Source of the DNA: Bdellovibrionales bacterium GWA2_49_15
Lineage (GTDB): Bacteria > Bdellovibrionota > Bacteriovoracia > Bacteriovoracales > Bacteriovoracaceae
Direction of reading: 5' to 3'
Assembly (NCBI GenBank): GCA_001769855.1
Contig: MEPP01000031.1
Span: 299,407 to 363,406, forward strand
Length of the DNA: 64,000 nucleotides
The first letter of the stretch is position 1. Every line of letters starts with the position of its first letter. The notes beneath the pieces are model-generated. The model saw only the letters and a list, made by a program, of their open reading frames with translations, searched no databases and was not told the DNA's origin. The translations under genes were made by a program, and so were the position numbers. This document shows positions 1 to 64,000 of this stretch, one piece after another.

Positions 1-980
1 TCTTGGAAAGGGAGAAGTCGCCAAATCTTGACTCGAAACGGGCGAAAAAGAAAAAAGAGACTGCGAAGCATTTTCTTGCTGAGTCCGCCACGGGAGTCTG
101 ATTGGCTGGCCTTGCTTTGACCATAAGGCTGAACAAGGTCCAACAAATTTCCCTCATAGCGACCTTCCGTGTATGCCTGCACACGAGACACCATGATGTC
201 CGTGGGAAGATTGCGCTCCACAATCTTGAAGCGATCAAACCCCATCTCCACATAGTGCTTTAGATCTTCCGGGCGAATCCAATCGGCCCTGATCATATTC
301 ACCGGTTCTTCCAGCTTCATGCGGGAGCATTCCATAATACAGTGGTCAATGACAAAACCGCCGCTGGAGTGCCCGCGCTGCGAGCTGTGGGCGAGCAAAT
401 TCATATGGGGCTCGCGCAAGCTACAACTTTGCAGGCAGCTATTGTTCACCAGCAGCTCAAGCCCGCAGGTGAGTGACTTGCGCAAAGTTTTGAGGGTGCG
501 AAATTCGCGGTTCACGGTTTGCGAATCAAGACAGATGACATCCGCGCCCTGGTCCTCCCAATATTTGGCCTTTCGCAAATGATCGACACCGGCAAACACG
601 GAGATTCGAACCTTCAGGTGCGGGTACTGCTGCTTGATCATCCGCAGAAGCAAGGGATTGCTCACGGTGACGGCCGTGGCACCGATTTTTGAAATCCAGT
701 CCAGGAGACGATGAATCGCTTTCTGTCCGGAGGTGGTAATTTCCTTGTTATCAAGGCAGGCGGCATTTAACAGGTAATTGAAGCCGAGGCCAGCTTTCCG
801 AACATAGGCCACATGGTCGGCCAGCTTACGACGACTGATTTGATTCAACATATAACTTGAGCGCCCGCCCCCGACGTAATCGCTGGGTAACTTACCGTAG
901 AGCTCGACCACAGGAAATTGCTTGAGCCGATCCACGAGCGTGGAATCAAAATTTGTTGCGACTGAAAAAGAAAAATTCAA
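1..980 (-). CDS. U32 peptidase-like Fe-S protein, 3' end cut off by window edge
   Basis: Reading the minus strand from a TTG at 980 gives an open frame that runs out of the window at position 1. An AGGGAG Shine-Dalgarno lies 7 bases upstream of the TTG. The product starts LNFSFSVATNFDSTLVD and has the VELYGKLPSDYVGGGR segment typical of the U32 peptidase/UbiU-UbiV/TrhP-like family. Cysteines in NNSCLQSC and DHCIMEC (around residues 180-220) match the four-Cys 4Fe-4S site expected in this family, and WIRPEDLKHY is also family-like. U32 members act in tRNA hydroxylation, O2-independent ubiquinone hydroxylation or unknown reactions; the subgroup cannot be decided here. The gene ends 15 bases before the next minus-strand gene's stop, so it may be its downstream operon partner. 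Confidence 0.75.
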   Translation of the reverse strand, partial: MNFSFSVATNFDSTLVDRLKQFPVVELYGKLPSDYVGGGRSSYMLNQISRRKLADHVAYVRKAGLGFNYLLNAACLDNKEITTSGQKAIHRLLDWISKIGATAVTVSNPLLLRMIKQQYPHLKVRISVFAGVDHLRKAKYWEDQGADVICLDSQTVNREFRTLKTLRKSLTCGLELLVNNSCLQSCSLREPHMNLLAHSSQRGHSSGGFVIDHCIMECSRMKLEEPVNMIRADWIRPEDLKHYVEMGFDRFKIVERNLPTDIMVSRVQAYTEGRYEGNLLDLVQPYGQSKASQSDSRGGLSKKMLRSLFFLFRPFRVKIWRLLPFQ

Positions 981-995
981 ATGTTGCTCCCTGGT

Positions 996-3791
996 CTACA
1001 ATGTTTTTGGATAGGCACCCAATTTGACCGCACTTTGCTTTGGTCGAATTTCACTCATCTTATCTTGCCAATATTTAACCTGGTCGATCACCAGAATTTG
1101 GCGCTTAAAAGCATCTTGTAATATTTGCTCGTACTCTTCGTAACTACCATCTTTCAGTAATTCCTGGAGGTACTTAACTAGTACCTCCATCTTTTCAAAT
1201 TTATTTTCTATTTTAAGTATGTCCTTGTATAAAAAATTCAAGTTGGCCTTTTCAAGAAATTTTCCATGCCTAAGCATTGCATAACTTGAGAGTCGCTCCT
1301 TCACATCGCGCCCATGATCCCAGTCATTTTTGGCTTGGAAAATCATTCTATACAGACAAGGCAAATTTGTGAAGACGCCGCGAAGGATCGGTCGCCTTTC
1401 GCAGGCGAAGGGGCCCATCTCTCGTTTCGCCATAAGTTCCATTAAACCACGACGAGTGGCAATATATCCAATGTCAAAAGGAAAATGACGTGCCACATAG
1501 GGATCGATGAGTGACTGATGATGAATTGAGGTTTCCAGAAAAAACTCTCGAAAAGCATGGCGCGCCAAGGTCGGCTTGAAAATATCATGGGCAGGGCCAT
1601 TCAGAGTGCTGGCCAAGTACAACGACTCGACTGCGGTAAAGTCCTCCAGAAAATCAATGGCATCAATGGAGGGCAGGTTACAGCCATAAAGGGCCGCCTG
1701 GACCTGCGGATCGCGTGCCCGTGCTATAAATTTCTTTCCGAAGTTATTTGTTTTTGAAGCCAGGATCGCCCAATCTCCAAGATGAGTGCGATAAATTCTT
1801 GTGTGAGGAAAATATTCATGCAAATTGCGCAGAATACTTCCCAAAAGAGGAGGACTCATGGCATAGGTTTGCAACCATTGAACAAAAATGCCCTCGGGGG
1901 CCAGGCGGTCGCTTATTTTTTGATAAAAATAACTGGTAAAAAGATTTTCCACTCCAACGGTCCATGGGTTGGTGGGTTCGGAAATCACGATCTCGTAACT
2001 CGGCCCGCTTTTTTTAAGAAATTTAAAAGCATCAATCTCATGCAGATGAACCTTGGGATTTTCCAGCACGTGATAATTAGCGGCGGCAAAATGGGTATTG
2101 GCCTTCACCACCTTGGGCGAAATTTCCACAATATCCACACGAGCTATATCGGAAAACTGTCCCAAGATTCCGGCCGTCACGCCCGTACCAAGGCCGATAA
2201 CTAAACCGTTCATCGGGGCCTCTGTGGATACTTTTAAATAAGGAATAACGGCAGTGAGGACAATCGTGCTGTAGTCACCAATAGTATTTGAGTCTGATTT
2301 TCCGTTGACCTGGATACTCAGGTCATCGTCACTTATCCCCTTGGTCACGGCCACCGTAGCACTGGCACCATCTTCAAAAAAAACTGCCTCTAGGGTTGGC
2401 AAGCTGAATGGTCCCTGGAAATTGTAGGTGCGCAAGGTACGATCGCGAAAGGTGCCAGCGGCATGAAACACCCGATTCCAATTTTGAAAAAGATGAGTCC
2501 CCGAAACAATCAGGGCCAATAAAATTCCCCCGCGCAAGAATTTAGAGCTGGGTATTTTAACGAAGAGGTACACCGTCAAGATCACCAAAAGTCCGATAGC
2601 GGAACGATAGAGCCAGACGATACTGAGACTCTCCATGAGAAGATGCCCTAAGACAATGGCACCGGTGAAGGTCCCAAGAGTATTGCAAAAATAAATGAGC
2701 GCGCAAATGCGTCCATAGTTAGCTCCATTTTTTTTGGAAAGAGCATAGGACAGTGGAAGTAGACGGCCGGCAAAAAAGATGCCAGGAAACAAACATACGA
2801 TTAAAAGCGCGAAGCAGATGAGATAGTAGATGGGAAAGTTGATCGGGTGTGACATCATGAGCACCCTGATATTACTGGTCCACAAAGGCAAAAAGGGCAC
2901 AACGGTATACGAGAAGGAAAGAAATAAAACTCCAAAGACTAGGCTCAAAACCAATGAATGATCAGTGTATTTTTTTAAGGTGATACCCGAGACACCCAGG
3001 GCCCCCACAAAGAGCGCCACCACCATTGGAAAAATAATATAGGACGAACCGATCGTCAGCGCCCACAAACGAAACCAGATAATTTCCAGACCCAAAAGAG
3101 AAAATCCGGAACTAAAGGCCATGACATAGTAGAACCAAGGCGCCAGCTCTCCGGCCTTCAGGTTGCCATTCTCGGAAGCTGACTTTTCAATATTGCCTGT
3201 CAGGCGATTGAAGAGATAAAAGACCGCCACAAGCACGTTGACGACCCCGACCAGGCGCAGGCCGTTTAAAGCCCCAAAAAATGGCATAATGATAACAGGG
3301 CCCAGGATCACGCCGACTAAGGCCCCTAACGTGTTAAGTCCGTACACCTTGGTATGAATCGAATTTACCTCGCTATACGCTTCTGGCAATACCGAGGTCA
3401 TGACAGGTACAGTGGCCCCCATTAAAAATGTTGGAGGGATATATAAAATTCCGGCCACCAGGATTTGTCCTAAGAAGGTTTCGGTAGAACCCGGCCAGCT
3501 CTCGAAAAAAAAGTGGAACAAGTTGGGGAAAAAAAAGGCGTATACTCCAATCAGGATTTCCGCCCATCCATATAGCTTTAGAAAATTGGCGCGCGTTTTC
3601 ACGCGGGTCGAGAGAATTCCAAAACAATAATACCCGGCCGAGAGCCCGAGCAAGAATGTCGCCACGACCAAGGTTGATGCTCTGGCATCACTCCCGAGGA
3701 GAAGGGAGGTTAAGTGCTGCCAAAGGATCTGGTAGATTAAGGCCAGAGCTCCGGTGGAAAAAACAATAATTAAATACAAATTTCTAAACAT
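996..3791 (-). CDS. membrane-fused spermidine synthase-like protein
   Basis: The 931-residue protein has two parts. Residues 1-470 form a polytopic, MFS-like membrane region with about 11-12 hydrophobic helices, beginning MFRNLYLIIVFSTGALAL. Residues about 480-720 form a spermidine-synthase/SAM-methyltransferase fold: the nucleotide loop GLVIGLGTGVTAG (about 525-537), acidic strand end VDIVEISP (about 553-560) and EPTNPW (about 600). A further 200 residues after the fold match nothing I recognise. Fused MFS/spermidine synthases are common in this bacterial group, but their substrates are mostly unknown, so polyamine synthesis is not established. The start codon overlaps the stop region of the upstream GNAT gene by 8 bases, which indicates co-transcription. 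Confidence 0.8.
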   Translation of the reverse strand: MFRNLYLIIVFSTGALALIYQILWQHLTSLLLGSDARASTLVVATFLLGLSAGYYCFGILSTRVKTRANFLKLYGWAEILIGVYAFFFPNLFHFFFESWPGSTETFLGQILVAGILYIPPTFLMGATVPVMTSVLPEAYSEVNSIHTKVYGLNTLGALVGVILGPVIIMPFFGALNGLRLVGVVNVLVAVFYLFNRLTGNIEKSASENGNLKAGELAPWFYYVMAFSSGFSLLGLEIIWFRLWALTIGSSYIIFPMVVALFVGALGVSGITLKKYTDHSLVLSLVFGVLFLSFSYTVVPFLPLWTSNIRVLMMSHPINFPIYYLICFALLIVCLFPGIFFAGRLLPLSYALSKKNGANYGRICALIYFCNTLGTFTGAIVLGHLLMESLSIVWLYRSAIGLLVILTVYLFVKIPSSKFLRGGILLALIVSGTHLFQNWNRVFHAAGTFRDRTLRTYNFQGPFSLPTLEAVFFEDGASATVAVTKGISDDDLSIQVNGKSDSNTIGDYSTIVLTAVIPYLKVSTEAPMNGLVIGLGTGVTAGILGQFSDIARVDIVEISPKVVKANTHFAAANYHVLENPKVHLHEIDAFKFLKKSGPSYEIVISEPTNPWTVGVENLFTSYFYQKISDRLAPEGIFVQWLQTYAMSPPLLGSILRNLHEYFPHTRIYRTHLGDWAILASKTNNFGKKFIARARDPQVQAALYGCNLPSIDAIDFLEDFTAVESLYLASTLNGPAHDIFKPTLARHAFREFFLETSIHHQSLIDPYVARHFPFDIGYIATRRGLMELMAKREMGPFACERRPILRGVFTNLPCLYRMIFQAKNDWDHGRDVKERLSSYAMLRHGKFLEKANLNFLYKDILKIENKFEKMEVLVKYLQELLKDGSYEEYEQILQDAFKRQILVIDQVKYWQDKMSEIRPKQSAVKLGAYPKTL

Positions 3792-4356
3792 GCCAGCTCA
3801 TCTTTCCTTGATCACGGCGCAGAAGTGCATAAACAAGAGTATCGCGGTAGGCACCTTGCTGAAAAACGTGCTCGTGAAAATGTCCCTCGAGCTGCATCCC
3901 AAGCCGTTCTGGAATTTTTTTAGAGCGCTCATTTTCAGGATCACATCGTATTTCTATCCGATTGAATCCCATGGAAAAAAGTTCTTGAATAAGAGCATAC
4001 ACTGCCTCTGTCACATGGCCCTGGCCCTCAAATTCTTGTTTGATCCAATAGCCAATTTCTGCTCTGCCATGCTCCCAGCGGATAGTATGGACTCCGACAT
4101 TGCCAAGATACTCCATCTGCTGGTTGTAAATACTAAAGTCAAACATCTCCGCTCGGTCCCATTGAATTAAAGAGTTTTCTATAAATTTAAGCGCGTCGTC
4201 ACTGCCATAATGCTCATGCACCCAGGGAAAAATTAAAAGAAATCGGGCGTAATTCTTGCGCACAGCTTGTCCCATGATGTGGGACTCAGAAACATGATGT
4301 CTTTTTAGGATAAGTCGTGGGGTCTTCAACTCAATTGAAGGAAATTTCTTTTCCAC
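3784..4356 (-). CDS. GNAT family N-acetyltransferase (RimJ/RimL type)
   Basis: The 190-residue product fits the Acetyltransf_3/RimJ-RimL family. It opens with the usual TPRLILKRHH segment, then shows the acetyl-CoA-binding region around IGYWIKQEFEGQGHVTEAV (residues about 100-119) and the family's late NERSKKIPERLGMQLEG segment (about 142-158). Such enzymes transfer acetyl from acetyl-CoA to an N-terminal amine or small amine; RimL-like ones act on ribosomal proteins, but the substrate here cannot be deduced. It lies upstream of, and overlaps by 8 bases, the membrane spermidine-synthase-like gene, so the two are probably one transcription unit. Confidence 0.85.
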   Translation of the reverse strand: MEKKFPSIELKTPRLILKRHHVSESHIMGQAVRKNYARFLLIFPWVHEHYGSDDALKFIENSLIQWDRAEMFDFSIYNQQMEYLGNVGVHTIRWEHGRAEIGYWIKQEFEGQGHVTEAVYALIQELFSMGFNRIEIRCDPENERSKKIPERLGMQLEGHFHEHVFQQGAYRDTLVYALLRRDQGKMSWHV

Positions 4357-4440
4357 AATGAAACTCCGAATACTTTCTTATGATTCTATCACTATTTAGA
4401 TCATAGTAAGAAAGAATATCCCGAGCTTTTTAGTCAAAAT

Positions 4441-4827
4441 TTAGATTTGGTAAACCTTAACATTCATTTCTTTGAACATCTCGAGATAGGCCTTGAGGGC
4501 CTCTTTCATGGCATCAAGATTGGAATCCACGTCACTACACTCTGCCTCATCCTCGTCAAACTCTAGCTTGCCTTTTAAAAGCTTTTTTTCAATCGCATAT
4601 TTTTTTAACCGATCAATGGAATTAGTCTGAAAAACTTCAAAATCCGCCTCAGACAGGTCGTCCGGATTAGTGGTCCCGGCCTTGACCAACGCAGGACCAG
4701 TGATAACGGCCTTCACGGGATCGCCGTCTTCATTGATGATCGGCTGAACGCATACGCTGTAGAGATCGGCCTTGGCAATCCCTAGAAAACACAACTGCAC
4801 CACTAATAATGCAAGTATCTTTTTCAT
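4441..4827 (-). CDS. small secreted protein of unknown function
   Basis: I place the start at the ATG giving MKKILALLVVQLCFLGIAKADLY because a GAGAGG lies 9 bases upstream; longer in-frame starts add a poor N-terminus in front of the signal peptide. The signal peptide probably ends at AKA-D (about residue 20). The mature part of about 108 residues is acidic in its second half (FDEDEAECSDVD) and has two cysteines, which could form one disulfide. No domain is recognised. It stands alone between the GNAT gene and the divergent sixA-like gene. Confidence 0.7.
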   Translation of the reverse strand: MKKILALLVVQLCFLGIAKADLYSVCVQPIINEDGDPVKAVITGPALVKAGTTNPDDLSEADFEVFQTNSIDRLKKYAIEKKLLKGKLEFDEDEAECSDVDSNLDAMKEALKAYLEMFKEMNVKVYQI

Positions 4828-4983
4828 AACGACCATCCTCTCAATAAAATAAAGTTGGCGGAATATACCACAGTTAAAAAACAACCTGTTTGATACTGAG
4901 ATATCTATGAATTTTTTACAACATAAATCTTTAATGACGGCCTTTCTAAGTTTAGAATTAATCCCTAGGATACAGGGGTATAT

Positions 4984-5427
4984 ATGCTTTTAGCATTAGT
5001 TCGTCATGGAAACGCCGCCGAGGCGATTGAGGACGCCATGAGACCGCTTTCACCACGTGGAATAGAGCAGGTTTCCCAATTGGCCCATGCCCTTCACAAG
5101 CAAAAATATAATTTTAAGTTCATTTTTCACAGTGGTCTGCTGCGGGCCGAACAAACCGCCCTCGGTCTTCAAGAGCATGCTTTTCCCCAGGCCCAGGTGA
5201 TGCAAAAAAATACTCTCCGCCCCGAAAATCTGCCTTCTGAAATACTGAAGGATCTGCTTGAAGCATCTCAGTCTCTCGTCTTGGTCGGTCATATGCCGTT
5301 TATGGGTAAGCTGGCCGATATTCTCGGGGCCGATCGGTGTGATTTTTCCACCGCAGGATGCCTGGTTTTCGAGCGAGACTTGGAAAGCCTCGAGACCCCG
5401 TTCAAATTGATCTGGGAGAGAATTTGA
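4984..5427 (+). CDS. sixA: SixA-like phosphohistidine phosphatase
   Basis: This 147-residue protein has the compact histidine-phosphatase fold of SixA. The N-terminal LVRHGNA carries the catalytic RHG, LSPRGIEQ follows as in SixA, the SGLLRAEQTA segment supplies the second arginine, and LVGHMPFMG carries the second histidine. Length and the absence of an inserted lid domain favour SixA over phosphoglycerate mutase types. SixA removes phosphate from histidines of phosphotransfer domains (ArcB in E. coli; PTSNtr in later work); the partner here is unknown. Its 3' end overlaps the convergent histidine-phosphatase gene by 26 bases. Confidence 0.85.
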   Translation: MLLALVRHGNAAEAIEDAMRPLSPRGIEQVSQLAHALHKQKYNFKFIFHSGLLRAEQTALGLQEHAFPQAQVMQKNTLRPENLPSEILKDLLEASQSLVLVGHMPFMGKLADILGADRCDFSTAGCLVFERDLESLETPFKLIWERI

Positions 5428-6025
5428 GCGGCCCTGTGATACTCCATTGCCCGCTATGAAACTTCAAAAGATAGGTAACGCAATTTGGAATAGGGACATG
5501 TTTGATATTCTCGCCGCCGAGGAAATGCAGCAAATTTTTGATAACGCCTCCGTGGGTTGACAGGCCGATAGTCGTAAATTTTTTCTCCGCAATAAGAATT
5601 TCAAGCAGCTTAAGCAAGCGTGCGACGGATTCACGTTTGGTTTCGCCACCGGGAAATCCGATATCAAGTAATGACAAATCGGTGGAGCGAAAATGCCTCC
5701 AAAGCTCTTCGCCAAAACGCTGTTCAGCCTCCGCATAAAGGAGTCCTTCTGCTTGCCCGAAATGGGCCTCACGCAATAATTCAGTTCGAATCAAGGGAAT
5801 CTTGAGAACAGAGGCGACGGTTTGGCCGGTCTCCATGGCACGATCTAAATCACTGGAGTAAATAACTTCAAGTGGGATGTCAGAGATGCTTTGCGCTAGT
5901 ACTTTGGCTTCCTCACGCCCCTTGGCATTCAAGGAAATATCTGTGTGTCCTTGAATTCTTTTGTCAACATTCCAGTCTGTCTGGCCATGGCGAAAAAGAT
6001 AAAATGCGACAGAGTTCTCATTCAT
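5402..6025 (-). CDS. histidine phosphatase family protein (phosphoglycerate mutase-like)
   Basis: The 207-residue protein starts with FYLFRHGQTDWNVDKRIQGHTD, the classic phosphoglycerate-mutase/CobC/GpmB N-terminus containing the catalytic RHG and the phosphate-binding R of IQGH. YSSDLDRAMETGQ and the late STHGGVIKNLL (second catalytic His) complete the site. Members dephosphorylate small metabolites such as alpha-ribazole phosphate or sugar phosphates; no cobalamin genes are nearby, so the substrate is open. The start overlaps the stop of the upstream pseudouridine synthase gene by four bases (ATGA), indicating translational coupling. Confidence 0.85.
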   Translation of the reverse strand: MNENSVAFYLFRHGQTDWNVDKRIQGHTDISLNAKGREEAKVLAQSISDIPLEVIYSSDLDRAMETGQTVASVLKIPLIRTELLREAHFGQAEGLLYAEAEQRFGEELWRHFRSTDLSLLDIGFPGGETKRESVARLLKLLEILIAEKKFTTIGLSTHGGVIKNLLHFLGGENIKHVPIPNCVTYLLKFHSGQWSITGPLKFSPRSI

Positions 6026-6678
6026 GCCTGCCTCTCTCTAAGTTTGTCTAGGACTTGCTGAAGTTCCGGAGGCAGGGGGCATCGAAATTCGTAGTAATCG
6101 TTAATCATGGGATTAAAAATTTTTAGATAATGAGCGTGAAGAAAGATTCTCGAGAGACCAAAGTTCTCACGAAAATACTGATTAACGGTGCCTTTTCCAT
6201 ACCCTGTATCACACACGATTTGATGCATTCGCCTTGAAAAATGGCGCCTGATTTGATGTTGTCGGCCGGTTTTAAGCTGCACCCGCACAAGGGTGTAATC
6301 ACCATCGCTCCACTCCGGCCAGTACAAAGTTCGGGCCGCTTGAGGCTCACCTTTGTCATTTCTAAGAGGAAAATTAAACTCCCCGGCCATCTCCACCTGG
6401 CCTCGTACCAAAGTGAGATACTCTTTGATATTTTTCTCCCCATTCCATTCTTCTTTCACCTGACCCACAACTTTTGAGGACAGACCAAAAATGACGATGC
6501 CGGACACGGGACGATCTAGCCGATGGATAGGATAGAGATACTTCCCGATCTGATTTTTCACCAATTTCATGAGATGACTTTTTTCGTTCGAAACCTCTTT
6601 ATACGGATGAACAAAAAGTCCGCTGGGCTTTTCAACGGCCACGATAAGGTCATCCTGATAAATAATATTGATATGCAT
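6022..6678 (-). CDS. RluA-family RNA pseudouridine synthase (TruC-like)
   Basis: The product has the RluA-family core: EKPSGLFVHP (residues 16-25), the catalytic YPIHRLDRPVSG (about 49-60, Asp in HRLD) and the late KTGRQHQIRRHF (about 139-150). At 218 residues with no S4 domain it resembles TruC, the tRNA U65 pseudouridine synthase, more than RluA/C/D. The exact target uridine is inferred only. It precedes and overlaps by ATGA the histidine-phosphatase gene on the minus strand. Confidence 0.85.
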   Translation of the reverse strand: MHINIIYQDDLIVAVEKPSGLFVHPYKEVSNEKSHLMKLVKNQIGKYLYPIHRLDRPVSGIVIFGLSSKVVGQVKEEWNGEKNIKEYLTLVRGQVEMAGEFNFPLRNDKGEPQAARTLYWPEWSDGDYTLVRVQLKTGRQHQIRRHFSRRMHQIVCDTGYGKGTVNQYFRENFGLSRIFLHAHYLKIFNPMINDYYEFRCPLPPELQQVLDKLRERQA

Positions 6679-6735
6679 TTCATTTCTTGTGATTAAGTGT
6701 AAAAATTAATCTATAATTAAGTTTTAGGTACGACA

Positions 6736-7770
6736 ATGAGGTTCCATCGAATGCCAAAATTTTTCCTGGCCTTTTTGCTCTTGTTTACTCTCTCGGCTTG
6801 CAGCTCAACAAGACAAAAACTCTTAAATCCTCATGCGCATGTAAAGCTGCTTCCCTATTGGACTCAAAAAGGGGCAGCCAAACCGGGGCTCTCCCAAAAA
6901 GTCCAAAAAGAAATTCCCGGCGATATTCTGAGCTATTTGCGTGAGAACAACAAGATAAGTGGAACTGCGGAAACTCCGGCTCCCTTTAACCTGACAAAAA
7001 AAGAATTCGCCCACATCAATCGTGTTTTCAATGTCCTTCCATCGATCATTGTCAAACGTCTCACCCCATACATTAAGGGAATTTATTTTGTCGAGCATCT
7101 GGGAAGCAGCGGTTTCACGGAGTATATCTATGACGGCCAGGGACTGCCGCTCTATGCATTTATGGTTTTCGACCGAAGCATCCTAAAAATCTCCGCCAAT
7201 GAATGGTGTTCGCGGCGGGAGCAAAGTCCTTTCCAGTTAGTCGATGGGTTTAAGTTATCCTGCACCTTAGAAAACAGTTCCGCCAACTATGGCGCCTTTC
7301 TTTATCTTTTTCTGCTTGAGTTAGCTCATGTACTTCAGATCAACAATAACTCCTTCCCACTGGCACTTGAGGATCAGTCCAATCTCAACAACGTTCAAGA
7401 GACTGATTTTTTTAAGCAGTCATGGCTGGTTGAAAACGACAGCGCGGTTTTGCAGCAACCTATCCCGTTTTCGTCTACCTGTAATTTTAAATACTCCATG
7501 CCCAACCCTTCCTGTGGCCCTCAGGATGCTTTCATTCTGTATGAAACGCTGGCGAAAAGCTCAATTCCAACCGGAAAGGCCGTGGTATCGCCCTTGGATG
7601 ATTTCATAGAAAGTTTTGCCAATTATGTCTATACTAAGATGCTCAAACAGCCTTTTGAAATCGAACTCTCCCAAGGCGACCATAAGCTCAGCTATAGCGC
7701 CTGCTGGGAAACTCCACGCTGCTCGGAAAAAGGCAGGATCATGAGCGCAATTTTGGGAAGGAAAGAATGA
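6736..7770 (+). CDS. lipoprotein of unknown function, first of a lipoprotein trio
   Basis: The N-terminus MPKFFLAFLLLFTLSACSST is a type II signal peptide with lipobox LSAC, so the mature protein should be anchored in the outer or inner membrane. The ATG at 6736 and one five codons later both have a plausible AGG/GAGG upstream; I keep the longer. The 344-residue product has cysteines at CSRREQ, LSCTLE, STCNFKY, PSCGPQ and ACWETPRC that could make disulfides. No catalytic motif is certain. The stop overlaps the next gene by ATGA, so the three lipoproteins are co-translated. Confidence 0.75.
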   Translation: MRFHRMPKFFLAFLLLFTLSACSSTRQKLLNPHAHVKLLPYWTQKGAAKPGLSQKVQKEIPGDILSYLRENNKISGTAETPAPFNLTKKEFAHINRVFNVLPSIIVKRLTPYIKGIYFVEHLGSSGFTEYIYDGQGLPLYAFMVFDRSILKISANEWCSRREQSPFQLVDGFKLSCTLENSSANYGAFLYLFLLELAHVLQINNNSFPLALEDQSNLNNVQETDFFKQSWLVENDSAVLQQPIPFSSTCNFKYSMPNPSCGPQDAFILYETLAKSSIPTGKAVVSPLDDFIESFANYVYTKMLKQPFEIELSQGDHKLSYSACWETPRCSEKGRIMSAILGRKE

Positions 7771-8156
7771 GACGACAATATCTGTTCATGATGCTTTTCC
7801 TCCTTATGGGAATGACCAGCTGTGCAACCTATAAATACTCCAAGCAAACCAAGCTCGTGGCACTTTCTAATGATATTGTGCGCGGCCCGTCCATCGGCCC
7901 CATTGAAGGACGCGATTGTCGATGGCTCTTTTTCGGAATAAAGTTCAGTGCTGGCCCGACCTTGGATCGTGCCATTCAAGATGCCCTTTCACGCACTCAT
8001 TTGGAAAGTTTTGTTGAAAATACAGACCTTACCACCACGCCTAAGCCACCGATTAAAATCCGCTACATCAATAATGTGAGCACCACCCACGAAGGTTATA
8101 ATTTAGGGATCGTTGAGAAAAAATGTCTCGTCCTATCAGGAGTGGGTCATTTATGA
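7767..8156 (+). CDS. small lipoprotein (TRL-like)
   Basis: MRRQYLFMMLFLLMGMTSCATYK is a lipoprotein signal peptide (lipobox MTSC). The mature 110 residues include GPSIGPIEGRDCRWLFFGIKF and TLDRAIQDAL, which recall the TRL-like small lipoproteins (G-x-x-x-C segment followed by a helix of A-x-x-A type); this family link is from memory and weak. ATGA overlaps with both neighbours (7767-7770 and 8153-8156) tie it into the trio. Confidence 0.7.
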   Translation: MRRQYLFMMLFLLMGMTSCATYKYSKQTKLVALSNDIVRGPSIGPIEGRDCRWLFFGIKFSAGPTLDRAIQDALSRTHLESFVENTDLTTTPKPPIKIRYINNVSTTHEGYNLGIVEKKCLVLSGVGHL

Positions 8157-8479
8157 AAATGCTCACGAGTATGTTTGTTTTCTTTTGTTTTCTAAGTAGC
8201 TGTGCTCATCGTTATCCCATTCTACAGGCCGAGATTGTATCCATGACGGACCAGTCACTAGAGGCAGGAATGTCATTAGTTGAGATGGGTTCGGTTGATG
8301 AAATGTTTTGTCCTGCTCCGACAAAAGACCCGAATGCGTTCGGTATTATTGATGAGCTTATCAAAAACACTCAACAAAAAACTGGTGCGGACTTTCTTGG
8401 CAAGGCCACTGTTTATGCTGAAAATGACGACTGCATATCGATCAAAGCGATCTCTCTGAAGAAAGTATCTAAAAAATAA
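8153..8479 (+). CDS. small lipoprotein, third of the trio
   Basis: I choose the ATG at 8153, which overlaps the previous stop as ATGA and has AGGAGTGGG just upstream. It gives MKMLTSMFVFFCFLSSCAH with lipobox LSSC, whereas the longer frame would hide the signal peptide. The 108-residue product has two further cysteines (EMFCPAP and DDCISIK). No family is recognised, though size, lipobox and a late Cys resemble its upstream neighbour, so the two may be distant paralogues. The 3' end overlaps the convergent membrane-protein gene by 11 bases. Confidence 0.7.
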   Translation: MKMLTSMFVFFCFLSSCAHRYPILQAEIVSMTDQSLEAGMSLVEMGSVDEMFCPAPTKDPNAFGIIDELIKNTQQKTGADFLGKATVYAENDDCISIKAISLKKVSKK

Positions 8480-9845
8480 GCTTTCTAATGCGGCCAAAAA
8501 GCTCCTGACCAAACACGGGGAGGGATACAATTTTCATAACAACCTTTCCATGGATCTGTTCTTCCGATAGAGGGGAAAGATACTGTCCGCTTTTTCCAGT
8601 GATTGCCGCCAGCTCGCCCTTCGCAAGCTTGCGTTCCTCAACACTGGCAAGGGCACGCCCCTGATTTTCACCGGCATTGTCATTCTTAAGGTAGTTTAGC
8701 TTTACAAGCTCACCTTGAAATCCCGCGATCTTGGCAAGATACTTTCCGGCCCGATGGGGATTCAGAATCACAACCACATCGCCACCTTTTACGGAAAAGT
8801 GACATTCTTGGCAATTGTAACGAGTATCTACCAGGTGGATCGTTCCTGCTTGCTGACCATAATTTTCAAAATTTTCCAAGGCCATGATAAATTCATATCG
8901 ATTAAGATCGAAACAATAAATCGCAGTATAGAACATGAGACAGACAAAGACCGTGCAGGCATAAACACTTCTGTATAGCTTTGCCTCATAATTCATATTG
9001 CGTTTTTTGTCCCGCAGATTGCGCTGTAGCTGTTCAAAATCCTTTTTATCGATAATTCGTTTCAAGATGAGCTGGTAGGCACTCCATAGACCAACATTCA
9101 CAATGATAATAAGTTTCAATCCTACCAAAACATGTCCAATCACCGAATGAATAACCATGTCACTTGCTTGCTGGATGTACAAAAGTGAAAGAAAAATAAT
9201 GGGCAAAAACGCCAGATGAAAAAACGCAATCCAGGAATGACGTCCGTAATAGCTTTCCTCAAAGCGCGCCAAACTATGATCCGAAAGCACCAGCTTATTG
9301 CGAAAAACGACAAATTTTTCCCATGGCAAGAGCTTCGGATTAAAACGTAACAGGGCCTCGATAACGTAGTCGGCCCTCTCAATCATCGTTGATAAGCGAT
9401 ACACTTTTCCGGAATTACATTTAATTTTAAAGGTGCAAAGAGGACCAAAGGAGCTGCAATGGAGCAAAATAACTTCTTCGAAAAATATTTTAAACTCTTT
9501 CTTTCCCCTGAAGCAGGTAAGATGTTTCTGAGATGCTTGAAAGGTGCGTCCCATCACATCTTTAAAGAAAAACCAGTAGGCCATCGTGACGATGATCCAG
9601 GAGAAACCGGTATAGAGCATGCAATGAAATGCATTTTCAACTGAGATTGACTCCTTCAATAGATGTATCGGCCCTGGGAGTGCCATCGCATAGGTGTAGT
9701 AAAAATAATAGAAACTAGAAAGTAGAAATAGAACTGCAAATAAGATGATGGCCCCAAGAATGAGGAAACCTAACCAGCGAAAATGCAGCCGCACTTGCAG
9801 CATCCTGGGGGGGTAATGAATTTTGCCTCTGTTGTTAATATCCAT
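8469..9845 (-). CDS. multi-pass membrane protein of unknown function
   Basis: The ATG at 9845 gives 458 residues; an in-frame TTG at 9866 also exists and neither has a clear Shine-Dalgarno. Hydrophobic helices lie at about residues 25-50, 75-92, 208-226, 233-255 and 293-313. A soluble region of about 100 residues sits between helices 2 and 3, and about 135 residues follow helix 5, including a CQEC pair and a KGGDVVVILNPHRAGKYLAKI stretch that looks like a small beta domain. The PqiA-like gene ends only 33 bases upstream on the same strand, so a joint role at the envelope is possible. I do not recognise the family. Confidence 0.7.
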   Translation of the reverse strand: MDINNRGKIHYPPRMLQVRLHFRWLGFLILGAIILFAVLFLLSSFYYFYYTYAMALPGPIHLLKESISVENAFHCMLYTGFSWIIVTMAYWFFFKDVMGRTFQASQKHLTCFRGKKEFKIFFEEVILLHCSSFGPLCTFKIKCNSGKVYRLSTMIERADYVIEALLRFNPKLLPWEKFVVFRNKLVLSDHSLARFEESYYGRHSWIAFFHLAFLPIIFLSLLYIQQASDMVIHSVIGHVLVGLKLIIIVNVGLWSAYQLILKRIIDKKDFEQLQRNLRDKKRNMNYEAKLYRSVYACTVFVCLMFYTAIYCFDLNRYEFIMALENFENYGQQAGTIHLVDTRYNCQECHFSVKGGDVVVILNPHRAGKYLAKIAGFQGELVKLNYLKNDNAGENQGRALASVEERKLAKGELAAITGKSGQYLSPLSEEQIHGKVVMKIVSLPVFGQELFGRIRKLIF

Positions 9846-9878
9846 CAGAAGTCTTTTCGGATACAATAGTAAATTACT

Positions 9879-10463
9879 TTAGTCGGCTGATTGCCGCCCG
9901 TCGCAGGCAAGATGGGCCTTCACAAAATGTAGCGAAGCTATCGAAATCAGGCAGTAGGCAAGAAAGAAATAAAAACCCGGCCCGAGAGTGGACTCAAACA
10001 TCGTGTTCACCGAGACAGGCAAAACCAGGCCGAGGTAGGACACCTCGAAAGTTCTAGCACTACCCTGTCCAGTTGTAGATAAGTAGGCAATAAAGATAGC
10101 GACGACAAAAACATCGGCCATGGACCACTTTCCAATCGTGTTCACAAAGTTGAAAAATTTTTCTTTCTCAGGCCTTCTGGCAAAGAGCAAGGCCCACAAA
10201 AGTAAAATGACCTTTATGAATGGGACGAGGACACTGAAGAGCAAAATAAGAAAGGCCACAAAGACGCGATCGTCATCATACAAATCTTTTACGGTGCTTA
10301 AAATGGAACGATTTTTATCCAGGCCGACAGATTTAAACTCGCCGATTTTGGCCTTGATCTCTGTCGTCAGGGTGAGCTTTAGAATGGGTTGTGCTAAGCC
10401 TGGCCAGAGTAACGACAACGAGACAAGGATTAAAATCAAAGAAGCTATTTTATACTTACCCAA
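9879..10463 (-). CDS. PqiA-like inner-membrane protein
   Basis: The 194-residue protein has four hydrophobic helices and the marks of the paraquat-inducible protein A family: LLWPGLAQPILKL at the first helix, VLVPFIKVILLLWALLF in the second, and the conserved cytoplasmic KWSMADVFVVAIFIAYL. PqiA proteins sit in the inner membrane and partner MCE-domain PqiB proteins in lipid transport across the envelope; no MCE gene is visible in the window. This one-domain version is shorter than E. coli PqiA, which is a tandem duplication. It lies between two minus-strand genes at short spacing. Confidence 0.8.
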   Translation of the reverse strand: MGKYKIASLILILVSLSLLWPGLAQPILKLTLTTEIKAKIGEFKSVGLDKNRSILSTVKDLYDDDRVFVAFLILLFSVLVPFIKVILLLWALLFARRPEKEKFFNFVNTIGKWSMADVFVVAIFIAYLSTTGQGSARTFEVSYLGLVLPVSVNTMFESTLGPGFYFFLAYCLISIASLHFVKAHLACDGRQSAD

Positions 10464-10484
10464 ATTCTCCTCACCTAAAATAAA

Positions 10485-10844
10485 TCAATTTCTCAGTGAC
10501 GCCATTTCTTTGTCGATCTTCGCGCGATCATCGGCCAAGTCTTTAAAATCGTCTTCGAGATCTTCCAATCCATCCTTATCATTGGCCTTGGCAAGATTTG
10601 CTTTTTTTGCAACAAGAGCTTCTTCGCGCAACCGAAGCTCCTCAAATTTATCGACTATTTCATCCAGCTTTTTATCCCGTTCGACTTTTGAGAGTGCCAC
10701 CGTTTTGGGCTGATATCTAAAATCGTCATTGCGCACTTGGTTTGGATCATAATTATCCGCCCCTCCCGCGTCTTGAGCGGAAACGGGTCCAAGATTGATG
10801 GTGACGAACAAGACACCGATGATCAGGCTGAACAAAAAACTCAT
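10485..10844 (-). CDS. small secreted coiled-coil protein
   Basis: I start at the ATG at 10844 (GGGAG just upstream) because MSFLFSLIIGVLFVTINLGPVSAQDAG is a clean signal peptide with SAQ cleavage; the longer frame adds an arginine-rich tail of no apparent use. The mature protein of about 95 residues is highly charged, and residues from about 50 on (KVERDKKLDEIVDKFEELR and onward) read as a continuous alpha-helical coiled coil. It probably acts in the periplasm as a structural or adaptor protein. It lies 21 bases upstream of the PqiA-like gene on the same strand. Confidence 0.65.
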   Translation of the reverse strand: MSFLFSLIIGVLFVTINLGPVSAQDAGGADNYDPNQVRNDDFRYQPKTVALSKVERDKKLDEIVDKFEELRLREEALVAKKANLAKANDKDGLEDLEDDFKDLADDRAKIDKEMASLRN

Positions 10845-10925
10845 AAGCTCCCTATGTTTGGATACAACCGTGATTTTATTCTCCCTGATTTTTGGATTTT
10901 TACAAGGGACTGTACGTGATGACAT

Positions 10926-11246
10926 CTATACCTGATACATCAGACCCATTTTGAAAATATCTTTTCCAATCTGAGTCATCCAGCGAATCTGTGAGGGGAT
11001 CAGAATTTGAGTTCCGATGGTGACACGACAAAAACTATTTGCATCTGGAACCATGTCGCTGTGAACGATCACGCAACACCCCTGACTAGACAGATCAAGA
11101 ACCACTCCATAGAGATCATTAATGGGGCTGTCCTCATTAAGCCCACATTTGAGATGGGCAATCGTATTATAAACGGTGACACGTTCAACTCGACGACGCT
11201 CTTTCCACTGCTCATTTTTTGGTTTGTTACCTATCACTATATCCAT
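10926..11246 (-). CDS. PilZ-domain c-di-GMP receptor protein
   Basis: The ATG at 11246 is preceded by AGGAAGGGG at suitable distance; the upstream in-frame ATG has no such site. The 106-residue protein is a single PilZ domain: the RxxxR loop is in ERRRVERV and the D-x-S-x-x-G motif is DLSSQG, the two parts that grip cyclic di-GMP. The remaining beta-barrel strands (CRVTIGTQILIPSQIRW, FKMGLMYQV) follow. It lies between the gliding-like cluster and envelope genes, so it could link c-di-GMP to surface motility, which is inference. Confidence 0.8.
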   Translation of the reverse strand: MDIVIGNKPKNEQWKERRRVERVTVYNTIAHLKCGLNEDSPINDLYGVVLDLSSQGCCVIVHSDMVPDANSFCRVTIGTQILIPSQIRWMTQIGKDIFKMGLMYQV

Positions 11247-11384
11247 GATTTTTCCCCTTCCTGATCCTATTCTCGCAAATTCCATAACAAAGGCCACTGA
11301 GGAGACAGTTCAGAAGCCTAACCAATTAGAATCATGGAGATTGCGCGGCTAAATTGACCTAGGCCGAGTGCCCATAAATTAGGC

Positions 11385-13316
11385 CTATCTGACCTTGGGG
11401 TAGAAGTTCATTGGCTGGTCTACCTCGACAGTGCCGCCTCCCATTGGCTCGGGAAAAACAATCCCTCTTAACACGTTCACCACGCATCCCTTGACCTCTG
11501 TCGGCAGCTCGCCACTCAGTGGGCCGGCATCCGCACGGGTTACATGGCCGCTCGCTCCGATAATGAAATTCAACTTCACGATGCCGCTGTATCCTTGCTG
11601 TGATCGATCAAGCACCTTCTGATAGCAATAGCGAAACTGCGGCAGATACTCTAGTAAAATTGCCCGTATCGCATCAGGGTCCATGCCTCCCAACACCACC
11701 GTTTTGTAAGGCATGCCCGCGGTAAAATAAGATTTTTTGGAGACAATTCCTTCAAGTCCCTTGGTCGTGTCCAGCTTCCCGCTGGTCAAACCTGACACAC
11801 TTCCCGCGCCGTGTTCGACTTTGGCCGTTTTCAAGGTGGCACCCTCACCGGAGGCCTTCAAAGAATTGCCTTCGCCTGTGAACGCACTGTTGGTTTTCGT
11901 CGAAACGTCCTGAAAATTCCCGCTCTTCGCCAGCATACCGCTTAAAGATGAGGTAAGCTCATTCATCTTATATGTATCAACATGCCCTTGGGTATCTTTG
12001 GCCGGCCCGGCTTCCTTCTTGCCAGGTTGACTCTCAAGCTTGGCGGCCGCCCCTTGAGTCGGATTGGGAACAACCACGTCTTTAATCACATTCTTCGGAC
12101 CTTTATTGGGCTCAGCTTTTTTAACAACTTTATCAACCTTCTGTTTTGAGTCGCCCGCTTTTAAAGATTCAACCGGTTTTTGGACTTCCGCCACCTTTAA
12201 ATTAGAAATCTCGTTCGGTTTCTCCTTCACGATGCGCTCACGATCAATTGTACGCTGGACGACATTCTGCTCTTCGATGGGCGCCTTGGCCACGACCTTG
12301 GTGACCAAGGGTCGCTTGTAAAGAATGGTGGCAATCCGCTCAGGGTCTTTTTCCAGTTGATTTTCTTCAGTCGGGACATCAACAATCATGCACATTCCGA
12401 AAATCAGTAAAAAAATGCTGAACATGATGAGAAAATACTTTTGCAGATCTTTATCTTGCCGCATGACGGGAGCGATACGAACGCGTGGTGGATGTTCACC
12501 CACCTGAAGAAATACCTGAATGTCATTTAAGGTGAGACAAACCAAATCTCCGGACAGTAAGTTGACGGCAGTACCGGGCTTCATCGTCTGGTGCTGGCCA
12601 TTTGATAACTTCGTAATCTTAAATCCGGGCAATGGATGAATGGTTATATTTCCAGGGCCGCCGGTCATTAGAACATGTTTCTCATTTTTGCCCAGGTAGG
12701 GAAATTCAATATAAGAAGTTCCCTTTGCGTTTCCGGTTAAGATGCAATCCTTGCCACGCACAGGAAAGTAATCGGCACTCCAGATAATATTACGGTAAAT
12801 GATCAGCACCTCAATCGATTCCTTGTCTTTAATCCAATTGAAGATGGGGTGAATGGAGGCTTCATTTTCAAAAATATATTCCGAAAATTCAGCATTTCTC
12901 AAAGTTGCCAGGGGATGAACAGTTTCAAAAATAACTTTATGATATTTTTCGGTGTGAACAGGCAGTATGGGCAGTTCATTGATGTCAATCTTGTCTTCAT
13001 GATGCAGAATCTTGATGTCTTTTGACACCTTCAATTCAATATTGGACATCTTGATAATGTCCCCGGGACGCAAGGTGGCGTAAACAATCTTTTGCCCGTT
13101 CACGAAAGTTCCGCCCACAGAATTCATATCGTAAAGTTTCAGCCCCGCCGTATCGGCTTCGACGACAGCATGAATGCCGCTGACCGAGGTCGAATCCAAA
13201 ACAAGGTCACAGCGGTCGGAGCTGCCAACCAGAAAACGTCCGCTCGGCACGATAAATGATTTCTGAATACCACTCTGGCCGTACACCAGTCCGATATTTT
13301 GACTGTCGCTTCCCAT
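11385..13316 (-). CDS. gltG: FHA-domain, TonB-like gliding machinery protein (GltG/PglI-like)
   Basis: The 643-residue protein has an N-terminal forkhead-associated domain (residues about 20-95; FLVGSSDRCDLVLDS, SVSGIHAVV, NSVGGTFVNGQ), which binds phosphothreonine. A cytoplasmic linker and one transmembrane helix follow (about 289-310, FLIMFSIFLLIFGMCMIV), then a Lys/Pro-rich periplasmic stretch. The C-terminal domain (about 540-640; AILLEYLPQFRYCYQKVL, YSGIVKLNFIIGASGHV) is of the AgmX/PglI type, related to TonB. In Myxococcus xanthus GltG (PglI) has this layout and links inner-membrane parts to the envelope complex. Its place after gltD-, gltE- and gltF-like genes matches the Myxococcus order. 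A role in gliding here is inferred. Confidence 0.7.
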   Translation of the reverse strand: MGSDSQNIGLVYGQSGIQKSFIVPSGRFLVGSSDRCDLVLDSTSVSGIHAVVEADTAGLKLYDMNSVGGTFVNGQKIVYATLRPGDIIKMSNIELKVSKDIKILHHEDKIDINELPILPVHTEKYHKVIFETVHPLATLRNAEFSEYIFENEASIHPIFNWIKDKESIEVLIIYRNIIWSADYFPVRGKDCILTGNAKGTSYIEFPYLGKNEKHVLMTGGPGNITIHPLPGFKITKLSNGQHQTMKPGTAVNLLSGDLVCLTLNDIQVFLQVGEHPPRVRIAPVMRQDKDLQKYFLIMFSIFLLIFGMCMIVDVPTEENQLEKDPERIATILYKRPLVTKVVAKAPIEEQNVVQRTIDRERIVKEKPNEISNLKVAEVQKPVESLKAGDSKQKVDKVVKKAEPNKGPKNVIKDVVVPNPTQGAAAKLESQPGKKEAGPAKDTQGHVDTYKMNELTSSLSGMLAKSGNFQDVSTKTNSAFTGEGNSLKASGEGATLKTAKVEHGAGSVSGLTSGKLDTTKGLEGIVSKKSYFTAGMPYKTVVLGGMDPDAIRAILLEYLPQFRYCYQKVLDRSQQGYSGIVKLNFIIGASGHVTRADAGPLSGELPTEVKGCVVNVLRGIVFPEPMGGGTVEVDQPMNFYPKVR

Positions 13317-13335
13317 AATTACTTCCTCTCCGGTG

Positions 13336-13599
13336 CTAAAGAACCCTTTCCACCGATTTTCTTATTTCAGGATTAAAATTCTTTCTGTACGGTAGTCTGT
13401 TTTTGAAATACTTTTGATAGCGTGGCAAAATCGACAAATCGCCGGGGATTCCTTTATCACCTTCAACGCCAATCTCATCAAAATCAAATTTTTCAAACTG
13501 CTTATATTTGTAAATAATTTGCTGCTCGCCTTGTTTGACTTCCGCCCCCAGGGCAGAATGCAGCCCTAAGATTACCAGAACAAAAAAAAGATTTCTCAT
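13336..13599 (-). CDS. small periplasmic protein in GltF position
   Basis: The 87-residue product has a signal peptide (MRNLFFVLVILGLHSALGAEV, cleavage after LGA). The mature 68 residues are charged, with KYKQFEKFDFDEIGVEGDKG and KNRLPYRKNFNPEIRKSVE. I recognise no domain. It overlaps the upstream TPR lipoprotein gene by ATGA and is followed after 19 bases by the FHA/PglI-like gene. In Myxococcus the gene between gltE and gltG is gltF, so this is the positional counterpart; sequence relation could not be tested. Confidence 0.65.
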   Translation of the reverse strand: MRNLFFVLVILGLHSALGAEVKQGEQQIIYKYKQFEKFDFDEIGVEGDKGIPGDLSILPRYQKYFKNRLPYRKNFNPEIRKSVERVL

Positions 13600-14516
13600 A
13601 AACCAAACTCCTGCTTCAGTTTTGCATAGAAAGATTGGTCGTAATTTCCGTCGGCCGGATCAATCTCTTCCAAAATATCCTTGGCATCGCCTTTCTTACC
13701 CGTAAGTGCCATAACGTAGGCATAGTTAAGCAGCTGCTGGGTAGGAAGTTTGAAATTGTCTTTTGCTCTTTCGAACAGTACGGCGGCCTCACCAAAACGC
13801 CCCTCTAAGATGTAGCAGCTGGCGAGCGCCAGGATGATTTCAATCTTATTGTTCTCGGTTTGATGCAGCTTCTCCAAAATTGGCAGTGCCAATTTACTGA
13901 GATTATAGCGCAGTAAAAGTTGCGCCTGATTAAAAGAAGGAGTGGATGAAAGCGGCCGACTCTTCGTTGCCGCGGCATAGGCGGAAAGGGCATTTTGATG
14001 AAGCCCGTCCAGCTCGTGAACCACCCCGATATTATTGATGGCAGGAGCAAAGTTAGAATTTATCTCTCGCGCCTTATTGTAAAAAAGAAGGGCCATGCGG
14101 TATTTCTGCTGTAGGAAATAGCAGTTACCTAGGGCCAAATAAAAGGTCGGATTTTTTTGATGAAATTTGGCCTGGGCCTGTAGGAGCTTGAAGCCCTGAT
14201 CATTTTGATTTGAGTAGCACAAGGACATGGCCTCACCCACCGGACCTTCTTTCGCAACCGCCTTGATGGTCTCCTTATTTCTGGTTAAATCCAAGGTCTC
14301 ATCAGAGACCACGGAACCTTTTTCCTCGCTTTCTTGCGGGTAGAAGTCACTGGTATCGTCATACTTAACTTGATACGGTTGCTCAAAAACTGAATTTTCC
14401 ACATTCTTGAATTCCTGCTCGATATCCTCGGAAAATTCTGACACGGTTTTTTTAGGGGTCGAGGAACATCCGGTAATCGCAAAGATAATTATCAACGGCC
14501 ATTGTATTGTTCTCAT
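13596..14516 (-). CDS. gltE: TPR lipoprotein (GltE/AglT-like)
   Basis: MRTIQWPLIIIFAITGCSST is a lipoprotein signal peptide (lipobox ITGC). After an acidic linker, residues about 90-300 form tetratricopeptide-like repeats, for example NPTFYLALGNCYFLQQKYRMALLFYNKA, the typical W/L-G-Y-A-x-F pattern. A periplasm-facing TPR lipoprotein directly downstream of a very large TPR protein is the gltD-gltE arrangement of Myxococcus (AgmU, AglT). Its ATG overlaps the upstream stop by one base (TAATG), and its 3' end overlaps the small next gene by ATGA, so the block is tightly coupled. Confidence 0.65.
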   Translation of the reverse strand: MRTIQWPLIIIFAITGCSSTPKKTVSEFSEDIEQEFKNVENSVFEQPYQVKYDDTSDFYPQESEEKGSVVSDETLDLTRNKETIKAVAKEGPVGEAMSLCYSNQNDQGFKLLQAQAKFHQKNPTFYLALGNCYFLQQKYRMALLFYNKAREINSNFAPAINNIGVVHELDGLHQNALSAYAAATKSRPLSSTPSFNQAQLLLRYNLSKLALPILEKLHQTENNKIEIILALASCYILEGRFGEAAVLFERAKDNFKLPTQQLLNYAYVMALTGKKGDAKDILEEIDPADGNYDQSFYAKLKQEFGL

Positions 14517-17395
14517 TACCTTCCCCCCCTATCCATGAGCACCGGTCGCCTGACGGCGACATATCGTATACGCAACGGTTGTGGGGCCTGACTCAAGAAT
14601 TCATAGTTATACGGAGACAAAATATTATTTTTCAAAATACTTGCCGAGGCATCCTGGGCAAAGGTGCTGGCCTTGGCCTCAAGCTGTTTTACAATTTTGC
14701 CCATATTACTTTTAAATTCTAGTACGTAATTTGCATCCTGCCCGGTGGGAGTGAATTGAGCAATCTCGTGTGCCAGGTCCAGATAAGCATCCGACAAAAT
14801 CTTAAACGTGCGAACGACACCTTTAGCGGAGCCCATTTTAAGAATATCACCGGCCTTGGTGGTCAACTCCTCGAGCCCTTTAAATTTTAATTTTATCTGA
14901 GTATTAAATTGCTCCTCGGGAAAGCTGAGTGGTGGCGTGGCCAGATTTTTGGCCTTTTTGTCGAGCTCGGCGATGTAAAAACGAACGTACACATCAAGGA
15001 CCTCAATAGGCAGGGTCTTCACATTCACATTTTGCCCAAAAAGTGCCGGAATAAACCGAATATAGGTGCGCGCGAGATCGATCTCTTTTTTATCTTTAAG
15101 CGCCTCGGCAAAGCGCTCAAGCAAGATGGCCAGCTTCGGGCCGACAATTTTTTCTTCAATAATGTTGTCAATATGCTTCTTGGCCCAGTTCAAATTATCA
15201 TGAGCGATCAGCTCGTCAATCAACTCGTAACGAGCAAAATTCATACTTTCTGTTGCAATACCGCATTTTTTTCCGCTCTCAATAATGTCCTGCGCCTCCT
15301 GGAACTTGGCGGAAGCAACCTTGAGTATGAAGGCATTTCTAAAGACTCCGTCTTTTTTTTCAAATTTGTCATTACACATTTTAAAATATAATTTTTTATC
15401 AATCTCACCAGCCATCTCGGGTGCGCCATAGGCAAAAAGAGTTTCACCAATCTGCACTAGCGGCACTTCAAAGTGTTTGACATCCGAGGAGGACATGAGA
15501 TCCAGGGCATTGGATGACCATTTATAAATATTTTCCACATGCCCCATCTCTGTGTATAAAATGGCAATATTATAGGCTGCAATCTTTTTTGACTCCTCAC
15601 GCTTCTCAGGATTTTTGTAGATGGAGTAATAATATTTCAAGGCCAGAACTTTATTCCCGGACTGATTTGCCTTCTCGGCCTTTTCAAAGTCAAAGGCAGT
15701 CAGGTCGATTAACATTTTCTGTCTGATCTCATCATTGACCTGAATCTCGCCCTTTTTGATCTTTTGAAAGTAGAAATCATATTTGGCAAAATTCTTTTTC
15801 GCCAAAAAGATGTCCGCAAGCTTGGCCACCATAGCTTCTTGAGTTTTACTTTCTGAAGGAAAGTTGGCCTTAAAATCCCAAAAAATCTTTTCCGCTTCGT
15901 CGATATCATGCTTATTAAGATACTCAAGAAATAATCTTTGATAAATTTTCTTGGCGTCCTCACTCTTAGGGTCTTGCGCCAATTTTGATTTATAGGCAGA
16001 GATCAGATATTTGTCGGAAACCGCCTTGGAAATATCCTTTTGGGCCAGCACGGCCATTAATCCTTTCTGAGCATTACTGAACACATCTTGATCGCCGACT
16101 GTCTTGGCCAGCTGCGCCGACTTTTCGTAATAGGATGCGCTCTCGGCAAATCTTCCAACTCCGTAGAGAGTCTCGGCGGCATGCAGGTTGTAAAAATGGG
16201 CGCGGGTCTGATTCAACTTACTTAGCCCGAAAAAGTAGCTACAGGCCAGCTGGGCCTTTTCTTTTTTTCTCTTGTTATCCTTTTCGACAGTTTTTGACAG
16301 GACGGCTTTTTGCAGAGTCGCTGCATATTTTTCACCATGGTATTTGGCCAGCTCAAATTGATTACCTTGCAGAGCAGTTTGCTCGTGCATAGCAACCAAA
16401 GCATTGAAGGAATTTAAATGATTATTGACAGTCCCATACTTCTCGTTGATTTCCAGAAGCATAATATGAATATCAATTTTTTGCTCACGGGTTTTTGACA
16501 GTGGCAAGGCCTCATTCAACACCTGAATAGCGTATGAATATTTACTCTGCTCCATGAGATGCTGCGCCACTTTCACCAGATAGGTCGCGATGTCCTCACC
16601 GATATTGCGGTAAAATTTTATCGCGTCATCTGTGCGCCCGGCATCGACGTAAAATAAAGCCAGGTCGCGTTTCACCTCGTGGGAAATATCGTAAAACTCG
16701 GGGCGCTTGCTCAAATCAAATATTTTAAGCAACAAGCCGATGCCTTTGGACTTCTGGCCTATGCGAAAATAACACCACGCCAAGTTGAAGGCATCCTTGG
16801 TCCACCAGCGACCTTTGACCTCGCGCAGTGATTCCTCGTAGTTTCGAATGGCCTTTTCAAACTTCTGGTCGTTATAGTACAACTCTGCGACGGCAAGCTT
16901 AGACTTGCGAGACGTCGTAGAGTTATCATTGGATAGTTTTACCGCATGCTCGAAGTACTTTTTGGCCTTGTCAGAATGCTGAAATTCTTTGGCATTAAAA
17001 GCTAAAATATAGAAGACATCGCCTCTTCCTTTAAATTTTGGAAATCTTTTCAGCAGGATGAGACATGCCTTCTGGGCTTTGACATAATATTTCGTTGACT
17101 CAGCAAAGACGTCCTTCTTACTTATCTTCCCCCTTTTGTCCGCCTCGGTACTCAAATATTTTTCATTTTCGATTTCTTTGAGAATTCTGGCCTTTTCAAG
17201 ATAGAGTTCTGCCAAACGTAACAAAAGATTGGGATTTCTTACCGAGACTTGTCGATTAAGCCGGATTATCTCCTGCAGCTCTTCGTTGACGAGATTGAGC
17301 AGCTGGGTTCGCCGCTCCGCCTGGCCCCATGCCATGATGGAACTTAACATGAAGATCAGGGCAATCGTAAGCTTTCTAATTTTTTGCAACTTCAT
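14516..17395 (-). CDS. gltD: large periplasmic TPR protein (GltD/AgmU-like)
   Basis: The 959-residue protein has a signal peptide (MKLQKIRKLTIALIFMLSSIMAWGQAE) and is almost entirely helical repeats. TPR-like units recur from about residue 100 to 800, for example KYFEHAVKLSNDN, KAIRNYEESLREVK and YSYAIQVLNEALPLSK. Near 80 it carries a lysine-rich helix. AgmU/GltD in Myxococcus is a similarly large periplasmic TPR protein that moves with gliding complexes. It overlaps the upstream TPR gene by 20 bases and the downstream lipoprotein gene by one base. The assignment rests on domain type, size and order, not on an alignment. Confidence 0.65.
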   Translation of the reverse strand: MKLQKIRKLTIALIFMLSSIMAWGQAERRTQLLNLVNEELQEIIRLNRQVSVRNPNLLLRLAELYLEKARILKEIENEKYLSTEADKRGKISKKDVFAESTKYYVKAQKACLILLKRFPKFKGRGDVFYILAFNAKEFQHSDKAKKYFEHAVKLSNDNSTTSRKSKLAVAELYYNDQKFEKAIRNYEESLREVKGRWWTKDAFNLAWCYFRIGQKSKGIGLLLKIFDLSKRPEFYDISHEVKRDLALFYVDAGRTDDAIKFYRNIGEDIATYLVKVAQHLMEQSKYSYAIQVLNEALPLSKTREQKIDIHIMLLEINEKYGTVNNHLNSFNALVAMHEQTALQGNQFELAKYHGEKYAATLQKAVLSKTVEKDNKRKKEKAQLACSYFFGLSKLNQTRAHFYNLHAAETLYGVGRFAESASYYEKSAQLAKTVGDQDVFSNAQKGLMAVLAQKDISKAVSDKYLISAYKSKLAQDPKSEDAKKIYQRLFLEYLNKHDIDEAEKIFWDFKANFPSESKTQEAMVAKLADIFLAKKNFAKYDFYFQKIKKGEIQVNDEIRQKMLIDLTAFDFEKAEKANQSGNKVLALKYYYSIYKNPEKREESKKIAAYNIAILYTEMGHVENIYKWSSNALDLMSSSDVKHFEVPLVQIGETLFAYGAPEMAGEIDKKLYFKMCNDKFEKKDGVFRNAFILKVASAKFQEAQDIIESGKKCGIATESMNFARYELIDELIAHDNLNWAKKHIDNIIEEKIVGPKLAILLERFAEALKDKKEIDLARTYIRFIPALFGQNVNVKTLPIEVLDVYVRFYIAELDKKAKNLATPPLSFPEEQFNTQIKLKFKGLEELTTKAGDILKMGSAKGVVRTFKILSDAYLDLAHEIAQFTPTGQDANYVLEFKSNMGKIVKQLEAKASTFAQDASASILKNNILSPYNYEFLSQAPQPLRIRYVAVRRPVLMDRGGR

Positions 17396-18767
17396 TCCCG
17401 CACTCTGATTTTAAGGCAAAGACGTAATCACCGAGTTCATCGGCCCAGAATTCGCCGTTAAATGTCCAAAAATATTGTTTTTCGTTTCTCTCTAAAAATT
17501 TAATATCGCCGCGCGCGCGCTCACCATTAATCCCCAAAATCTGCCCCTTCATCTTGCTTAGAATTTCCAGTTTTATATACGACATATCTTCAAAAGATCT
17601 GTCCAAAAGTCTGGCATGATACACCAGTCGTTTTTTGACATATCTCCCGATAATATCTCGCTGGAGAATCAGGGAATCTTTTAAGTTTCGCGCCGTCATA
17701 ATTTTTAACTTAGCGTTACCGATGGCCTTAATGGGCGTTAATTCATGTTTGCCTGCCTCAATTTGCTGGAACAGTTCCTGGGTGGCCGGGTCACGCCAGA
17801 TATCATTCAGCAGCTTTATAATGAGGGGATCAAAACTCACCTTGTCCTTTTGCTTAATCAAGGCATAGTAGCTTCGATAGTCCGACTTCATACTCCCGAT
17901 CAAATTTAAGAGACCGAGATAGCCTCGCTGATATTTAGTATAAAAATTGTCTGCAGATTTTTTTGCATCATCAAATAAACACATCTCAAGGTAGGTCAAG
18001 GCGGAGAGAACCTCGATTTCAGGGTTGAAGATGTAATCTAAAACCGGGGCCTTATAGGTTACCAATTTTCCCAAGGTTCTATTAAAATCTCTGGTATAGA
18101 AGGACGCCCAGGCCTCCTCAAAGAGGATTTCCGGCCAGATGGGTGATTTTTTTTGCAGGTCAAGATAGCTCAAGATTGATTTATCAAACTTGGCTGAGGC
18201 GAACTGCATCCTGGCGATACCGACGATACAGCTATCTCTTAAGGTAACCAGCTGGCGTTTCCGCAAGACCGTATGCCCACCGCTGCCCAAAACTTTCTCC
18301 GCTTGTCGAGCGCATTCATCATAATACCTTGCCGCTTCTTCGGACTTCTTTAAGATCGCCAAGGCCGACGCCTTCATGTGGGAAATAAAAGGGGCCAGAT
18401 CTTTTCCTTGCCGCTCAAGACCATCGAGAATGCTAAGGGCGCTATTGTAGTCACCTTTGTTAAAATATTTCTTGGCCAAGACATATCGTAACGTAGAGGC
18501 CCGTGAACGTTCGAGTACGTCGATTGATAGTGCCGAAAATTGTCTCAGACCGACGTGCGAAACAATCTCATCAATAAATTCATTAAGGGCAGCGTCAACC
18601 CCGGCCCCTGAGCTGTAAAGTGTTTCTTTAATGAAGGGAATCGTTCCGAAATAAATTCCGGAATCCACCAGCTCCTGAATATTTTTCTGACTGATGTTGC
18701 CGCTGCTTTGAGCTTTCACGGTGAGTGAAAAAAAGGTCAAAAAAATGATGTAAGCAAATCGTTTCAT
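17376..18767 (-). CDS. periplasmic TPR-like protein (GltC-like position)
   Basis: A signal peptide (MKRFAYIIFLTFFSLTVKAQSSG) leads a 463-residue helical protein. Repeat-like units include AKKYFNKGDYNSALSILDGLERQ (about residues 97-119), SEEAARYYDECARQAEKVLG and WASFYTRDFNRTLGKLVTY. In gliding clusters of deltaproteobacteria a TPR protein, GltC, pairs with outer-membrane barrels GltA/GltB; here a barrel gene lies three bases upstream, which fits. The stop lies inside the next gene (20-base overlap). No enzyme motif is seen. Confidence 0.6.
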   Translation of the reverse strand: MKRFAYIIFLTFFSLTVKAQSSGNISQKNIQELVDSGIYFGTIPFIKETLYSSGAGVDAALNEFIDEIVSHVGLRQFSALSIDVLERSRASTLRYVLAKKYFNKGDYNSALSILDGLERQGKDLAPFISHMKASALAILKKSEEAARYYDECARQAEKVLGSGGHTVLRKRQLVTLRDSCIVGIARMQFASAKFDKSILSYLDLQKKSPIWPEILFEEAWASFYTRDFNRTLGKLVTYKAPVLDYIFNPEIEVLSALTYLEMCLFDDAKKSADNFYTKYQRGYLGLLNLIGSMKSDYRSYYALIKQKDKVSFDPLIIKLLNDIWRDPATQELFQQIEAGKHELTPIKAIGNAKLKIMTARNLKDSLILQRDIIGRYVKKRLVYHARLLDRSFEDMSYIKLEILSKMKGQILGINGERARGDIKFLERNEKQYFWTFNGEFWADELGDYVFALKSECGNEVAKN

Positions 18768-18770
18768 CGA

Positions 18771-19502
18771 TTAAAACCTATAACCCAAGGATAAGCTCAG
18801 GTCGTAGTTGGAATAGTATGTTTCCTCACCGGTCGTGGCCGTCGACAGGGCCTTTTGGGCCTTGTAGTGTGTGCCGGTAAAATCCGCACGCAAATCCCAA
18901 CTTGGATTAATATAAAACTGCAAACCAATTTCCCAGATCGCACCTCGATGCGTTTCATTTTTTTCGGCAAAGGAACCTACTCCGCCTGACTGAAATTCTT
19001 CGCGGTTATTGTGCTCATTCAGTTCGGCCAGTCCCAAGCCAAAAATCCAGTCAAAGTACAAGACCTGATTGAAGGTATTAATTTTGGCATAGAAGGGCGA
19101 CCACAGCGCCATAACCGCCTTGTAATCGGTCACGATTCTTCTGAATGGCCTCGAACCCGGGCCTCCGGGATTGCGCACAGACATGGCAGTCGAATTTTCC
19201 TTCCCTTCATTTTTAGCATACAAAAATTCAATGCCCCATTCTTCCAGAACAAAATAATTGGCGCGTCCTTGCATGGTCAAAGAATCGACAAAAGCTCCGG
19301 AGGTTGTCGTTCCGCCACCCAGATGCAAACTCAAACTTCCCTTTTTGCGAAATTTTCTATTCTGTAATACGTAGACTTCTTTGTCCGGATCAAGCCAGGT
19401 GAAATCATACGTATCTGACTCTGAGGCAAGCACTGGCGGAATTAAATCGAGCAGGAGCATGAGTAAGACTGCAAGGTACCCAACAACATTTAATTTAAGC
19501 AT
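18771..19502 (-). CDS. outer-membrane beta-barrel protein of the gliding-like cluster
   Basis: After a signal peptide (MLKLNVVGYLAVLLMLLLDLIPPVLAS) the 215-residue mature protein shows alternating hydrophobic strands and ends in LSLSLGYRF, the terminal aromatic signature read by the BAM assembly machinery. The N-terminal GSLSLHLGGGTTTSGAFVDS and NPSWDLRADFTGTHYKAQ are strand-like. Family clues point to an OmpA/OmpW-like eight-strand barrel; position at the head of the TPR cluster suggests a GltA/GltB-type barrel. It probably begins the transcription unit, as the upstream gene stops 57 bases away. Confidence 0.65.
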   Translation of the reverse strand: MLKLNVVGYLAVLLMLLLDLIPPVLASESDTYDFTWLDPDKEVYVLQNRKFRKKGSLSLHLGGGTTTSGAFVDSLTMQGRANYFVLEEWGIEFLYAKNEGKENSTAMSVRNPGGPGSRPFRRIVTDYKAVMALWSPFYAKINTFNQVLYFDWIFGLGLAELNEHNNREEFQSGGVGSFAEKNETHRGAIWEIGLQFYINPSWDLRADFTGTHYKAQKALSTATTGEETYYSNYDLSLSLGYRF

Positions 19503-19559
19503 AGTGGCACACCCAATATTGTCTTCTATAAAAACTACTTATGCTTATTTTATCAAAAA

Positions 19560-22500
19560 TTAGGGATATGTTGCTGAAAATGCATTACTAGGGCAGATAT
19601 TTCCGAAGTTGCAATGCAAACAATGTTTCAGATTGCATCTTAGATAGTCCTTTTTTAATGACCAGATTTGCTCAAGCTCTCGAACGCACGAGTCAGACGT
19701 ATGTTCTTCAACCTTGATCAGTTGTTGATCAAGATAGACAAGCTTTAATGAAATTTTTGTCTCCTTGGTGTGCTGAAAATAATGATGGGCATACATTCTG
19801 AGTTGGGCCCAATACCCCCCCTCCTTATCAATTTTGTCAGCGCCAGTTTTAAAATCCCAAATTTCCATTTCGCCAGGTTGACTCTTTGGAACAATGACCA
19901 AATCCGGAGTCCCGGCAATCATGTGTCCGGCAAATTTAAACTTCACCGGCCGCTCTGAAAAAAATTCGTCGCCCTGGTCAAAATGCGGTTTCAGCAGCCC
20001 AAAAACCCACTCTACAGAATCCTTATCGCGCGAAGTGAGCTTTGCTTCGTCAACGATGTGGTGATCCCAATTTGATTGAATCAATTGCGATAGCAAATTG
20101 TGCAAATGACTTCCCCTCTCAGCGCTAGAGGCCAGCTCAGGTAAGGCATGGCGGCTTGCACTTTGTGGAAGCTGTTCTGCTAAGCTTTTAAGATATTCTA
20201 TTTCTTCGTCAGAAAATTTAATAATATTCGCTAAGTAAAACTTCATCGGGCAATCTGCCAGCATGGAAGCACGAGTGACAGAAAGCTCTGACGAAATTGC
20301 CACTGCCGTCAAGGTTTGAGATCCGTGCTCTTGCTGGGTCATGCCGGAAAATACGTTCGAAGAATCGATATGAAATAAAGGCCGAGCGAGCTTAATCTGT
20401 CGTTCTTTAACATTTAAAATTTCTTCCTGGTCTGGAGGCGAGATAGAAAGAGTCTGCACCTCGCGAAAAGGAGAGCTGGCGGTACCGGCGTGTTGATCAT
20501 CAATCTTACGAAGTCCGTCGATCCAATTTTTTCCGTATTTCGTACCATCATTTTTTTTATTCGGGTTGGTGACGATAATATTGGACCAGGTCAAACATTT
20601 TCTGGCCCGAGTGCCTGCGACATAAAAAAGTCGTTTGGCTTCTGCAAAATCTTTTTCCTTGGCCACCCTAGTTTCGAGGATCATGGCCGGCGTACGCATT
20701 TTTTTGTTCCCAATTCGCCAGCGAAAGCTAAAAGGCCACTTACCAATTGTTGGTGAGTCCGACCTTCCTTTTGCGTTGGTATGGATTCCGGCCAAAATAA
20801 CGTGCTCAAATTCAAGTCCCTTGGCGGCATGAGTGGTCATGATTTTGATGTTGCCGACAGTTCCCGGATAACGAAATTCAGTTGAATAGCTCGACTCCCG
20901 TTCTTCATTGAGTATGAAGCTAATCATGTCACTATCATCGGACGAAAATTTTACGATCTCTTCCAGTAAAGCACTCACCACCCTGAAATCGGCAACCTTT
21001 AAATTCAGGTCTGACAGAAAGATATAAAAGGAATCAAGCGGGCCAAAAAGAACATAATTATGCAAGAACCGATCAAGAACTTCAGAGAGTGTCACATGCT
21101 TTGGAACTTCAATTTCCAAGAGGGCAATATAGCTTTCGAGCAAAGTGAGAATTGTTTTGCGCGTGGTCGTCGTGTGAAAAACTGTGGACTTCACCAAGTG
21201 AAGAAGCAATTGCAAAATTCCAAGTGTGGGGTCGTCCGCATACGGAATTTTAATTTGGGCGACGAAGCTCAGATCGCTTTTAATAAGCAAGTCAATAAGA
21301 TGCTTGGAGGGCGCGAGCTTGCTATAAAGAATGCAAATTTCCTGCGTAGGATTAAGCTGGAGCTGTTGCTTAATATAGCTATGTAAAATTGAAGCCTCAA
21401 GCTGGTTGATCTCATCTCTGGCAGGGGCACCGTCGCCATCTCGCACTAAAATATTATTTGCGATCTGGGTCACCTTCCCTGGCGAAGCCGGGTTTGTTGC
21501 ATGGGGATATTTCTGATACTCAACTGAAACGGCATACTGGTCGATACCCTCGAAATCCGGACCGAGTTTAAAAAGATAGTCGAAGAACTCATTATTAAAG
21601 TTGATAATATTTTCTTCGGATCGGTAGTTGGCAAGAAGGGAGAGATTTTTGGGAACTTTATGGCGACAGCCCAAAAAAACAGAGAGCTCGCCGCCCCGAA
21701 AACCATAAATGGCCTGCTTGGGATCACCAACGCAAAATATTCTCGAAAAATCGTTGTCAATAATTTGCTGTAAAATCTTAAACTGTATCTCCGAGGTATC
21801 TTGGAACTCATCCACAATCAGATATTTATACGCTTTAGAAATCTGCTGCTGGACCTCTCGATTACCCAGGGCCTGATGCACATTATATTCCAGATCGGAA
21901 AAGGTTAGGCCATCCTTTTTGGTCCACGCCTGAGCGAGGGTTTCATACAGTTCTTTAATCACGGGAAACCAGATGCTCACAAGAACATCTTGGTTTTCAT
22001 GAAAATACAGTAGCTCCTCGGCCAAATCTTTTATAAAGCTTTTTAAGGCCTTATAATAATCAAAGAGACCCGCCAAGAGCTCATCACTCTTGGCCGCCGG
22101 AGGAGTTCTTGGCACCTCCAACGTCGCAAATAATTCTTGCAAGGTCTGTATGCCATCGATGGTGCCTAACTTAATTCCCGCTAATCTTGTGTAAAAGTTA
22201 TCGAGCGTGGTAAGCCATTTAGCCGAGGTCGTTTCCCTGTACGGCAGCAGCGCTGATTGCACATCGGGAACGCGGCTCAACCCGTATTGATCAAACAATT
22301 TTGCGATAATAATATTAAAATTTTCCGAAGTATTCTCATGATCGGATAACTCCCAGGACAAACGCAGCTCCGGGTCCAAGAAGATACTACAAAATGATTC
22401 CACAATTTTATCGAAACTAATAAAGAGAGTGTCAAAAACCTGGTGAGACATCTCACTGGGCTTTTTGTGTTGCAACCATTCATGACAGGTTTCGCGAACG

Positions 22501-22961
22501 AGCGCCCGGGCCGCGAATTGGGACATGATCGTGGCGCGACTATCGACACCCTCGATGAGCCCCTGGCGAATCAGCTTCATACAAAATGAATGAATGGTTC
22601 CCATGTTCAACCGAGGCAACTGCTCTATGACCATTTGCCATTTAGGTCGATCTCCGGTAGCCAGAGCCAACTCATCGCGCAGCCGTTTTTCGAGTCTGAT
22701 CTGCATCTCTTGCGCGGCCTTGTTGGTAAAGGTCATCATCACCATTGAGGAGAGAAAAGAACCAAGCTCTCGCTTCAATTCAAAATCTATCAACTGACAA
22801 TTTTTCTCTTGTGAAAAAAAATCTTTCAACAAATAGATCATATGCTCAATCAGGACATAGGTTTTGCCAGAACCTGCGCCCGCACTCAGCAGCATACCAC
22901 CGTGATGCTCTATGGCCTGTTTCTGCTCTTCATTCGGCGCACGAACTGTCGGGGTCGCCAT
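19560..22961 (-). CDS. UvrD-type helicase-nuclease, AddA/RecB-like
   Basis: The 1133-residue protein begins with a UvrD/Rep superfamily-1 helicase: Walker A GAGSGKT (about residues 28-34), DEFQDTSEIQ (about 380), GDPKQAIYGFRGG (about 410) and the late HAAKGLEFEHVIL (about 708). The C-terminus is a PD-(D/E)XK nuclease with IAGTPDLVIV and WDFKTG (about 1010-1035). Cysteines in LADCPMKFYL and in a final C-x2-C-x5-C (HCLHCNFGNIC) suggest an Fe-S cluster wrapped around the nuclease. AddA-like enzymes resect double-strand ends for recombination. Its ATG overlaps the upstream AddB-like gene's stop by one base, so the two form a complex-encoding pair. Confidence 0.85.
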   Translation of the reverse strand: MATPTVRAPNEEQKQAIEHHGGMLLSAGAGSGKTYVLIEHMIYLLKDFFSQEKNCQLIDFELKRELGSFLSSMVMMTFTNKAAQEMQIRLEKRLRDELALATGDRPKWQMVIEQLPRLNMGTIHSFCMKLIRQGLIEGVDSRATIMSQFAARALVRETCHEWLQHKKPSEMSHQVFDTLFISFDKIVESFCSIFLDPELRLSWELSDHENTSENFNIIIAKLFDQYGLSRVPDVQSALLPYRETTSAKWLTTLDNFYTRLAGIKLGTIDGIQTLQELFATLEVPRTPPAAKSDELLAGLFDYYKALKSFIKDLAEELLYFHENQDVLVSIWFPVIKELYETLAQAWTKKDGLTFSDLEYNVHQALGNREVQQQISKAYKYLIVDEFQDTSEIQFKILQQIIDNDFSRIFCVGDPKQAIYGFRGGELSVFLGCRHKVPKNLSLLANYRSEENIINFNNEFFDYLFKLGPDFEGIDQYAVSVEYQKYPHATNPASPGKVTQIANNILVRDGDGAPARDEINQLEASILHSYIKQQLQLNPTQEICILYSKLAPSKHLIDLLIKSDLSFVAQIKIPYADDPTLGILQLLLHLVKSTVFHTTTTRKTILTLLESYIALLEIEVPKHVTLSEVLDRFLHNYVLFGPLDSFYIFLSDLNLKVADFRVVSALLEEIVKFSSDDSDMISFILNEERESSYSTEFRYPGTVGNIKIMTTHAAKGLEFEHVILAGIHTNAKGRSDSPTIGKWPFSFRWRIGNKKMRTPAMILETRVAKEKDFAEAKRLFYVAGTRARKCLTWSNIIVTNPNKKNDGTKYGKNWIDGLRKIDDQHAGTASSPFREVQTLSISPPDQEEILNVKERQIKLARPLFHIDSSNVFSGMTQQEHGSQTLTAVAISSELSVTRASMLADCPMKFYLANIIKFSDEEIEYLKSLAEQLPQSASRHALPELASSAERGSHLHNLLSQLIQSNWDHHIVDEAKLTSRDKDSVEWVFGLLKPHFDQGDEFFSERPVKFKFAGHMIAGTPDLVIVPKSQPGEMEIWDFKTGADKIDKEGGYWAQLRMYAHHYFQHTKETKISLKLVYLDQQLIKVEEHTSDSCVRELEQIWSLKKDYLRCNLKHCLHCNFGNICPSNAFSATYP

Positions 22962-25366
22962 TAGATTTGTCCTTTTGAACAGAGTGCTGACAGATCACAA
23001 AAATCACATGTTTGCGCTTTGAGTGGAGACGCTTTAAAGATGTCGTCAGCGTAAAGGTCTTGCTGAAGGCCTTCTTCATAACTTCTATACTCGCTGAGTT
23101 TTCGCTCATAATCTTCCCTGGGTATCCCTTTTAAAGTAAGGTCTCCGCACTCAAGGGTCCCCACGTCCATGACGGACCGAAGCAGCGTTTCATCCGGCTC
23201 ACTCAAGCAAATCAAGCCAAAGCATAGAATTTTCTTAGAGATGTCGGCATGGGCCAAATAAAACCATACTTGTAGCTTTTCAAATTTATCAAAAGCCTTG
23301 AGCGTTGGGATACTCCCGGCCCCTCGCTTGAAATCTAAAATGGCATACCCATCTTCATTTTCTAAGATACAATCGATGCGCCCCTTGTACTCAACGGCGC
23401 TCACGACTTCCGAGAATGGAATCTCAAATCGCACCGTCGTGAAATGATAAAGCGCGATTAAATCATTAAGAATCTTTATTCCGTTCATGGAATATTCAAA
23501 GATTTCTTTCTGGATCTCCGGCAATGAGATTTTTTTAATTTTTAAAATGCGTTTCTCTAAATACTCACGTAGATGCAAATCAACAAGCCTGGTAACTGAA
23601 TCGTCATTGAGTTCGAGATTTTTTTCAAAAAAATCTTTAATCACAAGATGCTCAATTTCACCGAGCTCAAAGCTTTCAAGCTGCAGCTGGGTTGTCTTAT
23701 CCAATCGGCACTCATGGATTTCCTGGAAATAAAATTTTCGGGGACAGTCACAGTAATTTTGCATGCGCGACGGAGTAAGCTTTTTCTGCCGGTAGGTTTG
23801 GGTAATGTACCGTGCTAGCACATCAACTGGAACTTTCTTGCAGAGTCTATTCTCACTCCCATAACCTTTCTGTTTTAAGGAACCAAGAATCATCTTCCAG
23901 AAGAAACTTCGCTCTTCGATTCCTTCCTCATAAAGAAGCCTGTTTTTTTCTCCGCTCAGAAAAATATCCAGCCAAAACTTTAAAAAGTTTTTCTCCAGAT
24001 CAGCCGACTTTACCGGTGACAACGGAGCAATATTCACAAGCATTGAGTCTGAAAAGGCACTGCCGTCGGAGATAATTTCCCCATACTGCTCACTTACCAC
24101 CAAGATACTACCGTCGGGCGAGTGGTCCAACTCCAGACCACTGATCGATGTGATTGAGGAGGAATGGCGTGAAAACGCAACAGGGATGAGGTAATTTCGC
24201 GGCAAATCGAGCTGCGATGCCTCACAAATCATTTTCCAAATATCCCCATCAACCTTGGTATTTTTCGCGGATAGCTCCTGCCAAACTTGAAGATTGGCGC
24301 GAACTAGAAGAATAACTTTTATGGCACGTTGATTTCTGAAGTCTTTTTCTGCCAATTTTTGGCGACACTCATCATCAATATACTGATGCATGGCCTCGAC
24401 GGAAAGAAATCCTGTCCGACTTGATTCTATCCGGGCCAAAACACTTTTGGTCAACGCCTCTAAAATTCCGGAAAAAAACTGTGATTCCAATTTAAAATAG
24501 TTGTCATGATAAATAGAACAAAGATCACCGGAACTCAGCTCATTTTTCGCCAAAATAATATTGGTCGCCTTGCCTCCGGCAAGCTGCTTGATCAGCAACT
24601 CTGAATGTCTGTTGTAGGCGGGACGAATAATTTGGCATTGAACTGCACTGGAGGAAATATCTCGTTCCACCGGCGGCACCGTCTTCCTGTCCGGGAATAA
24701 CCACGTTATCCAATCAGTGGCCCGGGCGCTTAGATAGGCGGGTTCAGGAATAAAAATATGCACATCGTGCTTGATGGCAAGTGATTTCAAAAAATCCACC
24801 TGCACGCCGGTGAAATGCCGAAAGCCAAAAAACAAGTATGTCTGGCTGGGCAGGTACTCATAAGCAGGATGGGCCGGGGTTCGAAGTTGATGGGCCAACT
24901 CTCCATAAACTCCGTGCTCATCGAGGATTTTAGCACTTTGTAAAAAATGCCAAAAATACAAAACACATCTTTTGACATCCGGGCGAAAGTCAGCCAGAAC
25001 TGTTTCCAAAAAATCCGGCACCAAAAAATGTCCTCGCAAATCGGTGAAGATTTTATGCGCCAGTTGAAAATCCGCCAGACTTAACTCTGATAAATGTGCC
25101 TTCCATAAAGTTGCGAGAGACAGCAGGAGTCGGGACTTATTGCAAAATTGATTGGAGTCAAAGTTTGGATCACAGCTTAACAAATTCTGGGCAAATTTGA
25201 AGACGGTGACGACATCGGTACTGTCACAGTCAATTCTCTGGAGATACTCACGATACTTGTCAGCCAAGGCAGGGCCAGGACAGACTCCGATTACATTTTT
25301 CGCAGAAATTGTCTTAATCTTTTGTTCTAACTCAACCAAATCGCGAAAAATTGCAGGGTAAAGCAT
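22961..25366 (-). CDS. PD-(D/E)XK nuclease subunit, AddB-like
   Basis: The 801-residue product ends in a nuclease domain: TPSRMQNYCDCPRKFYF (about residues 530-546), YKGRIDCILENEDGYAILDFKRG (about 660-680, catalytic D and D-x-K) and a final C-x2-C-x6-C (CDFCDLSALC), typical of AddB/Cas4-like Fe-S nucleases. The N-terminal half resembles an inactivated helicase: where AddB usually has a Walker A loop there is GVCPGPALADKY, with no G-K-S/T. It therefore probably recognises or cuts DNA while the partner translocates. It precedes the AddA-like gene with a TAATG overlap. Confidence 0.8.
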   Translation of the reverse strand: MLYPAIFRDLVELEQKIKTISAKNVIGVCPGPALADKYREYLQRIDCDSTDVVTVFKFAQNLLSCDPNFDSNQFCNKSRLLLSLATLWKAHLSELSLADFQLAHKIFTDLRGHFLVPDFLETVLADFRPDVKRCVLYFWHFLQSAKILDEHGVYGELAHQLRTPAHPAYEYLPSQTYLFFGFRHFTGVQVDFLKSLAIKHDVHIFIPEPAYLSARATDWITWLFPDRKTVPPVERDISSSAVQCQIIRPAYNRHSELLIKQLAGGKATNIILAKNELSSGDLCSIYHDNYFKLESQFFSGILEALTKSVLARIESSRTGFLSVEAMHQYIDDECRQKLAEKDFRNQRAIKVILLVRANLQVWQELSAKNTKVDGDIWKMICEASQLDLPRNYLIPVAFSRHSSSITSISGLELDHSPDGSILVVSEQYGEIISDGSAFSDSMLVNIAPLSPVKSADLEKNFLKFWLDIFLSGEKNRLLYEEGIEERSFFWKMILGSLKQKGYGSENRLCKKVPVDVLARYITQTYRQKKLTPSRMQNYCDCPRKFYFQEIHECRLDKTTQLQLESFELGEIEHLVIKDFFEKNLELNDDSVTRLVDLHLREYLEKRILKIKKISLPEIQKEIFEYSMNGIKILNDLIALYHFTTVRFEIPFSEVVSAVEYKGRIDCILENEDGYAILDFKRGAGSIPTLKAFDKFEKLQVWFYLAHADISKKILCFGLICLSEPDETLLRSVMDVGTLECGDLTLKGIPREDYERKLSEYRSYEEGLQQDLYADDIFKASPLKAQTCDFCDLSALCSKGQI

Positions 25367-25368
25367 GA

Positions 25369-26394
25369 TTATAGGCCAAACATATCGCTAAAATTGAGAG
25401 GAGCAGGCACTTTCAAGATTCGATCTCTCATCTCTGACTCTTCGAATAGCCCGCAAAAATTTTCGGACATGGCACCTGTGGCAAAAACGGAGGACATGAG
25501 GGACTGCTGACGAAAGAGGATATTCTTACCTTTTTTATCAAATTCCTCCCATTGGTTTCCCTGCTCGGGAAACTCAAAGGCCAAGGCCGCAGTCGAGGAT
25601 ACGAGGACCAGGATATTGGGATTCGCCTTTTGATAGTCCAGAAAATAGTGATGCAATTTATCGATCTCGAGAAAGTGCTCGCGCGCTTTGAATATCTCAC
25701 CTTTTTTTAGCAGCTCACCATATTCAAAATCCCGAACCATATATACATTGGCGAAAGGCCTCTTGATAAAACTCTCAAAAGTTTGCTTAGCATTTTCAAA
25801 CAATCCGCTATGGCAGCTTTCCAACTGGCAGCTTTTGTCAAAGTAAACACCCGCGGTCAAAGGGATGTTAACTGGGGTCTGAAAAAAGGCAGCATCAGGT
25901 GATTTCGTGCGCGCCATCTTCCACACGATAGTTAAATCGCTATAAAAATTCTGCTCACTTTTACATTGAAAAGCGCTATCGAGTCCTTGACCTTCCCCAA
26001 TCCCATTTTCCAGCACTCCTGCCAAGGCACCGCTTTTGCCAAGATTTTTCCAAAACGGTGGATTATCAAAATCACTGCAATCGTTTTTCTGATTTTTACT
26101 GCCATTAACCTGTGATAAAAAGTTGCTATGGGCCTTTGGTCGCAAGAAATAAAGATTATAGGCCCACATTTTCCCTGAACAATAACTACGCTCAAAAGAA
26201 ATCTGCTTCGACTGCGATGAAAATTTCAGCAATGGCAGATGTTCATCCGAGAGTCCGGCAATCTGAAGCCAAATTATTTTAGTCGGAGCTTCGCCAAAGG
26301 CATGCCTTTGCAAATTGAGCGTGTTGACTCTCGCGCAACTGAGACTGACTATCGCAGCCAGAATAACTAGTAGCGTTAGCCTGTTTTTAATCAT
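25369..26394 (-). CDS. lipoprotein, possibly alkaline-phosphatase-superfamily-like
   Basis: The ATG at 26394 has GAGAGG 8 bases upstream; a GTG three codons earlier is less likely. MIKNRLTLLVILAAIVSLSCARV carries the lipobox LSC. The order of segments (KIIWLQIAGLSDEHLPLLKF early, VYMVRDFEYGELL in the middle, then ILVLVSSTAALAFEF) recalls the alkaline phosphatase/sulfatase superfamily, where an I-x-x-D-G-L-R metal site comes first and a D-H pair later. Here the expected first Asp is replaced (AGLSD), so activity is doubtful. It lies two bases upstream of the AddB-like gene on the same strand. Confidence 0.65.
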   Translation of the reverse strand: MIKNRLTLLVILAAIVSLSCARVNTLNLQRHAFGEAPTKIIWLQIAGLSDEHLPLLKFSSQSKQISFERSYCSGKMWAYNLYFLRPKAHSNFLSQVNGSKNQKNDCSDFDNPPFWKNLGKSGALAGVLENGIGEGQGLDSAFQCKSEQNFYSDLTIVWKMARTKSPDAAFFQTPVNIPLTAGVYFDKSCQLESCHSGLFENAKQTFESFIKRPFANVYMVRDFEYGELLKKGEIFKAREHFLEIDKLHHYFLDYQKANPNILVLVSSTAALAFEFPEQGNQWEEFDKKGKNILFRQQSLMSSVFATGAMSENFCGLFEESEMRDRILKVPAPLNFSDMFGL

Positions 26395-26549
26395 AATTTT
26401 CACCTCTCAAGACTATAACAATTTTTTTGATCTTCACAGAGCCAAATATCATTCTTTGAACCTCACATAATAAAGACAAAAAGTTTTATTTCTCGCCCAT
26501 TATCCTCTATTCTTAGTGCTAAACGCTTTTGTTGAGGGAGAATGGCATT

Positions 26550-28589
26550 ATGGAAGAAACCGTTATTGCTACACGTGAGATTTTGTGGAATATCCCTGAT
26601 TATCTCAAAATAACCATGTATTCATTGCTGGTTGTTGCCGTTGGCATTTTCCTTTATGGTGCATGGACAAGGGCACGTTTTGTCACAAACCAGAAAAGTG
26701 TTAAAAACCTTTTTGCCGCCGATGGTCTCATGCCAAACGCGGCAACTCTGCAATGGCGTCAGCTGCTGAAAGCTCTTTTCTTCACTGGTAAAGTCACGCG
26801 CGATCACAATGTCGGTTTCTTTCATTCGCTTATTTTTTATGGATTTTTAATTCTATGGATTGCCACTGATTTAGTTGCCATTCACTATGACACTCCCTTT
26901 AAAGTCTTTACCGGTACGACCTATATCGTAATTTCGTTTCTGGCCGATTTTGCCGGCCTCATGGTCTTGGCCGGTATCGGCTTTGCGTGGCATCGTCGTT
27001 ACAGCCAAAAACCTGCCAAGTTAAGCGCATCCAAGCCAAATCAAGAAAAAGTTATGTACGCCTTTTTGATTGCGCTGGTTATTATTGGCTATCTGATCGA
27101 AGGGATCCGAATTCTCGGCAACGGATTACCGGAAGGCGAGCGAGTTTGGTCTCCCATCGGATTCGCGCTGGCCCATCTATTCACCAAATTTTCTTGGTCA
27201 GATGATGTCTGGTCAACTCTGCACCGTGCTCTCTGGTTTTTTCACATGGCGAACACCATGTTCTTTGTGGCCATTCTTCCCTACACAAAGTTCTTTCACT
27301 TTCTGGCCCTCCCCCTACAGGCCTTTGTGACCCCTCCGCGGCGTGGGGGAGTTCTTAATCCGATGAATTTTGAAAATGAAAATGCCGAGTCTTTTGGTCT
27401 GAGCAAATTTTCCGAGATGACCATGAAGAACCGCTTCGACTTAATTTCTTGCGTGGAATGCGGACGGTGCACAGAGGTCTGCCCGGCCAAGGCGGCGGGT
27501 AAAAATCTTGACCCTAAAACCATCATTACAAAGGCCCGGGACCTTGTTTTTGCCGAGCAAAAAAATGGTGTCGCTGATCCGCTTTTTTGGGGCGACAAAC
27601 CCATTTATGAAAGCCACGAGCTGGACGCCTGCACCACCTGCGCTGCCTGCATGGAAGAGTGCCCGGCGCACATCGAGCATGTGAATATCATCATGGAAGC
27701 TAAACGCTACAAGGCCCTTACGTTAGGCGATCTTCCGCCTTCTGCTGCCGATGCGACAAATAAAAGTAAGATCAACGGCAACCCATGGGGTATTTCGCAG
27801 GATGACCGTTTTAAATGGGCCGACGGACTTGATGTGCCGGTTATTGCGCCTGGGCAAAAGGTCGATTATTTGTATTTCGTCGGCTGCGCCGGTTCCTATG
27901 ATGCCAACAACCAGAAAGCGATAAAGGCCACTATTGCCCTCATGAAAAAGGCCGGGGTCAGCTTTGCGCTCCTTGGAAAATTAGAGAAATGCTGTGGAGA
28001 TCCGGTCCGACGCTTCGGGGACGAGTATAGCTTCCTGGAAATTGCCATGGGAAACATTGAAACCTTTCGACAGTATGAATTTGATAAAATTGTGACTCAC
28101 TGTCCTCACTGCCTGCACACCATCGGGAAAGAGTATGCCAAATTTGAAAACGGCAACTTCCCCATGGTTCATCAGGCAGAACTCTTAGCAGAACTTATCA
28201 AATCGGGAAAATTAAAACCCGAAAAAGAGGTGAAGACGTCTCTCACTTTTCATGATCCGTGTTATTTAGGACGCCATCATGGCGCCTACGACGCCCCTCG
28301 AACCATCCTCAATAGCATTCCGGGCCTTGAGGTTAAGGAAATGGCAAAGTCACAGGATCGTGCCCGATGCTGCGGCATGGGTGGCGGGAATATGTGGTTT
28401 GAGCTTCCCGAAGGCGAGCATCTGGCCCACAACCGTCTAAGGGATATTGCAGAAGTTTCTAAAGATAAATTGGCAACGGCTTGTCCTTATTGCATGATTA
28501 ACTTTAATTCTGCTAAAGGTCATATTGAGACTACCGCTAACATGGACGTTGAGGATGTCGCTTCATTATTGGCGAAGTCAGTACTGTAA
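26550..28589 (+). CDS. membrane Fe-S oxidoreductase, FadF/heterodisulfide-reductase-like
   Basis: The ATG at 26550 is preceded by AGGGAG; the longer frame begins at an unsupported TTG. The N-terminal 280 residues hold about six transmembrane helices of the nitrate-reductase-gamma type. Two 4Fe-4S motifs follow, CVECGRCTEVCP (about residue 300) and CTTCAACMEECP (about 360). Two CCG domains complete the protein (FVGCAGSYD about 446 with KCCGD; HDPCYLGRHHG about 568 with CCGMGGG about 607). This layout matches FadF-like proteins, thought to pass electrons from acyl-CoA dehydrogenases via ETF to the quinone pool. The acyl-CoA dehydrogenase at 53.8 kb could be a donor. Confidence 0.85.
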   Translation: MEETVIATREILWNIPDYLKITMYSLLVVAVGIFLYGAWTRARFVTNQKSVKNLFAADGLMPNAATLQWRQLLKALFFTGKVTRDHNVGFFHSLIFYGFLILWIATDLVAIHYDTPFKVFTGTTYIVISFLADFAGLMVLAGIGFAWHRRYSQKPAKLSASKPNQEKVMYAFLIALVIIGYLIEGIRILGNGLPEGERVWSPIGFALAHLFTKFSWSDDVWSTLHRALWFFHMANTMFFVAILPYTKFFHFLALPLQAFVTPPRRGGVLNPMNFENENAESFGLSKFSEMTMKNRFDLISCVECGRCTEVCPAKAAGKNLDPKTIITKARDLVFAEQKNGVADPLFWGDKPIYESHELDACTTCAACMEECPAHIEHVNIIMEAKRYKALTLGDLPPSAADATNKSKINGNPWGISQDDRFKWADGLDVPVIAPGQKVDYLYFVGCAGSYDANNQKAIKATIALMKKAGVSFALLGKLEKCCGDPVRRFGDEYSFLEIAMGNIETFRQYEFDKIVTHCPHCLHTIGKEYAKFENGNFPMVHQAELLAELIKSGKLKPEKEVKTSLTFHDPCYLGRHHGAYDAPRTILNSIPGLEVKEMAKSQDRARCCGMGGGNMWFELPEGEHLAHNRLRDIAEVSKDKLATACPYCMINFNSAKGHIETTANMDVEDVASLLAKSVL

Positions 28590-30507
28590 ACTACCTGTGC
28601 GATTGCTCTTTATCGTTGGATGCTTGCTCGCGGTCGAAGCCTATGCCGAGGAATATCCTGGGATTCTTGAGTCCTTGGAAACCATTTTAAATTCCCACAA
28701 AGACCAAGTCGCAAAGCTTGAGACGGAGGTTAGTAAAAACCAGAAAACCCTTGGGGCAATGAAGGAACTGCAGGAAGTAAAAATTGACCCCATCCTAATG
28801 CGATCCATTCTTTTTTATTCCGACTGGAAGTACCTGCAATTAACGACCAAAAATCCATGCAACTTTCAGGGACTCCTTACCAATGACCTCCTCAAGTCAT
28901 ACCGGGGGGTGCTCCAAAACATCGCTATTTCCTATCGCTTAAAAAGCAAAACCAATAAGGAGCAACAGAGCGCTTTGACTGAGCGAGATGACTTTGTCGC
29001 CTACTCTTTCAAAAATGAATGTTTCTCTTTGAAGCAAATTGAAACATTATTTCATGAGGAAAACATTTCCAACACCATGAAGAATGTACACTTCAATGCG
29101 CCTAAAAATAAAAATGACTGCCTCCAAGACTTTCAAAGCTGGATGAGCAATCCCTATCTTCCCTTCCTGTGCAAGTTTCCCGAACTGGCGACTCTCGCCA
29201 AAAATGCCGAAGCGGAACTTCTCAATGCCGATGACACCGATTTTGCCAAGATTAAGCGGCTCAAGGCCCAGGTTCGCGAATCGGCAAACCTCACTGACAA
29301 GATTCCCTATTTCCAGAGAACGTTTATCAAAAATTTATGCTCGAATCTTGATAATATCGAAAGTTTTTGTTCCATCTACTTAACAGATAATATCTGGAGC
29401 AAGGTCATCAACGGCGAAGAGCCAAAGTTTAAAATGACCCATCTTTGCTCGCTGGCCTTAAATAAGGCAGCTGATTCTAAAAATCTTGGAATGTGCCAGA
29501 CAAAATTCTTAAAAGATCAAAATTTTTGCACCCAGCTTGGTGTCAATGATTATCCCGCGCTCTCACCCAGACCGAACTGCCTTATGATCTCCGAGGCCCT
29601 TAATATGAGCAATCTAATTAGTGATTATCACGATTGCCCGGCCTTAGTTTCGAATGAAGGCATCACAAACATGTCCCGCATTATTATGCATTTAGAAAAT
29701 AAGTCTTCCATCCCCTCGCCATCATTCTGCGCTTTTGACACTTCGTACACCTTTGCAAAAATGCAGCTTGAATTTGGCAATGATGATGCATGGCCCCTCA
29801 AGATTTGTTACTGGGACAAATTTGAAAATGCTAAAGTTTGCAAAGAATATGTTCCCGGAGAAAATCCCGACGTTGCCATCTCGGAAACCAATGTCTTAGG
29901 CACCGTCCTATACCGCATGTACGGAGCTCCAACAAAAACGCAATGTCGTTTCATAGAAAAAAGGAAATACCGGCCCGCCCTCCTTGAGTACAAAAATGGC
30001 TGCTTCATCGTTTACGACGGCACGAACTGCTCGACTTCGACATGTTCGAAAGAAATTATTTACAATCAAAACGTCGTCAAAGATATAGAATATGTTGGGA
30101 GTCCACTTTTTGAATATTTTCCCAGTACCTTTGCCAACTCCAAATTCGCCGCATCAGAAGTACTGGTGGAAACCTACAAAATCACCCAAAAAAGAATCGG
30201 GAACTTTACCGAACTTAAAACTTTTTTTACTCAGAAGAAAAAGAATATTGTCCATGGCATCGGTTGCATCGAAGACATTTATCCTTTTTTCTTTAAAAAA
30301 TCCGCGATGAATGAGTGCCGGCCGGTTCCTTTTATTATCGACGGCGTTGCGGGAGAAGGACGGGCCGCCGTACTTTCAATTCGAACCGCTATCGACGATG
30401 TGCATATGCCACGGATTATTCCCTGGAACTACGTCTTTTCCGCTGTCGCAACCTATGCCGCCCTTCACCCCAATCACTTATGGAGCTTATATGCGATTAG
30501 GCCCTAA
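28555..30507 (+). CDS. large cysteine-rich secreted protein, first of a three-gene unit
   Basis: The start is uncertain: an ATG at 28555 (GAGG touching it) lies inside the previous gene, while a GTG at 28597 gives MRLLFIVGCLLAVEAYAEEYP, a compact signal peptide. Either way the protein is exported. About 600 mature residues contain many cysteines (NPCNF, NECFSL, FLCKFP, LCSNL, SFCSIY, HLCSLA, MCQTKF, NFCTQL), suggesting an oxidised periplasmic or surface protein. An N-terminal helix (LETILNSHKDQVAKLETEV) looks coiled-coil. No known domain is recognised. The next gene starts inside its 3' end. Confidence 0.7.
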   Translation: MSLHYWRSQYCKLPVRLLFIVGCLLAVEAYAEEYPGILESLETILNSHKDQVAKLETEVSKNQKTLGAMKELQEVKIDPILMRSILFYSDWKYLQLTTKNPCNFQGLLTNDLLKSYRGVLQNIAISYRLKSKTNKEQQSALTERDDFVAYSFKNECFSLKQIETLFHEENISNTMKNVHFNAPKNKNDCLQDFQSWMSNPYLPFLCKFPELATLAKNAEAELLNADDTDFAKIKRLKAQVRESANLTDKIPYFQRTFIKNLCSNLDNIESFCSIYLTDNIWSKVINGEEPKFKMTHLCSLALNKAADSKNLGMCQTKFLKDQNFCTQLGVNDYPALSPRPNCLMISEALNMSNLISDYHDCPALVSNEGITNMSRIIMHLENKSSIPSPSFCAFDTSYTFAKMQLEFGNDDAWPLKICYWDKFENAKVCKEYVPGENPDVAISETNVLGTVLYRMYGAPTKTQCRFIEKRKYRPALLEYKNGCFIVYDGTNCSTSTCSKEIIYNQNVVKDIEYVGSPLFEYFPSTFANSKFAASEVLVETYKITQKRIGNFTELKTFFTQKKKNIVHGIGCIEDIYPFFFKKSAMNECRPVPFIIDGVAGEGRAAVLSIRTAIDDVHMPRIIPWNYVFSAVATYAALHPNHLWSLYAIRP

Positions 30508-31681
30508 GCTCATCTTTTGCATTTACCTCTTTAGCAGCATGGCCCAGGGAGCTTTAACAAAGCTGAAACCGATTCTCACAAAGCAGGATATTACAAACTT
30601 GCGCTTCCTTTCCTATGACGGACGTTTTTCCATTTACCAAAGACGCTCCGGAAGCCTGCTCTTCTCAACCAACTATAAAGTGACAGAAATCGTCAAATCC
30701 ACACCCGGAACACATTTTACCGTGATTGGTAGCGCTACCAGAAAGAAGTTGCTGATTGAAGAGCGCAACGATTATTTCCGAAGCCTCTCACTTCGCCAGA
30801 CGAGCAATATTTATGTCCTTAGTTATGACGGAACCGGATTGCGACTCTACGGAAAAGGCCAGGCACCCCAGCTCCATCTCACCGACACCTGGCTTTCGTT
30901 TTATGATCCTTCAATCAAGGAGCTGCAATTTATCAATATTGCCAGCGACACTTTGCAATTTTCCATAAAAATAAACAACCCATTTAATCCTTACTTTGTA
31001 CCCCAGGCAATTATGCTTTCTGAATCCAAGGTTATTTTGACCGATCTCAACAGCGCCGGGCACTCCGCTCTTCTTGAGTTCAACCGCAAAGATAAAAAAT
31101 TCACGACTCTTCAGAAAGTTGGCTCGCACGAATCCAAGATCGAGATTTGCAGCTCGGATACCAGCATTTTCGTATCCCACATAGGAATCAACAATTCCGC
31201 GAATCATTCGATGATCACGAAATATCCGCTTCACCCTTTTTCCCTGGATGATGGAAAAATTATTTACGAGTCTCGCAATAATGAGATAGGAAATGTCGTC
31301 TGTAACTTCTCGCCAGACAAGATCTATCTCGTGCAAGTCACCCCCTCATCGACGGCCTCATTTTCCTCTGAGATTGTTTCAGTCGATCTCTCAACCAAGA
31401 AAATTACCACTTTGAGCGATCTGAACAATGCTACACAGATTTTGAACTTAGACGGTCGTCTCGTGACCCCGTTCCAAGGCAAGTTTTATATGCTGGAAGG
31501 GACGAATAATGTCTTCGATGACACCCTCAATGTCCCACCCAGTAGCCTTGCCAGTGATCCTTTCCTGGATAAGGTTGACTCGGCCGGTGCGACCCCGGCA
31601 CCCACGGCGACTCCGGCCAAGGGAACAGGCGCAGGTTCGGGTGTCGGTAGTGGTAGCGGAAGCGGGAGTGGAAAAAAATGA
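30491..31681 (+). CDS. secreted, probably beta-propeller-like protein with Gly-Ser tail
   Basis: I use the ATG at 30491 (GGAG 7 bases upstream), which gives MRLGPKLIFCIYLFSSMAQGAL, a signal peptide; the longer frame runs back into the previous gene. The 396-residue product has repeating strand-rich units (FLSYDGRFSIYQRR, YVLSYDGTGLRLYG, LDGRLVTPFQGKFYMLEG), reminiscent of a beta-propeller, and ends in a low-complexity GSGSGSGSGKK tail after a Pro/Ala/Thr stretch. It overlaps the upstream gene by 17 bases and the downstream one by ATGA. Function is unknown. Confidence 0.7.
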   Translation: MRLGPKLIFCIYLFSSMAQGALTKLKPILTKQDITNLRFLSYDGRFSIYQRRSGSLLFSTNYKVTEIVKSTPGTHFTVIGSATRKKLLIEERNDYFRSLSLRQTSNIYVLSYDGTGLRLYGKGQAPQLHLTDTWLSFYDPSIKELQFINIASDTLQFSIKINNPFNPYFVPQAIMLSESKVILTDLNSAGHSALLEFNRKDKKFTTLQKVGSHESKIEICSSDTSIFVSHIGINNSANHSMITKYPLHPFSLDDGKIIYESRNNEIGNVVCNFSPDKIYLVQVTPSSTASFSSEIVSVDLSTKKITTLSDLNNATQILNLDGRLVTPFQGKFYMLEGTNNVFDDTLNVPPSSLASDPFLDKVDSAGATPAPTATPAKGTGAGSGVGSGSGSGSGKK

Positions 31682-32616
31682 TACAACTTCTCCAACTTTC
31701 CATCTTCTTCGCTCTCCTGTGCCTTGCTGATTCCGCCCATGCCAGCAAGAAAATTATCTCTTCCTCAAAACCTTTGCCCACAGAATTTATCTTGCTACTT
31801 GAATCTGTGCAAAGAGATGATCTCAGTGACAAGAGCAAGGTGCAGTTCGAGCAGTGGATCATCTCCCTCGACGAATCGTTCGGCGTGCTCACCAAAGATG
31901 AGATCTTTTTTCTCTGTAAGGCCGAAATTTATAAAGCCATTCTCAAGAAATATCGCAACTCCGAAACCGATTTGAAAAAATTTAATCTATACTTTCTTAA
32001 AACTGCGGTGGCGAAAGTTGAACAAGTTAATCGTGAGAAAGTTGCATTGAGCCTTTTTTCCAAATGGATGATTCAGGCACTGCTCTCTGATCTGAAAAGC
32101 TTGTTGACGGCACCACAAAATTTGAACTTCATTACCTTTGTTCAAAATGGTACAGACGTGACGTCGCCTGCTTTTATTATCTGGTCAAAGAAGATGAAAA
32201 TGGTCGCACCATGGGTTGATCTTTTTATTAACTCGGTGGATAGCGAATTTGAATCTATTGTTCGCCCTATCCAGCTAGAGGCCTTGCAGACCATTGCCAT
32301 CTATGCCGATCTTCTTCTCAAACAATCCCGCTTCAAAGACGCCTGGCCAAAAAAGAAGAGCACACTTACGGGTTTAAGTTTTTTTAACTGGAAGGAGCTG
32401 CAGGAGACCAAGGAGCCAGCGATTATCGCCAACGAGCCTCTGCTGCCTCAAGGGAGTGGAAGTTCCGAGGCGCCGCCAGCGGCCTGGACGCCAAAAGATA
32501 CGCCCGACGCCATCACAAGCTCAAAGCTTCCTCCAAATTACCCGACCCCTAACCCTGATTATCTTCCGCCCGATCGACTCCCACAACCGGTCAATGATTG
32601 GATTCAAGCGCAGTAG
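31678..32616 (+). CDS. secreted helical protein with proline-rich C-terminus
   Basis: Signal peptide MIQLLQLSIFFALLCLADSAHASKK, then about 200 mainly helical residues (SKVQFEQWIISLDESFG, FLKTAVAKVEQVNREKVAL) and a final 70-residue proline-rich region (LPPNYPTPNPDYLPPDRLPQP) of the kind that spans the envelope or binds partners. No family is recognised. The ATGA overlap with the preceding gene shows the three secreted proteins are made together; they probably form one envelope assembly. Its stop lies three bases from the stop of the convergent HD-GYP gene. Confidence 0.7.
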   Translation: MIQLLQLSIFFALLCLADSAHASKKIISSSKPLPTEFILLLESVQRDDLSDKSKVQFEQWIISLDESFGVLTKDEIFFLCKAEIYKAILKKYRNSETDLKKFNLYFLKTAVAKVEQVNREKVALSLFSKWMIQALLSDLKSLLTAPQNLNFITFVQNGTDVTSPAFIIWSKKMKMVAPWVDLFINSVDSEFESIVRPIQLEALQTIAIYADLLLKQSRFKDAWPKKKSTLTGLSFFNWKELQETKEPAIIANEPLLPQGSGSSEAPPAAWTPKDTPDAITSSKLPPNYPTPNPDYLPPDRLPQPVNDWIQAQ

Positions 32617-32618
32617 TT

Positions 32619-33611
32619 CTACTTGTAGGTGTAGTAATTTCCAAAGGCCAACTTTAGCGCATCGATAATTCTTGGAAGCATCTGCGGATCGAAATTCTTG
32701 CTGTGATCATATTCAATGAATTTAATGGCGAGCTTATGCGCCTCATCTTTGGATTTGTTTTTATTTTCTGTGAGAATATTGTCATAAATATTCCCGACAC
32801 TTAAAAATCTCGCCATGATATTAATGTTTCCACCTGCGAGATTCTTGGGATATCCACGGCCATTGAACTGCTCATGATGCTGTTCTACCGCGATGGCCAC
32901 GACTTCCGGCAAACTTTTAATCGTTCGCACATATTTTGCGCCTTTTGAAGGATGATCCTGAATCGCTTTTTCAAAGGCCACACTCTTGGCATTTTCCAAA
33001 ATATTGGCGGGAATTTTTATCTTTCCATAGTCATGTAAAAGGGAAGCGACGAAAAGATTTTGCAAAAAGTCCTGATCCCCCTGTCCGTAGGCCATGGCGA
33101 TAAAAACCGCGAGGTTGCCCACGTTGAGAGCGTGGTCCATGGCAAGCTCGCCAATTCCGTGGAGTTTCTCCACCAATTTGGCAATATCAGATTGCTTGGT
33201 TAAATCTTCGATAAAATTTTTCGACATTCCCTGCAACATTTTTACATTGGCCGAGGAAAGCTCGTGCTCGGCGAATACATCAAAAAGCTTATGCCGCAAC
33301 TCGACTTTTTTCTTGACGATGGTTCGTGCTGCTTCTCCCACTTCCGCCACCGCCAATTCAATTTCTTTTTTGAGCGCCTCATCGGAGCCCACTTCCATTT
33401 TTGCCAGATCCCCTTTCGGAACAAAGAGGTTTTGCACACCTTTTGAGATAAAATAGTTAATTTTGGCGGAGTCGAGCAGGTCGCCGGCCGACTTGTATTT
33501 GATAAATCTCTTATCAATAAAAAGATAAATATCGGTGGGAAGCGGGTATTCCGGCATCAATTTTGAGATAGAAAATTCCTCAAAATCACCTTTTTCACCT
33601 TTTTCACTCAT
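32619..33611 (-). CDS. HD-GYP domain phosphodiesterase
   Basis: The 330-residue protein has an N-terminal regulatory part of about 130 residues without recognised fold and a C-terminal HD-GYP domain. The metal and catalytic signature is intact: LLHDYGKIKIP (HD at about residues 188-189) and EQHHEQFNGRGYPKNL (GYP at about 252-254). HD-GYP enzymes hydrolyse cyclic di-GMP; with the PilZ protein at 11 kb this shows c-di-GMP signalling. No receiver or membrane segment is visible, so the input is unknown. Confidence 0.85.
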   Translation of the reverse strand: MSEKGEKGDFEEFSISKLMPEYPLPTDIYLFIDKRFIKYKSAGDLLDSAKINYFISKGVQNLFVPKGDLAKMEVGSDEALKKEIELAVAEVGEAARTIVKKKVELRHKLFDVFAEHELSSANVKMLQGMSKNFIEDLTKQSDIAKLVEKLHGIGELAMDHALNVGNLAVFIAMAYGQGDQDFLQNLFVASLLHDYGKIKIPANILENAKSVAFEKAIQDHPSKGAKYVRTIKSLPEVVAIAVEQHHEQFNGRGYPKNLAGGNINIMARFLSVGNIYDNILTENKNKSKDEAHKLAIKFIEYDHSKNFDPQMLPRIIDALKLAFGNYYTYK

Positions 33612-33709
33612 AATCTTTTCTTCCTCTCCTCTAATTTAACATATAATTTGAAGGTTATGGGTGCCACCATTTCTAATTTTATGATAAAACGATTGCTTGA
33701 GGATTTGAT

Positions 33710-35020
33710 ATGACGCTTAGCAAACTCCCCTACAAAGGAACTCGCGATCTCTTTCCCAGTGAAAAGCGAGTGCAGAATTTTCTCTTTGAGAAGATGCATA
33801 CCACGGCCCAGCTCTTCGGTTACGAACCCTATGATGGCCCGCTGCTTGAAGAGGTTGACCTCTATCGCGCCAAATCCGGTGAAGAATTGGTCAATGAGCA
33901 GATCTATCGTTTCATCGACCGTGGCGAGCGCGAAGTCGCCATACGGCCTGAGATGACACCGACCTTGGCCCGTATGGTGGCGCAAATTAATCGCGAGGCA
34001 CCCCGGCCTATCCGCTGGTATGCCATACCCAATCTCATGCGCTACGAGCGCCCTCAAAAGGGACGCCTAAGGGAACATTGGCAGTTCAATGTTGATATCT
34101 TTGGCGGCAAAGAAAATTTGGCGGAATTTGAAATTTTTAGTTTGGCCATCACGCTTCTTCAAAGCTTCGGTGCCAATGCTTCTCATTTTGAGATTTTGGT
34201 TAATCATAGAAAACTTGTCGATTGTCTCCTGAAAGACAAGATGAAACTCTCCGATGAGGTGGCCCTCAAACTTTGCAAGCTACTTGACCGTTATAAGAAA
34301 CTGCCAGAAGCCGCTTTCCTTGAGCAGCTGAATGTTTTTAACTTATCCAAGGATCAGGAAGGGCTTTTTCTCGAATATTTAAAGCTAAACTCTTTTGAAA
34401 ACTTGCAGCTCTTTTTGGATGCCCATCAGATCGGTAGCGCCGTGTGGGATTTTAAAACTTTTTTCCAAATGGCCAAAGAATTTGAGCTAACAAGTTACCT
34501 GCATTATGACCCGACCATTGTCCGTGGCCTGGATTATTACACCGGGATTGTTTTTGAGATCTTTGACAAGCATCCCGATAATCGTCGCGCCCTATGCGGC
34601 GGTGGTGCCTATGACCGCCTGCTGGAAATTTTCGGCGAAAAACCTCTCCCCGGTGTAGGCCTTGGCCTTGGCGATGTCACCTTGAAAGATTTTTTACAAT
34701 CCCATGGTCTCTTGCCCGATATGAGCCGGCCTACCAATGACATTCTGCTCACCTTCCAGCTCGATGGCGGTATGGCCCCGACAATGCGTCTTGCCCAGGC
34801 CTTGCGCGCGCAAGGTGTGCGAGTGCTCACCACCCTAGAAGCTTTGAAACTCAATAAAATTTTTCCCCTGGCCGAAAAGCGCGGGGCAAAATGTGTTTCT
34901 ATTTTGGACGACCAGGAACTGATCGCTAACAAAGTGGCCATTAAAAATTTAAAGACCGCTCAACAAGTCACTTTCGATCTGCACGATCTCGGTGCCATTA
35001 CAAAATTTATCATGGATTAG
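33710..35020 (+). CDS. hisS: histidyl-tRNA synthetase
   Basis: The 436-residue class II synthetase starts at an ATG with GAGG upstream. LPYKGTRDLFP, the motif 2 loop RYERPQKGRLREHWQFNVD (about residues 107-125), the histidine-specific VRGLDYYTGIVFE (about 266-278) and ALCGGGAYDRLL identify HisRS. The C-terminal 95 residues are the anticodon-binding domain. At motif 3, where most HisRS have G-x-x-x-G-x-x-R, the protein reads GVGLGLGDV, so the usual Arg is replaced; this may mark a divergent HisRS subgroup. It catalyses charging of tRNA-His. valS follows three bases later. Confidence 0.9.
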   Translation: MTLSKLPYKGTRDLFPSEKRVQNFLFEKMHTTAQLFGYEPYDGPLLEEVDLYRAKSGEELVNEQIYRFIDRGEREVAIRPEMTPTLARMVAQINREAPRPIRWYAIPNLMRYERPQKGRLREHWQFNVDIFGGKENLAEFEIFSLAITLLQSFGANASHFEILVNHRKLVDCLLKDKMKLSDEVALKLCKLLDRYKKLPEAAFLEQLNVFNLSKDQEGLFLEYLKLNSFENLQLFLDAHQIGSAVWDFKTFFQMAKEFELTSYLHYDPTIVRGLDYYTGIVFEIFDKHPDNRRALCGGGAYDRLLEIFGEKPLPGVGLGLGDVTLKDFLQSHGLLPDMSRPTNDILLTFQLDGGMAPTMRLAQALRAQGVRVLTTLEALKLNKIFPLAEKRGAKCVSILDDQELIANKVAIKNLKTAQQVTFDLHDLGAITKFIMD

Positions 35021-35023
35021 ATT

Positions 35024-37687
35024 ATGGAACAGCAGCAGTCTTCGAATGAGCTTCCCAAAACTTATGATTGCGAAAGTGCCCAAGCAAAATGGTACAGTCG
35101 CTGGGAAAGTGGTGGTTACTTTAAGGCCCGCCCATCGCGCATAGGAAAAAGTTATTCTATTGTCATGCCCCCGCCCAATGTTACAGGGCAGCTCCACATG
35201 GGTCATGCGCTCGACATTACCACTCAGGATGCGCTCATTCGTTTTTACCGTATGAAAGGTTACGCCACACTTTTTTTACCGGGAACCGACCACGCCGGCA
35301 TTGCCACTCAGGCGGTGGTGGAAAAGTTGGTTTGGGATCAGGAGAAAAAAACCCGCCACGATTATGGGCGTGATGCCTTTATTAAGAAAATTTGGGAATG
35401 GAAGGAGACTTACGGAAATATTATCAATAAGCAACAGCGCGCTATGGGTGCCAGTCCTGACTGGGATTATTTTACCTTTACCATGGACCCTGCTTCCAAT
35501 GAAGCCGTTCGCCACGCCTTTGTGACGTTGTATAACGAAGGGCTGATTTACCGTGACGAATATATCGTCAACTGGGATACCGAGCTGCAGTCGGCGATTT
35601 CTGATGCCGAGGTCGAGCATGTGGAAGTGAAAGGTGCCATCTACAAAATCAAATATCCTTTGAAAGGCACCTCCGATCACCTCATCGTGGCCACAACCAG
35701 ACCGGAAACTGTTTTAGGTGATACGGCAATTTGCGTAAATCCCAAAGATGAACGCTATCAACACCTGATCGGTAAAACTGCCATTGTTCCGGTCTGTAAC
35801 CGTGAAATCCCGATCATCGCCGATGAATACGTCGACATGGACTTTGGTACAGGTTGCCTGAAGGTGACTCCCGGCCATGATTTCAATGACTTTGAAATTG
35901 GCAAACGCCATTCTCTTCCTATCATCAATATTTTAAACAAAGATGGAACCTTAAATGAGCACGGCGGAGAGCTTCAAGGACTCAAGTGCAAACCGGCCCG
36001 GGCCAAGTTTGTAAAAACCTTGGAAGAGTTAGGTTTGCTGGTGGATGTTCAGGATCATGTGCACATGGTGGGGCACGGGGATCGCTCAAAGATTGTCATC
36101 GAGCCTCTTGTTTCAAAGCAGTGGTTTCTCAATGTTCAGGAGATGGCCAAACGGGCCTACGATTCGGTTAAAAATGATACCACGAGATTTTTTCCAAAAT
36201 CGTGGGAGAACACATATTTTTCATGGCTCAAAGAACCTAAAAACTGGTGCATCTCGCGGCAACTGTGGTGGGGCCATCGCATTCCCGTTTATACCTGTAA
36301 AAAGTGCCAGCATGAATGGGCCGATCAAGTGGAGGCGACTTCTTGTCCCAAGTGCCAGTCGAGTGATCTCCAGCAAGATTTGGATGTTCTCGACACCTGG
36401 TTTTCCTCCGGCCTATGGCCGATGACCATGCTGGGCTGGCCCGATAAAAAAAGAATGGAGGAAAAGAAATTTAATACTTTTTTTCCAACTTCCGTTCTGG
36501 TTACCGGATACGACATCATCTTTTTCTGGGTTGCCCGGATGATGATGTTCTCGCTGAAATTTACCAATCAGATTCCTTTTCATCATGTTTACATCCATGC
36601 CATCGTTCGCGACAAGCTTGGTCGCAAGATGAGCAAGTCTCTGGGTAACGGCATAGATCCCCTGGAGATGATTCAGAAATATGGCACCGACGCCTTACGC
36701 TTCACCCTCGCCTCCGGCAGTGGATACAATCGCAATCTCAATCTCGATCCTGAAAGAATCGAGGGCTTCCGAAATTTTATTAATAAAGTCTGGAATGCCT
36801 ATCGTTTTATTTCACCTCATCTTGCCGAGGCCTCGCTTTCCTATGACAAACTGTCCCTCGATCATCACGAAAGGTGGATTTTGAGCGAACTCGGCCAGAC
36901 CATTGTTTCCATGAATGCCTCCATGGCGGAGTACCGCTTTGATGATAGCTGTCAGACCATTTACGCTTTTGTGTATGATAAATTTTGCTCATGGTTTATT
37001 GAGCTTTCAAAACCTATTCTCAATGGAACCGATGAAGAAGCCAAACGACGTCGCTCGACAGTTTTGAAATTTACCTTTCGCCAAATGCTGAAGCTGATGC
37101 ATCCTTTTACCCCTTATATCACCGAAGAGATCTGGTCTTTTCTGAAAACTGACTCAGAGGATTTGCTTACCATTCAAGAATATCCCGAGGTCAACGAGTG
37201 GAATTATCCCGAAGATCTCAGTCAGATGGGAACGTTTGTCGAAACCATCTCCTCCATTCGCTTTTTGCGAACCTCTGCCAATTTAAAACCCAAGGAGGAG
37301 GTGAGCGTTTGTCTGTACGTTTCCGACCCTAAGCTGCAGGCCTACTTCGCCGCTAACAAGAAAAACTTTTTTGAATTGGCGCGGGTGAAAGATCTTGTGA
37401 TCAACCCGGAAGTTCGCCCAAAAAAATCCATTACCATGCCTCTGGGACATACCGAGATCTATCTGATCCTGGAGAACTTGGCCAATATTGAAGAACACGT
37501 TCTGCGCTTGGAAAACGAACTAGCAAAAACGATCACAGAACTTGCGAAATATAATATGAAGCTTGATAACCCAAAGTTTATGGAGAACGCTCCCGCAAAT
37601 GTGCTTCTCGAAGTCCGCTCTAATCAAGAAGCCCTCTCCCTAAAGTTGAAGTCGATTCGGGAAACACTGGAACGTTTTCGCGGGTGA
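35024..37687 (+). CDS. valS: valyl-tRNA synthetase
   Basis: The 887-residue class I synthetase has the HIGH-type motif PPNVTGQLHMGHAL (about residues 47-60), the editing CP1 domain, the zinc-ribbon-like CKKCQHEW...CPKCQ in the middle (about 426-445) and the KMSKS signature GRKMSKSLGN (about 529-538). The C-terminus from about 815 is the valS coiled-coil arm (LENELAKTITELAKYNMKLD) that contacts tRNA. It charges tRNA-Val and edits threonine. Only three bases separate it from hisS, so the two are co-transcribed. Its stop abuts the convergent aroA. Confidence 0.95.
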   Translation: MEQQQSSNELPKTYDCESAQAKWYSRWESGGYFKARPSRIGKSYSIVMPPPNVTGQLHMGHALDITTQDALIRFYRMKGYATLFLPGTDHAGIATQAVVEKLVWDQEKKTRHDYGRDAFIKKIWEWKETYGNIINKQQRAMGASPDWDYFTFTMDPASNEAVRHAFVTLYNEGLIYRDEYIVNWDTELQSAISDAEVEHVEVKGAIYKIKYPLKGTSDHLIVATTRPETVLGDTAICVNPKDERYQHLIGKTAIVPVCNREIPIIADEYVDMDFGTGCLKVTPGHDFNDFEIGKRHSLPIINILNKDGTLNEHGGELQGLKCKPARAKFVKTLEELGLLVDVQDHVHMVGHGDRSKIVIEPLVSKQWFLNVQEMAKRAYDSVKNDTTRFFPKSWENTYFSWLKEPKNWCISRQLWWGHRIPVYTCKKCQHEWADQVEATSCPKCQSSDLQQDLDVLDTWFSSGLWPMTMLGWPDKKRMEEKKFNTFFPTSVLVTGYDIIFFWVARMMMFSLKFTNQIPFHHVYIHAIVRDKLGRKMSKSLGNGIDPLEMIQKYGTDALRFTLASGSGYNRNLNLDPERIEGFRNFINKVWNAYRFISPHLAEASLSYDKLSLDHHERWILSELGQTIVSMNASMAEYRFDDSCQTIYAFVYDKFCSWFIELSKPILNGTDEEAKRRRSTVLKFTFRQMLKLMHPFTPYITEEIWSFLKTDSEDLLTIQEYPEVNEWNYPEDLSQMGTFVETISSIRFLRTSANLKPKEEVSVCLYVSDPKLQAYFAANKKNFFELARVKDLVINPEVRPKKSITMPLGHTEIYLILENLANIEEHVLRLENELAKTITELAKYNMKLDNPKFMENAPANVLLEVRSNQEALSLKLKSIRETLERFRG

Positions 37688-37688
37688 G

Positions 37689-38918
37689 CTAGGCCCCCAT
37701 GATTTCAAAAAAACGGGGAAATGATTTGGCCACATGTTGAACGTTGTTCAATGTTCCGCCTTGATTGGCCCGCATGAAGAGATAGGCCATCATAATAATT
37801 CGATGATCGGGCGGAGGCATGATGTTGGCAGCCAAAAATGGGGCCTTACGTCCCTCGATCGTGAGAATCTCTTCCTGGGAGTTATAAACATACTCACAAC
37901 GAAAGGCCTTGAGGATTTCAATAATCTCGCGCACCCGATCTGACTCTTTGTAATGAAGCACGCCTAAATTTTTTAGCTGACTCTGCCCATCCGCATGGGC
38001 CGCCACAAAGGCCAGGGTTGGGGTGAGATCGGGACAGGGGGCACAGTCGAAGTCAAAGCCCGAGTACCTCCTCACACCTTTGAAATGCAGACCATTCTTA
38101 TCGAAAGACATCTTGGCCCCGAGAGTTTCCAGGAGCGGCAAGAAAAGTGAATCGGCCTGAAACAGGTCGCGCTCAAAGCAATTTAAAACGTGGGCCTCCC
38201 CATTTAATAAGGCCAAGGCCAGGGGATAAGAGAGCGAGGAAAAATCCACCGGCACGCGATAATTGACTTTGCGAGAACGAAACTTAAAAACTAAATCCTG
38301 GGTCAGAGAAAAATAACTTTCGGAGGCCACCAGGGAATCGGCCACGACGGTGGTGGAACAATCTGCTAAGGCCAGGCAGAGACCTGAGGCGAACTGGGTT
38401 GAGCGTGAGGAATCAATTTTCATTTCCTTGGGTATCGCCACCATCGGCCCTTGAATCTCATACCAGAAATCATCGCCACTGCCGCCCTTTCGGATTTGAA
38501 CTCCCATCTGGGCCAGGGTTGTTTCAAGCTCCTGCATCGGTCGCGCCTGCATGTGGAGCGAGGCACGCAGACGATATTGACGAAGTCCACGGGCCAGGAG
38601 CGGCATTAAAAATCGATTGGTAGTTCCGCCATCGCCGGTTTCAAGATAGATTGGTTTTTTTCCAACCGTGTCCTCGACGATGGGAAAGGGCCCTTGAATA
38701 AAATATCGCTCATTCTCTAACTTCTCAACCTTGATACCTATATGCTTGAAGGCATCCAGCATTGAAACCACGTCGGTGGACTCCGGAAGATTTTCTATCA
38801 CCGTTCCCTTGGGCTCCAAGGCGGCCAAAACCAGTAAGCGGTTTGCATAGGATTTGGAAGTAGGCACCTGGAGCGTTTTAGAAAAAGGTGATGGAGTTAC
38901 GTCGATCGTGTTGCCCAC
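37689..38918 (-). CDS. aroA: 3-phosphoshikimate 1-carboxyvinyltransferase (EPSP synthase)
   Basis: This 409-residue enzyme joins shikimate-3-phosphate with phosphoenolpyruvate in the chorismate pathway. LQVPTSKSYANRLLVLAAL (residues 16-34) holds the phosphate-binding SKS-x4-R. GDGGTTNRFLMPLLA (about 93-107) is the PEP loop, a variant of the usual GNAGTAMR. YKESDRVREI (about 322-331) is the conserved late motif. The length is slightly below the common 425-450. It is the last gene of an aroC-aroB-aroA unit, starting two bases after aroB ends. Confidence 0.9.
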   Translation of the reverse strand: MGNTIDVTPSPFSKTLQVPTSKSYANRLLVLAALEPKGTVIENLPESTDVVSMLDAFKHIGIKVEKLENERYFIQGPFPIVEDTVGKKPIYLETGDGGTTNRFLMPLLARGLRQYRLRASLHMQARPMQELETTLAQMGVQIRKGGSGDDFWYEIQGPMVAIPKEMKIDSSRSTQFASGLCLALADCSTTVVADSLVASESYFSLTQDLVFKFRSRKVNYRVPVDFSSLSYPLALALLNGEAHVLNCFERDLFQADSLFLPLLETLGAKMSFDKNGLHFKGVRRYSGFDFDCAPCPDLTPTLAFVAAHADGQSQLKNLGVLHYKESDRVREIIEILKAFRCEYVYNSQEEILTIEGRKAPFLAANIMPPPDHRIIMMAYLFMRANQGGTLNNVQHVAKSFPRFFEIMGA

Positions 38919-38919
38919 G

Positions 38920-39978
38920 TTATAACCTAAATTTCTTCAGATTCCCTTCGCTGGCAATGAGCATTTCTTCTATTTGCAGAAGCGGAATGGTTTTTATTTG
39001 AACATCTCCGATGGCCTCGGGAACAACCAAGTCGATCTCGCTATTCGAATGTTTTTTCTTATCGTTGCCGGCATAGAATAGGATGTCCTTGGTGGGGAAA
39101 GTTTTGTGCAGCCAGGGAGGATCTTGCTCGGGCCACTGCAAGGTCAACTTGAGCTGTTGCAATTCGCTGAGGAGCTGATCCTTTTTAAAAAGATAACAGA
39201 GGAGAGCGAGCCCCCACATGACGGCTTCGCCATGGGGAAGATTGTAAATTCTTTCCAGACCATGTCCGAAGGTGTGACCTAAGTTAAGTAGCTTGCGCAT
39301 GCCACGTTCGCGAAAATCTTCCGCCGTGATCTTCAACTTGTACTCGGCACATTTTGGAATGATCTCATGTAAATCGCCATTGGAGTTCATGACCGCATCG
39401 TAAATACTCTTATCCAGATAGGCGTACTTCAAAATTTCGCCCTTCCCGCTTCGCATTTCATGCGGGGGAAGAGTTTTGAGAAAATTGAGATCGGCCCAAA
39501 CTTTCTCGGGGAGGTGAAAGGCCCCTAACAAATTTTTTCCAGCGTTGGTATTAATTGAAACTTTGCCACCCAGCGAAGCATCAACCATGGCGAGAACGGT
39601 GGTGGGAACAATGCTCCAGGAAATCCCCCGCAATAAAGTCGCGGCAACAAATCCGGCAAAGTCCGAGGTGGCCCCGCCTCCTACGGCGATCAGGTGGGCA
39701 TTGCGATGCACGCCCTTCTCAAGGAAAAAGTCTGTGCAGGAAACATACTCACTATGCAGCTTGGCCCGTTCACCTTCCGGGTTTTTCCAAAGATGGACTT
39801 TTTTATCGGGAAAGACCTGCTTGAAGTCAAAATTCGCCCCGTACTTTTCCCACACCTTACCGTCGACGATAAAGAGAAGCAGGTCAGTGTCGATCTGATT
39901 AATTTCCTTGATGATGGTCTCAAGCGAACATTCTTTGAAAACCGTGAACGCTGATGAGTGTGAATAGGTAAATGGCAT
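38920..39978 (-). CDS. aroB: 3-dehydroquinate synthase
   Basis: The 352-residue protein makes 3-dehydroquinate from DAHP with NAD and a divalent metal. Signature segments are GGGATSDFAGFVAATLLRGI (about residues 100-119), PTTVLAMVDASLGGKVSIN (about 125-143), and metal ligands GEILKYAY and NLGHTFGHGLE (about 180 and 246). It sits between aroC (14 bases upstream) and aroA, giving three shikimate enzymes in one unit. Confidence 0.92.
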   Translation of the reverse strand: MPFTYSHSSAFTVFKECSLETIIKEINQIDTDLLLFIVDGKVWEKYGANFDFKQVFPDKKVHLWKNPEGERAKLHSEYVSCTDFFLEKGVHRNAHLIAVGGGATSDFAGFVAATLLRGISWSIVPTTVLAMVDASLGGKVSINTNAGKNLLGAFHLPEKVWADLNFLKTLPPHEMRSGKGEILKYAYLDKSIYDAVMNSNGDLHEIIPKCAEYKLKITAEDFRERGMRKLLNLGHTFGHGLERIYNLPHGEAVMWGLALLCYLFKKDQLLSELQQLKLTLQWPEQDPPWLHKTFPTKDILFYAGNDKKKHSNSEIDLVVPEAIGDVQIKTIPLLQIEEMLIASEGNLKKFRL

Positions 39979-39992
39979 AAAAAATTCTCTCT

Positions 39993-40991
39993 TTATTTTT
40001 TAGTATAGGCCTGCTGACGCAAAAAATGATCGGCCAAAACAAGTTTCACCATACTCTCTACCACCGGTAAGGCCCGGGGAATAATACAGGGATCGTGGCG
40101 CCCTTTTTTAGCATGCTCGCCCACGGTTGAAGTGGGCTTGAAGGTCACCTGCATGAAAATGCGCTCTCCATTCGAGATGCCGCCTTCAATACCACCAAAG
40201 CTGCTGCGGTCATTGGAAATCGCCTGCCCTGAAGCCTGGGCCATCTCCTCTCCGAGTCCATAGGAAAAGGAAACGATCGAGCCAATGGATAAGAGGGCCT
40301 TGCTTAAATCGGCCTTCAACTTATCAAAGGCCGGCTCACCTAATCCTGCCGGACAGTTGTCCACGACGATACAGGCCTTGCCCCCGATAGAATTTCCTTG
40401 CGCCTTTAGCTCCAGGAGATAGGCGGCGATGGCCTCCGTTTGTGTGGCATCGGGAAAACCATAGGGCCCAAAATCCGCCGTCATGTTTTGCGTTGGATTA
40501 TATTTCCATTCAAAATTTCCGAGCTTGGTGGTCATGGCGCGAACGTGAACCTTGGGTAAAACGAGAGAGGCGAAGTAACCGCCAATCACCCGGGCAATCG
40601 TCTCCCGTCCGCTGGCCCGTCCGCCGCCGCGATGATCGCGAATGCCATATTTATCCAGGGATGTCTGGTCGGCATGGCCGGGTCGGATTTCATTTTTTAA
40701 TTTGTCATAGTCGCCAGATTGCTGGGAGGTATTTCGTACAATCACGGCAATTGGTGAGCCGAGAGTTTTGCCTTCAAAAATTCCCGAGAGCACTTCCGCC
40801 GTATCTGGCTCCTTGCGGGTCGTTGTCCCCGCGATGCGTCCGGGAGCGCGACGATCGAGATCGCGCTGCAAATCGGCCTGGGAAAAGGCCAGACCACTTG
40901 GGACCCCATCAATGACCACGCCAATCGCTGGACCATGGGACTCACCAAAGGAGACAATCGAGAGCATTTTTCCAAAGAGATTACCACGCAT
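39993..40991 (-). CDS. aroC: chorismate synthase
   Basis: The 332-residue FMN-dependent enzyme converts EPSP to chorismate. It shows SFGESHGPAIGVVIDG (about residues 14-29), DLDRRAPGR (about 44-52), RPGHADQTSLDKYGIRDHRGGGRASGRET split over about 103-131, and the late KPTSTVGEHAKKGRHDPC (about 288-305). It heads the aroC-aroB-aroA unit. Divergent from it, 72 bases away, begins the zinc-ribbon gene, so the gap must hold promoters for both. Confidence 0.93.
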   Translation of the reverse strand: MRGNLFGKMLSIVSFGESHGPAIGVVIDGVPSGLAFSQADLQRDLDRRAPGRIAGTTTRKEPDTAEVLSGIFEGKTLGSPIAVIVRNTSQQSGDYDKLKNEIRPGHADQTSLDKYGIRDHRGGGRASGRETIARVIGGYFASLVLPKVHVRAMTTKLGNFEWKYNPTQNMTADFGPYGFPDATQTEAIAAYLLELKAQGNSIGGKACIVVDNCPAGLGEPAFDKLKADLSKALLSIGSIVSFSYGLGEEMAQASGQAISNDRSSFGGIEGGISNGERIFMQVTFKPTSTVGEHAKKGRHDPCIIPRALPVVESMVKLVLADHFLRQQAYTKK

Positions 40992-41063
40992 CGCTTCTAT
41001 CCCTTTTCTTAACGAAAAATAAGGTTATTATACTGATAAAATCTCGTAATAAAGAGTAAAAAA

Positions 41064-41795
41064 ATGAATAGTGGACTTGATACACAACCTATAAGCGGCC
41101 CTTATCCCATTTTGCGTGAGCTTGGGTCCCTTCAGCGCATGATTGGGGAGCACCAGGCCAAAATTTTAGGACACAAAAAGCGCGTTGAAATGATTCAGGC
41201 GACACGACAAGAAAAAAGTGCCGAACTGGCCGAGAAAAAAGCTCTGCAAAAAACAAAACTCCTTGAGATCAGACGACACGAAAACGCGCTGGCGCAATCA
41301 GAAGAAAATCTTGGCCGGGCCAAGGGCCACTCGAATGAGGCCGATGCCACCCGCCAGGTCGAATCCATCGAAAAGGAAATGCTTTTTTTAGGGCAGCAAA
41401 TTTCACAGCTCGAAGAGCAGACTTTCAAACTGATCGGTGAGAGCGATATCCTTCTGGTGGAAATTAAGGAGATCGAACAGTATCTGACCGGCTCTGAGAA
41501 AGCGCTTAAAGAGGTCGGTCACGAGGTCGACAGTCTGATCGAAGCCGATCAACTGGAAATTAAAAATTTAGAAGAGCGCTTCACTGAAAAATTATCCGAG
41601 CTGAACGCTGAATTCAAAAATGCTTTTCTTCATGTGGTGAAAAAATTTGGCAAGGGCAAACCCCTGGCCTGGTTTGAAGAGCAACGTTGTGACTGCTGTC
41701 GGTTCCTGATCGATCGCCAAACTGGAATCGAGCTTTCCCATGGCATCCATCCGCATTTTTGCCCGGGGTGTGGACGCCTTTTGGTGGTTCGCTAG
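41064..41795 (+). CDS. coiled-coil protein with C-terminal C4 zinc ribbon
   Basis: The 243-residue protein is a long helical hairpin (about residues 15-190; e.g. KALQKTKLLEIRRHENALAQ) capped by a zinc ribbon, CDCCRF...CPGCGRLL (about 213-240). This is the layout of the DUF164/CT398-like family. Members of that family are thought to bind nucleic acid or act as chaperones near secretion or flagellar proteins; the role is not established. Its stop overlaps the convergent TolC-family gene by four bases. Confidence 0.8.
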   Translation: MNSGLDTQPISGPYPILRELGSLQRMIGEHQAKILGHKKRVEMIQATRQEKSAELAEKKALQKTKLLEIRRHENALAQSEENLGRAKGHSNEADATRQVESIEKEMLFLGQQISQLEEQTFKLIGESDILLVEIKEIEQYLTGSEKALKEVGHEVDSLIEADQLEIKNLEERFTEKLSELNAEFKNAFLHVVKKFGKGKPLAWFEEQRCDCCRFLIDRQTGIELSHGIHPHFCPGCGRLLVVR

Positions 41796-43258
41796 TCTTC
41801 TTCATCCAGAAGAAAGCTGGCCGCCTGGCCGTAGAGTAGCGCCAGGGAACCCAGCAATAATTTTTTCTGGGCCAGGTAATCGCTATGGCGTTTTTCTGCC
41901 GCAATCAAATCCTCATCGGCACGCAGGACTGAATCGAGGGCGGTTTTTCCCTGGCGATAGAGCTGGTTGAACTCCTCGACCGCTTCACGACCTAAGGCCA
42001 TCCGCCTTTTCGATGACTCAATATTCTTCGAGGTATAGGTAATCTGTTGATGAAAATTGAGCTCCTCCGCATGAAGCTGGCTTTCCAGCTGATCCCGGCC
42101 GGCCACCAGGGAAGCGGTTTCCAGTCGAACCTTGGCCGCTTCCAAACGATTCGCCTCATTACCAAGAGGATAGTTCAAGGAAAGGGAAATTGTTTTTTCC
42201 TGATGGGAACTTGAGATGGTGCCGTTATTAAAGGCCGTGCTACCACTTTGATCAAAGTCATTGCCTTTGGCGGATACATTCACCTTCAGGTCTGGCCATC
42301 CCTGCTGTGCCAAAATTTTTCCCCGATTATGGGCCTGCTCAAGATTCTTCATCAGGGCCTGATAGCTGTAGTTTTTCTCTGGAAATTCCCCGGTTGGAAC
42401 AGGAAGGCGAAAGTGCACATCCGACAAAGTCTTAAAGGAATCCGAGGACAGATGACGCCGCACCAAAGTGTGAAGTGATTTTAAATTCTCGCGCAAACCT
42501 GCGTTCTCGACGCGAACTTGTTCTTCCTGCTGGGATTGGGCCATCAAGGCCTGCAGATAGTCGGCCTTCTTGGCCAAACCGTCGCGCAACCTGCGAGCGA
42601 GAAAATCCGTGCGTTGCTGGGCCCGTTTCAGCGCCTCTTTTTGAAGTTCCACCAGGGTTTTACTGAGGCGCACATGAACGTAAACCTCATAGAGCTGCAT
42701 CAGGGTTTCGTCCTTGATGTTTTTCAGGGCGATTTCCTTTTGCAGAATATTTATCTCGGCCAAGTTGCGCTTCAAACGAAAGGTTTTGCCAAAAAAATTG
42801 CGACCAAAATCCTGGGAATAGGTAAGAGTTTGGGCATTTTCAAAAGCGGGATTGGCACCGCCGCCATAGAGGGCCAAGGCTGCGGGATTTTTTTCCGTCC
42901 GAGTGTAATCGTTACTGAAAGTGAGCTGCCCCCCCCAGGAAAAAGGCTTGGCCAGCCCCACGGAAGTGCTCTGCGCTTTTCCGGTGGCAATATTCAAGCG
43001 GGTGCTTGAATCGAGATCGCTGTCGAGATAGCTCGAGGTCAGCTGAAAATTCCAGGCCAGGTCTGTGTCGACGGCCTGGCGATCAAAGATGCCTATTTGG
43101 CGCTGAACCTCGCCCTCAAACATCTCAAGGCTGAGCTGTAAAAATTCCTGGGCCAAACTCTTAAAGTTTTCAGGTTTAGCTTCCAGATCTTCATCCGCGA
43201 ACGTTCCCCCCGAGAGACTCAGAAAAAAGCACAAAAATACGATAAGATAACGGTCCAT
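41792..43258 (-). CDS. TolC family outer-membrane efflux protein
   Basis: A signal peptide (MDRYLIVFLCFFLSLSGGTFAD) leads a 488-residue protein with two outer-membrane-efflux repeats. Long amphipathic helices (ETLMQLYEVYVHVRLSKTLVELQ about 200; AAKVRLETASLVAGRDQLESQ about 385) alternate with strand pairs near LDSSTRLNIATGKAQ and ISLSLNYPLGNEANR. TolC-like trimers form a channel from periplasm to outside. No membrane-fusion or pump gene is adjacent, so the partner system is unknown. An inverted repeat overlaps its ribosome-binding region (listed separately). Confidence 0.85.
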   Translation of the reverse strand: MDRYLIVFLCFFLSLSGGTFADEDLEAKPENFKSLAQEFLQLSLEMFEGEVQRQIGIFDRQAVDTDLAWNFQLTSSYLDSDLDSSTRLNIATGKAQSTSVGLAKPFSWGGQLTFSNDYTRTEKNPAALALYGGGANPAFENAQTLTYSQDFGRNFFGKTFRLKRNLAEINILQKEIALKNIKDETLMQLYEVYVHVRLSKTLVELQKEALKRAQQRTDFLARRLRDGLAKKADYLQALMAQSQQEEQVRVENAGLRENLKSLHTLVRRHLSSDSFKTLSDVHFRLPVPTGEFPEKNYSYQALMKNLEQAHNRGKILAQQGWPDLKVNVSAKGNDFDQSGSTAFNNGTISSSHQEKTISLSLNYPLGNEANRLEAAKVRLETASLVAGRDQLESQLHAEELNFHQQITYTSKNIESSKRRMALGREAVEEFNQLYRQGKTALDSVLRADEDLIAAEKRHSDYLAQKKLLLGSLALLYGQAASFLLDEED

Positions 43259-43259
43259 A

Positions 43260-43282
43260 AACCACCCTGATTGCTGGTGGTT
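43260..43282 (-). promoter_or_regulatory. inverted repeat over the ribosome-binding site of the TolC-family gene
   Basis: AACCACC and GGTGGTT (7 bp arms, 9-base loop) lie directly before the ATG at 43258. In the mRNA the 3' arm contains the AGGGTGG that acts as Shine-Dalgarno, so the hairpin could hide it. It might equally be an operator. The pairing is seen in the sequence; regulation is inference. Confidence 0.4.
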
Positions 43283-43302
43283 CTTAACACTGAATAATTT
43301 GT

Positions 43303-43333
43303 TTGACTATATTTGCCATTCGAGGCAAACAAT
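43303..43333 (+). promoter_or_regulatory. possible promoter of rnpB
   Basis: TTGACT at 43303-43308 is a good -35 box. An AACAAT at 43328-43333 is a poor -10 box at 19-base spacing, and it lies six bases before the predicted first base of RNase P RNA at 43339. Spacing is slightly long, so this is tentative. Confidence 0.35.
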
Positions 43334-43338
43334 AAAAA

Positions 43339-43675
43339 CACCGAGAAGGAGGGGACATCGCTGGCGGTTAAACGCTGGAGGAAGGTCTGGACTCCATATG
43401 GCAGCGTAGCGGGTAACTCCCGTCCACCGTGAGGTGAGGACTAGTGCAACAGAAAGTATGTACGGGGGCCGGTTCGCCGGCCCTGCTGTAGTGAAATCAG
43501 GTAAACTCTACGCGGTGCAAGTCCAAATAGGCCTGCGCAGAACCTTGCGGGCAACCAATGGGTTCCTAGGACGGCCAGTCCGAGCAGGCGGGTAGGACGC
43601 TCGAGGTTTGAGGCAACTCAGATCCCAGATGAATGATGGCCCAAGACAAAATCCGGCCTACACTTCTTCTCGGTG
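43339..43675 (+). ncRNA. rnpB: RNase P RNA, bacterial class A
   Basis: The RNA is the catalytic subunit of RNase P, which trims tRNA 5' ends. The P1 helix is formed by CACCGAGAAG (43339-43348) and CTTCTCGGTG (43666-43675). Universally conserved parts follow in order: GAGGAAGGTCTGGACTCC near the 5' end (CR-I), ACAGAAA (43449-43455), GAGGTTTGAGGCAAC and AGATGAATGATGGCCC, then ACAAAATCCGGCCTACA (CR-V) near the 3' end. Length of about 337 bases is in the normal class A range. A T-run directly after P1 (TTTTT at 43676) may serve as terminator. No protein gene reads well through the region. Confidence 0.95.
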
Positions 43676-43747
43676 TTTTTATGTACAGGATGTACGGTAT
43701 GCCGACGTGAGCAGGAGCGATCGTCGGCGCTCATAAGGGAGATTTGG

Positions 43748-44341
43748 ATGAGCATCAGTATTGAACGCTTGAATGAAAAAAATTTTGCTGATTATGAGAC
43801 GCTGACTTCCCGCCAGGCCCATGGCGGATGCTACTGCTCCTTTTGGCATCAGAAATGGCAGTCCATGGCCGACTGGGAAAAATGTCAGAAGGAAACTCCC
43901 GATATAAATCGACAGATGGTTTTTGAGAAAATGCGTTCGGGTTTTCACGTTGGGGTCTTGGCCTATCAGGGCAGTGATCTTCTAGGGTGGTTGTCCGTTG
44001 GGCCTTTGATTGATTTTTACTGGACCTGGCGGCGGGTTATCCAGGTCGGAGAGGATGCCAAGGCGATTGCAGGAATTACCTGCTTTACCATTGCTACTAA
44101 TTTTCAAGGCAAGGGTCTGCAGTCGGAAATTTTAGAAGCTTTAAAAGTGTACGGGAAGCAACAAGGTTGGAAGGCCATTGAAGGATACCCCTTTGATGAG
44201 AGCGCTCTTGAAAAACACAAGAAAGATGTCATCTGGCCCGGTCTGACCAAAGGTTTTGAGAAGGCCGGCTTCACTCGAACGGGACCGCATTGGCTGAGCA
44301 ACCCTGAAGCGGAGCGATCCATTTTTACGGTCGAACTTTAG
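43748..44341 (+). CDS. GNAT family acetyltransferase
   Basis: The start is the ATG at 43748 (AGGGAG six bases upstream); the longer frame begins inside rnpB. The 197-residue product has LARGE GNAT features: ITCFTIATNFQGKGLQSEILEALKVYGKQQGW (split; the Q-G-K-G acetyl-CoA loop at about residue 120) and YPFDESALEK. The CYCSFWHQKW segment near residue 30 is typical of a subgroup annotated only as GNAT proteins. Substrate unknown. A YCII-domain gene follows 12 bases later. Confidence 0.8.
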   Translation: MSISIERLNEKNFADYETLTSRQAHGGCYCSFWHQKWQSMADWEKCQKETPDINRQMVFEKMRSGFHVGVLAYQGSDLLGWLSVGPLIDFYWTWRRVIQVGEDAKAIAGITCFTIATNFQGKGLQSEILEALKVYGKQQGWKAIEGYPFDESALEKHKKDVIWPGLTKGFEKAGFTRTGPHWLSNPEAERSIFTVEL

Positions 44342-44353
44342 AGAGAGGTGTGT

Positions 44354-44698
44354 ATGAAGTCTTATCTCCTGCTTATCAAGGGAAGTTTTGCCAAGTGGAA
44401 CAAGATGAGCGCTGACCTCCGCCAAGAAACGATTGCTCAGTTTGGGAAATTTGCCCAGGAGTTGCATGCCTCCGGATTTATGAAAGGTGGTGATGGCTGC
44501 GGCGAACGATCCTTTCGCATTCCTTCGAAAACTTCAATTCTTAGCGATTGCTTAGTGAATCCCGAGACCCCTGACATGGTCACGGGATATTTTCTCATCG
44601 AAGTACCCAGTGAAGAAGAGGCCTTCGCGGTGGCACAAAAATGCCCGGCCTTTAACTGTGGTGAATACGTGGAACTTGTCCCATGCAGTCACGAGTAA
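44354..44698 (+). CDS. YCII-related domain protein
   Basis: The ATG at 44354 follows GAGAGG at five bases. The 114-residue protein fits the YciI/DGPF (dimeric alpha-beta barrel) family: MKSYLLLIKGSFAKWNKM, a helix QFGKFAQELHASGFM, GGDGCGERSF and the late YFLIEVPSEEEAFAVAQKCPAF with the E-V-x2-x-E-E-A pattern. Such proteins are small and often of unknown function. It is coupled (TAATG) to the tiny reading frame that follows. Confidence 0.75.
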   Translation: MKSYLLLIKGSFAKWNKMSADLRQETIAQFGKFAQELHASGFMKGGDGCGERSFRIPSKTSILSDCLVNPETPDMVTGYFLIEVPSEEEAFAVAQKCPAFNCGEYVELVPCSHE

Positions 44699-44838
44699 TG
44701 AAAATGATCCTTTCAATTCTGTTTTGTCTCGGCCTTCTAAGCCCCTCCCTGGCATGGGCCAGCTTTTTATTCTGCGAAGTGCGGCTGCCCTTAAGCGGCT
44801 CAAAGAGCTTACTCGAATTACGCCTGATTCCCCAATGA
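44698..44838 (+). CDS. possible small secreted peptide
   Basis: A 46-residue frame starts at an ATG overlapping the preceding stop (TAATG). The first 22 residues, MKMILSILFCLGLLSPSLAWAS, are an excellent signal peptide with A-W-A cleavage; about 24 residues remain (SFLFCEVRLPLSGSKSLLE and onward). It may be a genuine small exported peptide or the stub of a decayed gene. No family is recognised. Confidence 0.4.
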   Translation: MKMILSILFCLGLLSPSLAWASFLFCEVRLPLSGSKSLLELRLIPQ

Positions 44839-44879
44839 TGGTGCTGGATTAGAGCATGGTACACGGGTTGAACCCATTT

Positions 44880-45276
44880 CTAAGATTCATTCTCTTTGCT
44901 GCCTTTCTTCAATCCAATTCGCTTTCGCCTTGGTGATAAATCTGCGATCCCTGAGCTAATTCGCCCTTCAATATCTTCCAGTCTTTCAAAAACTACTCGA
45001 AAAAGTTTAGTTGTCCCCTTTTCAAAATTAGTCAATTTTTCAGCCAATGATTCATCGGATGCTAAAAAATGGCGTATTTTCACAAAGACTCGCATGATAG
45101 TGATATTAACCTGGATGGCGCTATCGCTGTTTAAAACTGACGACAACATGGCAATCCCTTGCTCCGTAAACACATAAGGTACATACTTACGCCTCGCTGT
45201 AGCCGTACTAAAGGTCACAAATTGTGACCTTAATAAATCTCGCTCCTCTTTGGTTAATTGAAACATAAAGTCTTTT
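44880..45276 (-). pseudogene. ORF6N-domain protein, 3' part, interrupted by the RIT element
   Basis: The frame reads KDFMFQLTKEERDLLRSQF, then RRKYVPYVFTEQGIAMLSSVL and QVNITIMRVFVKIRHFL, which is the second half of an ORF6N domain, followed by a coiled C-terminal tail. ORF6N proteins are DNA-binding phage or accessory regulators of about 180-200 residues. The usual first half (Y-V-I-R-G, V-M-L-D-x-D-L-A) is missing here and is found at 48440-48613 on the same strand. The frame would continue correctly if the 3.2-kb element were removed. An ATG-like start at 45311 within the element end is probably not used. Confidence 0.85.
45262..45276 (+). repeat. left flanking direct repeat of the RIT element
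   Basis: AACATAAAGTCTTTT matches AACATAAAATCTTTT at 48453-48467 except at one base; the first eight bases are identical. The repeat codes (minus strand) for KDFM of the ORF6N protein, so it represents the target or crossover sequence. Confidence 0.75.
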
Positions 45277-45302
45277 ATGTGTAGCTGGAAATTATGTGTA
45301 GT
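45264..45302 (+). repeat. left terminal inverted repeat of the RIT element
   Basis: Begins CATAAAGTCTTTTATGTG and ends GGAAATTATGTGTAGT. It aligns with the reverse complement of 48406-48444 over 39 bases with about five mismatches; the block TTTATGTGTAGCTGG is identical in both. Confidence 0.85.
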
Positions 45303-45346
45303 TAACAGCAATTCTCACCTAGTTTTAGATATTTACCAACGCAACT

Positions 45347-45362
45347 GCTTCACATAATTTCC
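45347..45362 (-). repeat. left inner copy of the recombinase-site-like motif
   Basis: GCTTCACATAATTTCC is the reverse complement of GGAAATTATGTGAAGC. It faces the outer copy at 45288-45303 across 43 bases, making an inverted pair like the two arms of a recombinase core site. It also covers the space between the -35 and -10 regions of the trio's presumed promoter. Confidence 0.7.
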
Positions 45363-45364
45363 TC

Positions 45365-45370
45365 TATACT
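45365..45370 (+). promoter_or_regulatory. possible -10 box of the recombinase trio
   Basis: TATACT is close to the consensus TATAAT and lies 30 bases before the first recombinase ATG, which has a strong GGAGGTAG ribosome-binding site (45388-45395). No convincing -35 box is seen 16-18 bases upstream; that area holds the inner site motif. Confidence 0.4.
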
Positions 45371-45399
45371 CCCTCCAAAACCAACGGAGGTAGTAACCA

Positions 45400-46323
45400 A
45401 TGAAAAAAGTAAGATCGAGAAATGAACGGCACTCAAAACTGATAACAGAATACAGGGAGCATCAACTCGATGTTCAGTGTGTTTTAAATAGAACCATCGA
45501 TCAAAGACTCTTATTTGTCGTACCATTCTTGAAGAGCTTAGGTTCAAAAGCAACCATTTCTGAGATCGGACGAATTAAGCCTCATCATATTCATCAATAT
45601 GTGATGAAAACGGCACCCTCATTTTCGAGAAAGTATCAACAAGAATTCCTGTGCGCACTTCGGAGTTTTTTTAAATTTTTATTTTTTAAAGGTTACACCA
45701 CGGTACGGTTAACTGATGCCATCCCGAAACTTCCGACTTGGCAGTTGTCAACCATTCCGCGAGGAATCGAATGGGACTCTGTTCAGAAACTTCTAACAGC
45801 GCCCAATAGAAATACCCCGAATGGAAAAAGAAACTATGCTCTTCTTTTGCTGATGGCGACCTACGGGGTTCGATACCACCAAGCAGGCACCTTGAAGTTA
45901 AAAAATCTCCGTTGGCGAGAAGGAACAATTTACTTTCCACCATGTAAGGGCGGAAGGCCACTTAGCTTTCCGCTGTATCCCGATGTCGCTGAGGCATTAC
46001 TTGATTATATTAAAAATGGGCGGGGGCGAAACTTACTTGAGGAAGTTTTTTTAATGAAAAATGGCACGGAACCGCTTAAGCGCACGTCTCTATTTTCAAC
46101 CATGCAATGCTATTACAGAAGAATGGGAATCAAATCTAACGGGCAAGGATTTCACGCAATCAGACATGCTTTTGCTACAAAATTAATCAAGGAGAAAACG
46201 CCGATTAAAAACATCTCTGATATTTTGGGGCATACCTCGATTAAATCAACCTATGTTTATACCAAGGTTGATGTGTCACAGCTCAGAACCATCTGCCGTG
46301 AATGGATTGAGGTGAAGTCATGA
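45400..46323 (+). CDS. RIT tyrosine recombinase, first of three
   Basis: The 307-residue protein has an N-terminal SAM-like core-binding domain (about 30-110) and a tyrosine recombinase catalytic domain. Catalytic residues visible are Arg in ATYGVRYHQAGTLKL (about 155), HAIRHAFATKL (H-x-x-R, about 252-255), GHTSIKSTY (His about 277) and the nucleophile Tyr in TYVYTKVD (about 287). Together with two partners it should catalyse movement of the RIT element. The ATG follows GGAGGTAG. Its end overlaps the second gene by ATGA. Confidence 0.9.
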   Translation: MKKVRSRNERHSKLITEYREHQLDVQCVLNRTIDQRLLFVVPFLKSLGSKATISEIGRIKPHHIHQYVMKTAPSFSRKYQQEFLCALRSFFKFLFFKGYTTVRLTDAIPKLPTWQLSTIPRGIEWDSVQKLLTAPNRNTPNGKRNYALLLLMATYGVRYHQAGTLKLKNLRWREGTIYFPPCKGGRPLSFPLYPDVAEALLDYIKNGRGRNLLEEVFLMKNGTEPLKRTSLFSTMQCYYRRMGIKSNGQGFHAIRHAFATKLIKEKTPIKNISDILGHTSIKSTYVYTKVDVSQLRTICREWIEVKS

Positions 46324-47291
46324 GAAGAATCACTACTTTTAATGGACCCCTTAAGAATGACATCAAAGAATTCATAAAGTTTAGAAAATCACTTGGGTTT
46401 GCAATGCGAAACACCGCTTATATTTATGCAGAATTTGATCGTTTTTTAAAAAAGCATCACTCAAAAATGCGAGTGATCACTCGGCCAATGGTAGTAGATT
46501 ACATTGCGACCACTACGCACCTACACTCAACCAGTCGCGGTTACCGCGTCACACTGCTTCGTGGCCTTTGCCGATATCTTTACCAAAAAAACCCCAAACA
46601 TTATGTGCCCGAACCAAGGCTCTTAATTTGGGGTAAAAGGAAACTGACTCCACATGTCTATACAGATAGCGAGATTAGAAAAGTCCTGGGTGAAATTCAA
46701 AAATTTAAACGAAGAGGACCAACGGTTCCCGAAGTTTATTCTACTATTATTTCCGTGATCGCGGCTACAGGCCTTCGTGCAGGTGAGATCGAGCGGTTAA
46801 ATTTGGAAGATGTGGACCTTGAAAATGGTATTCTCACCATTCAACGTTCAAAGTTCTATAAATCAAGACTGGTTCCGATCTCAGAATCAACTCAGAAGGC
46901 TTTGAAATGTTATTTTACGTTAAGAATGAATGGTTTTCTTACCAACAATCCAAAATCAGCTTTCTTCGTTGGTTTTTGTGGAAAACGGATCACGGCAAAT
47001 GCGATGAGTAGAATATTGAGGAAGGTAATCCGGAAATTAAATCTTAAAACAAAACTTGGAACATGGCCGAGACTCCATGATTTAAGGCATACATTCGCCA
47101 CTCGAACGATGGAGGATATTTATGAAAATGGAAGTGACCCAAGCGCAAGCCTTCCTGTTCTTGCCACTTACATGGGCCATGTAAATTTAGATCATACCCA
47201 AACCTATCTTCACCCTTCTATCAGTCTTTTGGAAAAGGCCGGAGAAAAATTCAAAAACTATTCGAATTCATATCGTCAGGAGAATTTATGA
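46320..47291 (+). CDS. RIT tyrosine recombinase, second of three
   Basis: The 323-residue recombinase keeps ATGLRAGEIERLNLEDVD (Arg about 153), the beta-hairpin Lys in QRSKFYKSRLVPI, HDLRHTFATRT (about 254-257), MGHVNLDHTQTY (His about 286) and the nucleophile in TQTYLHP (about 296). It differs enough from its neighbours to be a separate subfamily, as known for RIT trios, where each position has its own lineage. ATGA overlaps at both ends ensure equal expression. Confidence 0.9.
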   Translation: MRRITTFNGPLKNDIKEFIKFRKSLGFAMRNTAYIYAEFDRFLKKHHSKMRVITRPMVVDYIATTTHLHSTSRGYRVTLLRGLCRYLYQKNPKHYVPEPRLLIWGKRKLTPHVYTDSEIRKVLGEIQKFKRRGPTVPEVYSTIISVIAATGLRAGEIERLNLEDVDLENGILTIQRSKFYKSRLVPISESTQKALKCYFTLRMNGFLTNNPKSAFFVGFCGKRITANAMSRILRKVIRKLNLKTKLGTWPRLHDLRHTFATRTMEDIYENGSDPSASLPVLATYMGHVNLDHTQTYLHPSISLLEKAGEKFKNYSNSYRQENL

Positions 47292-48304
47292 AAATCCAAA
47301 AATCACTTCCCCAATATATCGAAGCCTTTTTCCAAGAGCACCTTGCTGTTCATCGAGGTGTAAGCCCAAACACAATTAAATCCTACCGTGATGTGGTGAA
47401 ACTGTTTCTTCTTTTTATTGGTAAAACTCAGTCAAAGCCGATCACAAAAATAAAGCCAGAAGATCTAACAGTCGAAGTGGTCTTATTATTTTTGAAGGAT
47501 ATCGAGAGCACTCGGAAAAATGGGGCCATTACAAGAAATCATAGACTTGCGGCCCTTCGGGTGTTCTTCACTTACCTTGCCACCAGTGATGTGATGAACA
47601 TCGGGCAATACCAAAGAATTTTGCTCATTCCACAGAAGCGAACATCAAGGCCAATGATGGGTTACTTAGAAGTGGATGAAATAAACGCAATTTTTAAAGA
47701 AATTGATCGTTCTACATGGGGCGGACAGCGTGATTACGTTTTATTGAACCTACTTTACAACACAGGCGCTAGGGTTCAGGAGATTTGCGATCTCAAAGTA
47801 GAATCTATCAGACTTGATTCACCGCCATTGGCAACAATCTGTGGCAAAGGGAAAAAGACAAGACAGGTTCCGCTCTGGCCTGAAACCAAAAAACTTCTGA
47901 TAGATTATTTTCACGAAAATAATCTTATGGAAAACCCAGAAACATTTTTATTCCAGAATCAGAGAGGTAATCCAATTGGACGATTTGGAGTCCGCTACGT
48001 TATAGATAGGCGTGTTCGAAATGCTATTAAGATTTGCTCGAAACTTGCAAAGAAAACTGTAACGCCTCACACCTTCCGACATACAACAGCAATGCATCTC
48101 CTTCAGTCAGGAGTTGAATTGACTGTTATTCGTAGCTGGCTTGGCCATGTCGATATCGCAACAACCCACAGTTATGTTGAAATAGATATGGAGATGAAAA
48201 GAAGGGCACTTGAAAAATGCAACCCAGTGAAAGGTTCAAAAAATGGCCTGGGACCGCTCCTTAATAAGAACAAAGACATTATCGGGTGGCTTGAAACACT
48301 ATAG
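47288..48304 (+). CDS. RIT tyrosine recombinase, third of three
   Basis: The 338-residue recombinase has an N-terminal core-binding domain (YIEAFFQEHLAVHRGVSPNT, XerC/D-like) and the catalytic set NTGARVQEICDLKVE (Arg about 160), GKGKKTRQVPL (hairpin Lys), HTFRHTTAMHLL (about 261-264), GHVDIATTHSY (His about 286) and Tyr of HSYVEID (about 295). It is the most XerD-like of the three. Its stop at 48304 lies 44 bases before the right inner site. Confidence 0.9.
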   Translation: MKIQKSLPQYIEAFFQEHLAVHRGVSPNTIKSYRDVVKLFLLFIGKTQSKPITKIKPEDLTVEVVLLFLKDIESTRKNGAITRNHRLAALRVFFTYLATSDVMNIGQYQRILLIPQKRTSRPMMGYLEVDEINAIFKEIDRSTWGGQRDYVLLNLLYNTGARVQEICDLKVESIRLDSPPLATICGKGKKTRQVPLWPETKKLLIDYFHENNLMENPETFLFQNQRGNPIGRFGVRYVIDRRVRNAIKICSKLAKKTVTPHTFRHTTAMHLLQSGVELTVIRSWLGHVDIATTHSYVEIDMEMKRRALEKCNPVKGSKNGLGPLLNKNKDIIGWLETL

Positions 48305-48347
48305 CAGAAGACCAGGGAGGGAAAGAAAAACCACTCTGGCTTTCTTT

Positions 48348-48361
48348 GAATTATGTGAAGC
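48348..48361 (+). repeat. right inner copy of the recombinase-site-like motif
   Basis: GAATTATGTGAAGC repeats the motif of the other element ends. It is inverted relative to the outer copy at 48405-48420 at a spacing of 43 bases, nearly the same as on the left side. Confidence 0.7.
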
Positions 48362-48405
48362 GACTTCGCTGACAGTCATAGCAAAAATAGGTGAAAGTCA
48401 CTGCC

Positions 48406-48444
48406 ACTTCACATAATTCCCAGCTACACATAAACGATCTTATG
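48406..48444 (-). repeat. right terminal inverted repeat of the RIT element
   Basis: Read on the minus strand it starts CATAAGATCGTTTATGTG and ends GGGAATTATGTGAAGT, matching the left terminus except for a few bases. The outermost bases, with the adjoining target, make a palindrome of TTATGTTG and CAACATAA around TGCT. Confidence 0.85.
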
Positions 48445-48613
48445 TTGTGCTCAACATAAAATCTTTTGGGAATCTCGTTTGGTTTCTTTTTACTGCCTGA
48501 TTCAAAACTTTGACCTCAACCTCGTAGAGTTCGGCAAGATCACTGTCCAGCATGACTTTTTGTCCCCGAATGACATAGATGAATTTTTCAATTTTCGCTG
48601 CCGTTATTTCCAA
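48440..48613 (-). pseudogene. ORF6N-domain protein, 5' part, interrupted by the RIT element
   Basis: Reading from a TTG at 48613 with AGGAG seven bases upstream gives 57 residues: [38 protein letters not shown], then TRFPKDFM, after which the frame enters the element and stops. This is the first half of an ORF6N domain (Y-V-I-R-G-x-x-V-M-L-D-x-D-L-A-x-L-Y). Joined to the piece at 44880-45276 it restores an in-frame protein of about 185 residues, the usual ORF6N size. Confidence 0.85.
48453..48467 (+). repeat. right flanking direct repeat of the RIT element
   Basis: AACATAAAATCTTTT, the near-identical partner of 45262-45276. It probably retains the original target sequence, since it runs straight into the uninterrupted ORF6N 5' part. 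The 130 bases from 48614 to the next stop codon at 48744 show no gene. Confidence 0.75.
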
Positions 48614-48743
48614 TCTTACTCTCCTTATAGAAGCAGCAATGCAATTTATGCACGGGAAACCTCGTGATAAGCGGTGGAAATTATTGTCTTAACTCTTTGG
48701 ATTTAGAAAAGTAGCACATCAATTCCAAAATATTGTATTGAAC

Positions 48744-50156
48744 CTATTTCAAAATCTCTGATAGTTCTTTGGCAAAGACGCCGGAGAAAAATTCGAAAAA
48801 GGTCTGGCCTTCGAGGGATTTTCTCTCAAGCTCATCATTGAGATTGCCAATCTCGAGCTGAAGAATAGGAATCCCATGGCCATCCTTGGCCTCACTCGGT
48901 TTCAATTTTTCGGTCCTTGATTTGAGTCCTATGATTCCACCGTGTTTCTTTAAGAGAGACATTAAATTTTGAGCACGTTCCTCCGTTAATATCTCTCCTG
49001 GTAATCCGAAAATAATTCCTCCATCTGAATGACCCACACCGATTCTGATAAGCAGTTTTCCTCTTAATCCATCTTGGATCTTATCAAGAGGACTCGCAGA
49101 GGCCCTAAGAGTTTTTATTTTGTACTCAGTCATGAGTTCGTTTTGAAGCAAACTCAAAAATGACCAGGCCATGATAGCATTCTGTTCCACACCTCTTGGG
49201 CCTTGGAGAATAACCGTCGGAGTTTCCTCAAGATCAGAGTTAAGTCTATTGGCAAGTTCCCCCTCGATGCGAAAAAGGTTTTGCAGGGCAGTTTCCGCAA
49301 AGTAATTAAAGCGAATACTCCAATGATAAATCGGCATAGGTTCGGCGATTTGCTTATACCAACTCTTTCCAGTGAACATTTCAATATACTTCTGCGTCGG
49401 AGGAGTTCCATGGCGGGCAAAAATTTCTTTCCTTAAGCTAGTGAGGACTTCATCATCAAGATCATCAAGCTCATCAAAGCTTAGAAGGTGCGATTTTAGA
49501 GATTTAGGAAAATACTCCCAAGGTCCATCGTCTTTCTCCAGCATTTTTGTCAGACCCGTGGATAATTTATCCAAAGGATCTTTATCATCAAGAGTTTCGG
49601 CGCGGATAAAATCTGTCTGGACGGCACCTTCAATATGTAGCGTTTGATTTTTTTGACCAGAATGGATGTGGTACCAAGCTCCAAGGGCCAGTGCCACAAA
49701 AGAGACGAGCATGAGCGAGACAAATTTTAATTTTCGTTTGGGGCGTTCGGTTGGCAAGCTGGCCTTACCATCCAAGGCCTGAAGCAAATTCGCGACTCCG
49801 CTGTCCCAGTTATTTCCGTAAGCAGAAATCCACTGCGTATTGCATAGATAGTATTCCATGGGGCCCGTTGGAGTGATGTTCTCCAGCATTAAAACCGCGA
49901 TGGTGAGTTTCGCGTTAATGGCCCGATCGACTTCGCGCTGAACTTGAACAGAATTCTCAGCACTCTTGGTATACAAGAGAATAAGAGCGGTCGAGCCCTC
50001 AAGGGCATCAAGAATACACTGAGCATAGTTCTGGGTTGGAGGAATATTCCGAGGGGCGACCCAACATGTTTTCCCCTTACCTTCCAGGATCTCCACCAAC
50101 TGATTGGCCCACTTCGCATCCTGACTTGAGTGACTGATAAAAAACTTTTCTGACAT
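48744..50156 (-). CDS. TIR-domain membrane protein with YARHG and amidase-like regions
   Basis: The 470-residue protein begins with a TIR domain (residues 1-135: FFISHSSQDAKWANQLVEIL, CWVAPRNIPP, and SVQVQREVDRA, whose Glu corresponds to the NADase-type catalytic position). A transmembrane helix follows (about 144-163, FVSLMLVSFVALALGAWY). A YARHG domain comes next (about 225-270; SLRKEIFARHGTPPTQKY, GKSWYK), a motif usually found outside the membrane. The last 170 residues resemble a degenerate N-acetylmuramoyl-L-alanine amidase: ILQGPRG where DPGHGG is expected, and PILQLEIGNLNDELERKSL like the P-A-V-L-V-E-x-G-F-x-S-N motif. TIR domains serve in immune signalling or NAD cleavage. No clear ribosome-binding site. 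Confidence 0.8.
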   Translation of the reverse strand: MSEKFFISHSSQDAKWANQLVEILEGKGKTCWVAPRNIPPTQNYAQCILDALEGSTALILLYTKSAENSVQVQREVDRAINAKLTIAVLMLENITPTGPMEYYLCNTQWISAYGNNWDSGVANLLQALDGKASLPTERPKRKLKFVSLMLVSFVALALGAWYHIHSGQKNQTLHIEGAVQTDFIRAETLDDKDPLDKLSTGLTKMLEKDDGPWEYFPKSLKSHLLSFDELDDLDDEVLTSLRKEIFARHGTPPTQKYIEMFTGKSWYKQIAEPMPIYHWSIRFNYFAETALQNLFRIEGELANRLNSDLEETPTVILQGPRGVEQNAIMAWSFLSLLQNELMTEYKIKTLRASASPLDKIQDGLRGKLLIRIGVGHSDGGIIFGLPGEILTEERAQNLMSLLKKHGGIIGLKSRTEKLKPSEAKDGHGIPILQLEIGNLNDELERKSLEGQTFFEFFSGVFAKELSEILK

Positions 50157-50203
50157 GTTTAAATACTAAAAGAGCGATGGCCTTACTTCAACAGATTTTA
50201 GAA

Positions 50204-50977
50204 TTATCTCCCGAGCTCCACACTAATCTTGAAAATGGCCTTTTGGGCCTTATCGCGAACCAGATGATTTTTACTGGCAAGGGCCTCGTTCAGTGCCTGA
50301 AGGCCCTCATTCGTGGGGAAATTGGCGATGGCCATAATCGCCGCCACCTGAACATCACCTTGCTCATGTTTAACCGCGTTTAAGATGATGGGGTAGGCCC
50401 TCTTATCTTTGATTTTTCCCAATGTCACGATCGCCAGATAGCGCAAATTATCGTCATTATGGTCCGCAAGTTCCATCATTTTCCTTACGGTTGTTTCCTG
50501 ATCCATATCGTAGAGGAGTAAGGCCGTGACCTCACTTACGCTCGTATCATTACTCAGCATGAAATCAAAGAGGGCCTGATACACTTCCACATCCTTGAAT
50601 TTGGCGAGACTTTTAACCACGTCAAACTTGGAATGATTTGTTCCGTTGACTAGTTCATTTAAAAGCAGTTGTCGATTTTTGAGAATTTCAGGATCAGCTG
50701 CGGGATCTGCGATAATTGGAGCCGAGGAAGAAGGCGAATCGACCCTAAGATAGCTGCCATAGAGTTCTTCATTTCTCACAGCATCTCGTAAAAGAATTGT
50801 CGGATCATGATTGGAAACATCTATGGAGTCACGGCTTACGGTTATACTGTCGGATGAAATGACTTGCGCGGCCTTTTCTTTTTTTTGAGCTGGATAGGAC
50901 TCCGGGTCCCCGCTGAGAAATTTGACCGCAATTAGGACAAACAGGACAATGAAAATCAGAATTAACAACTTACTCAT
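50204..50977 (-). CDS. membrane-anchored HEAT-repeat protein
   Basis: An N-terminal helix (MSKLLILIFIVLFVLIAVKFLSG) anchors a 257-residue protein in the membrane. After a low-complexity linker, residues about 110-255 are HEAT/PBS-lyase-like repeats, for example NLRYLAIVTLGKIKDKRAYPIIL and DVQVAAIMAIANFPTNEGLQALNEAL. Such repeats bind proteins. It is followed downstream by the TIR gene (47-base gap) on the same strand, and preceded by a J-domain gene 12 bases away, so they may be co-expressed. Confidence 0.8.
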   Translation of the reverse strand: MSKLLILIFIVLFVLIAVKFLSGDPESYPAQKKEKAAQVISSDSITVSRDSIDVSNHDPTILLRDAVRNEELYGSYLRVDSPSSSAPIIADPAADPEILKNRQLLLNELVNGTNHSKFDVVKSLAKFKDVEVYQALFDFMLSNDTSVSEVTALLLYDMDQETTVRKMMELADHNDDNLRYLAIVTLGKIKDKRAYPIILNAVKHEQGDVQVAAIMAIANFPTNEGLQALNEALASKNHLVRDKAQKAIFKISVELGR

Positions 50978-50989
50978 GCGTGCACATTA

Positions 50990-51499
50990 TTATTTTATCC
51001 CACGATGTTTTTTAATCATGTTCCAGGCCCTATTGATGGCCTGCGACCTCTCACTTGCTAAATCTGAAAATTCTTTATCCAGGCCTACTCCTTGGACTTT
51101 ATCGGGATGATTTTTAGCAATCTTCTCTCGGTAAAGTTCCTTTAGCATTTCGTCGGTTGCGGCAGAGGAACAGCCCAGCAAATGGTAGGCAGAGTTAAGA
51201 TCATCGACATCAAGGCGTTTGGAAGGGGCATGAATTTTCTTCGGAGGAGATATTTTAGTCCTTAAAAGAAGAAGCTTTTCGATGTTGTCTTCTAGAAAGG
51301 TTGGAAAATCTTGGTAACACTCATTCTTAAAGAGCTGGTATCTGTCTAGGGAGTTCAATGTTTTAAGAATGGCCGATTTCGTATCCTGAAAATCCCGGTG
51401 CAAGCTGGACATCTTGACGCGCGAAAAATCCACCTTGCCAAAAAGTTTTTCCAGATCGATGAGAAGTTCTTCAAGTTTTTTTCTCTTGGGAGAAATCAT
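50990..51499 (-). CDS. J-domain protein (DnaJ-like)
   Basis: The 169-residue protein has a helical N-terminal part and a C-terminal J-domain from about residue 100: DLNSAYHLLGCSSAATDEMLKE, LYREKIAKNHPDKVQGVG with the HPD tripeptide that stimulates Hsp70 ATPase, and ERSQAINRAWNMIKKH. There is no Gly/Phe-rich or zinc-finger region, so it is a class C J-protein that recruits DnaK to a specific client. It lies between a small membrane coiled-coil gene and the HEAT-repeat gene. Confidence 0.85.
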   Translation of the reverse strand: MISPKRKKLEELLIDLEKLFGKVDFSRVKMSSLHRDFQDTKSAILKTLNSLDRYQLFKNECYQDFPTFLEDNIEKLLLLRTKISPPKKIHAPSKRLDVDDLNSAYHLLGCSSAATDEMLKELYREKIAKNHPDKVQGVGLDKEFSDLASERSQAINRAWNMIKKHRGIK

Positions 51500-51509
51500 A
51501 AAAAAGAGG

Positions 51510-51788
51510 TTATCTTTTTTGTTCTAATCGGGCCAGCCTCGCCTCATAATCGGCGATCTTACTCTCAAGCTCTTTTTCGCGCTGGAGATGCTGCTCCAAC
51601 ATTTCCTTACGACTTTCGGAGATCAGCCTTAGCTGCTCGATCTCTCCAGTGAAATCATGGCTCTTGGATTTGAAGACAATAATAATCAACGCAATCGTGA
51701 AAAGGACGACGATGACTCCAATATACCAGTAGTAACTCGATCCTTGACCGCCGAAGACACTTTCAAACTGTTTGAGTAAAATATCCAT
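51510..51788 (-). CDS. small membrane coiled-coil protein
   Basis: The ATG at 51788 has GAGG eight bases upstream; an earlier in-frame ATG is less well placed. The 92-residue product has one membrane helix (about 18-42, YYWYIGVIVVLFTIALIIIVFK) and a C-terminal coiled coil with heptads (EQLRLISESRKEMLEQHLQ, ELESKIADYEARLARLEQ). It may act as a membrane scaffold. The J-domain gene begins ten bases after its stop. Confidence 0.7.
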   Translation of the reverse strand: MDILLKQFESVFGGQGSSYYWYIGVIVVLFTIALIIIVFKSKSHDFTGEIEQLRLISESRKEMLEQHLQREKELESKIADYEARLARLEQKR

Positions 51789-51887
51789 AAAGCTGGACCT
51801 CATTCATATAATCTTATGCAATGAATTTCTCGCTCCCGGTGTTGTTTGTCAAATTCCGAAGTGTATAAGATGAATTTCTATCGCAAG

Positions 51888-52232
51888 TTACTTTGCATAT
51901 TTTATTACTTGCGCCGAAATAAATTTCATCACCTTGAACACATTTTCCGAAGATGTTTTATGCTCTCCCTTAATGAAGTTATAGATAGTCCTTTGCGGTA
52001 TCTTGGCCTCCTTCGAGACCTTGGTTTTTCCGACATGATCTAAATAAAGCGAAACAATTTCAAAAAAAGTATCATGCTCTCCCGCGATGAAATGTTCTAC
52101 GAGTCTTTTTTTCACTTCTTTAGGATTTGTGAAATCAATTGATGATTCATATTCATCAAATTCTGACAAATCAATCTCAGAGAACTTTGGAATTTTTAAA
52201 TCGGAAATTTTTTTTGTTTTATGCTTGTCCAT
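51888..52232 (-). CDS. antitoxin of a HigBA/RelE-like module
   Basis: The 114-residue protein has a flexible charged N-terminus and a helix-turn-helix from about residue 70 (SLYLDHVGKTKVSKEAKIPQ, then RTIYNFIKGEHKTSSENVFK), matching the addiction-module antitoxin family with F-x-x-P-K-E-V-x-x-x-L at its start. It begins three bases after the toxin stop, the reversed toxin-first order of higBA. It should neutralise the toxin and repress the operon through the palindromes upstream. Confidence 0.8.
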   Translation of the reverse strand: MDKHKTKKISDLKIPKFSEIDLSEFDEYESSIDFTNPKEVKKRLVEHFIAGEHDTFFEIVSLYLDHVGKTKVSKEAKIPQRTIYNFIKGEHKTSSENVFKVMKFISAQVIKYAK

Positions 52233-52235
52233 AAT

Positions 52236-52589
52236 TCACTTCTCCTCAATTTTTTTCTTCTTACCCAGGATCGACCTTACGGCCTTTAGAATTACGTTTT
52301 TAGCTGACCCAATATTTTCTTTCTGAGAATTTTTATTTCCACCCTGAAGCAAGAGCAGGAAGTTTCCATCTTTGTCCTGCAAAAGGCTAAAATACACTCT
52401 TAAACCGCTATCCCATTTAAACTCGTAAAGTGATGTCTCTTGGTCAAGCAACTTGTGCTTTATCAGTATTCCGTCCCGTCGTGCTATATCAATTCTGGCA
52501 TCGATAATTCTCTGAGTTTTGATATCCAGGTTCCGAAACCATGCCCTATAAGGCCTGCTTCGATAGACTCTCAATCGTATCCAGGACAT
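52236..52589 (-). CDS. RelE/HigB-like toxin
   Basis: The ATG at 52589 is preceded by GAGGCGAGA; the longer frame starts in the operator region. The 117-residue product fits the RelE-type killer-protein family: AWFRNLDIKTQRIIDARID early, LYEFKWDSGLRVYFSLLQ in the middle, and the hallmark FLLLLQGGNKNSQKENIGSA. RelE/HigB toxins cut mRNA at the ribosome. A lysine-rich tail follows the core. It is first in the operon, with the antitoxin gene three bases downstream. Confidence 0.82.
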   Translation of the reverse strand: MSWIRLRVYRSRPYRAWFRNLDIKTQRIIDARIDIARRDGILIKHKLLDQETSLYEFKWDSGLRVYFSLLQDKDGNFLLLLQGGNKNSQKENIGSAKNVILKAVRSILGKKKKIEEK

Positions 52590-52604
52590 TCTCGCCTCAC
52601 ATAT

Positions 52605-52628
52605 AATTATGCCATATTTGGCATAATT
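52605..52628. promoter_or_regulatory. operator palindrome 1 of the toxin-antitoxin operon
   Basis: Arms AATTATGCCA and TGGCATAATT surround TATT, a perfect 10-bp inverted repeat 15 bases upstream of the toxin ATG. The core GCCATATTTGGC recurs in palindrome 2. It is the likely binding site of the HTH antitoxin. Confidence 0.65.
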
Positions 52629-52643
52629 TTTCACTCTATTTAT

Positions 52644-52661
52644 TTTGCCATATTTGGCAAA
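52644..52661. promoter_or_regulatory. operator palindrome 2 of the toxin-antitoxin operon
   Basis: Arms TTTGCCA and TGGCAAA around the same TATT centre. Its centre lies 36 bases from the centre of palindrome 1, so two antitoxin dimers could bind. Confidence 0.6.
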
Positions 52662-52740
52662 GCTCTCCGGGGTTATAGTTAGCAAGTTTTTGTCTGGATG
52701 GGAGAGGCTATCGGGCTGAAATTACACATCAAGCTGAAAC

Positions 52741-53781
52741 TCAGCGACAAGAAATACTGGATGCCTTTATGCTGGCCGTAGACAGATTACTCTTCTCGAC
52801 CTGCCTATCCACCCATTCGAGTTTGACTGAAGGTTTCATAAATATTTGCTGATACTCTTGCCAGGTACACCGAAAAATATAATTTTTAATTCTATATTTT
52901 GTGATGCTGGTGGAAAAGCACGGCCATTTTTTATAATCACTTTTCATCGGCCACTTGGGATATTGCTTGAGCTTTTTATCATCACTCATGGCAAGAAAAG
53001 ATGGCAACTCGCGCTGACCTTCCAGCCATTGCCCCAGAGTTCGTTTGATGGTCAAAATTTTATTGCCCCGGACGACAAGCACGCGCACCAAGTGCAAATT
53101 AAACTTTTCCTGCGATGGTTTTTTCATTGAAAAATCATCGGGAAGCAACTGAGCTCGACAATTCGCCTTGAGCGGACATTCTTCACATAGTTTTTTATGC
53201 GCCGTACACAAAGTACGACCGAGATCCATTAAAGCTTCATTCAAAGCTCTGGAGGACAGGCCCGACAAATAGCCCTGATAGAATTTATAAAGTGTTTCAC
53301 GCAAATCACGATTGATCGTGGGGTTCAAAATGCCACTATGATAGCGCGAAAGAACGCGCGCCACATTGGCGTCGACCGCCAGCGCTGGAAGATCATGGCC
53401 TATACTGCGTAAGGCGGAGGCGGTGTATTCGCCAATTCCCGCAATCTCAACAAGCTGATCTAACTCGGTGGGGATGGCACCCGAAAATGTTTTTACAAAA
53501 TCCCGTGCCGCCCGGTGAAGCAAGCGGGCGCGGCGGTAATAACCCAGACCTTTCCAGGCAATCAAAATATCTTCTTCGCTGGCGCGGGCGAGATCGTGGA
53601 TCGTGGGATATTTTTGAAGAAATTTCGAGTAGTGCCCAATCACCGTCGCCACAGTGGTTTGTTGCAGCATGAGCTCAGAAACCAGCGTGCTATAAGACGT
53701 GCGATCGATGCGCCAGGGCAGCTGGGCAAAGCGACTCTGCGACCAATCCAATAACTGCTTAAATTCCTCTTCTACTTGCAT
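52741..53781 (-). CDS. mutY: A/G-specific adenine DNA glycosylase
   Basis: I use the ATG at 53781 (MQVEEEFKQLLDWSQ); an in-frame TTG at 53823 is weaker. The 346-residue protein removes adenine mispaired with 8-oxoguanine. Motifs in order: PWRIDRTSYSTLVSELMLQQT (catalytic Glu in SELMLQQ), the helix-hairpin-helix VEIAGIGEYTASAL, the catalytic Asp in LAVDANVARVL, and the 4Fe-4S ligands C-x6-C-x2-C-x5-C (CTAHKKLCEECPLKANC). The C-terminal part is the NUDIX-like recognition domain. It is divergent from the acyl-CoA dehydrogenase gene with about 50 bases between starts. Confidence 0.9.
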   Translation of the reverse strand: MQVEEEFKQLLDWSQSRFAQLPWRIDRTSYSTLVSELMLQQTTVATVIGHYSKFLQKYPTIHDLARASEEDILIAWKGLGYYRRARLLHRAARDFVKTFSGAIPTELDQLVEIAGIGEYTASALRSIGHDLPALAVDANVARVLSRYHSGILNPTINRDLRETLYKFYQGYLSGLSSRALNEALMDLGRTLCTAHKKLCEECPLKANCRAQLLPDDFSMKKPSQEKFNLHLVRVLVVRGNKILTIKRTLGQWLEGQRELPSFLAMSDDKKLKQYPKWPMKSDYKKWPCFSTSITKYRIKNYIFRCTWQEYQQIFMKPSVKLEWVDRQVEKSNLSTASIKASSISCR

Positions 53782-53831
53782 ACCCACAAGTTGTACTTGA
53801 CGATCATTCGTCTGGCCATACAATCAAACGT

Positions 53832-54977
53832 ATGAATTTTTATCATAATTTCCTCGATGAAACCCATCTGGCCCTGCGTGAAAGCTGTACTCGCTTTGCC
53901 TTAAAAGAAATTGCCCCCCATGCCTTTGAGTGGGAGGAGGCCGGCACTTTTCCCCGTGAACTCTATACAAAAGCTGCGCAGGCGGGGGTTTTGGGAGTGG
54001 GATTTCCAGAAGAAATGGGTGGCGCAGGCGGCGGGCCGCTTCACACGATCATGTCCATTGAAGGGCAGATGCGAGGCGGTTCGACCGGTGTTTCCATCGG
54101 ACTGGGCAGTTTGGCGATTGCGCTGCCGCCGATCGTTCATTCTAAAAATAGTGATCTCATCGAACGCTTCGTCAGACCGACCTTGGCGGGGAAAAAAATT
54201 GCGGCACTGGCGGTGACGGAGCCGGGTGCGGGTAGTGATGTCGCGAATATTCGCACGCGCGCCGAACGCCAAGGTGACCATTACAAGGTCAACGGATCAA
54301 AACTTTTTATCACCTCGGGAGTGCGCGCTGATTTTCTCACCACGCTGGTGCGAACCAGCGATGATCCGCATACGGGGCTCTCCTTTCTCTTGATTGAAAA
54401 GGATATGCCGGGCGTGGCGGTGTCCCGCGCACTCAAAAAAACCGGCTGGTGGGCCAGCGATACGGCCGAGTTATCTTTTAACAATGTTCAAGTGCCTATG
54501 CAAAATTTAATCGGCAGCGAAGGGGCCGGCTTTACCACTCTCATGCGCAATTTCCAAATGGAGCGTCTGGCACTGGCTGCCTATGGTTGTGCTACCGCTC
54601 AGATCGCCATGGAAGAATCGGAGCGCTATGCTCGCGAGCGCAAAGTTTTTGGCAAAACGCTTTGGGGTTTCCAGGTGACCCGTCACAAGCTGGCCGAGAT
54701 GGCGACACGAGTTCTGGCCGCGACCACTCTTACCTACCAGGTGGCAGCGCGAATGGAGCAAAAAGATAATGTGATGAAAGAGGTTGCCATGGCGAAAAAC
54801 TTTGCCGCGGAAACCGCCATCAGTGTTACTCACGATGCCGTTCAGCTTTTCGGCGGCATGGGCTACATGCGGGAAACTCTCGTGGAGCGATTATCCCGTG
54901 ATGCGCGCCTCTTGAGTATCGGCGGCGGCACTCATGAGATCATGAATGAAATTATCGGCAAGTGCATGGAGCTCTAA
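53832..54977 (+). CDS. acyl-CoA dehydrogenase
   Basis: The 381-residue FAD enzyme introduces the first double bond into acyl-CoA and passes electrons to ETF. Motifs are AVTEPGAGSDVANIRTRAER (about residues 120-139), KLFITSG, and VQLFGGMGYMRETLVERLSRDARLLSIGGGTHEIM split over about 338-373. At the usual medium-chain catalytic site the sequence reads GGGT rather than E-G-T. Glu in FQMERLALAAYG (about 240) matches the isovaleryl/long-chain type position, so a branched or long acyl substrate is more likely. The FadF-like protein at 26.5 kb could accept its electrons. Confidence 0.88.
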   Translation: MNFYHNFLDETHLALRESCTRFALKEIAPHAFEWEEAGTFPRELYTKAAQAGVLGVGFPEEMGGAGGGPLHTIMSIEGQMRGGSTGVSIGLGSLAIALPPIVHSKNSDLIERFVRPTLAGKKIAALAVTEPGAGSDVANIRTRAERQGDHYKVNGSKLFITSGVRADFLTTLVRTSDDPHTGLSFLLIEKDMPGVAVSRALKKTGWWASDTAELSFNNVQVPMQNLIGSEGAGFTTLMRNFQMERLALAAYGCATAQIAMEESERYARERKVFGKTLWGFQVTRHKLAEMATRVLAATTLTYQVAARMEQKDNVMKEVAMAKNFAAETAISVTHDAVQLFGGMGYMRETLVERLSRDARLLSIGGGTHEIMNEIIGKCMEL

Positions 54978-54982
54978 GGCCC

Positions 54983-56002
54983 TTATCTTTCGTAGATGTT
55001 AAGTGTCGCCTCAACTCCATAGTGATCTGAAACATCGACGCCTTTATCTGTTTTCCAGCGCACAATAGTGGAATCGACAATTTCCCAGGTGAAAAGATTT
55101 GTCTGGTATTTAGGAGAGGTGGGAATAAAAATATAATCGATCCTCTCTTTGCTGACACAATTTCCCTTCACGGTATTATTGTTCAGACAATCAAAGGTAT
55201 GGCCGGCTTCTTTTGTGGTGGGATTGGCCTCCAACCACACATCGATGGGATTTTCATATTGATTGATGAACTTGTCATAGCCCTCATTGCCCGGATAAGG
55301 GAATGTTTCCCCATCAATTTCTTCGTGGGCCTTTTTATGCCCAAGATTTAATGGGCCTCCGGTATTGAAATCGCCGAGAAGAATAACAGGATTGCCCTGA
55401 TTGTAGCGCTCTTGCGTTTTTAGGATTTGGCTGAATTGTTTTTCCCGGCAGGATTTGGAACAGTTATCCGGCCCCTTGGATTCCAGGTGAGCGGTCCAAA
55501 CGTCAATCGTGAGGTCACGGGAAATCTGCACGCGGTTGAGCATGTATCCCATGGCAATAATGCGTCTCGTGTTTTTAAATTTCCACCAGTCAAATTCGAT
55601 AATGTCGTGAAGGGTGAAAAGACTATTCGAGCCATTGGCCTGAAACACCCCACCCTTGGGATAGTACTTATGATTTCGAACCCTCTCATCGCCGTCTTTG
55701 TAGAATCCACCTTCCACCATGGCCTTGGAAAGAACTTTCCCATCACACGAAAGCCATAATTTCACCCATGGATTGTAGTGTTCATTAAAGGAGACAATGT
55801 CGTAGCGAGGTTTGGCCCCTAGAATTCTTTTGGCAATCGTGCGCAGGCGATCTTCACAGCTCCGCTCTTTTTTGCCATACACATTTAAAGTTAAAATTCG
55901 GATTGTCTTGAGCAGCTTTCTCCGGACAGGCACGTCCCCATCCGCAAAGCACAGTGAACCGAACAAAAGTAGCACCCCGAGAACGCAAGCTCGAATGTTC
56001 AT
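54983..56002 (-). CDS. secreted endonuclease/exonuclease/phosphatase-family hydrolase
   Basis: The ATG at 56002 has GGGAG upstream and gives the signal peptide MNIRACVLGVLLLFGSLCFADG; the longer frame lacks one. The 339-residue product has the EEP fold: IRILTLNVYGKKE (metal Asn), IVSFNEHYN (catalytic Glu), VWTAHLESKG, ILLGDFNTGG (GDFN) and the final VSDHYGVEATL (SDH). It resembles bacterial neutral sphingomyelinase or secreted DNase-like enzymes. Substrate unknown, but secretion suits digestion of outside lipids or nucleic acid. Confidence 0.82.
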   Translation of the reverse strand: MNIRACVLGVLLLFGSLCFADGDVPVRRKLLKTIRILTLNVYGKKERSCEDRLRTIAKRILGAKPRYDIVSFNEHYNPWVKLWLSCDGKVLSKAMVEGGFYKDGDERVRNHKYYPKGGVFQANGSNSLFTLHDIIEFDWWKFKNTRRIIAMGYMLNRVQISRDLTIDVWTAHLESKGPDNCSKSCREKQFSQILKTQERYNQGNPVILLGDFNTGGPLNLGHKKAHEEIDGETFPYPGNEGYDKFINQYENPIDVWLEANPTTKEAGHTFDCLNNNTVKGNCVSKERIDYIFIPTSPKYQTNLFTWEIVDSTIVRWKTDKGVDVSDHYGVEATLNIYER

Positions 56003-56114
56003 AAACAGCTCCCAAAAAAACACAAACCCCAAGGTTATGGTGCAGGCCGGGGGCCATGAACAGGAGCGTTCTTTCAATGAGTTGCTTTACAAAAGTGGCT
56101 AATTTTTTGACAGC

Positions 56115-56993
56115 CTAGCGACAAAGCGTCTTGATGTGCATTTCCTTGTTTAATAAATCTTTGGCATAGAAATCTGTGGCGTCCAGCCCCTCTGTCACCG
56201 CACCAATCGAGGCGAGAAAGACCGAGAGTTTGTTGGAAATCTCGCTCACGTCTGTGATGATCACGAGATTTTTTGAGGTGTTACTTTTGATCCAGTCAAT
56301 CAGGCGATCCGTATCATTGAGGCCATAGGACAAGCAGAAGGCGTCATCGGACATCACTTCCTTGATCGAAGTGTTATAGGTGCTCATAAGAATTTTGCCG
56401 CCACACCACTGCTGGGCCAGGCTGACAAATTTGCGGCGGTGACAATTTAAATCATCGGCGGAGTAGTCAATGCCTTTGAAGCTGGAGCTTATATCAACCC
56501 AAATTTCCAACTTAGCACCGGCGGTACTGCGGGCCGCTTCACGACGGGCCTTGCCGCAGTAGAGATCAAAAAACTGTCCCTTATCGCAATCTATCTTTTC
56601 CGTCTGGTCACTGTTAATGGTTTTCAATTTGCCCGAGGAAGGAGACGCCTCTCCCCTCTCATCTTCTTGTTCAAAGTCCGGAATCCCCGGCCGCTTTGGC
56701 TCTTCAAAGACGGGAGCTTTTTCCTTTTCCTTGCCGCCACCCTCAATCAGTCCGTACTGGGGATGGAAACAGCCACCCTCAGTCGGAATACATTTTTCCT
56801 CATCCACCTGGGCGGTAAGGGGTCCGGTTTTCACGGCAAAGGCGTACTGTAAATTCAGCCATTGAATCAATGCGCCGGCCTTGGGCTCTTTTAAAAACCA
56901 CATCTCCACATGGCCGGGCATGGCCCAGCTCGGAGTGCTCAGGCACGACATCAGCACAAAAAGAAAAATTGCGGTAAGACGTTTGGCTTCCAT
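56115..56993 (-). CDS. secreted protein with VWA-like MIDAS motif
   Basis: I start at the ATG at 56993, MEAKRLTAIFLFVLMSCLSTPSWAMPG, which gives a signal peptide; a GTG 18 codons earlier exists. The 292-residue product has a linker rich in Glu, Lys and Pro, then from about residue 160 a fold beginning LEIWVDISSSFKGIDYS, a D-x-S-x-S metal motif as in von Willebrand A domains, followed by KFVSLAQQWCGGKILMSTYN and NLVIITDVSEI. Paired cysteines suggest disulfides. It lies after another secreted gene with ten bases between. Confidence 0.7.
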   Translation of the reverse strand: MEAKRLTAIFLFVLMSCLSTPSWAMPGHVEMWFLKEPKAGALIQWLNLQYAFAVKTGPLTAQVDEEKCIPTEGGCFHPQYGLIEGGGKEKEKAPVFEEPKRPGIPDFEQEDERGEASPSSGKLKTINSDQTEKIDCDKGQFFDLYCGKARREAARSTAGAKLEIWVDISSSFKGIDYSADDLNCHRRKFVSLAQQWCGGKILMSTYNTSIKEVMSDDAFCLSYGLNDTDRLIDWIKSNTSKNLVIITDVSEISNKLSVFLASIGAVTEGLDATDFYAKDLLNKEMHIKTLCR

Positions 56994-57057
56994 TGCCAAA
57001 ACTCTTCGGGAAACGACATAAAAAAGATAAGTGCCTGACAGGGACACTCCATCTCTA

Positions 57058-57864
57058 CTAGCGCAAAACGATTGAGTCTAAATAATCACGCAGTTCCGGG
57101 TTAACGGAAGGTGCTCGTTGATCGCTATCTGGACCGAACTGTTCTAGTAAACCACGACTATGGTTCATCACGCAGTGAGTGTCAGCAGACTGAGGGGGTA
57201 AACCAAGCGCCGTGAAATCGAAGGTCCCCATATAATGCACTCTCGGTCGACAAACCGAAAGTAACGAGACAGTCGTCCTGGGTCGGGGTAATCGGCAGAT
57301 AATTTCCGCACCAGGGTGATCAGGGTCTGGAACTCGCTCCACATCGGGACCAGCATCCTGACAAATTTGTCTTTGTCGTTCAAGCTGGACCATCAAGGGC
57401 GACAGACATTGGCCATTTCTTAATGTGTAATCTTGCTGAAGGCACTGGCAGCTCTTGGTTTCGCTGTCCCATCGAACAGTCGTAATTCCAAAGGCCAAGC
57501 AGGCACTTTTTTGTGCCGCCAAGGCGGTCGCGGCCTCCTGATCCTTCCGCGCTTGCTCGGCAGCGGCATCAGCGGCGGCCTTTTGAGCGGCCTTCTCTTC
57601 GGCCGTGAGAGGCCTCTCTAATTTACTGAGTGTTTTCGAATTATAAACCGGGTTTCGGGCCGCCCAATCATCTCCCAGCTGCGCCTTCCAGCAGATGGCG
57701 CGAAGGCGGGCGAATTCAACGCTGCTTAGACCTGAGTTTGAGAGAGAATAGCAACGTTTGGCATTGGCCAGCGCGCTGATGGTTTCCAGGCGTGAATTAT
57801 AAGTGGCCTGATCGGCCCAGGTGACAGCAGAAAATAATAAAGCGAAGAGGATAAGACCCTTCAT
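57058..57864 (-). CDS. secreted cysteine-rich protein of unknown function
   Basis: Signal peptide MKGLILFALLFSAVTWADQ (cleavage after TWA). Residues about 85-125 are an alanine/lysine-rich helix (AAQKAAADAAAEQARKDQ), then a cysteine-rich part with CLAFGITTVRWDSETKSCQC and LRNGQCLSP, an EGF- or small-disulfide-like pattern, and later cysteines in RQICQDAG and IICRLP. No family is recognised. It lies ten bases upstream of the VWA-like gene; the two are probably one unit. Confidence 0.7.
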   Translation of the reverse strand: MKGLILFALLFSAVTWADQATYNSRLETISALANAKRCYSLSNSGLSSVEFARLRAICWKAQLGDDWAARNPVYNSKTLSKLERPLTAEEKAAQKAAADAAAEQARKDQEAATALAAQKSACLAFGITTVRWDSETKSCQCLQQDYTLRNGQCLSPLMVQLERQRQICQDAGPDVERVPDPDHPGAEIICRLPRPRTTVSLLSVCRPRVHYMGTFDFTALGLPPQSADTHCVMNHSRGLLEQFGPDSDQRAPSVNPELRDYLDSIVLR

Positions 57865-58012
57865 AAAACGAACCCCCTACAAAAAACCCCGTGATTTTTA
57901 GGAGCAAGTACCGGGCCAAGAAACAATCTTCTAAGCCTTTGAAAGATCACATTTCAGAGTGAATCCGACTATTCATTCTTTAGACGATGTCCAAGGACCA
58001 GACAGATTCGGG

Positions 58013-59452
58013 CTAGATTTCTGAAACGCTCAGACGCAGGCGTCGGTGATACTTGGCCTTCAGAAGCACCTTGGAGAAACGGTAGCCTAACTTCCAGGTT
58101 AAAACATCGGCCACCTTGTCGACTCCAAACTGATGGAGATTTTCTTTGCTGGATAATTTTGCGTCCTCGATCTTGGTGTGAAAATCAATAAACTGCTCTT
58201 GCCTGAAAAATTCTTTCCAAATTTTTTGCACATCAGGATTTTGGGATTTGATGAACGCATCGGAAAGCTCGAGCGTTGCCTTGAAGGCCATGCCCTTTTT
58301 CTCATATTTATATCGGCGCATGTGAAATTTGAAATCAAAGCTCTCACCACCGGCCTGTAGCCTGAAAATGGCGGGAGAGATAAGCGGGGAGCAATCTAGA
58401 ATCTGCACCGAGAGTTCCTGCTTTTTAAGCCAAATCTTGCCGCCATAATTTTTGGTCTTGGGGGCAGTCACGGCGCGATCAGCTTTGGTATCGAGAAATT
58501 TTCCGGCGATCTGCTGACCGGTGGCCACGAAGCTCCACTCACTGTCATAAATTTTTTTGCGATAATATCCCGTCATCCCTTGACCATCGATCCCTTCCAC
58601 TCGAAGCTCGAAGGCCCCATTACCCTTCTCACCGGTTTGAAGAATGGTAATTTTCTCAGTGATCATGCCGACCTTGATGGCCGGTTGGAGCTGCCAATCG
58701 GGGGCGGGAAGCGAGCGAATGATTTTGCGGGTTCCTTCCCTCACGTCGTTTTTATAAGAGTAAGGCAGAATGGGATTTTGTCCTGAGGTATCGTAATCAT
58801 AGAGTCGCGTGTACATCTCGCCGATGTTGTTAATAATGAAAAGGGTCGAAGCACTGACACTCATATTTCGCGCCATCATGCGCCCGCGAAAGGGCAAATC
58901 CACCTGATGCCACCAATCGGCGGGAATCCAGGGGTCCACGTAGACGATCTCATGACCGTTTTTTCTGAGCAGATAAAGAGTCGTGACGCCGGCAAAGATG
59001 GGATGGGGATTGCCGTGAATATCGTTGTAAAATTCCATGTAGGGGCCACGATGTGAGATACCCCACGCCAGGTTTTCCTCAAGGTGCAACACCTTCGCCA
59101 GGGGCTTGCCCCATTTTTTCTGCCATTTAACTTTGGCAATTTTGGTGTAAAAAACTTGGCCGGAGCTGTCGATCGCGATGAGATTTTCGCCATCGGCGGA
59201 GATTTCAACAATCTCGCGAGTCAGGGCCTTCTGATTTTCAGTGGGAACGCCTGAGCCGTCGAATAGCACCCAGGAACGTTGACCGATTCGATTGGAATAG
59301 ATCACGCCATTTTCAATTTTGAAGTGAAATTTATCCGTGATGCTTTCAGTTCTGGTTTTAAAAAAGAAGGGGGCCGAATCCAATTCTTGCCCGTAGCTGG
59401 AGAAACAGAAAGACATACAAAAACAGTACACAAAAAGGAAAAATGATTTCAT
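58013..59452 (-). CDS. secreted protein of unknown function
   Basis: The ATG at 59452 starts a signal peptide, MKSFFLFVYCFCMSFCFSSYGQELD; a GTG six codons upstream is less likely. The 479-residue protein is rich in short beta strands (GVIYSNRIGQRSWVLFDGSG, LIAIDSSGQVFYTKIAKVKW, TLYLLRKNGHEIVYVD), suggesting a beta-propeller-like N-terminal half, and the C-terminal part looks mixed. No catalytic motif. It has its own space: 148 bases to the next minus-strand gene contain no evident feature. Confidence 0.68.
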   Translation of the reverse strand: MKSFFLFVYCFCMSFCFSSYGQELDSAPFFFKTRTESITDKFHFKIENGVIYSNRIGQRSWVLFDGSGVPTENQKALTREIVEISADGENLIAIDSSGQVFYTKIAKVKWQKKWGKPLAKVLHLEENLAWGISHRGPYMEFYNDIHGNPHPIFAGVTTLYLLRKNGHEIVYVDPWIPADWWHQVDLPFRGRMMARNMSVSASTLFIINNIGEMYTRLYDYDTSGQNPILPYSYKNDVREGTRKIIRSLPAPDWQLQPAIKVGMITEKITILQTGEKGNGAFELRVEGIDGQGMTGYYRKKIYDSEWSFVATGQQIAGKFLDTKADRAVTAPKTKNYGGKIWLKKQELSVQILDCSPLISPAIFRLQAGGESFDFKFHMRRYKYEKKGMAFKATLELSDAFIKSQNPDVQKIWKEFFRQEQFIDFHTKIEDAKLSSKENLHQFGVDKVADVLTWKLGYRFSKVLLKAKYHRRLRLSVSEI

Positions 59453-59568
59453 AGAGCAGAATTTTATCACAATTCGAAACCCCGCTCGAAAAAACTGTAA
59501 TTAATTTAGGGTGTGACAATTTAACCAAATATCAGTACCTTATAGAGACATTTAGCAGAGGGAAATCA

Positions 59569-60693
59569 ATGAAAAACTCACAGTGGATTGCAATCAGTAT
59601 TGGGGCGCTCTTTGTTGGAATTCTCGTAGGATTCTTAACATTTAGACCTGTGGGCATTGAAGCCCCTACTAAACTTTCCGCCGGTCTCGGCAGCTGCTCC
59701 AGTGGGACAGTGCCCGCAGACGGTGCCCTTTTTACGCTGGATGGAAAAAATTATTCCCGCGAACAGCTCCCTGGCGAGCTAAAAGACCTTTACTACAACG
59801 ACCAATTTCAGTCTTATCAAAAAACCCGCGGCATCGTTGAAGACCTGGCCCTACGCCTGGCCCTGTCTAAATCTGAGGACCTGAAAACACTGCCTCAGCT
59901 TGAGGCCCTCCTTCCGGGCGGCAAAGTTAGCGATAGTGAGGTTAAGAAATTCTACGAGGAAAAGAAAGCTTCCATTCCTCCCCAGGTTACCTATGAGCAG
60001 GTGAAACCTCAAATTGAGAATTTTTTGCGCGCCCAAAAATTGGCTTCCTTGGCGTCTTTGGAACTCAAACGACTTGAAGCCAACGGCCGATTTAAATTCC
60101 TGGTGGCCGCACCCGTACCACCCGTTGCCAACATAGAAACGGCTTCCTACCCTACCCTCGGCCCAAAAGATGCAAAGTTCACTCTGGTCGAGGCCTCGGA
60201 CTATATGTGCGGACATTGCCAGCAGATTCATCCGGAGGTGAAAAAAGTCCTGGAAAAATTCAAGGACAAAATCAAATTTGTTCAGATCAATTACTCTCTC
60301 AATCCGAACGGCATGAGCGGCACCTGGATTCGCGGCGCTTACTGCGCTGAAAAGGAAAACCAGGAAAAATTTTGGAAATATCACAACGCCGCCTTTGAAA
60401 AGCAATCCACCGAGGTTCACGATCACAGCGCCCATGCCAAAGGGGAACCGGCCGAAGATCTCAGCGCCAACCTTAAAAAGGCCCGCGACGTCGCCCTCAC
60501 CGTGGGACTCGATCTCAAAAAATTTGATGCTTGCATTGATAGCCAGGCAGCCAAAGAACATGTCCTAAAAACCAATCAGATGCTGTCCGGCAACGGCGTT
60601 GGCGGCACCCCGACCTTCTTCCTAAACAATGTCAAACTTCAGATGACTCATGCGGGGCTTGGCGAAGCAATCGAAAGCGCCATGAGGCAGTAG
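59569..60693 (+). CDS. membrane-anchored DsbA-like thioredoxin protein
   Basis: An N-terminal helix (WIAISIGALFVGILVGFLTF) anchors the protein in the inner membrane, facing the periplasm. After about 160 residues of helical linker comes a thioredoxin_4/DsbA-type domain: ASDYMCGHCQQIHPEV with the C-x2-C active site (CGHC, about residue 215) and the cis-proline loop GVGGTPTFF (about 345). Such proteins oxidise or isomerise disulfides, fitting the many cysteine-rich exported proteins nearby. The CGHC is the oxidase/isomerase type. It is divergent from the gene at 58013. Confidence 0.85.
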   Translation: MKNSQWIAISIGALFVGILVGFLTFRPVGIEAPTKLSAGLGSCSSGTVPADGALFTLDGKNYSREQLPGELKDLYYNDQFQSYQKTRGIVEDLALRLALSKSEDLKTLPQLEALLPGGKVSDSEVKKFYEEKKASIPPQVTYEQVKPQIENFLRAQKLASLASLELKRLEANGRFKFLVAAPVPPVANIETASYPTLGPKDAKFTLVEASDYMCGHCQQIHPEVKKVLEKFKDKIKFVQINYSLNPNGMSGTWIRGAYCAEKENQEKFWKYHNAAFEKQSTEVHDHSAHAKGEPAEDLSANLKKARDVALTVGLDLKKFDACIDSQAAKEHVLKTNQMLSGNGVGGTPTFFLNNVKLQMTHAGLGEAIESAMRQ

Positions 60694-60763
60694 TGCCACG
60701 CTCTTCGCGGTAGAGGAACGCGTCTAATGCAGCATTGCTACCCAAAGGCGTGTGGCACTTTCT
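60692..60763 (+). terminator. structured stretch between convergent genes, possible two-way terminator
   Basis: AGTGCCAC (60692-60699) pairs with GTGGCACT (60752-60759), and GGTAG (60709-60713) with CTACC inside. TTTCT follows the stem on the plus strand. It separates two convergent genes, where a two-way terminator is expected, but the loop is long. Confidence 0.4.
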
Positions 60764-61898
60764 AAGAACATTGCAATTGTTCTTCGGTTGCAATGGGCTG
60801 AACTTCGTCGGCGCCTTCGCAGATGCCATTTTCTTCTGAGTAATGAGACTCTTCCGGATTGTTCAAGGAGACCAGACCAAGGCTCATCAGCGATGTTCTA
60901 ACGGAAGAGTATTGATGAATCCAGTGACGGGCCTGCTCTTCGTTAAGGGCGAGTAGAGATGCTGGATTCTCGGTGTAGGCGGCATCCATCGTTCCAGCGG
61001 CCAAGTGCGAAGGCTCAAGCAGGATCATGGCGACGGTTAATACGGAGCCACCTAAAGCGCCGGCCACTCGTGGTTTGAAAATCCCGCGGGCCCAGCGGGC
61101 ACAGGTTGCCAGGACACCTTTTCCTGACGACCGGGCCAGGCCTGCCAGGATTCTCTGCGTGGAGGCCTTGGATAAGTAGGGCATTATTTTTTCGGCGATG
61201 GGTTTCGCGATGCTTGTTCCAAATTTTGAAACCTGAACAATTCCTTGCTCAGACAAGCTCACTAAGTTGTTCCAATTTCGCGCAATAATTCCGCGAGAAT
61301 CTCGAATGGAGGAGTGATAAATCAGTTCGGCCGTTTCTTTGGCGGTTTCTCTCGCCGACGAGTTGGAGAGAGTTCTGGTTAAACTTGCAATAATTCTTTC
61401 CTTCACATTAGGACTTTGCAGGCCAGTGCGAATGAGCGCTTCCGATTCTGCAGCGGTCAGCTTGGCCAGACCTTGGGCCGCATTGCTGGCATTCTTTTGG
61501 ATGAGGGCCTCGGAGAAACGTTGAATTTCTGGGGCCAGTGCCCTTTCAATTCCCATGGCGATTACGCGACCTTGTTCGCGAAGAAGCGCCGAAGTTTTCT
61601 GCGCAAGCTCCAGGCCTTGGCGATAATTGGCATAGCTGGCATAGCCGACCGTCCCCGCGACACCGGCCCCGACCGCCACAACGCCCAGAAGTTCGCGACT
61701 GAACATGGGATCGGTTTTGGACTTCTCTTTGAGTTTTCGCCAAACTTCCATGGCGGCATTTTCCTTCGCCGTATTGATACATCGCTCGCCATAACACTTA
61801 CTTTCAAAGCAGGCTTCGCCTTCGCAACTTAGCTGGGCCTGGACCGTGACTGAGGCGGATAGGAAAAGGATGACGACAAGACGTATAATATTGTTCAT
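60762..61898 (-). CDS. secreted protein of unknown function
   Basis: Signal peptide MNNIIRLVVILFLSASVTVQAQLS, then a cluster of four cysteines CEGEACFESKCYGERC at the mature N-terminus, followed by helical regions. A hydrophobic helix (LLGVVAVGAGVAGTVGYASYANY, about 68-90) and another near 280 (GGSVLTVAMILLEPSHLAAG) suggest a membrane-associated protein. Residues 100-200 are a regular amphipathic helix region (SARETAKETAELIYHS). Not recognised. Confidence 0.65.
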   Translation of the reverse strand: MNNIIRLVVILFLSASVTVQAQLSCEGEACFESKCYGERCINTAKENAAMEVWRKLKEKSKTDPMFSRELLGVVAVGAGVAGTVGYASYANYRQGLELAQKTSALLREQGRVIAMGIERALAPEIQRFSEALIQKNASNAAQGLAKLTAAESEALIRTGLQSPNVKERIIASLTRTLSNSSARETAKETAELIYHSSIRDSRGIIARNWNNLVSLSEQGIVQVSKFGTSIAKPIAEKIMPYLSKASTQRILAGLARSSGKGVLATCARWARGIFKPRVAGALGGSVLTVAMILLEPSHLAAGTMDAAYTENPASLLALNEEQARHWIHQYSSVRTSLMSLGLVSLNNPEESHYSEENGICEGADEVQPIATEEQLQCS

Positions 61899-61900
61899 AA

Positions 61901-61995
61901 ATTCCCCGATGATGATGAATGCTCAGAGAAATGCAGTTTCAGTGCCAAAGCACTGTTGTGATTGCCAAGACTTGGAACCCACTTCGCCGGGGAAT
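61901..61995 (-). promoter_or_regulatory. nested inverted repeats over the ribosome-binding region of the next gene
   Basis: ATTCCCCG (61901-61908) and CGGGGAAT (61988-61995) are complementary and enclose a short hairpin CAGTGC-CAAA-GCACTG (61940-61955). On the minus strand the 3' arm includes the GGGGA that precedes the ATG at 61898. Folding could hide the site; the function is inference. Confidence 0.35.
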
Positions 61996-62034
61996 GGTAT
62001 TTTTTACACGGGGCCGTCTAAACTTTCGACAATA

Positions 62035-62943
62035 TTACTTGGAGTACAAGAGATATGGCGCGGAATCTCCATATTTTGTTTTGAGAAGAGCGAGACGGCC
62101 TGAGGCCACCGGACAGGTAAAAGACTGGCCACTCTGGGCCTCCAGCTGGGCCAAGGCCTTCTTCACTTTTTTGCCAACGCGCTCGGTGTAGCGGTTGCAG
62201 TTGATGCCCTCGTCGAAGCCGGCATCAACATAGTTGCGCCAGTCAAATTCTTTGAGCTTTTTCCATTCGCCGCGATCGCAGGCGAAATAGGGGCCGGGCG
62301 CTTGGAACTTTTTCTCGATTAAGTTGGCCCAAAAAGTCATCCCGTTGTAGTTGGCGACGAGATCAGCATTGGAATAGGTGGCGGTAGTGAGCAGGCCGAA
62401 CTTCCCTTTCTCGGTTCGCACGCCCCAATCGAGGACCTTCTGGACTCCGCGTTTTTTTTCAAAGGCCCTTTTATAATAGACCAAACCTTCGGTGAAGAAG
62501 TGGCCGAACTTATCGGCACCGACGACCACCTTCCCCTCTGGCGTATCAATTTGCACGATGGCCCCGACGGCACTTTTAAAAATCACCAGCACGGGAGCTT
62601 CCAGAAATTTTACCTCACGATAGATCGACTGACTTCGAGGATAGCGGATGGCCGGAATATCGCCGTCAAGGTTGGCGTTCACATAGGCTTCCACCGGCCC
62701 GGCAATAACATCGCCGCTTAAATATTTCTTTAACTTTTTTCGCAGAACTGTCTCATTGCATCCGATATATTGATTGGCTTCGCCCAGGGCGCGATCAATG
62801 CGGGCGTTGGTAAAGGTATTCAAAATGGGAGAGGCGTCTTCTTTGAGTTCGTAACGGTGGGAGAAACTATCCACCTCACTGGCGCTTAGCGGACTGCAGT
62901 TCAATGCCAAAGCACAGCCCAATATCAAGATATTGCTTTTCAT
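62035..62943 (-). CDS. secreted protein of unknown function
   Basis: The ATG at 62943 has GGAGGGA upstream and starts MKSNILILGCALALNCSPLSASEV, a signal peptide; an earlier in-frame start adds ten unlikely residues. The 302-residue protein has a conserved-looking middle, GADKFGHFFTEGLVYYKRAF then TATYSNADLVANYNGMTFWANL, reminiscent of small membrane-linked lipid-modifying or YfiM-like proteins with D-K-x-x-H. Two to three disulfides may form (YIGCNET, FACDRGE, GINCNRY). Function unknown. Confidence 0.68.
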   Translation of the reverse strand: MKSNILILGCALALNCSPLSASEVDSFSHRYELKEDASPILNTFTNARIDRALGEANQYIGCNETVLRKKLKKYLSGDVIAGPVEAYVNANLDGDIPAIRYPRSQSIYREVKFLEAPVLVIFKSAVGAIVQIDTPEGKVVVGADKFGHFFTEGLVYYKRAFEKKRGVQKVLDWGVRTEKGKFGLLTTATYSNADLVANYNGMTFWANLIEKKFQAPGPYFACDRGEWKKLKEFDWRNYVDAGFDEGINCNRYTERVGKKVKKALAQLEAQSGQSFTCPVASGRLALLKTKYGDSAPYLLYSK

Positions 62944-63024
62944 AGACAGTCCCTCCAAGAGTGGAGGGACCATATAAGGAGTCTAAATTTGTGTCAAGGC
63001 CGGAGCAGGAAGCGGGTAATTTTT

Positions 63025-64000
63025 CTACGGGGTAACCGAGAGAAGAGAATCGATCAAACCTTGTCCTTGGGCCTCTGGTGCAAGGCCAATATCGCGAGAC
63101 TTAAGCGTATTCAGGCCGGACGAGAGCATGAGCGCTGCTACTCCCGCCACGTGAGGCGAAGCCATGCTCGTCCCGTTGTAAGTTACGTAGGTGCTACCTT
63201 TGGTCGTCGATAGAACTGAGACACCGGGTGCAGCGAAATCCACCTCCGGCCCAAAATTACTAAAGGAGGCAAGCCGGTTGCTGGAATCGATGGCCGAAAC
63301 GGCGATGGACTCAGAATATTTGGCAGGATAAGAAACAGGGCCTGATTCATTTCCTGCGGCCACAACAATCACCAATCCGGCCGCATAGGCTTCCTGAACG
63401 GCGGCCTTGAGAACAGTGGAATCACTCGGGCCACCCAAACTCATATTGATGACATGGGCACCATGGGAAATGCATGAGCGAATGCCTTCAGCGATATCAG
63501 AGTTGTATCCCGAGCCGCGACGATCGAGAACTTTAGCGGCAAAAATCGAGGCCTCGGGGGCGACGCCGACCACGCCAATTTCATTATCGAGAGCGGCAAT
63601 GGTTCCTGCCACATGCGTGCCGTGCCCGTTATCGTCATCCCACTTGTTAGGATCAATAGCACCGCGACTCACAATAAAATTTTCTCCGCCCATCACATTG
63701 GCCTGGAGATCTGGGTGATTTCTCTGCACGCCTGTATCGACGACGCAGACGATGGAGCCAAGACCTCTGGATGTATTCCAGGCACCTTGAGAATTAATAT
63801 GGGTTATCCCCCATGGTACAGTTTCGGGCGGTGGAGTCGTTGTTCCGCCCGTGGGTTTGCCCTGGACTTCCACCATTCCATCTTTTTCGATTTCTAAGGA
63901 GGAGGCGATTTGCTTTAGGGATCTGACCTGACTATTACTTAAGTGGGCGATCAAGGCCTTATGATACTTCAGCTTATGAGAAACTTGTCCTCCCACCTTT
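63025..64000 (-). CDS. subtilisin-like serine protease (S8), 5' end cut off by window edge
   Basis: The frame runs off the window at its 5' end; no start is certain. The N-terminal piece (KYHKALIAHLSNSQVRSLKQ) looks like the end of an I9 propeptide. The catalytic triad is intact: Asp in CVVDTGVQRNHPDL (near 63740), His in DDNGHGTHVAGT (near 63620) and Ser in YNGTSMASPHVAG (near 63160), with the oxyanion Asn in VVAAGNESG. A likely exported protease, in keeping with a predatory or scavenging life; that last is inference. Confidence 0.88.
   Translation of the reverse strand, partial: KVGGQVSHKLKYHKALIAHLSNSQVRSLKQIASSLEIEKDGMVEVQGKPTGGTTTPPPETVPWGITHINSQGAWNTSRGLGSIVCVVDTGVQRNHPDLQANVMGGENFIVSRGAIDPNKWDDDNGHGTHVAGTIAALDNEIGVVGVAPEASIFAAKVLDRRGSGYNSDIAEGIRSCISHGAHVINMSLGGPSDSTVLKAAVQEAYAAGLVIVVAAGNESGPVSYPAKYSESIAVSAIDSSNRLASFSNFGPEVDFAAPGVSVLSTTKGSTYVTYNGTSMASPHVAGVAALMLSSGLNTLKSRDIGLAPEAQGQGLIDSLLSVTP

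Follow-up and report, generated by a model that had tools for sequence, protein, structure and literature searches.

Most characterised bacterial TIR systems detect threats within the cell. The bacterial TIR NADase immune proteins Thoeris ThsB, TIR-SAVED, SPARTA TIR-APAZ and SpbK have in common with the protein described here the TIR fold and a Glu at the catalytic position. A receptor-like layout is known from proteins that carry YARHG, an extracellular domain and putative peptidoglycan binder for which 14 architectures have been listed with partners including zinc ribbons, kinases and peptidases; the word TIR is absent from that description (Coggill and Bateman 2012, PMC3355149). Here we analyse a gene in which the two domains are joined, located in a stretch of 64,000 nucleotides from Bdellovibrionales bacterium GWA2_49_15 (contig MEPP01000031.1, positions 299,407 to 363,406), hereafter the window. 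The open frame at 48744..50156 on the minus strand is single and intact, starts with ATG and runs for 470 codons, encoding a 470-residue protein with a TIR domain, a membrane helix, a YARHG domain and a probable pseudo-enzyme resembling Amidase_3. This domain order, together with the predicted topology, suggests that the protein may follow the outside-in pattern of a TIR receptor, much as Toll receptors do. The layout given in the original prediction (N-terminal TIR, one membrane helix, an outside YARHG and a C-terminal region) is confirmed by Pfam and hydropathy, the topology being predicted, and the motifs quoted there are present: QGPRG at 318-322, LQLEIGN at 432-438 and the Glu of the TIR domain.

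The TIR_2 domain (PF13676; residues 5-125, 49782..50144, minus strand), predicted to be cytoplasmic, scores 61.8 bits against a curated cut-off of 28 (E 1.1e-16) and covers the profile from end to end (1-122 of 122). The AlphaFold2 model of the protein has a pLDDT of about 75-91 in this region, for which the best Foldseek matches are SPARTA TIR-APAZ and the SARM1 TIR (E 5e-6 to 3e-5); the full-length model gave only TIR-containing structures among the matches listed, and the TIRs of TLR1/2 are among the PDB sequence matches. Glu75 (49932..49934, minus strand), within SVQVQREVDRA, falls where TIR NADases have their catalytic Glu, in agreement with the HMMER alignment to the TLR1 TIR, and we take it to be equivalent to E642 of SARM1 (WVHKE). 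The residue is invariant in 10 of 10 aligned relatives, in which the flanking D-R-A and a C-W-x-A-P-R motif are conserved as well. As Glu75 lies at the catalytic position and is invariant, the catalytic-type residue is present, as had been predicted; with a fold near that of NADase TIRs, the domain may itself be an NADase.

Only one segment of the protein is hydrophobic (residues 143-161, mean hydropathy 1.98), and the AlphaFold2 model places a helix at 145-165, so that the single membrane helix is assigned to residues ~143-165 (49662..49730, minus strand). Five Lys or Arg residues are found in the 15 residues before the segment and one after it, so an N-in/C-out orientation is predicted by the positive-inside rule, with the TIR domain inside and the remainder outside. 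The aligned relatives each have a single N-in membrane helix by hydropathy scan, except that in L020 the scan chose a segment of the TIR domain; the helix of this protein is visible by eye in the sequence. Behind the helix, and thus outside in the predicted topology, is the YARHG domain (PF13308; residues 220-272, 49341..49499, minus strand) with the motif FARHG at 246-250. It scores 24.4 bits by hmmscan (E 2.8e-5) and 27.3 bits in a search of the genome, for a cut-off of 27, and we regard this match as weak but real. The genome contains only one other YARHG domain, with 45.8-49.1 bits. It belongs to a paralogue on another contig (L008:1498-2961), a second protein of the same TIR-membrane helix-YARHG-C-terminus order in which the YARHG match is the stronger of the two (49 bits).

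Amidase_3 enzymes act on a cell-wall substrate. The C-terminal region of the window protein (residues 310-470, 48747..49229, minus strand) resembles them through the profile-profile match of its family and the secondary structure of its model. Taken alone it is without a Pfam match at E up to 10, does not match Amidase_3 (PF01520) significantly (P 0.07, against a reference alignment of active-type amidases of the same phylum), and retrieves only itself from 129 family genomes. The match emerges from the relatives, as L013 alone aligns over the first half (P 6e-4) and L020 alone over the last third (P 1.4e-3), each above all 60 shuffles, and L015 is aligned by HMMER in the same register. A joint profile of these three gives P 2.2e-6 (score 45.2), colinear over amidase residues 58-250, where column shuffles reach at most 18, 44 decoy ORFs at most 21.3 and the reversed amidase profile 15.9; the three were picked after their single-sequence matches, which inflates this P, but those matches are nonetheless colinear and independent. 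Adding the window protein and its paralogue lowers the score to about 33, still above the decoys (at most 18), and the profile of these two proteins by themselves scores 22.7, barely over decoys of up to 22.4 (P about 0.01), in the correct register, with IPILQLEIGN against RPSVLLEAGF. An alignment of all members gave no signal against Amidase_3 because the distant members blur the profile. L014, L016, L022 and L023 gave none individually, and no member was significant in HMMER with a purpose-built Amidase_3 model (best E 0.04, for L020).

The original prediction had called this end of the protein degenerate and amidase-like, which profile-profile comparison bears out for the family but Pfam, HMMER and Foldseek do not for the window protein alone. 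Modelling of the C-terminus, proposed there for residues 290-470, likewise cut both ways: the predicted order of strands and helices fits Amidase_3, but the pLDDT is ~60 in the full model and 46 for the region alone (from a four-row alignment), and Foldseek with the latter gave matches that all have E above 0.2, with no amidase among them. Were the likeness convergent or due to chance, and the C-terminus an unrelated alpha/beta domain, the lack of a Pfam or Foldseek match for the window domain and the silence of four relatives would be expected. We think this unlikely, given that three relatives align independently in one register, that their joint profile stands far above shuffles, decoys and the reversed profile, and that the order of secondary structure elements agrees. 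Amidase_3 ancestry is, in our judgement, likely for the family and, through membership of that family, only slightly less so for the C-terminus of the window protein. In this protein GHGG has become GPRG (318-322) and SIHxN has become RIGVG (370-374), so that both zinc histidines are absent; the late Glu435 (LQLEIGN) is kept, as it is in L013 and L020, and is Asp in the paralogue. Since the histidines of both motifs are missing, hydrolase activity is very unlikely and the domain is probably a pseudo-amidase.

A search for the same domain order, which had also been suggested, was run with the protein and then with a profile in 369 genomes of the phylum, and the architecture of TIR, membrane helix and C-terminus was found at 11 loci, all in one bacterial family; the named records among them are mostly metagenome-assembled genomes of Bacteriovoracaceae or Bdellovibrionales. 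Three loci are from the window's genus (the window protein, its paralogue and L012 of a same-genus genome) and all have a recognisable YARHG, a domain that, as recognised by Pfam, is joined to TIR in no further genome of the 369. The other eight (L011, L013-L016, L020, L022 and L023), one to a genome and spread over five other genera, gave no Pfam YARHG call in the members scanned and retain at its place a short core, L..lr..I.xR.G. Ile245 and Gly250 (window numbering) are invariant in both alignments of relatives, and Leu238 in one.

Directly upstream of the TIR gene in all eight relatives outside the window's genus is a TPR-S/cyclase gene, a frame of 640-757 codons with a TPR-S domain. Partner proteins that were read directly end in a region resembling class III cyclases, which contains the metal-binding Asp motifs FADTVNYS and WGDALF. 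Pfam scans of three of them placed the cyclase over the cut-off in L013 and found RyR strongly in L013 and partially in L020; none of the three had a PADLOC match. The locus L013:6062-9554, where the TPR-S/cyclase protein is followed by the TIR-membrane helix-pseudo-amidase protein, exemplifies an operon-like form that would make a two-gene unit of the pair, one that PADLOC models match by its TIR domain alone. Some TIRs signal by scaffolding, and a partner gene that adjoins in eight of eight cases would suit a TIR domain that is a scaffold and not an enzyme, the receptor recruiting a cytoplasmic partner (TPR-S/cyclase in the relatives) through TIR contacts. Two observations make this quite improbable to us, namely that Glu75 is invariant in all relatives and that the protein is kept in the window's genus without the partner. 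Indeed, no TPR-S protein was found in three genomes of that genus. The three copies there have differing neighbours, none of them a known defence gene and none seen to be common to all, and as the copies lack shared neighbours the protein is probably self-contained in this genus. A tree built on the TIR domains pairs the window protein with L012 (89/92) and leaves the position of the paralogue unplaced. The gene upstream of the paralogue encodes a 740-residue protein of an unknown family with a signal-like segment. Searching plasmids yielded nothing but three short TIR matches from Vibrio.

Downstream of the TIR gene is a RIT element (45262-48446) with three tyrosine recombinases at 45400-48304, flanked by 41-nt inverted repeats (88%) at 45262-45302 and 48406-48446. 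We measure 298 bases between the stop codon of the TIR gene and the end of the right repeat (48446), in keeping with the 300 first estimated. The element is inserted in an ORF6N-domain gene, the halves of which lie at ~48447-48658 and 44883-45311. This proximity, and an adjacent gene for a membrane-anchored HEAT-repeat protein (50204-50977, minus strand) that is without a match in eight other family genomes checked, could be taken to mean that the TIR gene is recent RIT cargo with no settled role. Such an origin is highly improbable and was rejected, as the element is bounded by its own terminal repeats, within the ORF6N gene that it splits, and leaves the TIR gene outside; the suggested association of the two is not supported. 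Moreover, the GC3 of the TIR gene (0.45) resembles that of its HEAT and DnaJ neighbours (0.49 and 0.45) and exceeds that of the recombinases (0.36-0.41), and the paralogue is located elsewhere in the genome. Upstream of the TIR gene, the HEAT gene is accompanied by genes for a DnaJ-like protein and an HTH/Gp49-like pair, and by a small frame predicted to contain a membrane segment. The HTH/Gp49-like pair (HigB/RelE-type; 51888-52685, minus strand) is likely a toxin-antitoxin module, with weak Pfam scores.

Our leading interpretation, held tentatively and at somewhat less than even confidence, is that this single gene encodes a transmembrane TIR receptor and effector, in which a wall-binding periplasmic half drives NAD+ cleavage or messenger production by the TIR domain. 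The YARHG and zinc-less Amidase_3-like domains would together act as the sensor by binding peptidoglycan, its fragments or a protein acting on peptidoglycan. Damage to or a breach of the wall (phage entry or lysis, predation, T6SS attack) would change the oligomeric state, and the clustered cytoplasmic TIR domains would then cleave NAD+, resulting in its depletion or in an ADP-ribose-type signal. The TPR-S/cyclase protein encoded directly upstream in other genera would be a plausible reader or amplifier of this signal, one that the window's genus may have lost or may never have had. We infer the ligand, trigger, NADase activity and defence role of the window protein; a role against phage or predators is what the presence of TIR and TPR-S would lead one to expect. 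The periplasmic part might instead sense a cue other than the wall, such as a secreted protein, an envelope-stress factor or a phage protein, with the YARHG/Amidase_3-like ancestry providing a scaffold only and the outside-in TIR logic unchanged. The C-terminus diverges rapidly, the window protein and its relatives being 10-26% identical there; this, the lost zinc ligands and the varying outside domains of related TIR-membrane proteins (DUF5050, DUF4384) would suit a sensor that was exchanged under pressure to diversify; this reading is nevertheless somewhat unlikely, as YARHG, on the peptidoglycan-binder hypothesis (PMC3355149), and Amidase_3 both point to the wall.

Sensing of the wall, if correct, would place detection by a TIR protein at the envelope, as is the case for the Toll receptors and the peptidoglycan receptors of animals, and would make envelope-triggered immunity testable in bacteria. 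A dead amidase acting as receptor would likewise parallel the animal PGRPs, which are amidase relatives turned sensors. More broadly, the loci could represent an outside-in immune receptor family not described before, in which a periplasmic pseudo-amidase that reads peptidoglycan, together with YARHG, drives a cytoplasmic TIR that makes an ADP-ribose-type messenger for a TPR-S/(RyR)/cyclase reader in most relatives, the window form being self-contained and without a reader; as a whole we consider this scheme rather unlikely.

Beyond the TIR domain, the window protein matches no known defence system, and its PADLOC and NCBIfam matches are weak and run through the TIR alone. Membership of Thoeris fails, with no ThsA (SIR2/Macro/TM) next door and HEAT, DnaJ-like and RIT neighbours in its place, as does that of a CBASS or Pycsar TIR effector, with no cyclic-nucleotide binding domain and no adjacent cyclase in the window; a cyclase-type partner gene is found in the relatives only. 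Unlike the bacterial TIR NADase immune proteins, it is without cyclic-nucleotide, APAZ or SLOG parts and has in their place a membrane helix followed by a sensor-like half on the outside. Compared with AmiC/LytC-type Amidase_3 amidases, to which the family profile of its kin is colinear over most of the domain, the window protein lacks the zinc histidines, is not secreted and is tethered to a TIR. TPR-S and RyR domains reportedly belong to nucleotide-signalling conflict systems (Aravind group), and a TPR-S/cyclase gene immediately precedes that of each relative in the five other genera; the window's genus differs in that TPR-S is missing from its three genomes.

YARHG receptor-like proteins (zinc ribbon-TM-YARHG and kinase-TM-YARHG; PMC3355149) are built like the window protein, in that one membrane helix links an outside YARHG to a cytoplasmic domain, and differ in that this domain is here a TIR. 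A sample of 394 genomes, from the order of an Oscillospiraceae relative, supplied 30 YARHG loci for reading, and a TIR was absent from every one. Proteins with an N-terminal TIR, a membrane helix and other outside domains were found with DUF5050 (Oscillospiraceae) and DUF4384 (a delta-proteobacterium). The design had been thought new, which stands for the joining of TIR to YARHG, seen in the searched genomes only within this genus, but not for proteins that have an N-terminal TIR, span the membrane and carry a different outside domain, which occur in several phyla. Animal Toll-like receptors similarly combine an outside sensor, one membrane helix and a cytoplasmic TIR; the order is reversed in the window protein, where the TIR is N-terminal, and there is no LRR, so that the likeness is one of logic only. 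The protein is most closely filed with the bacterial TIR signalling and immune proteins, as a putative outside-in receptor variant.
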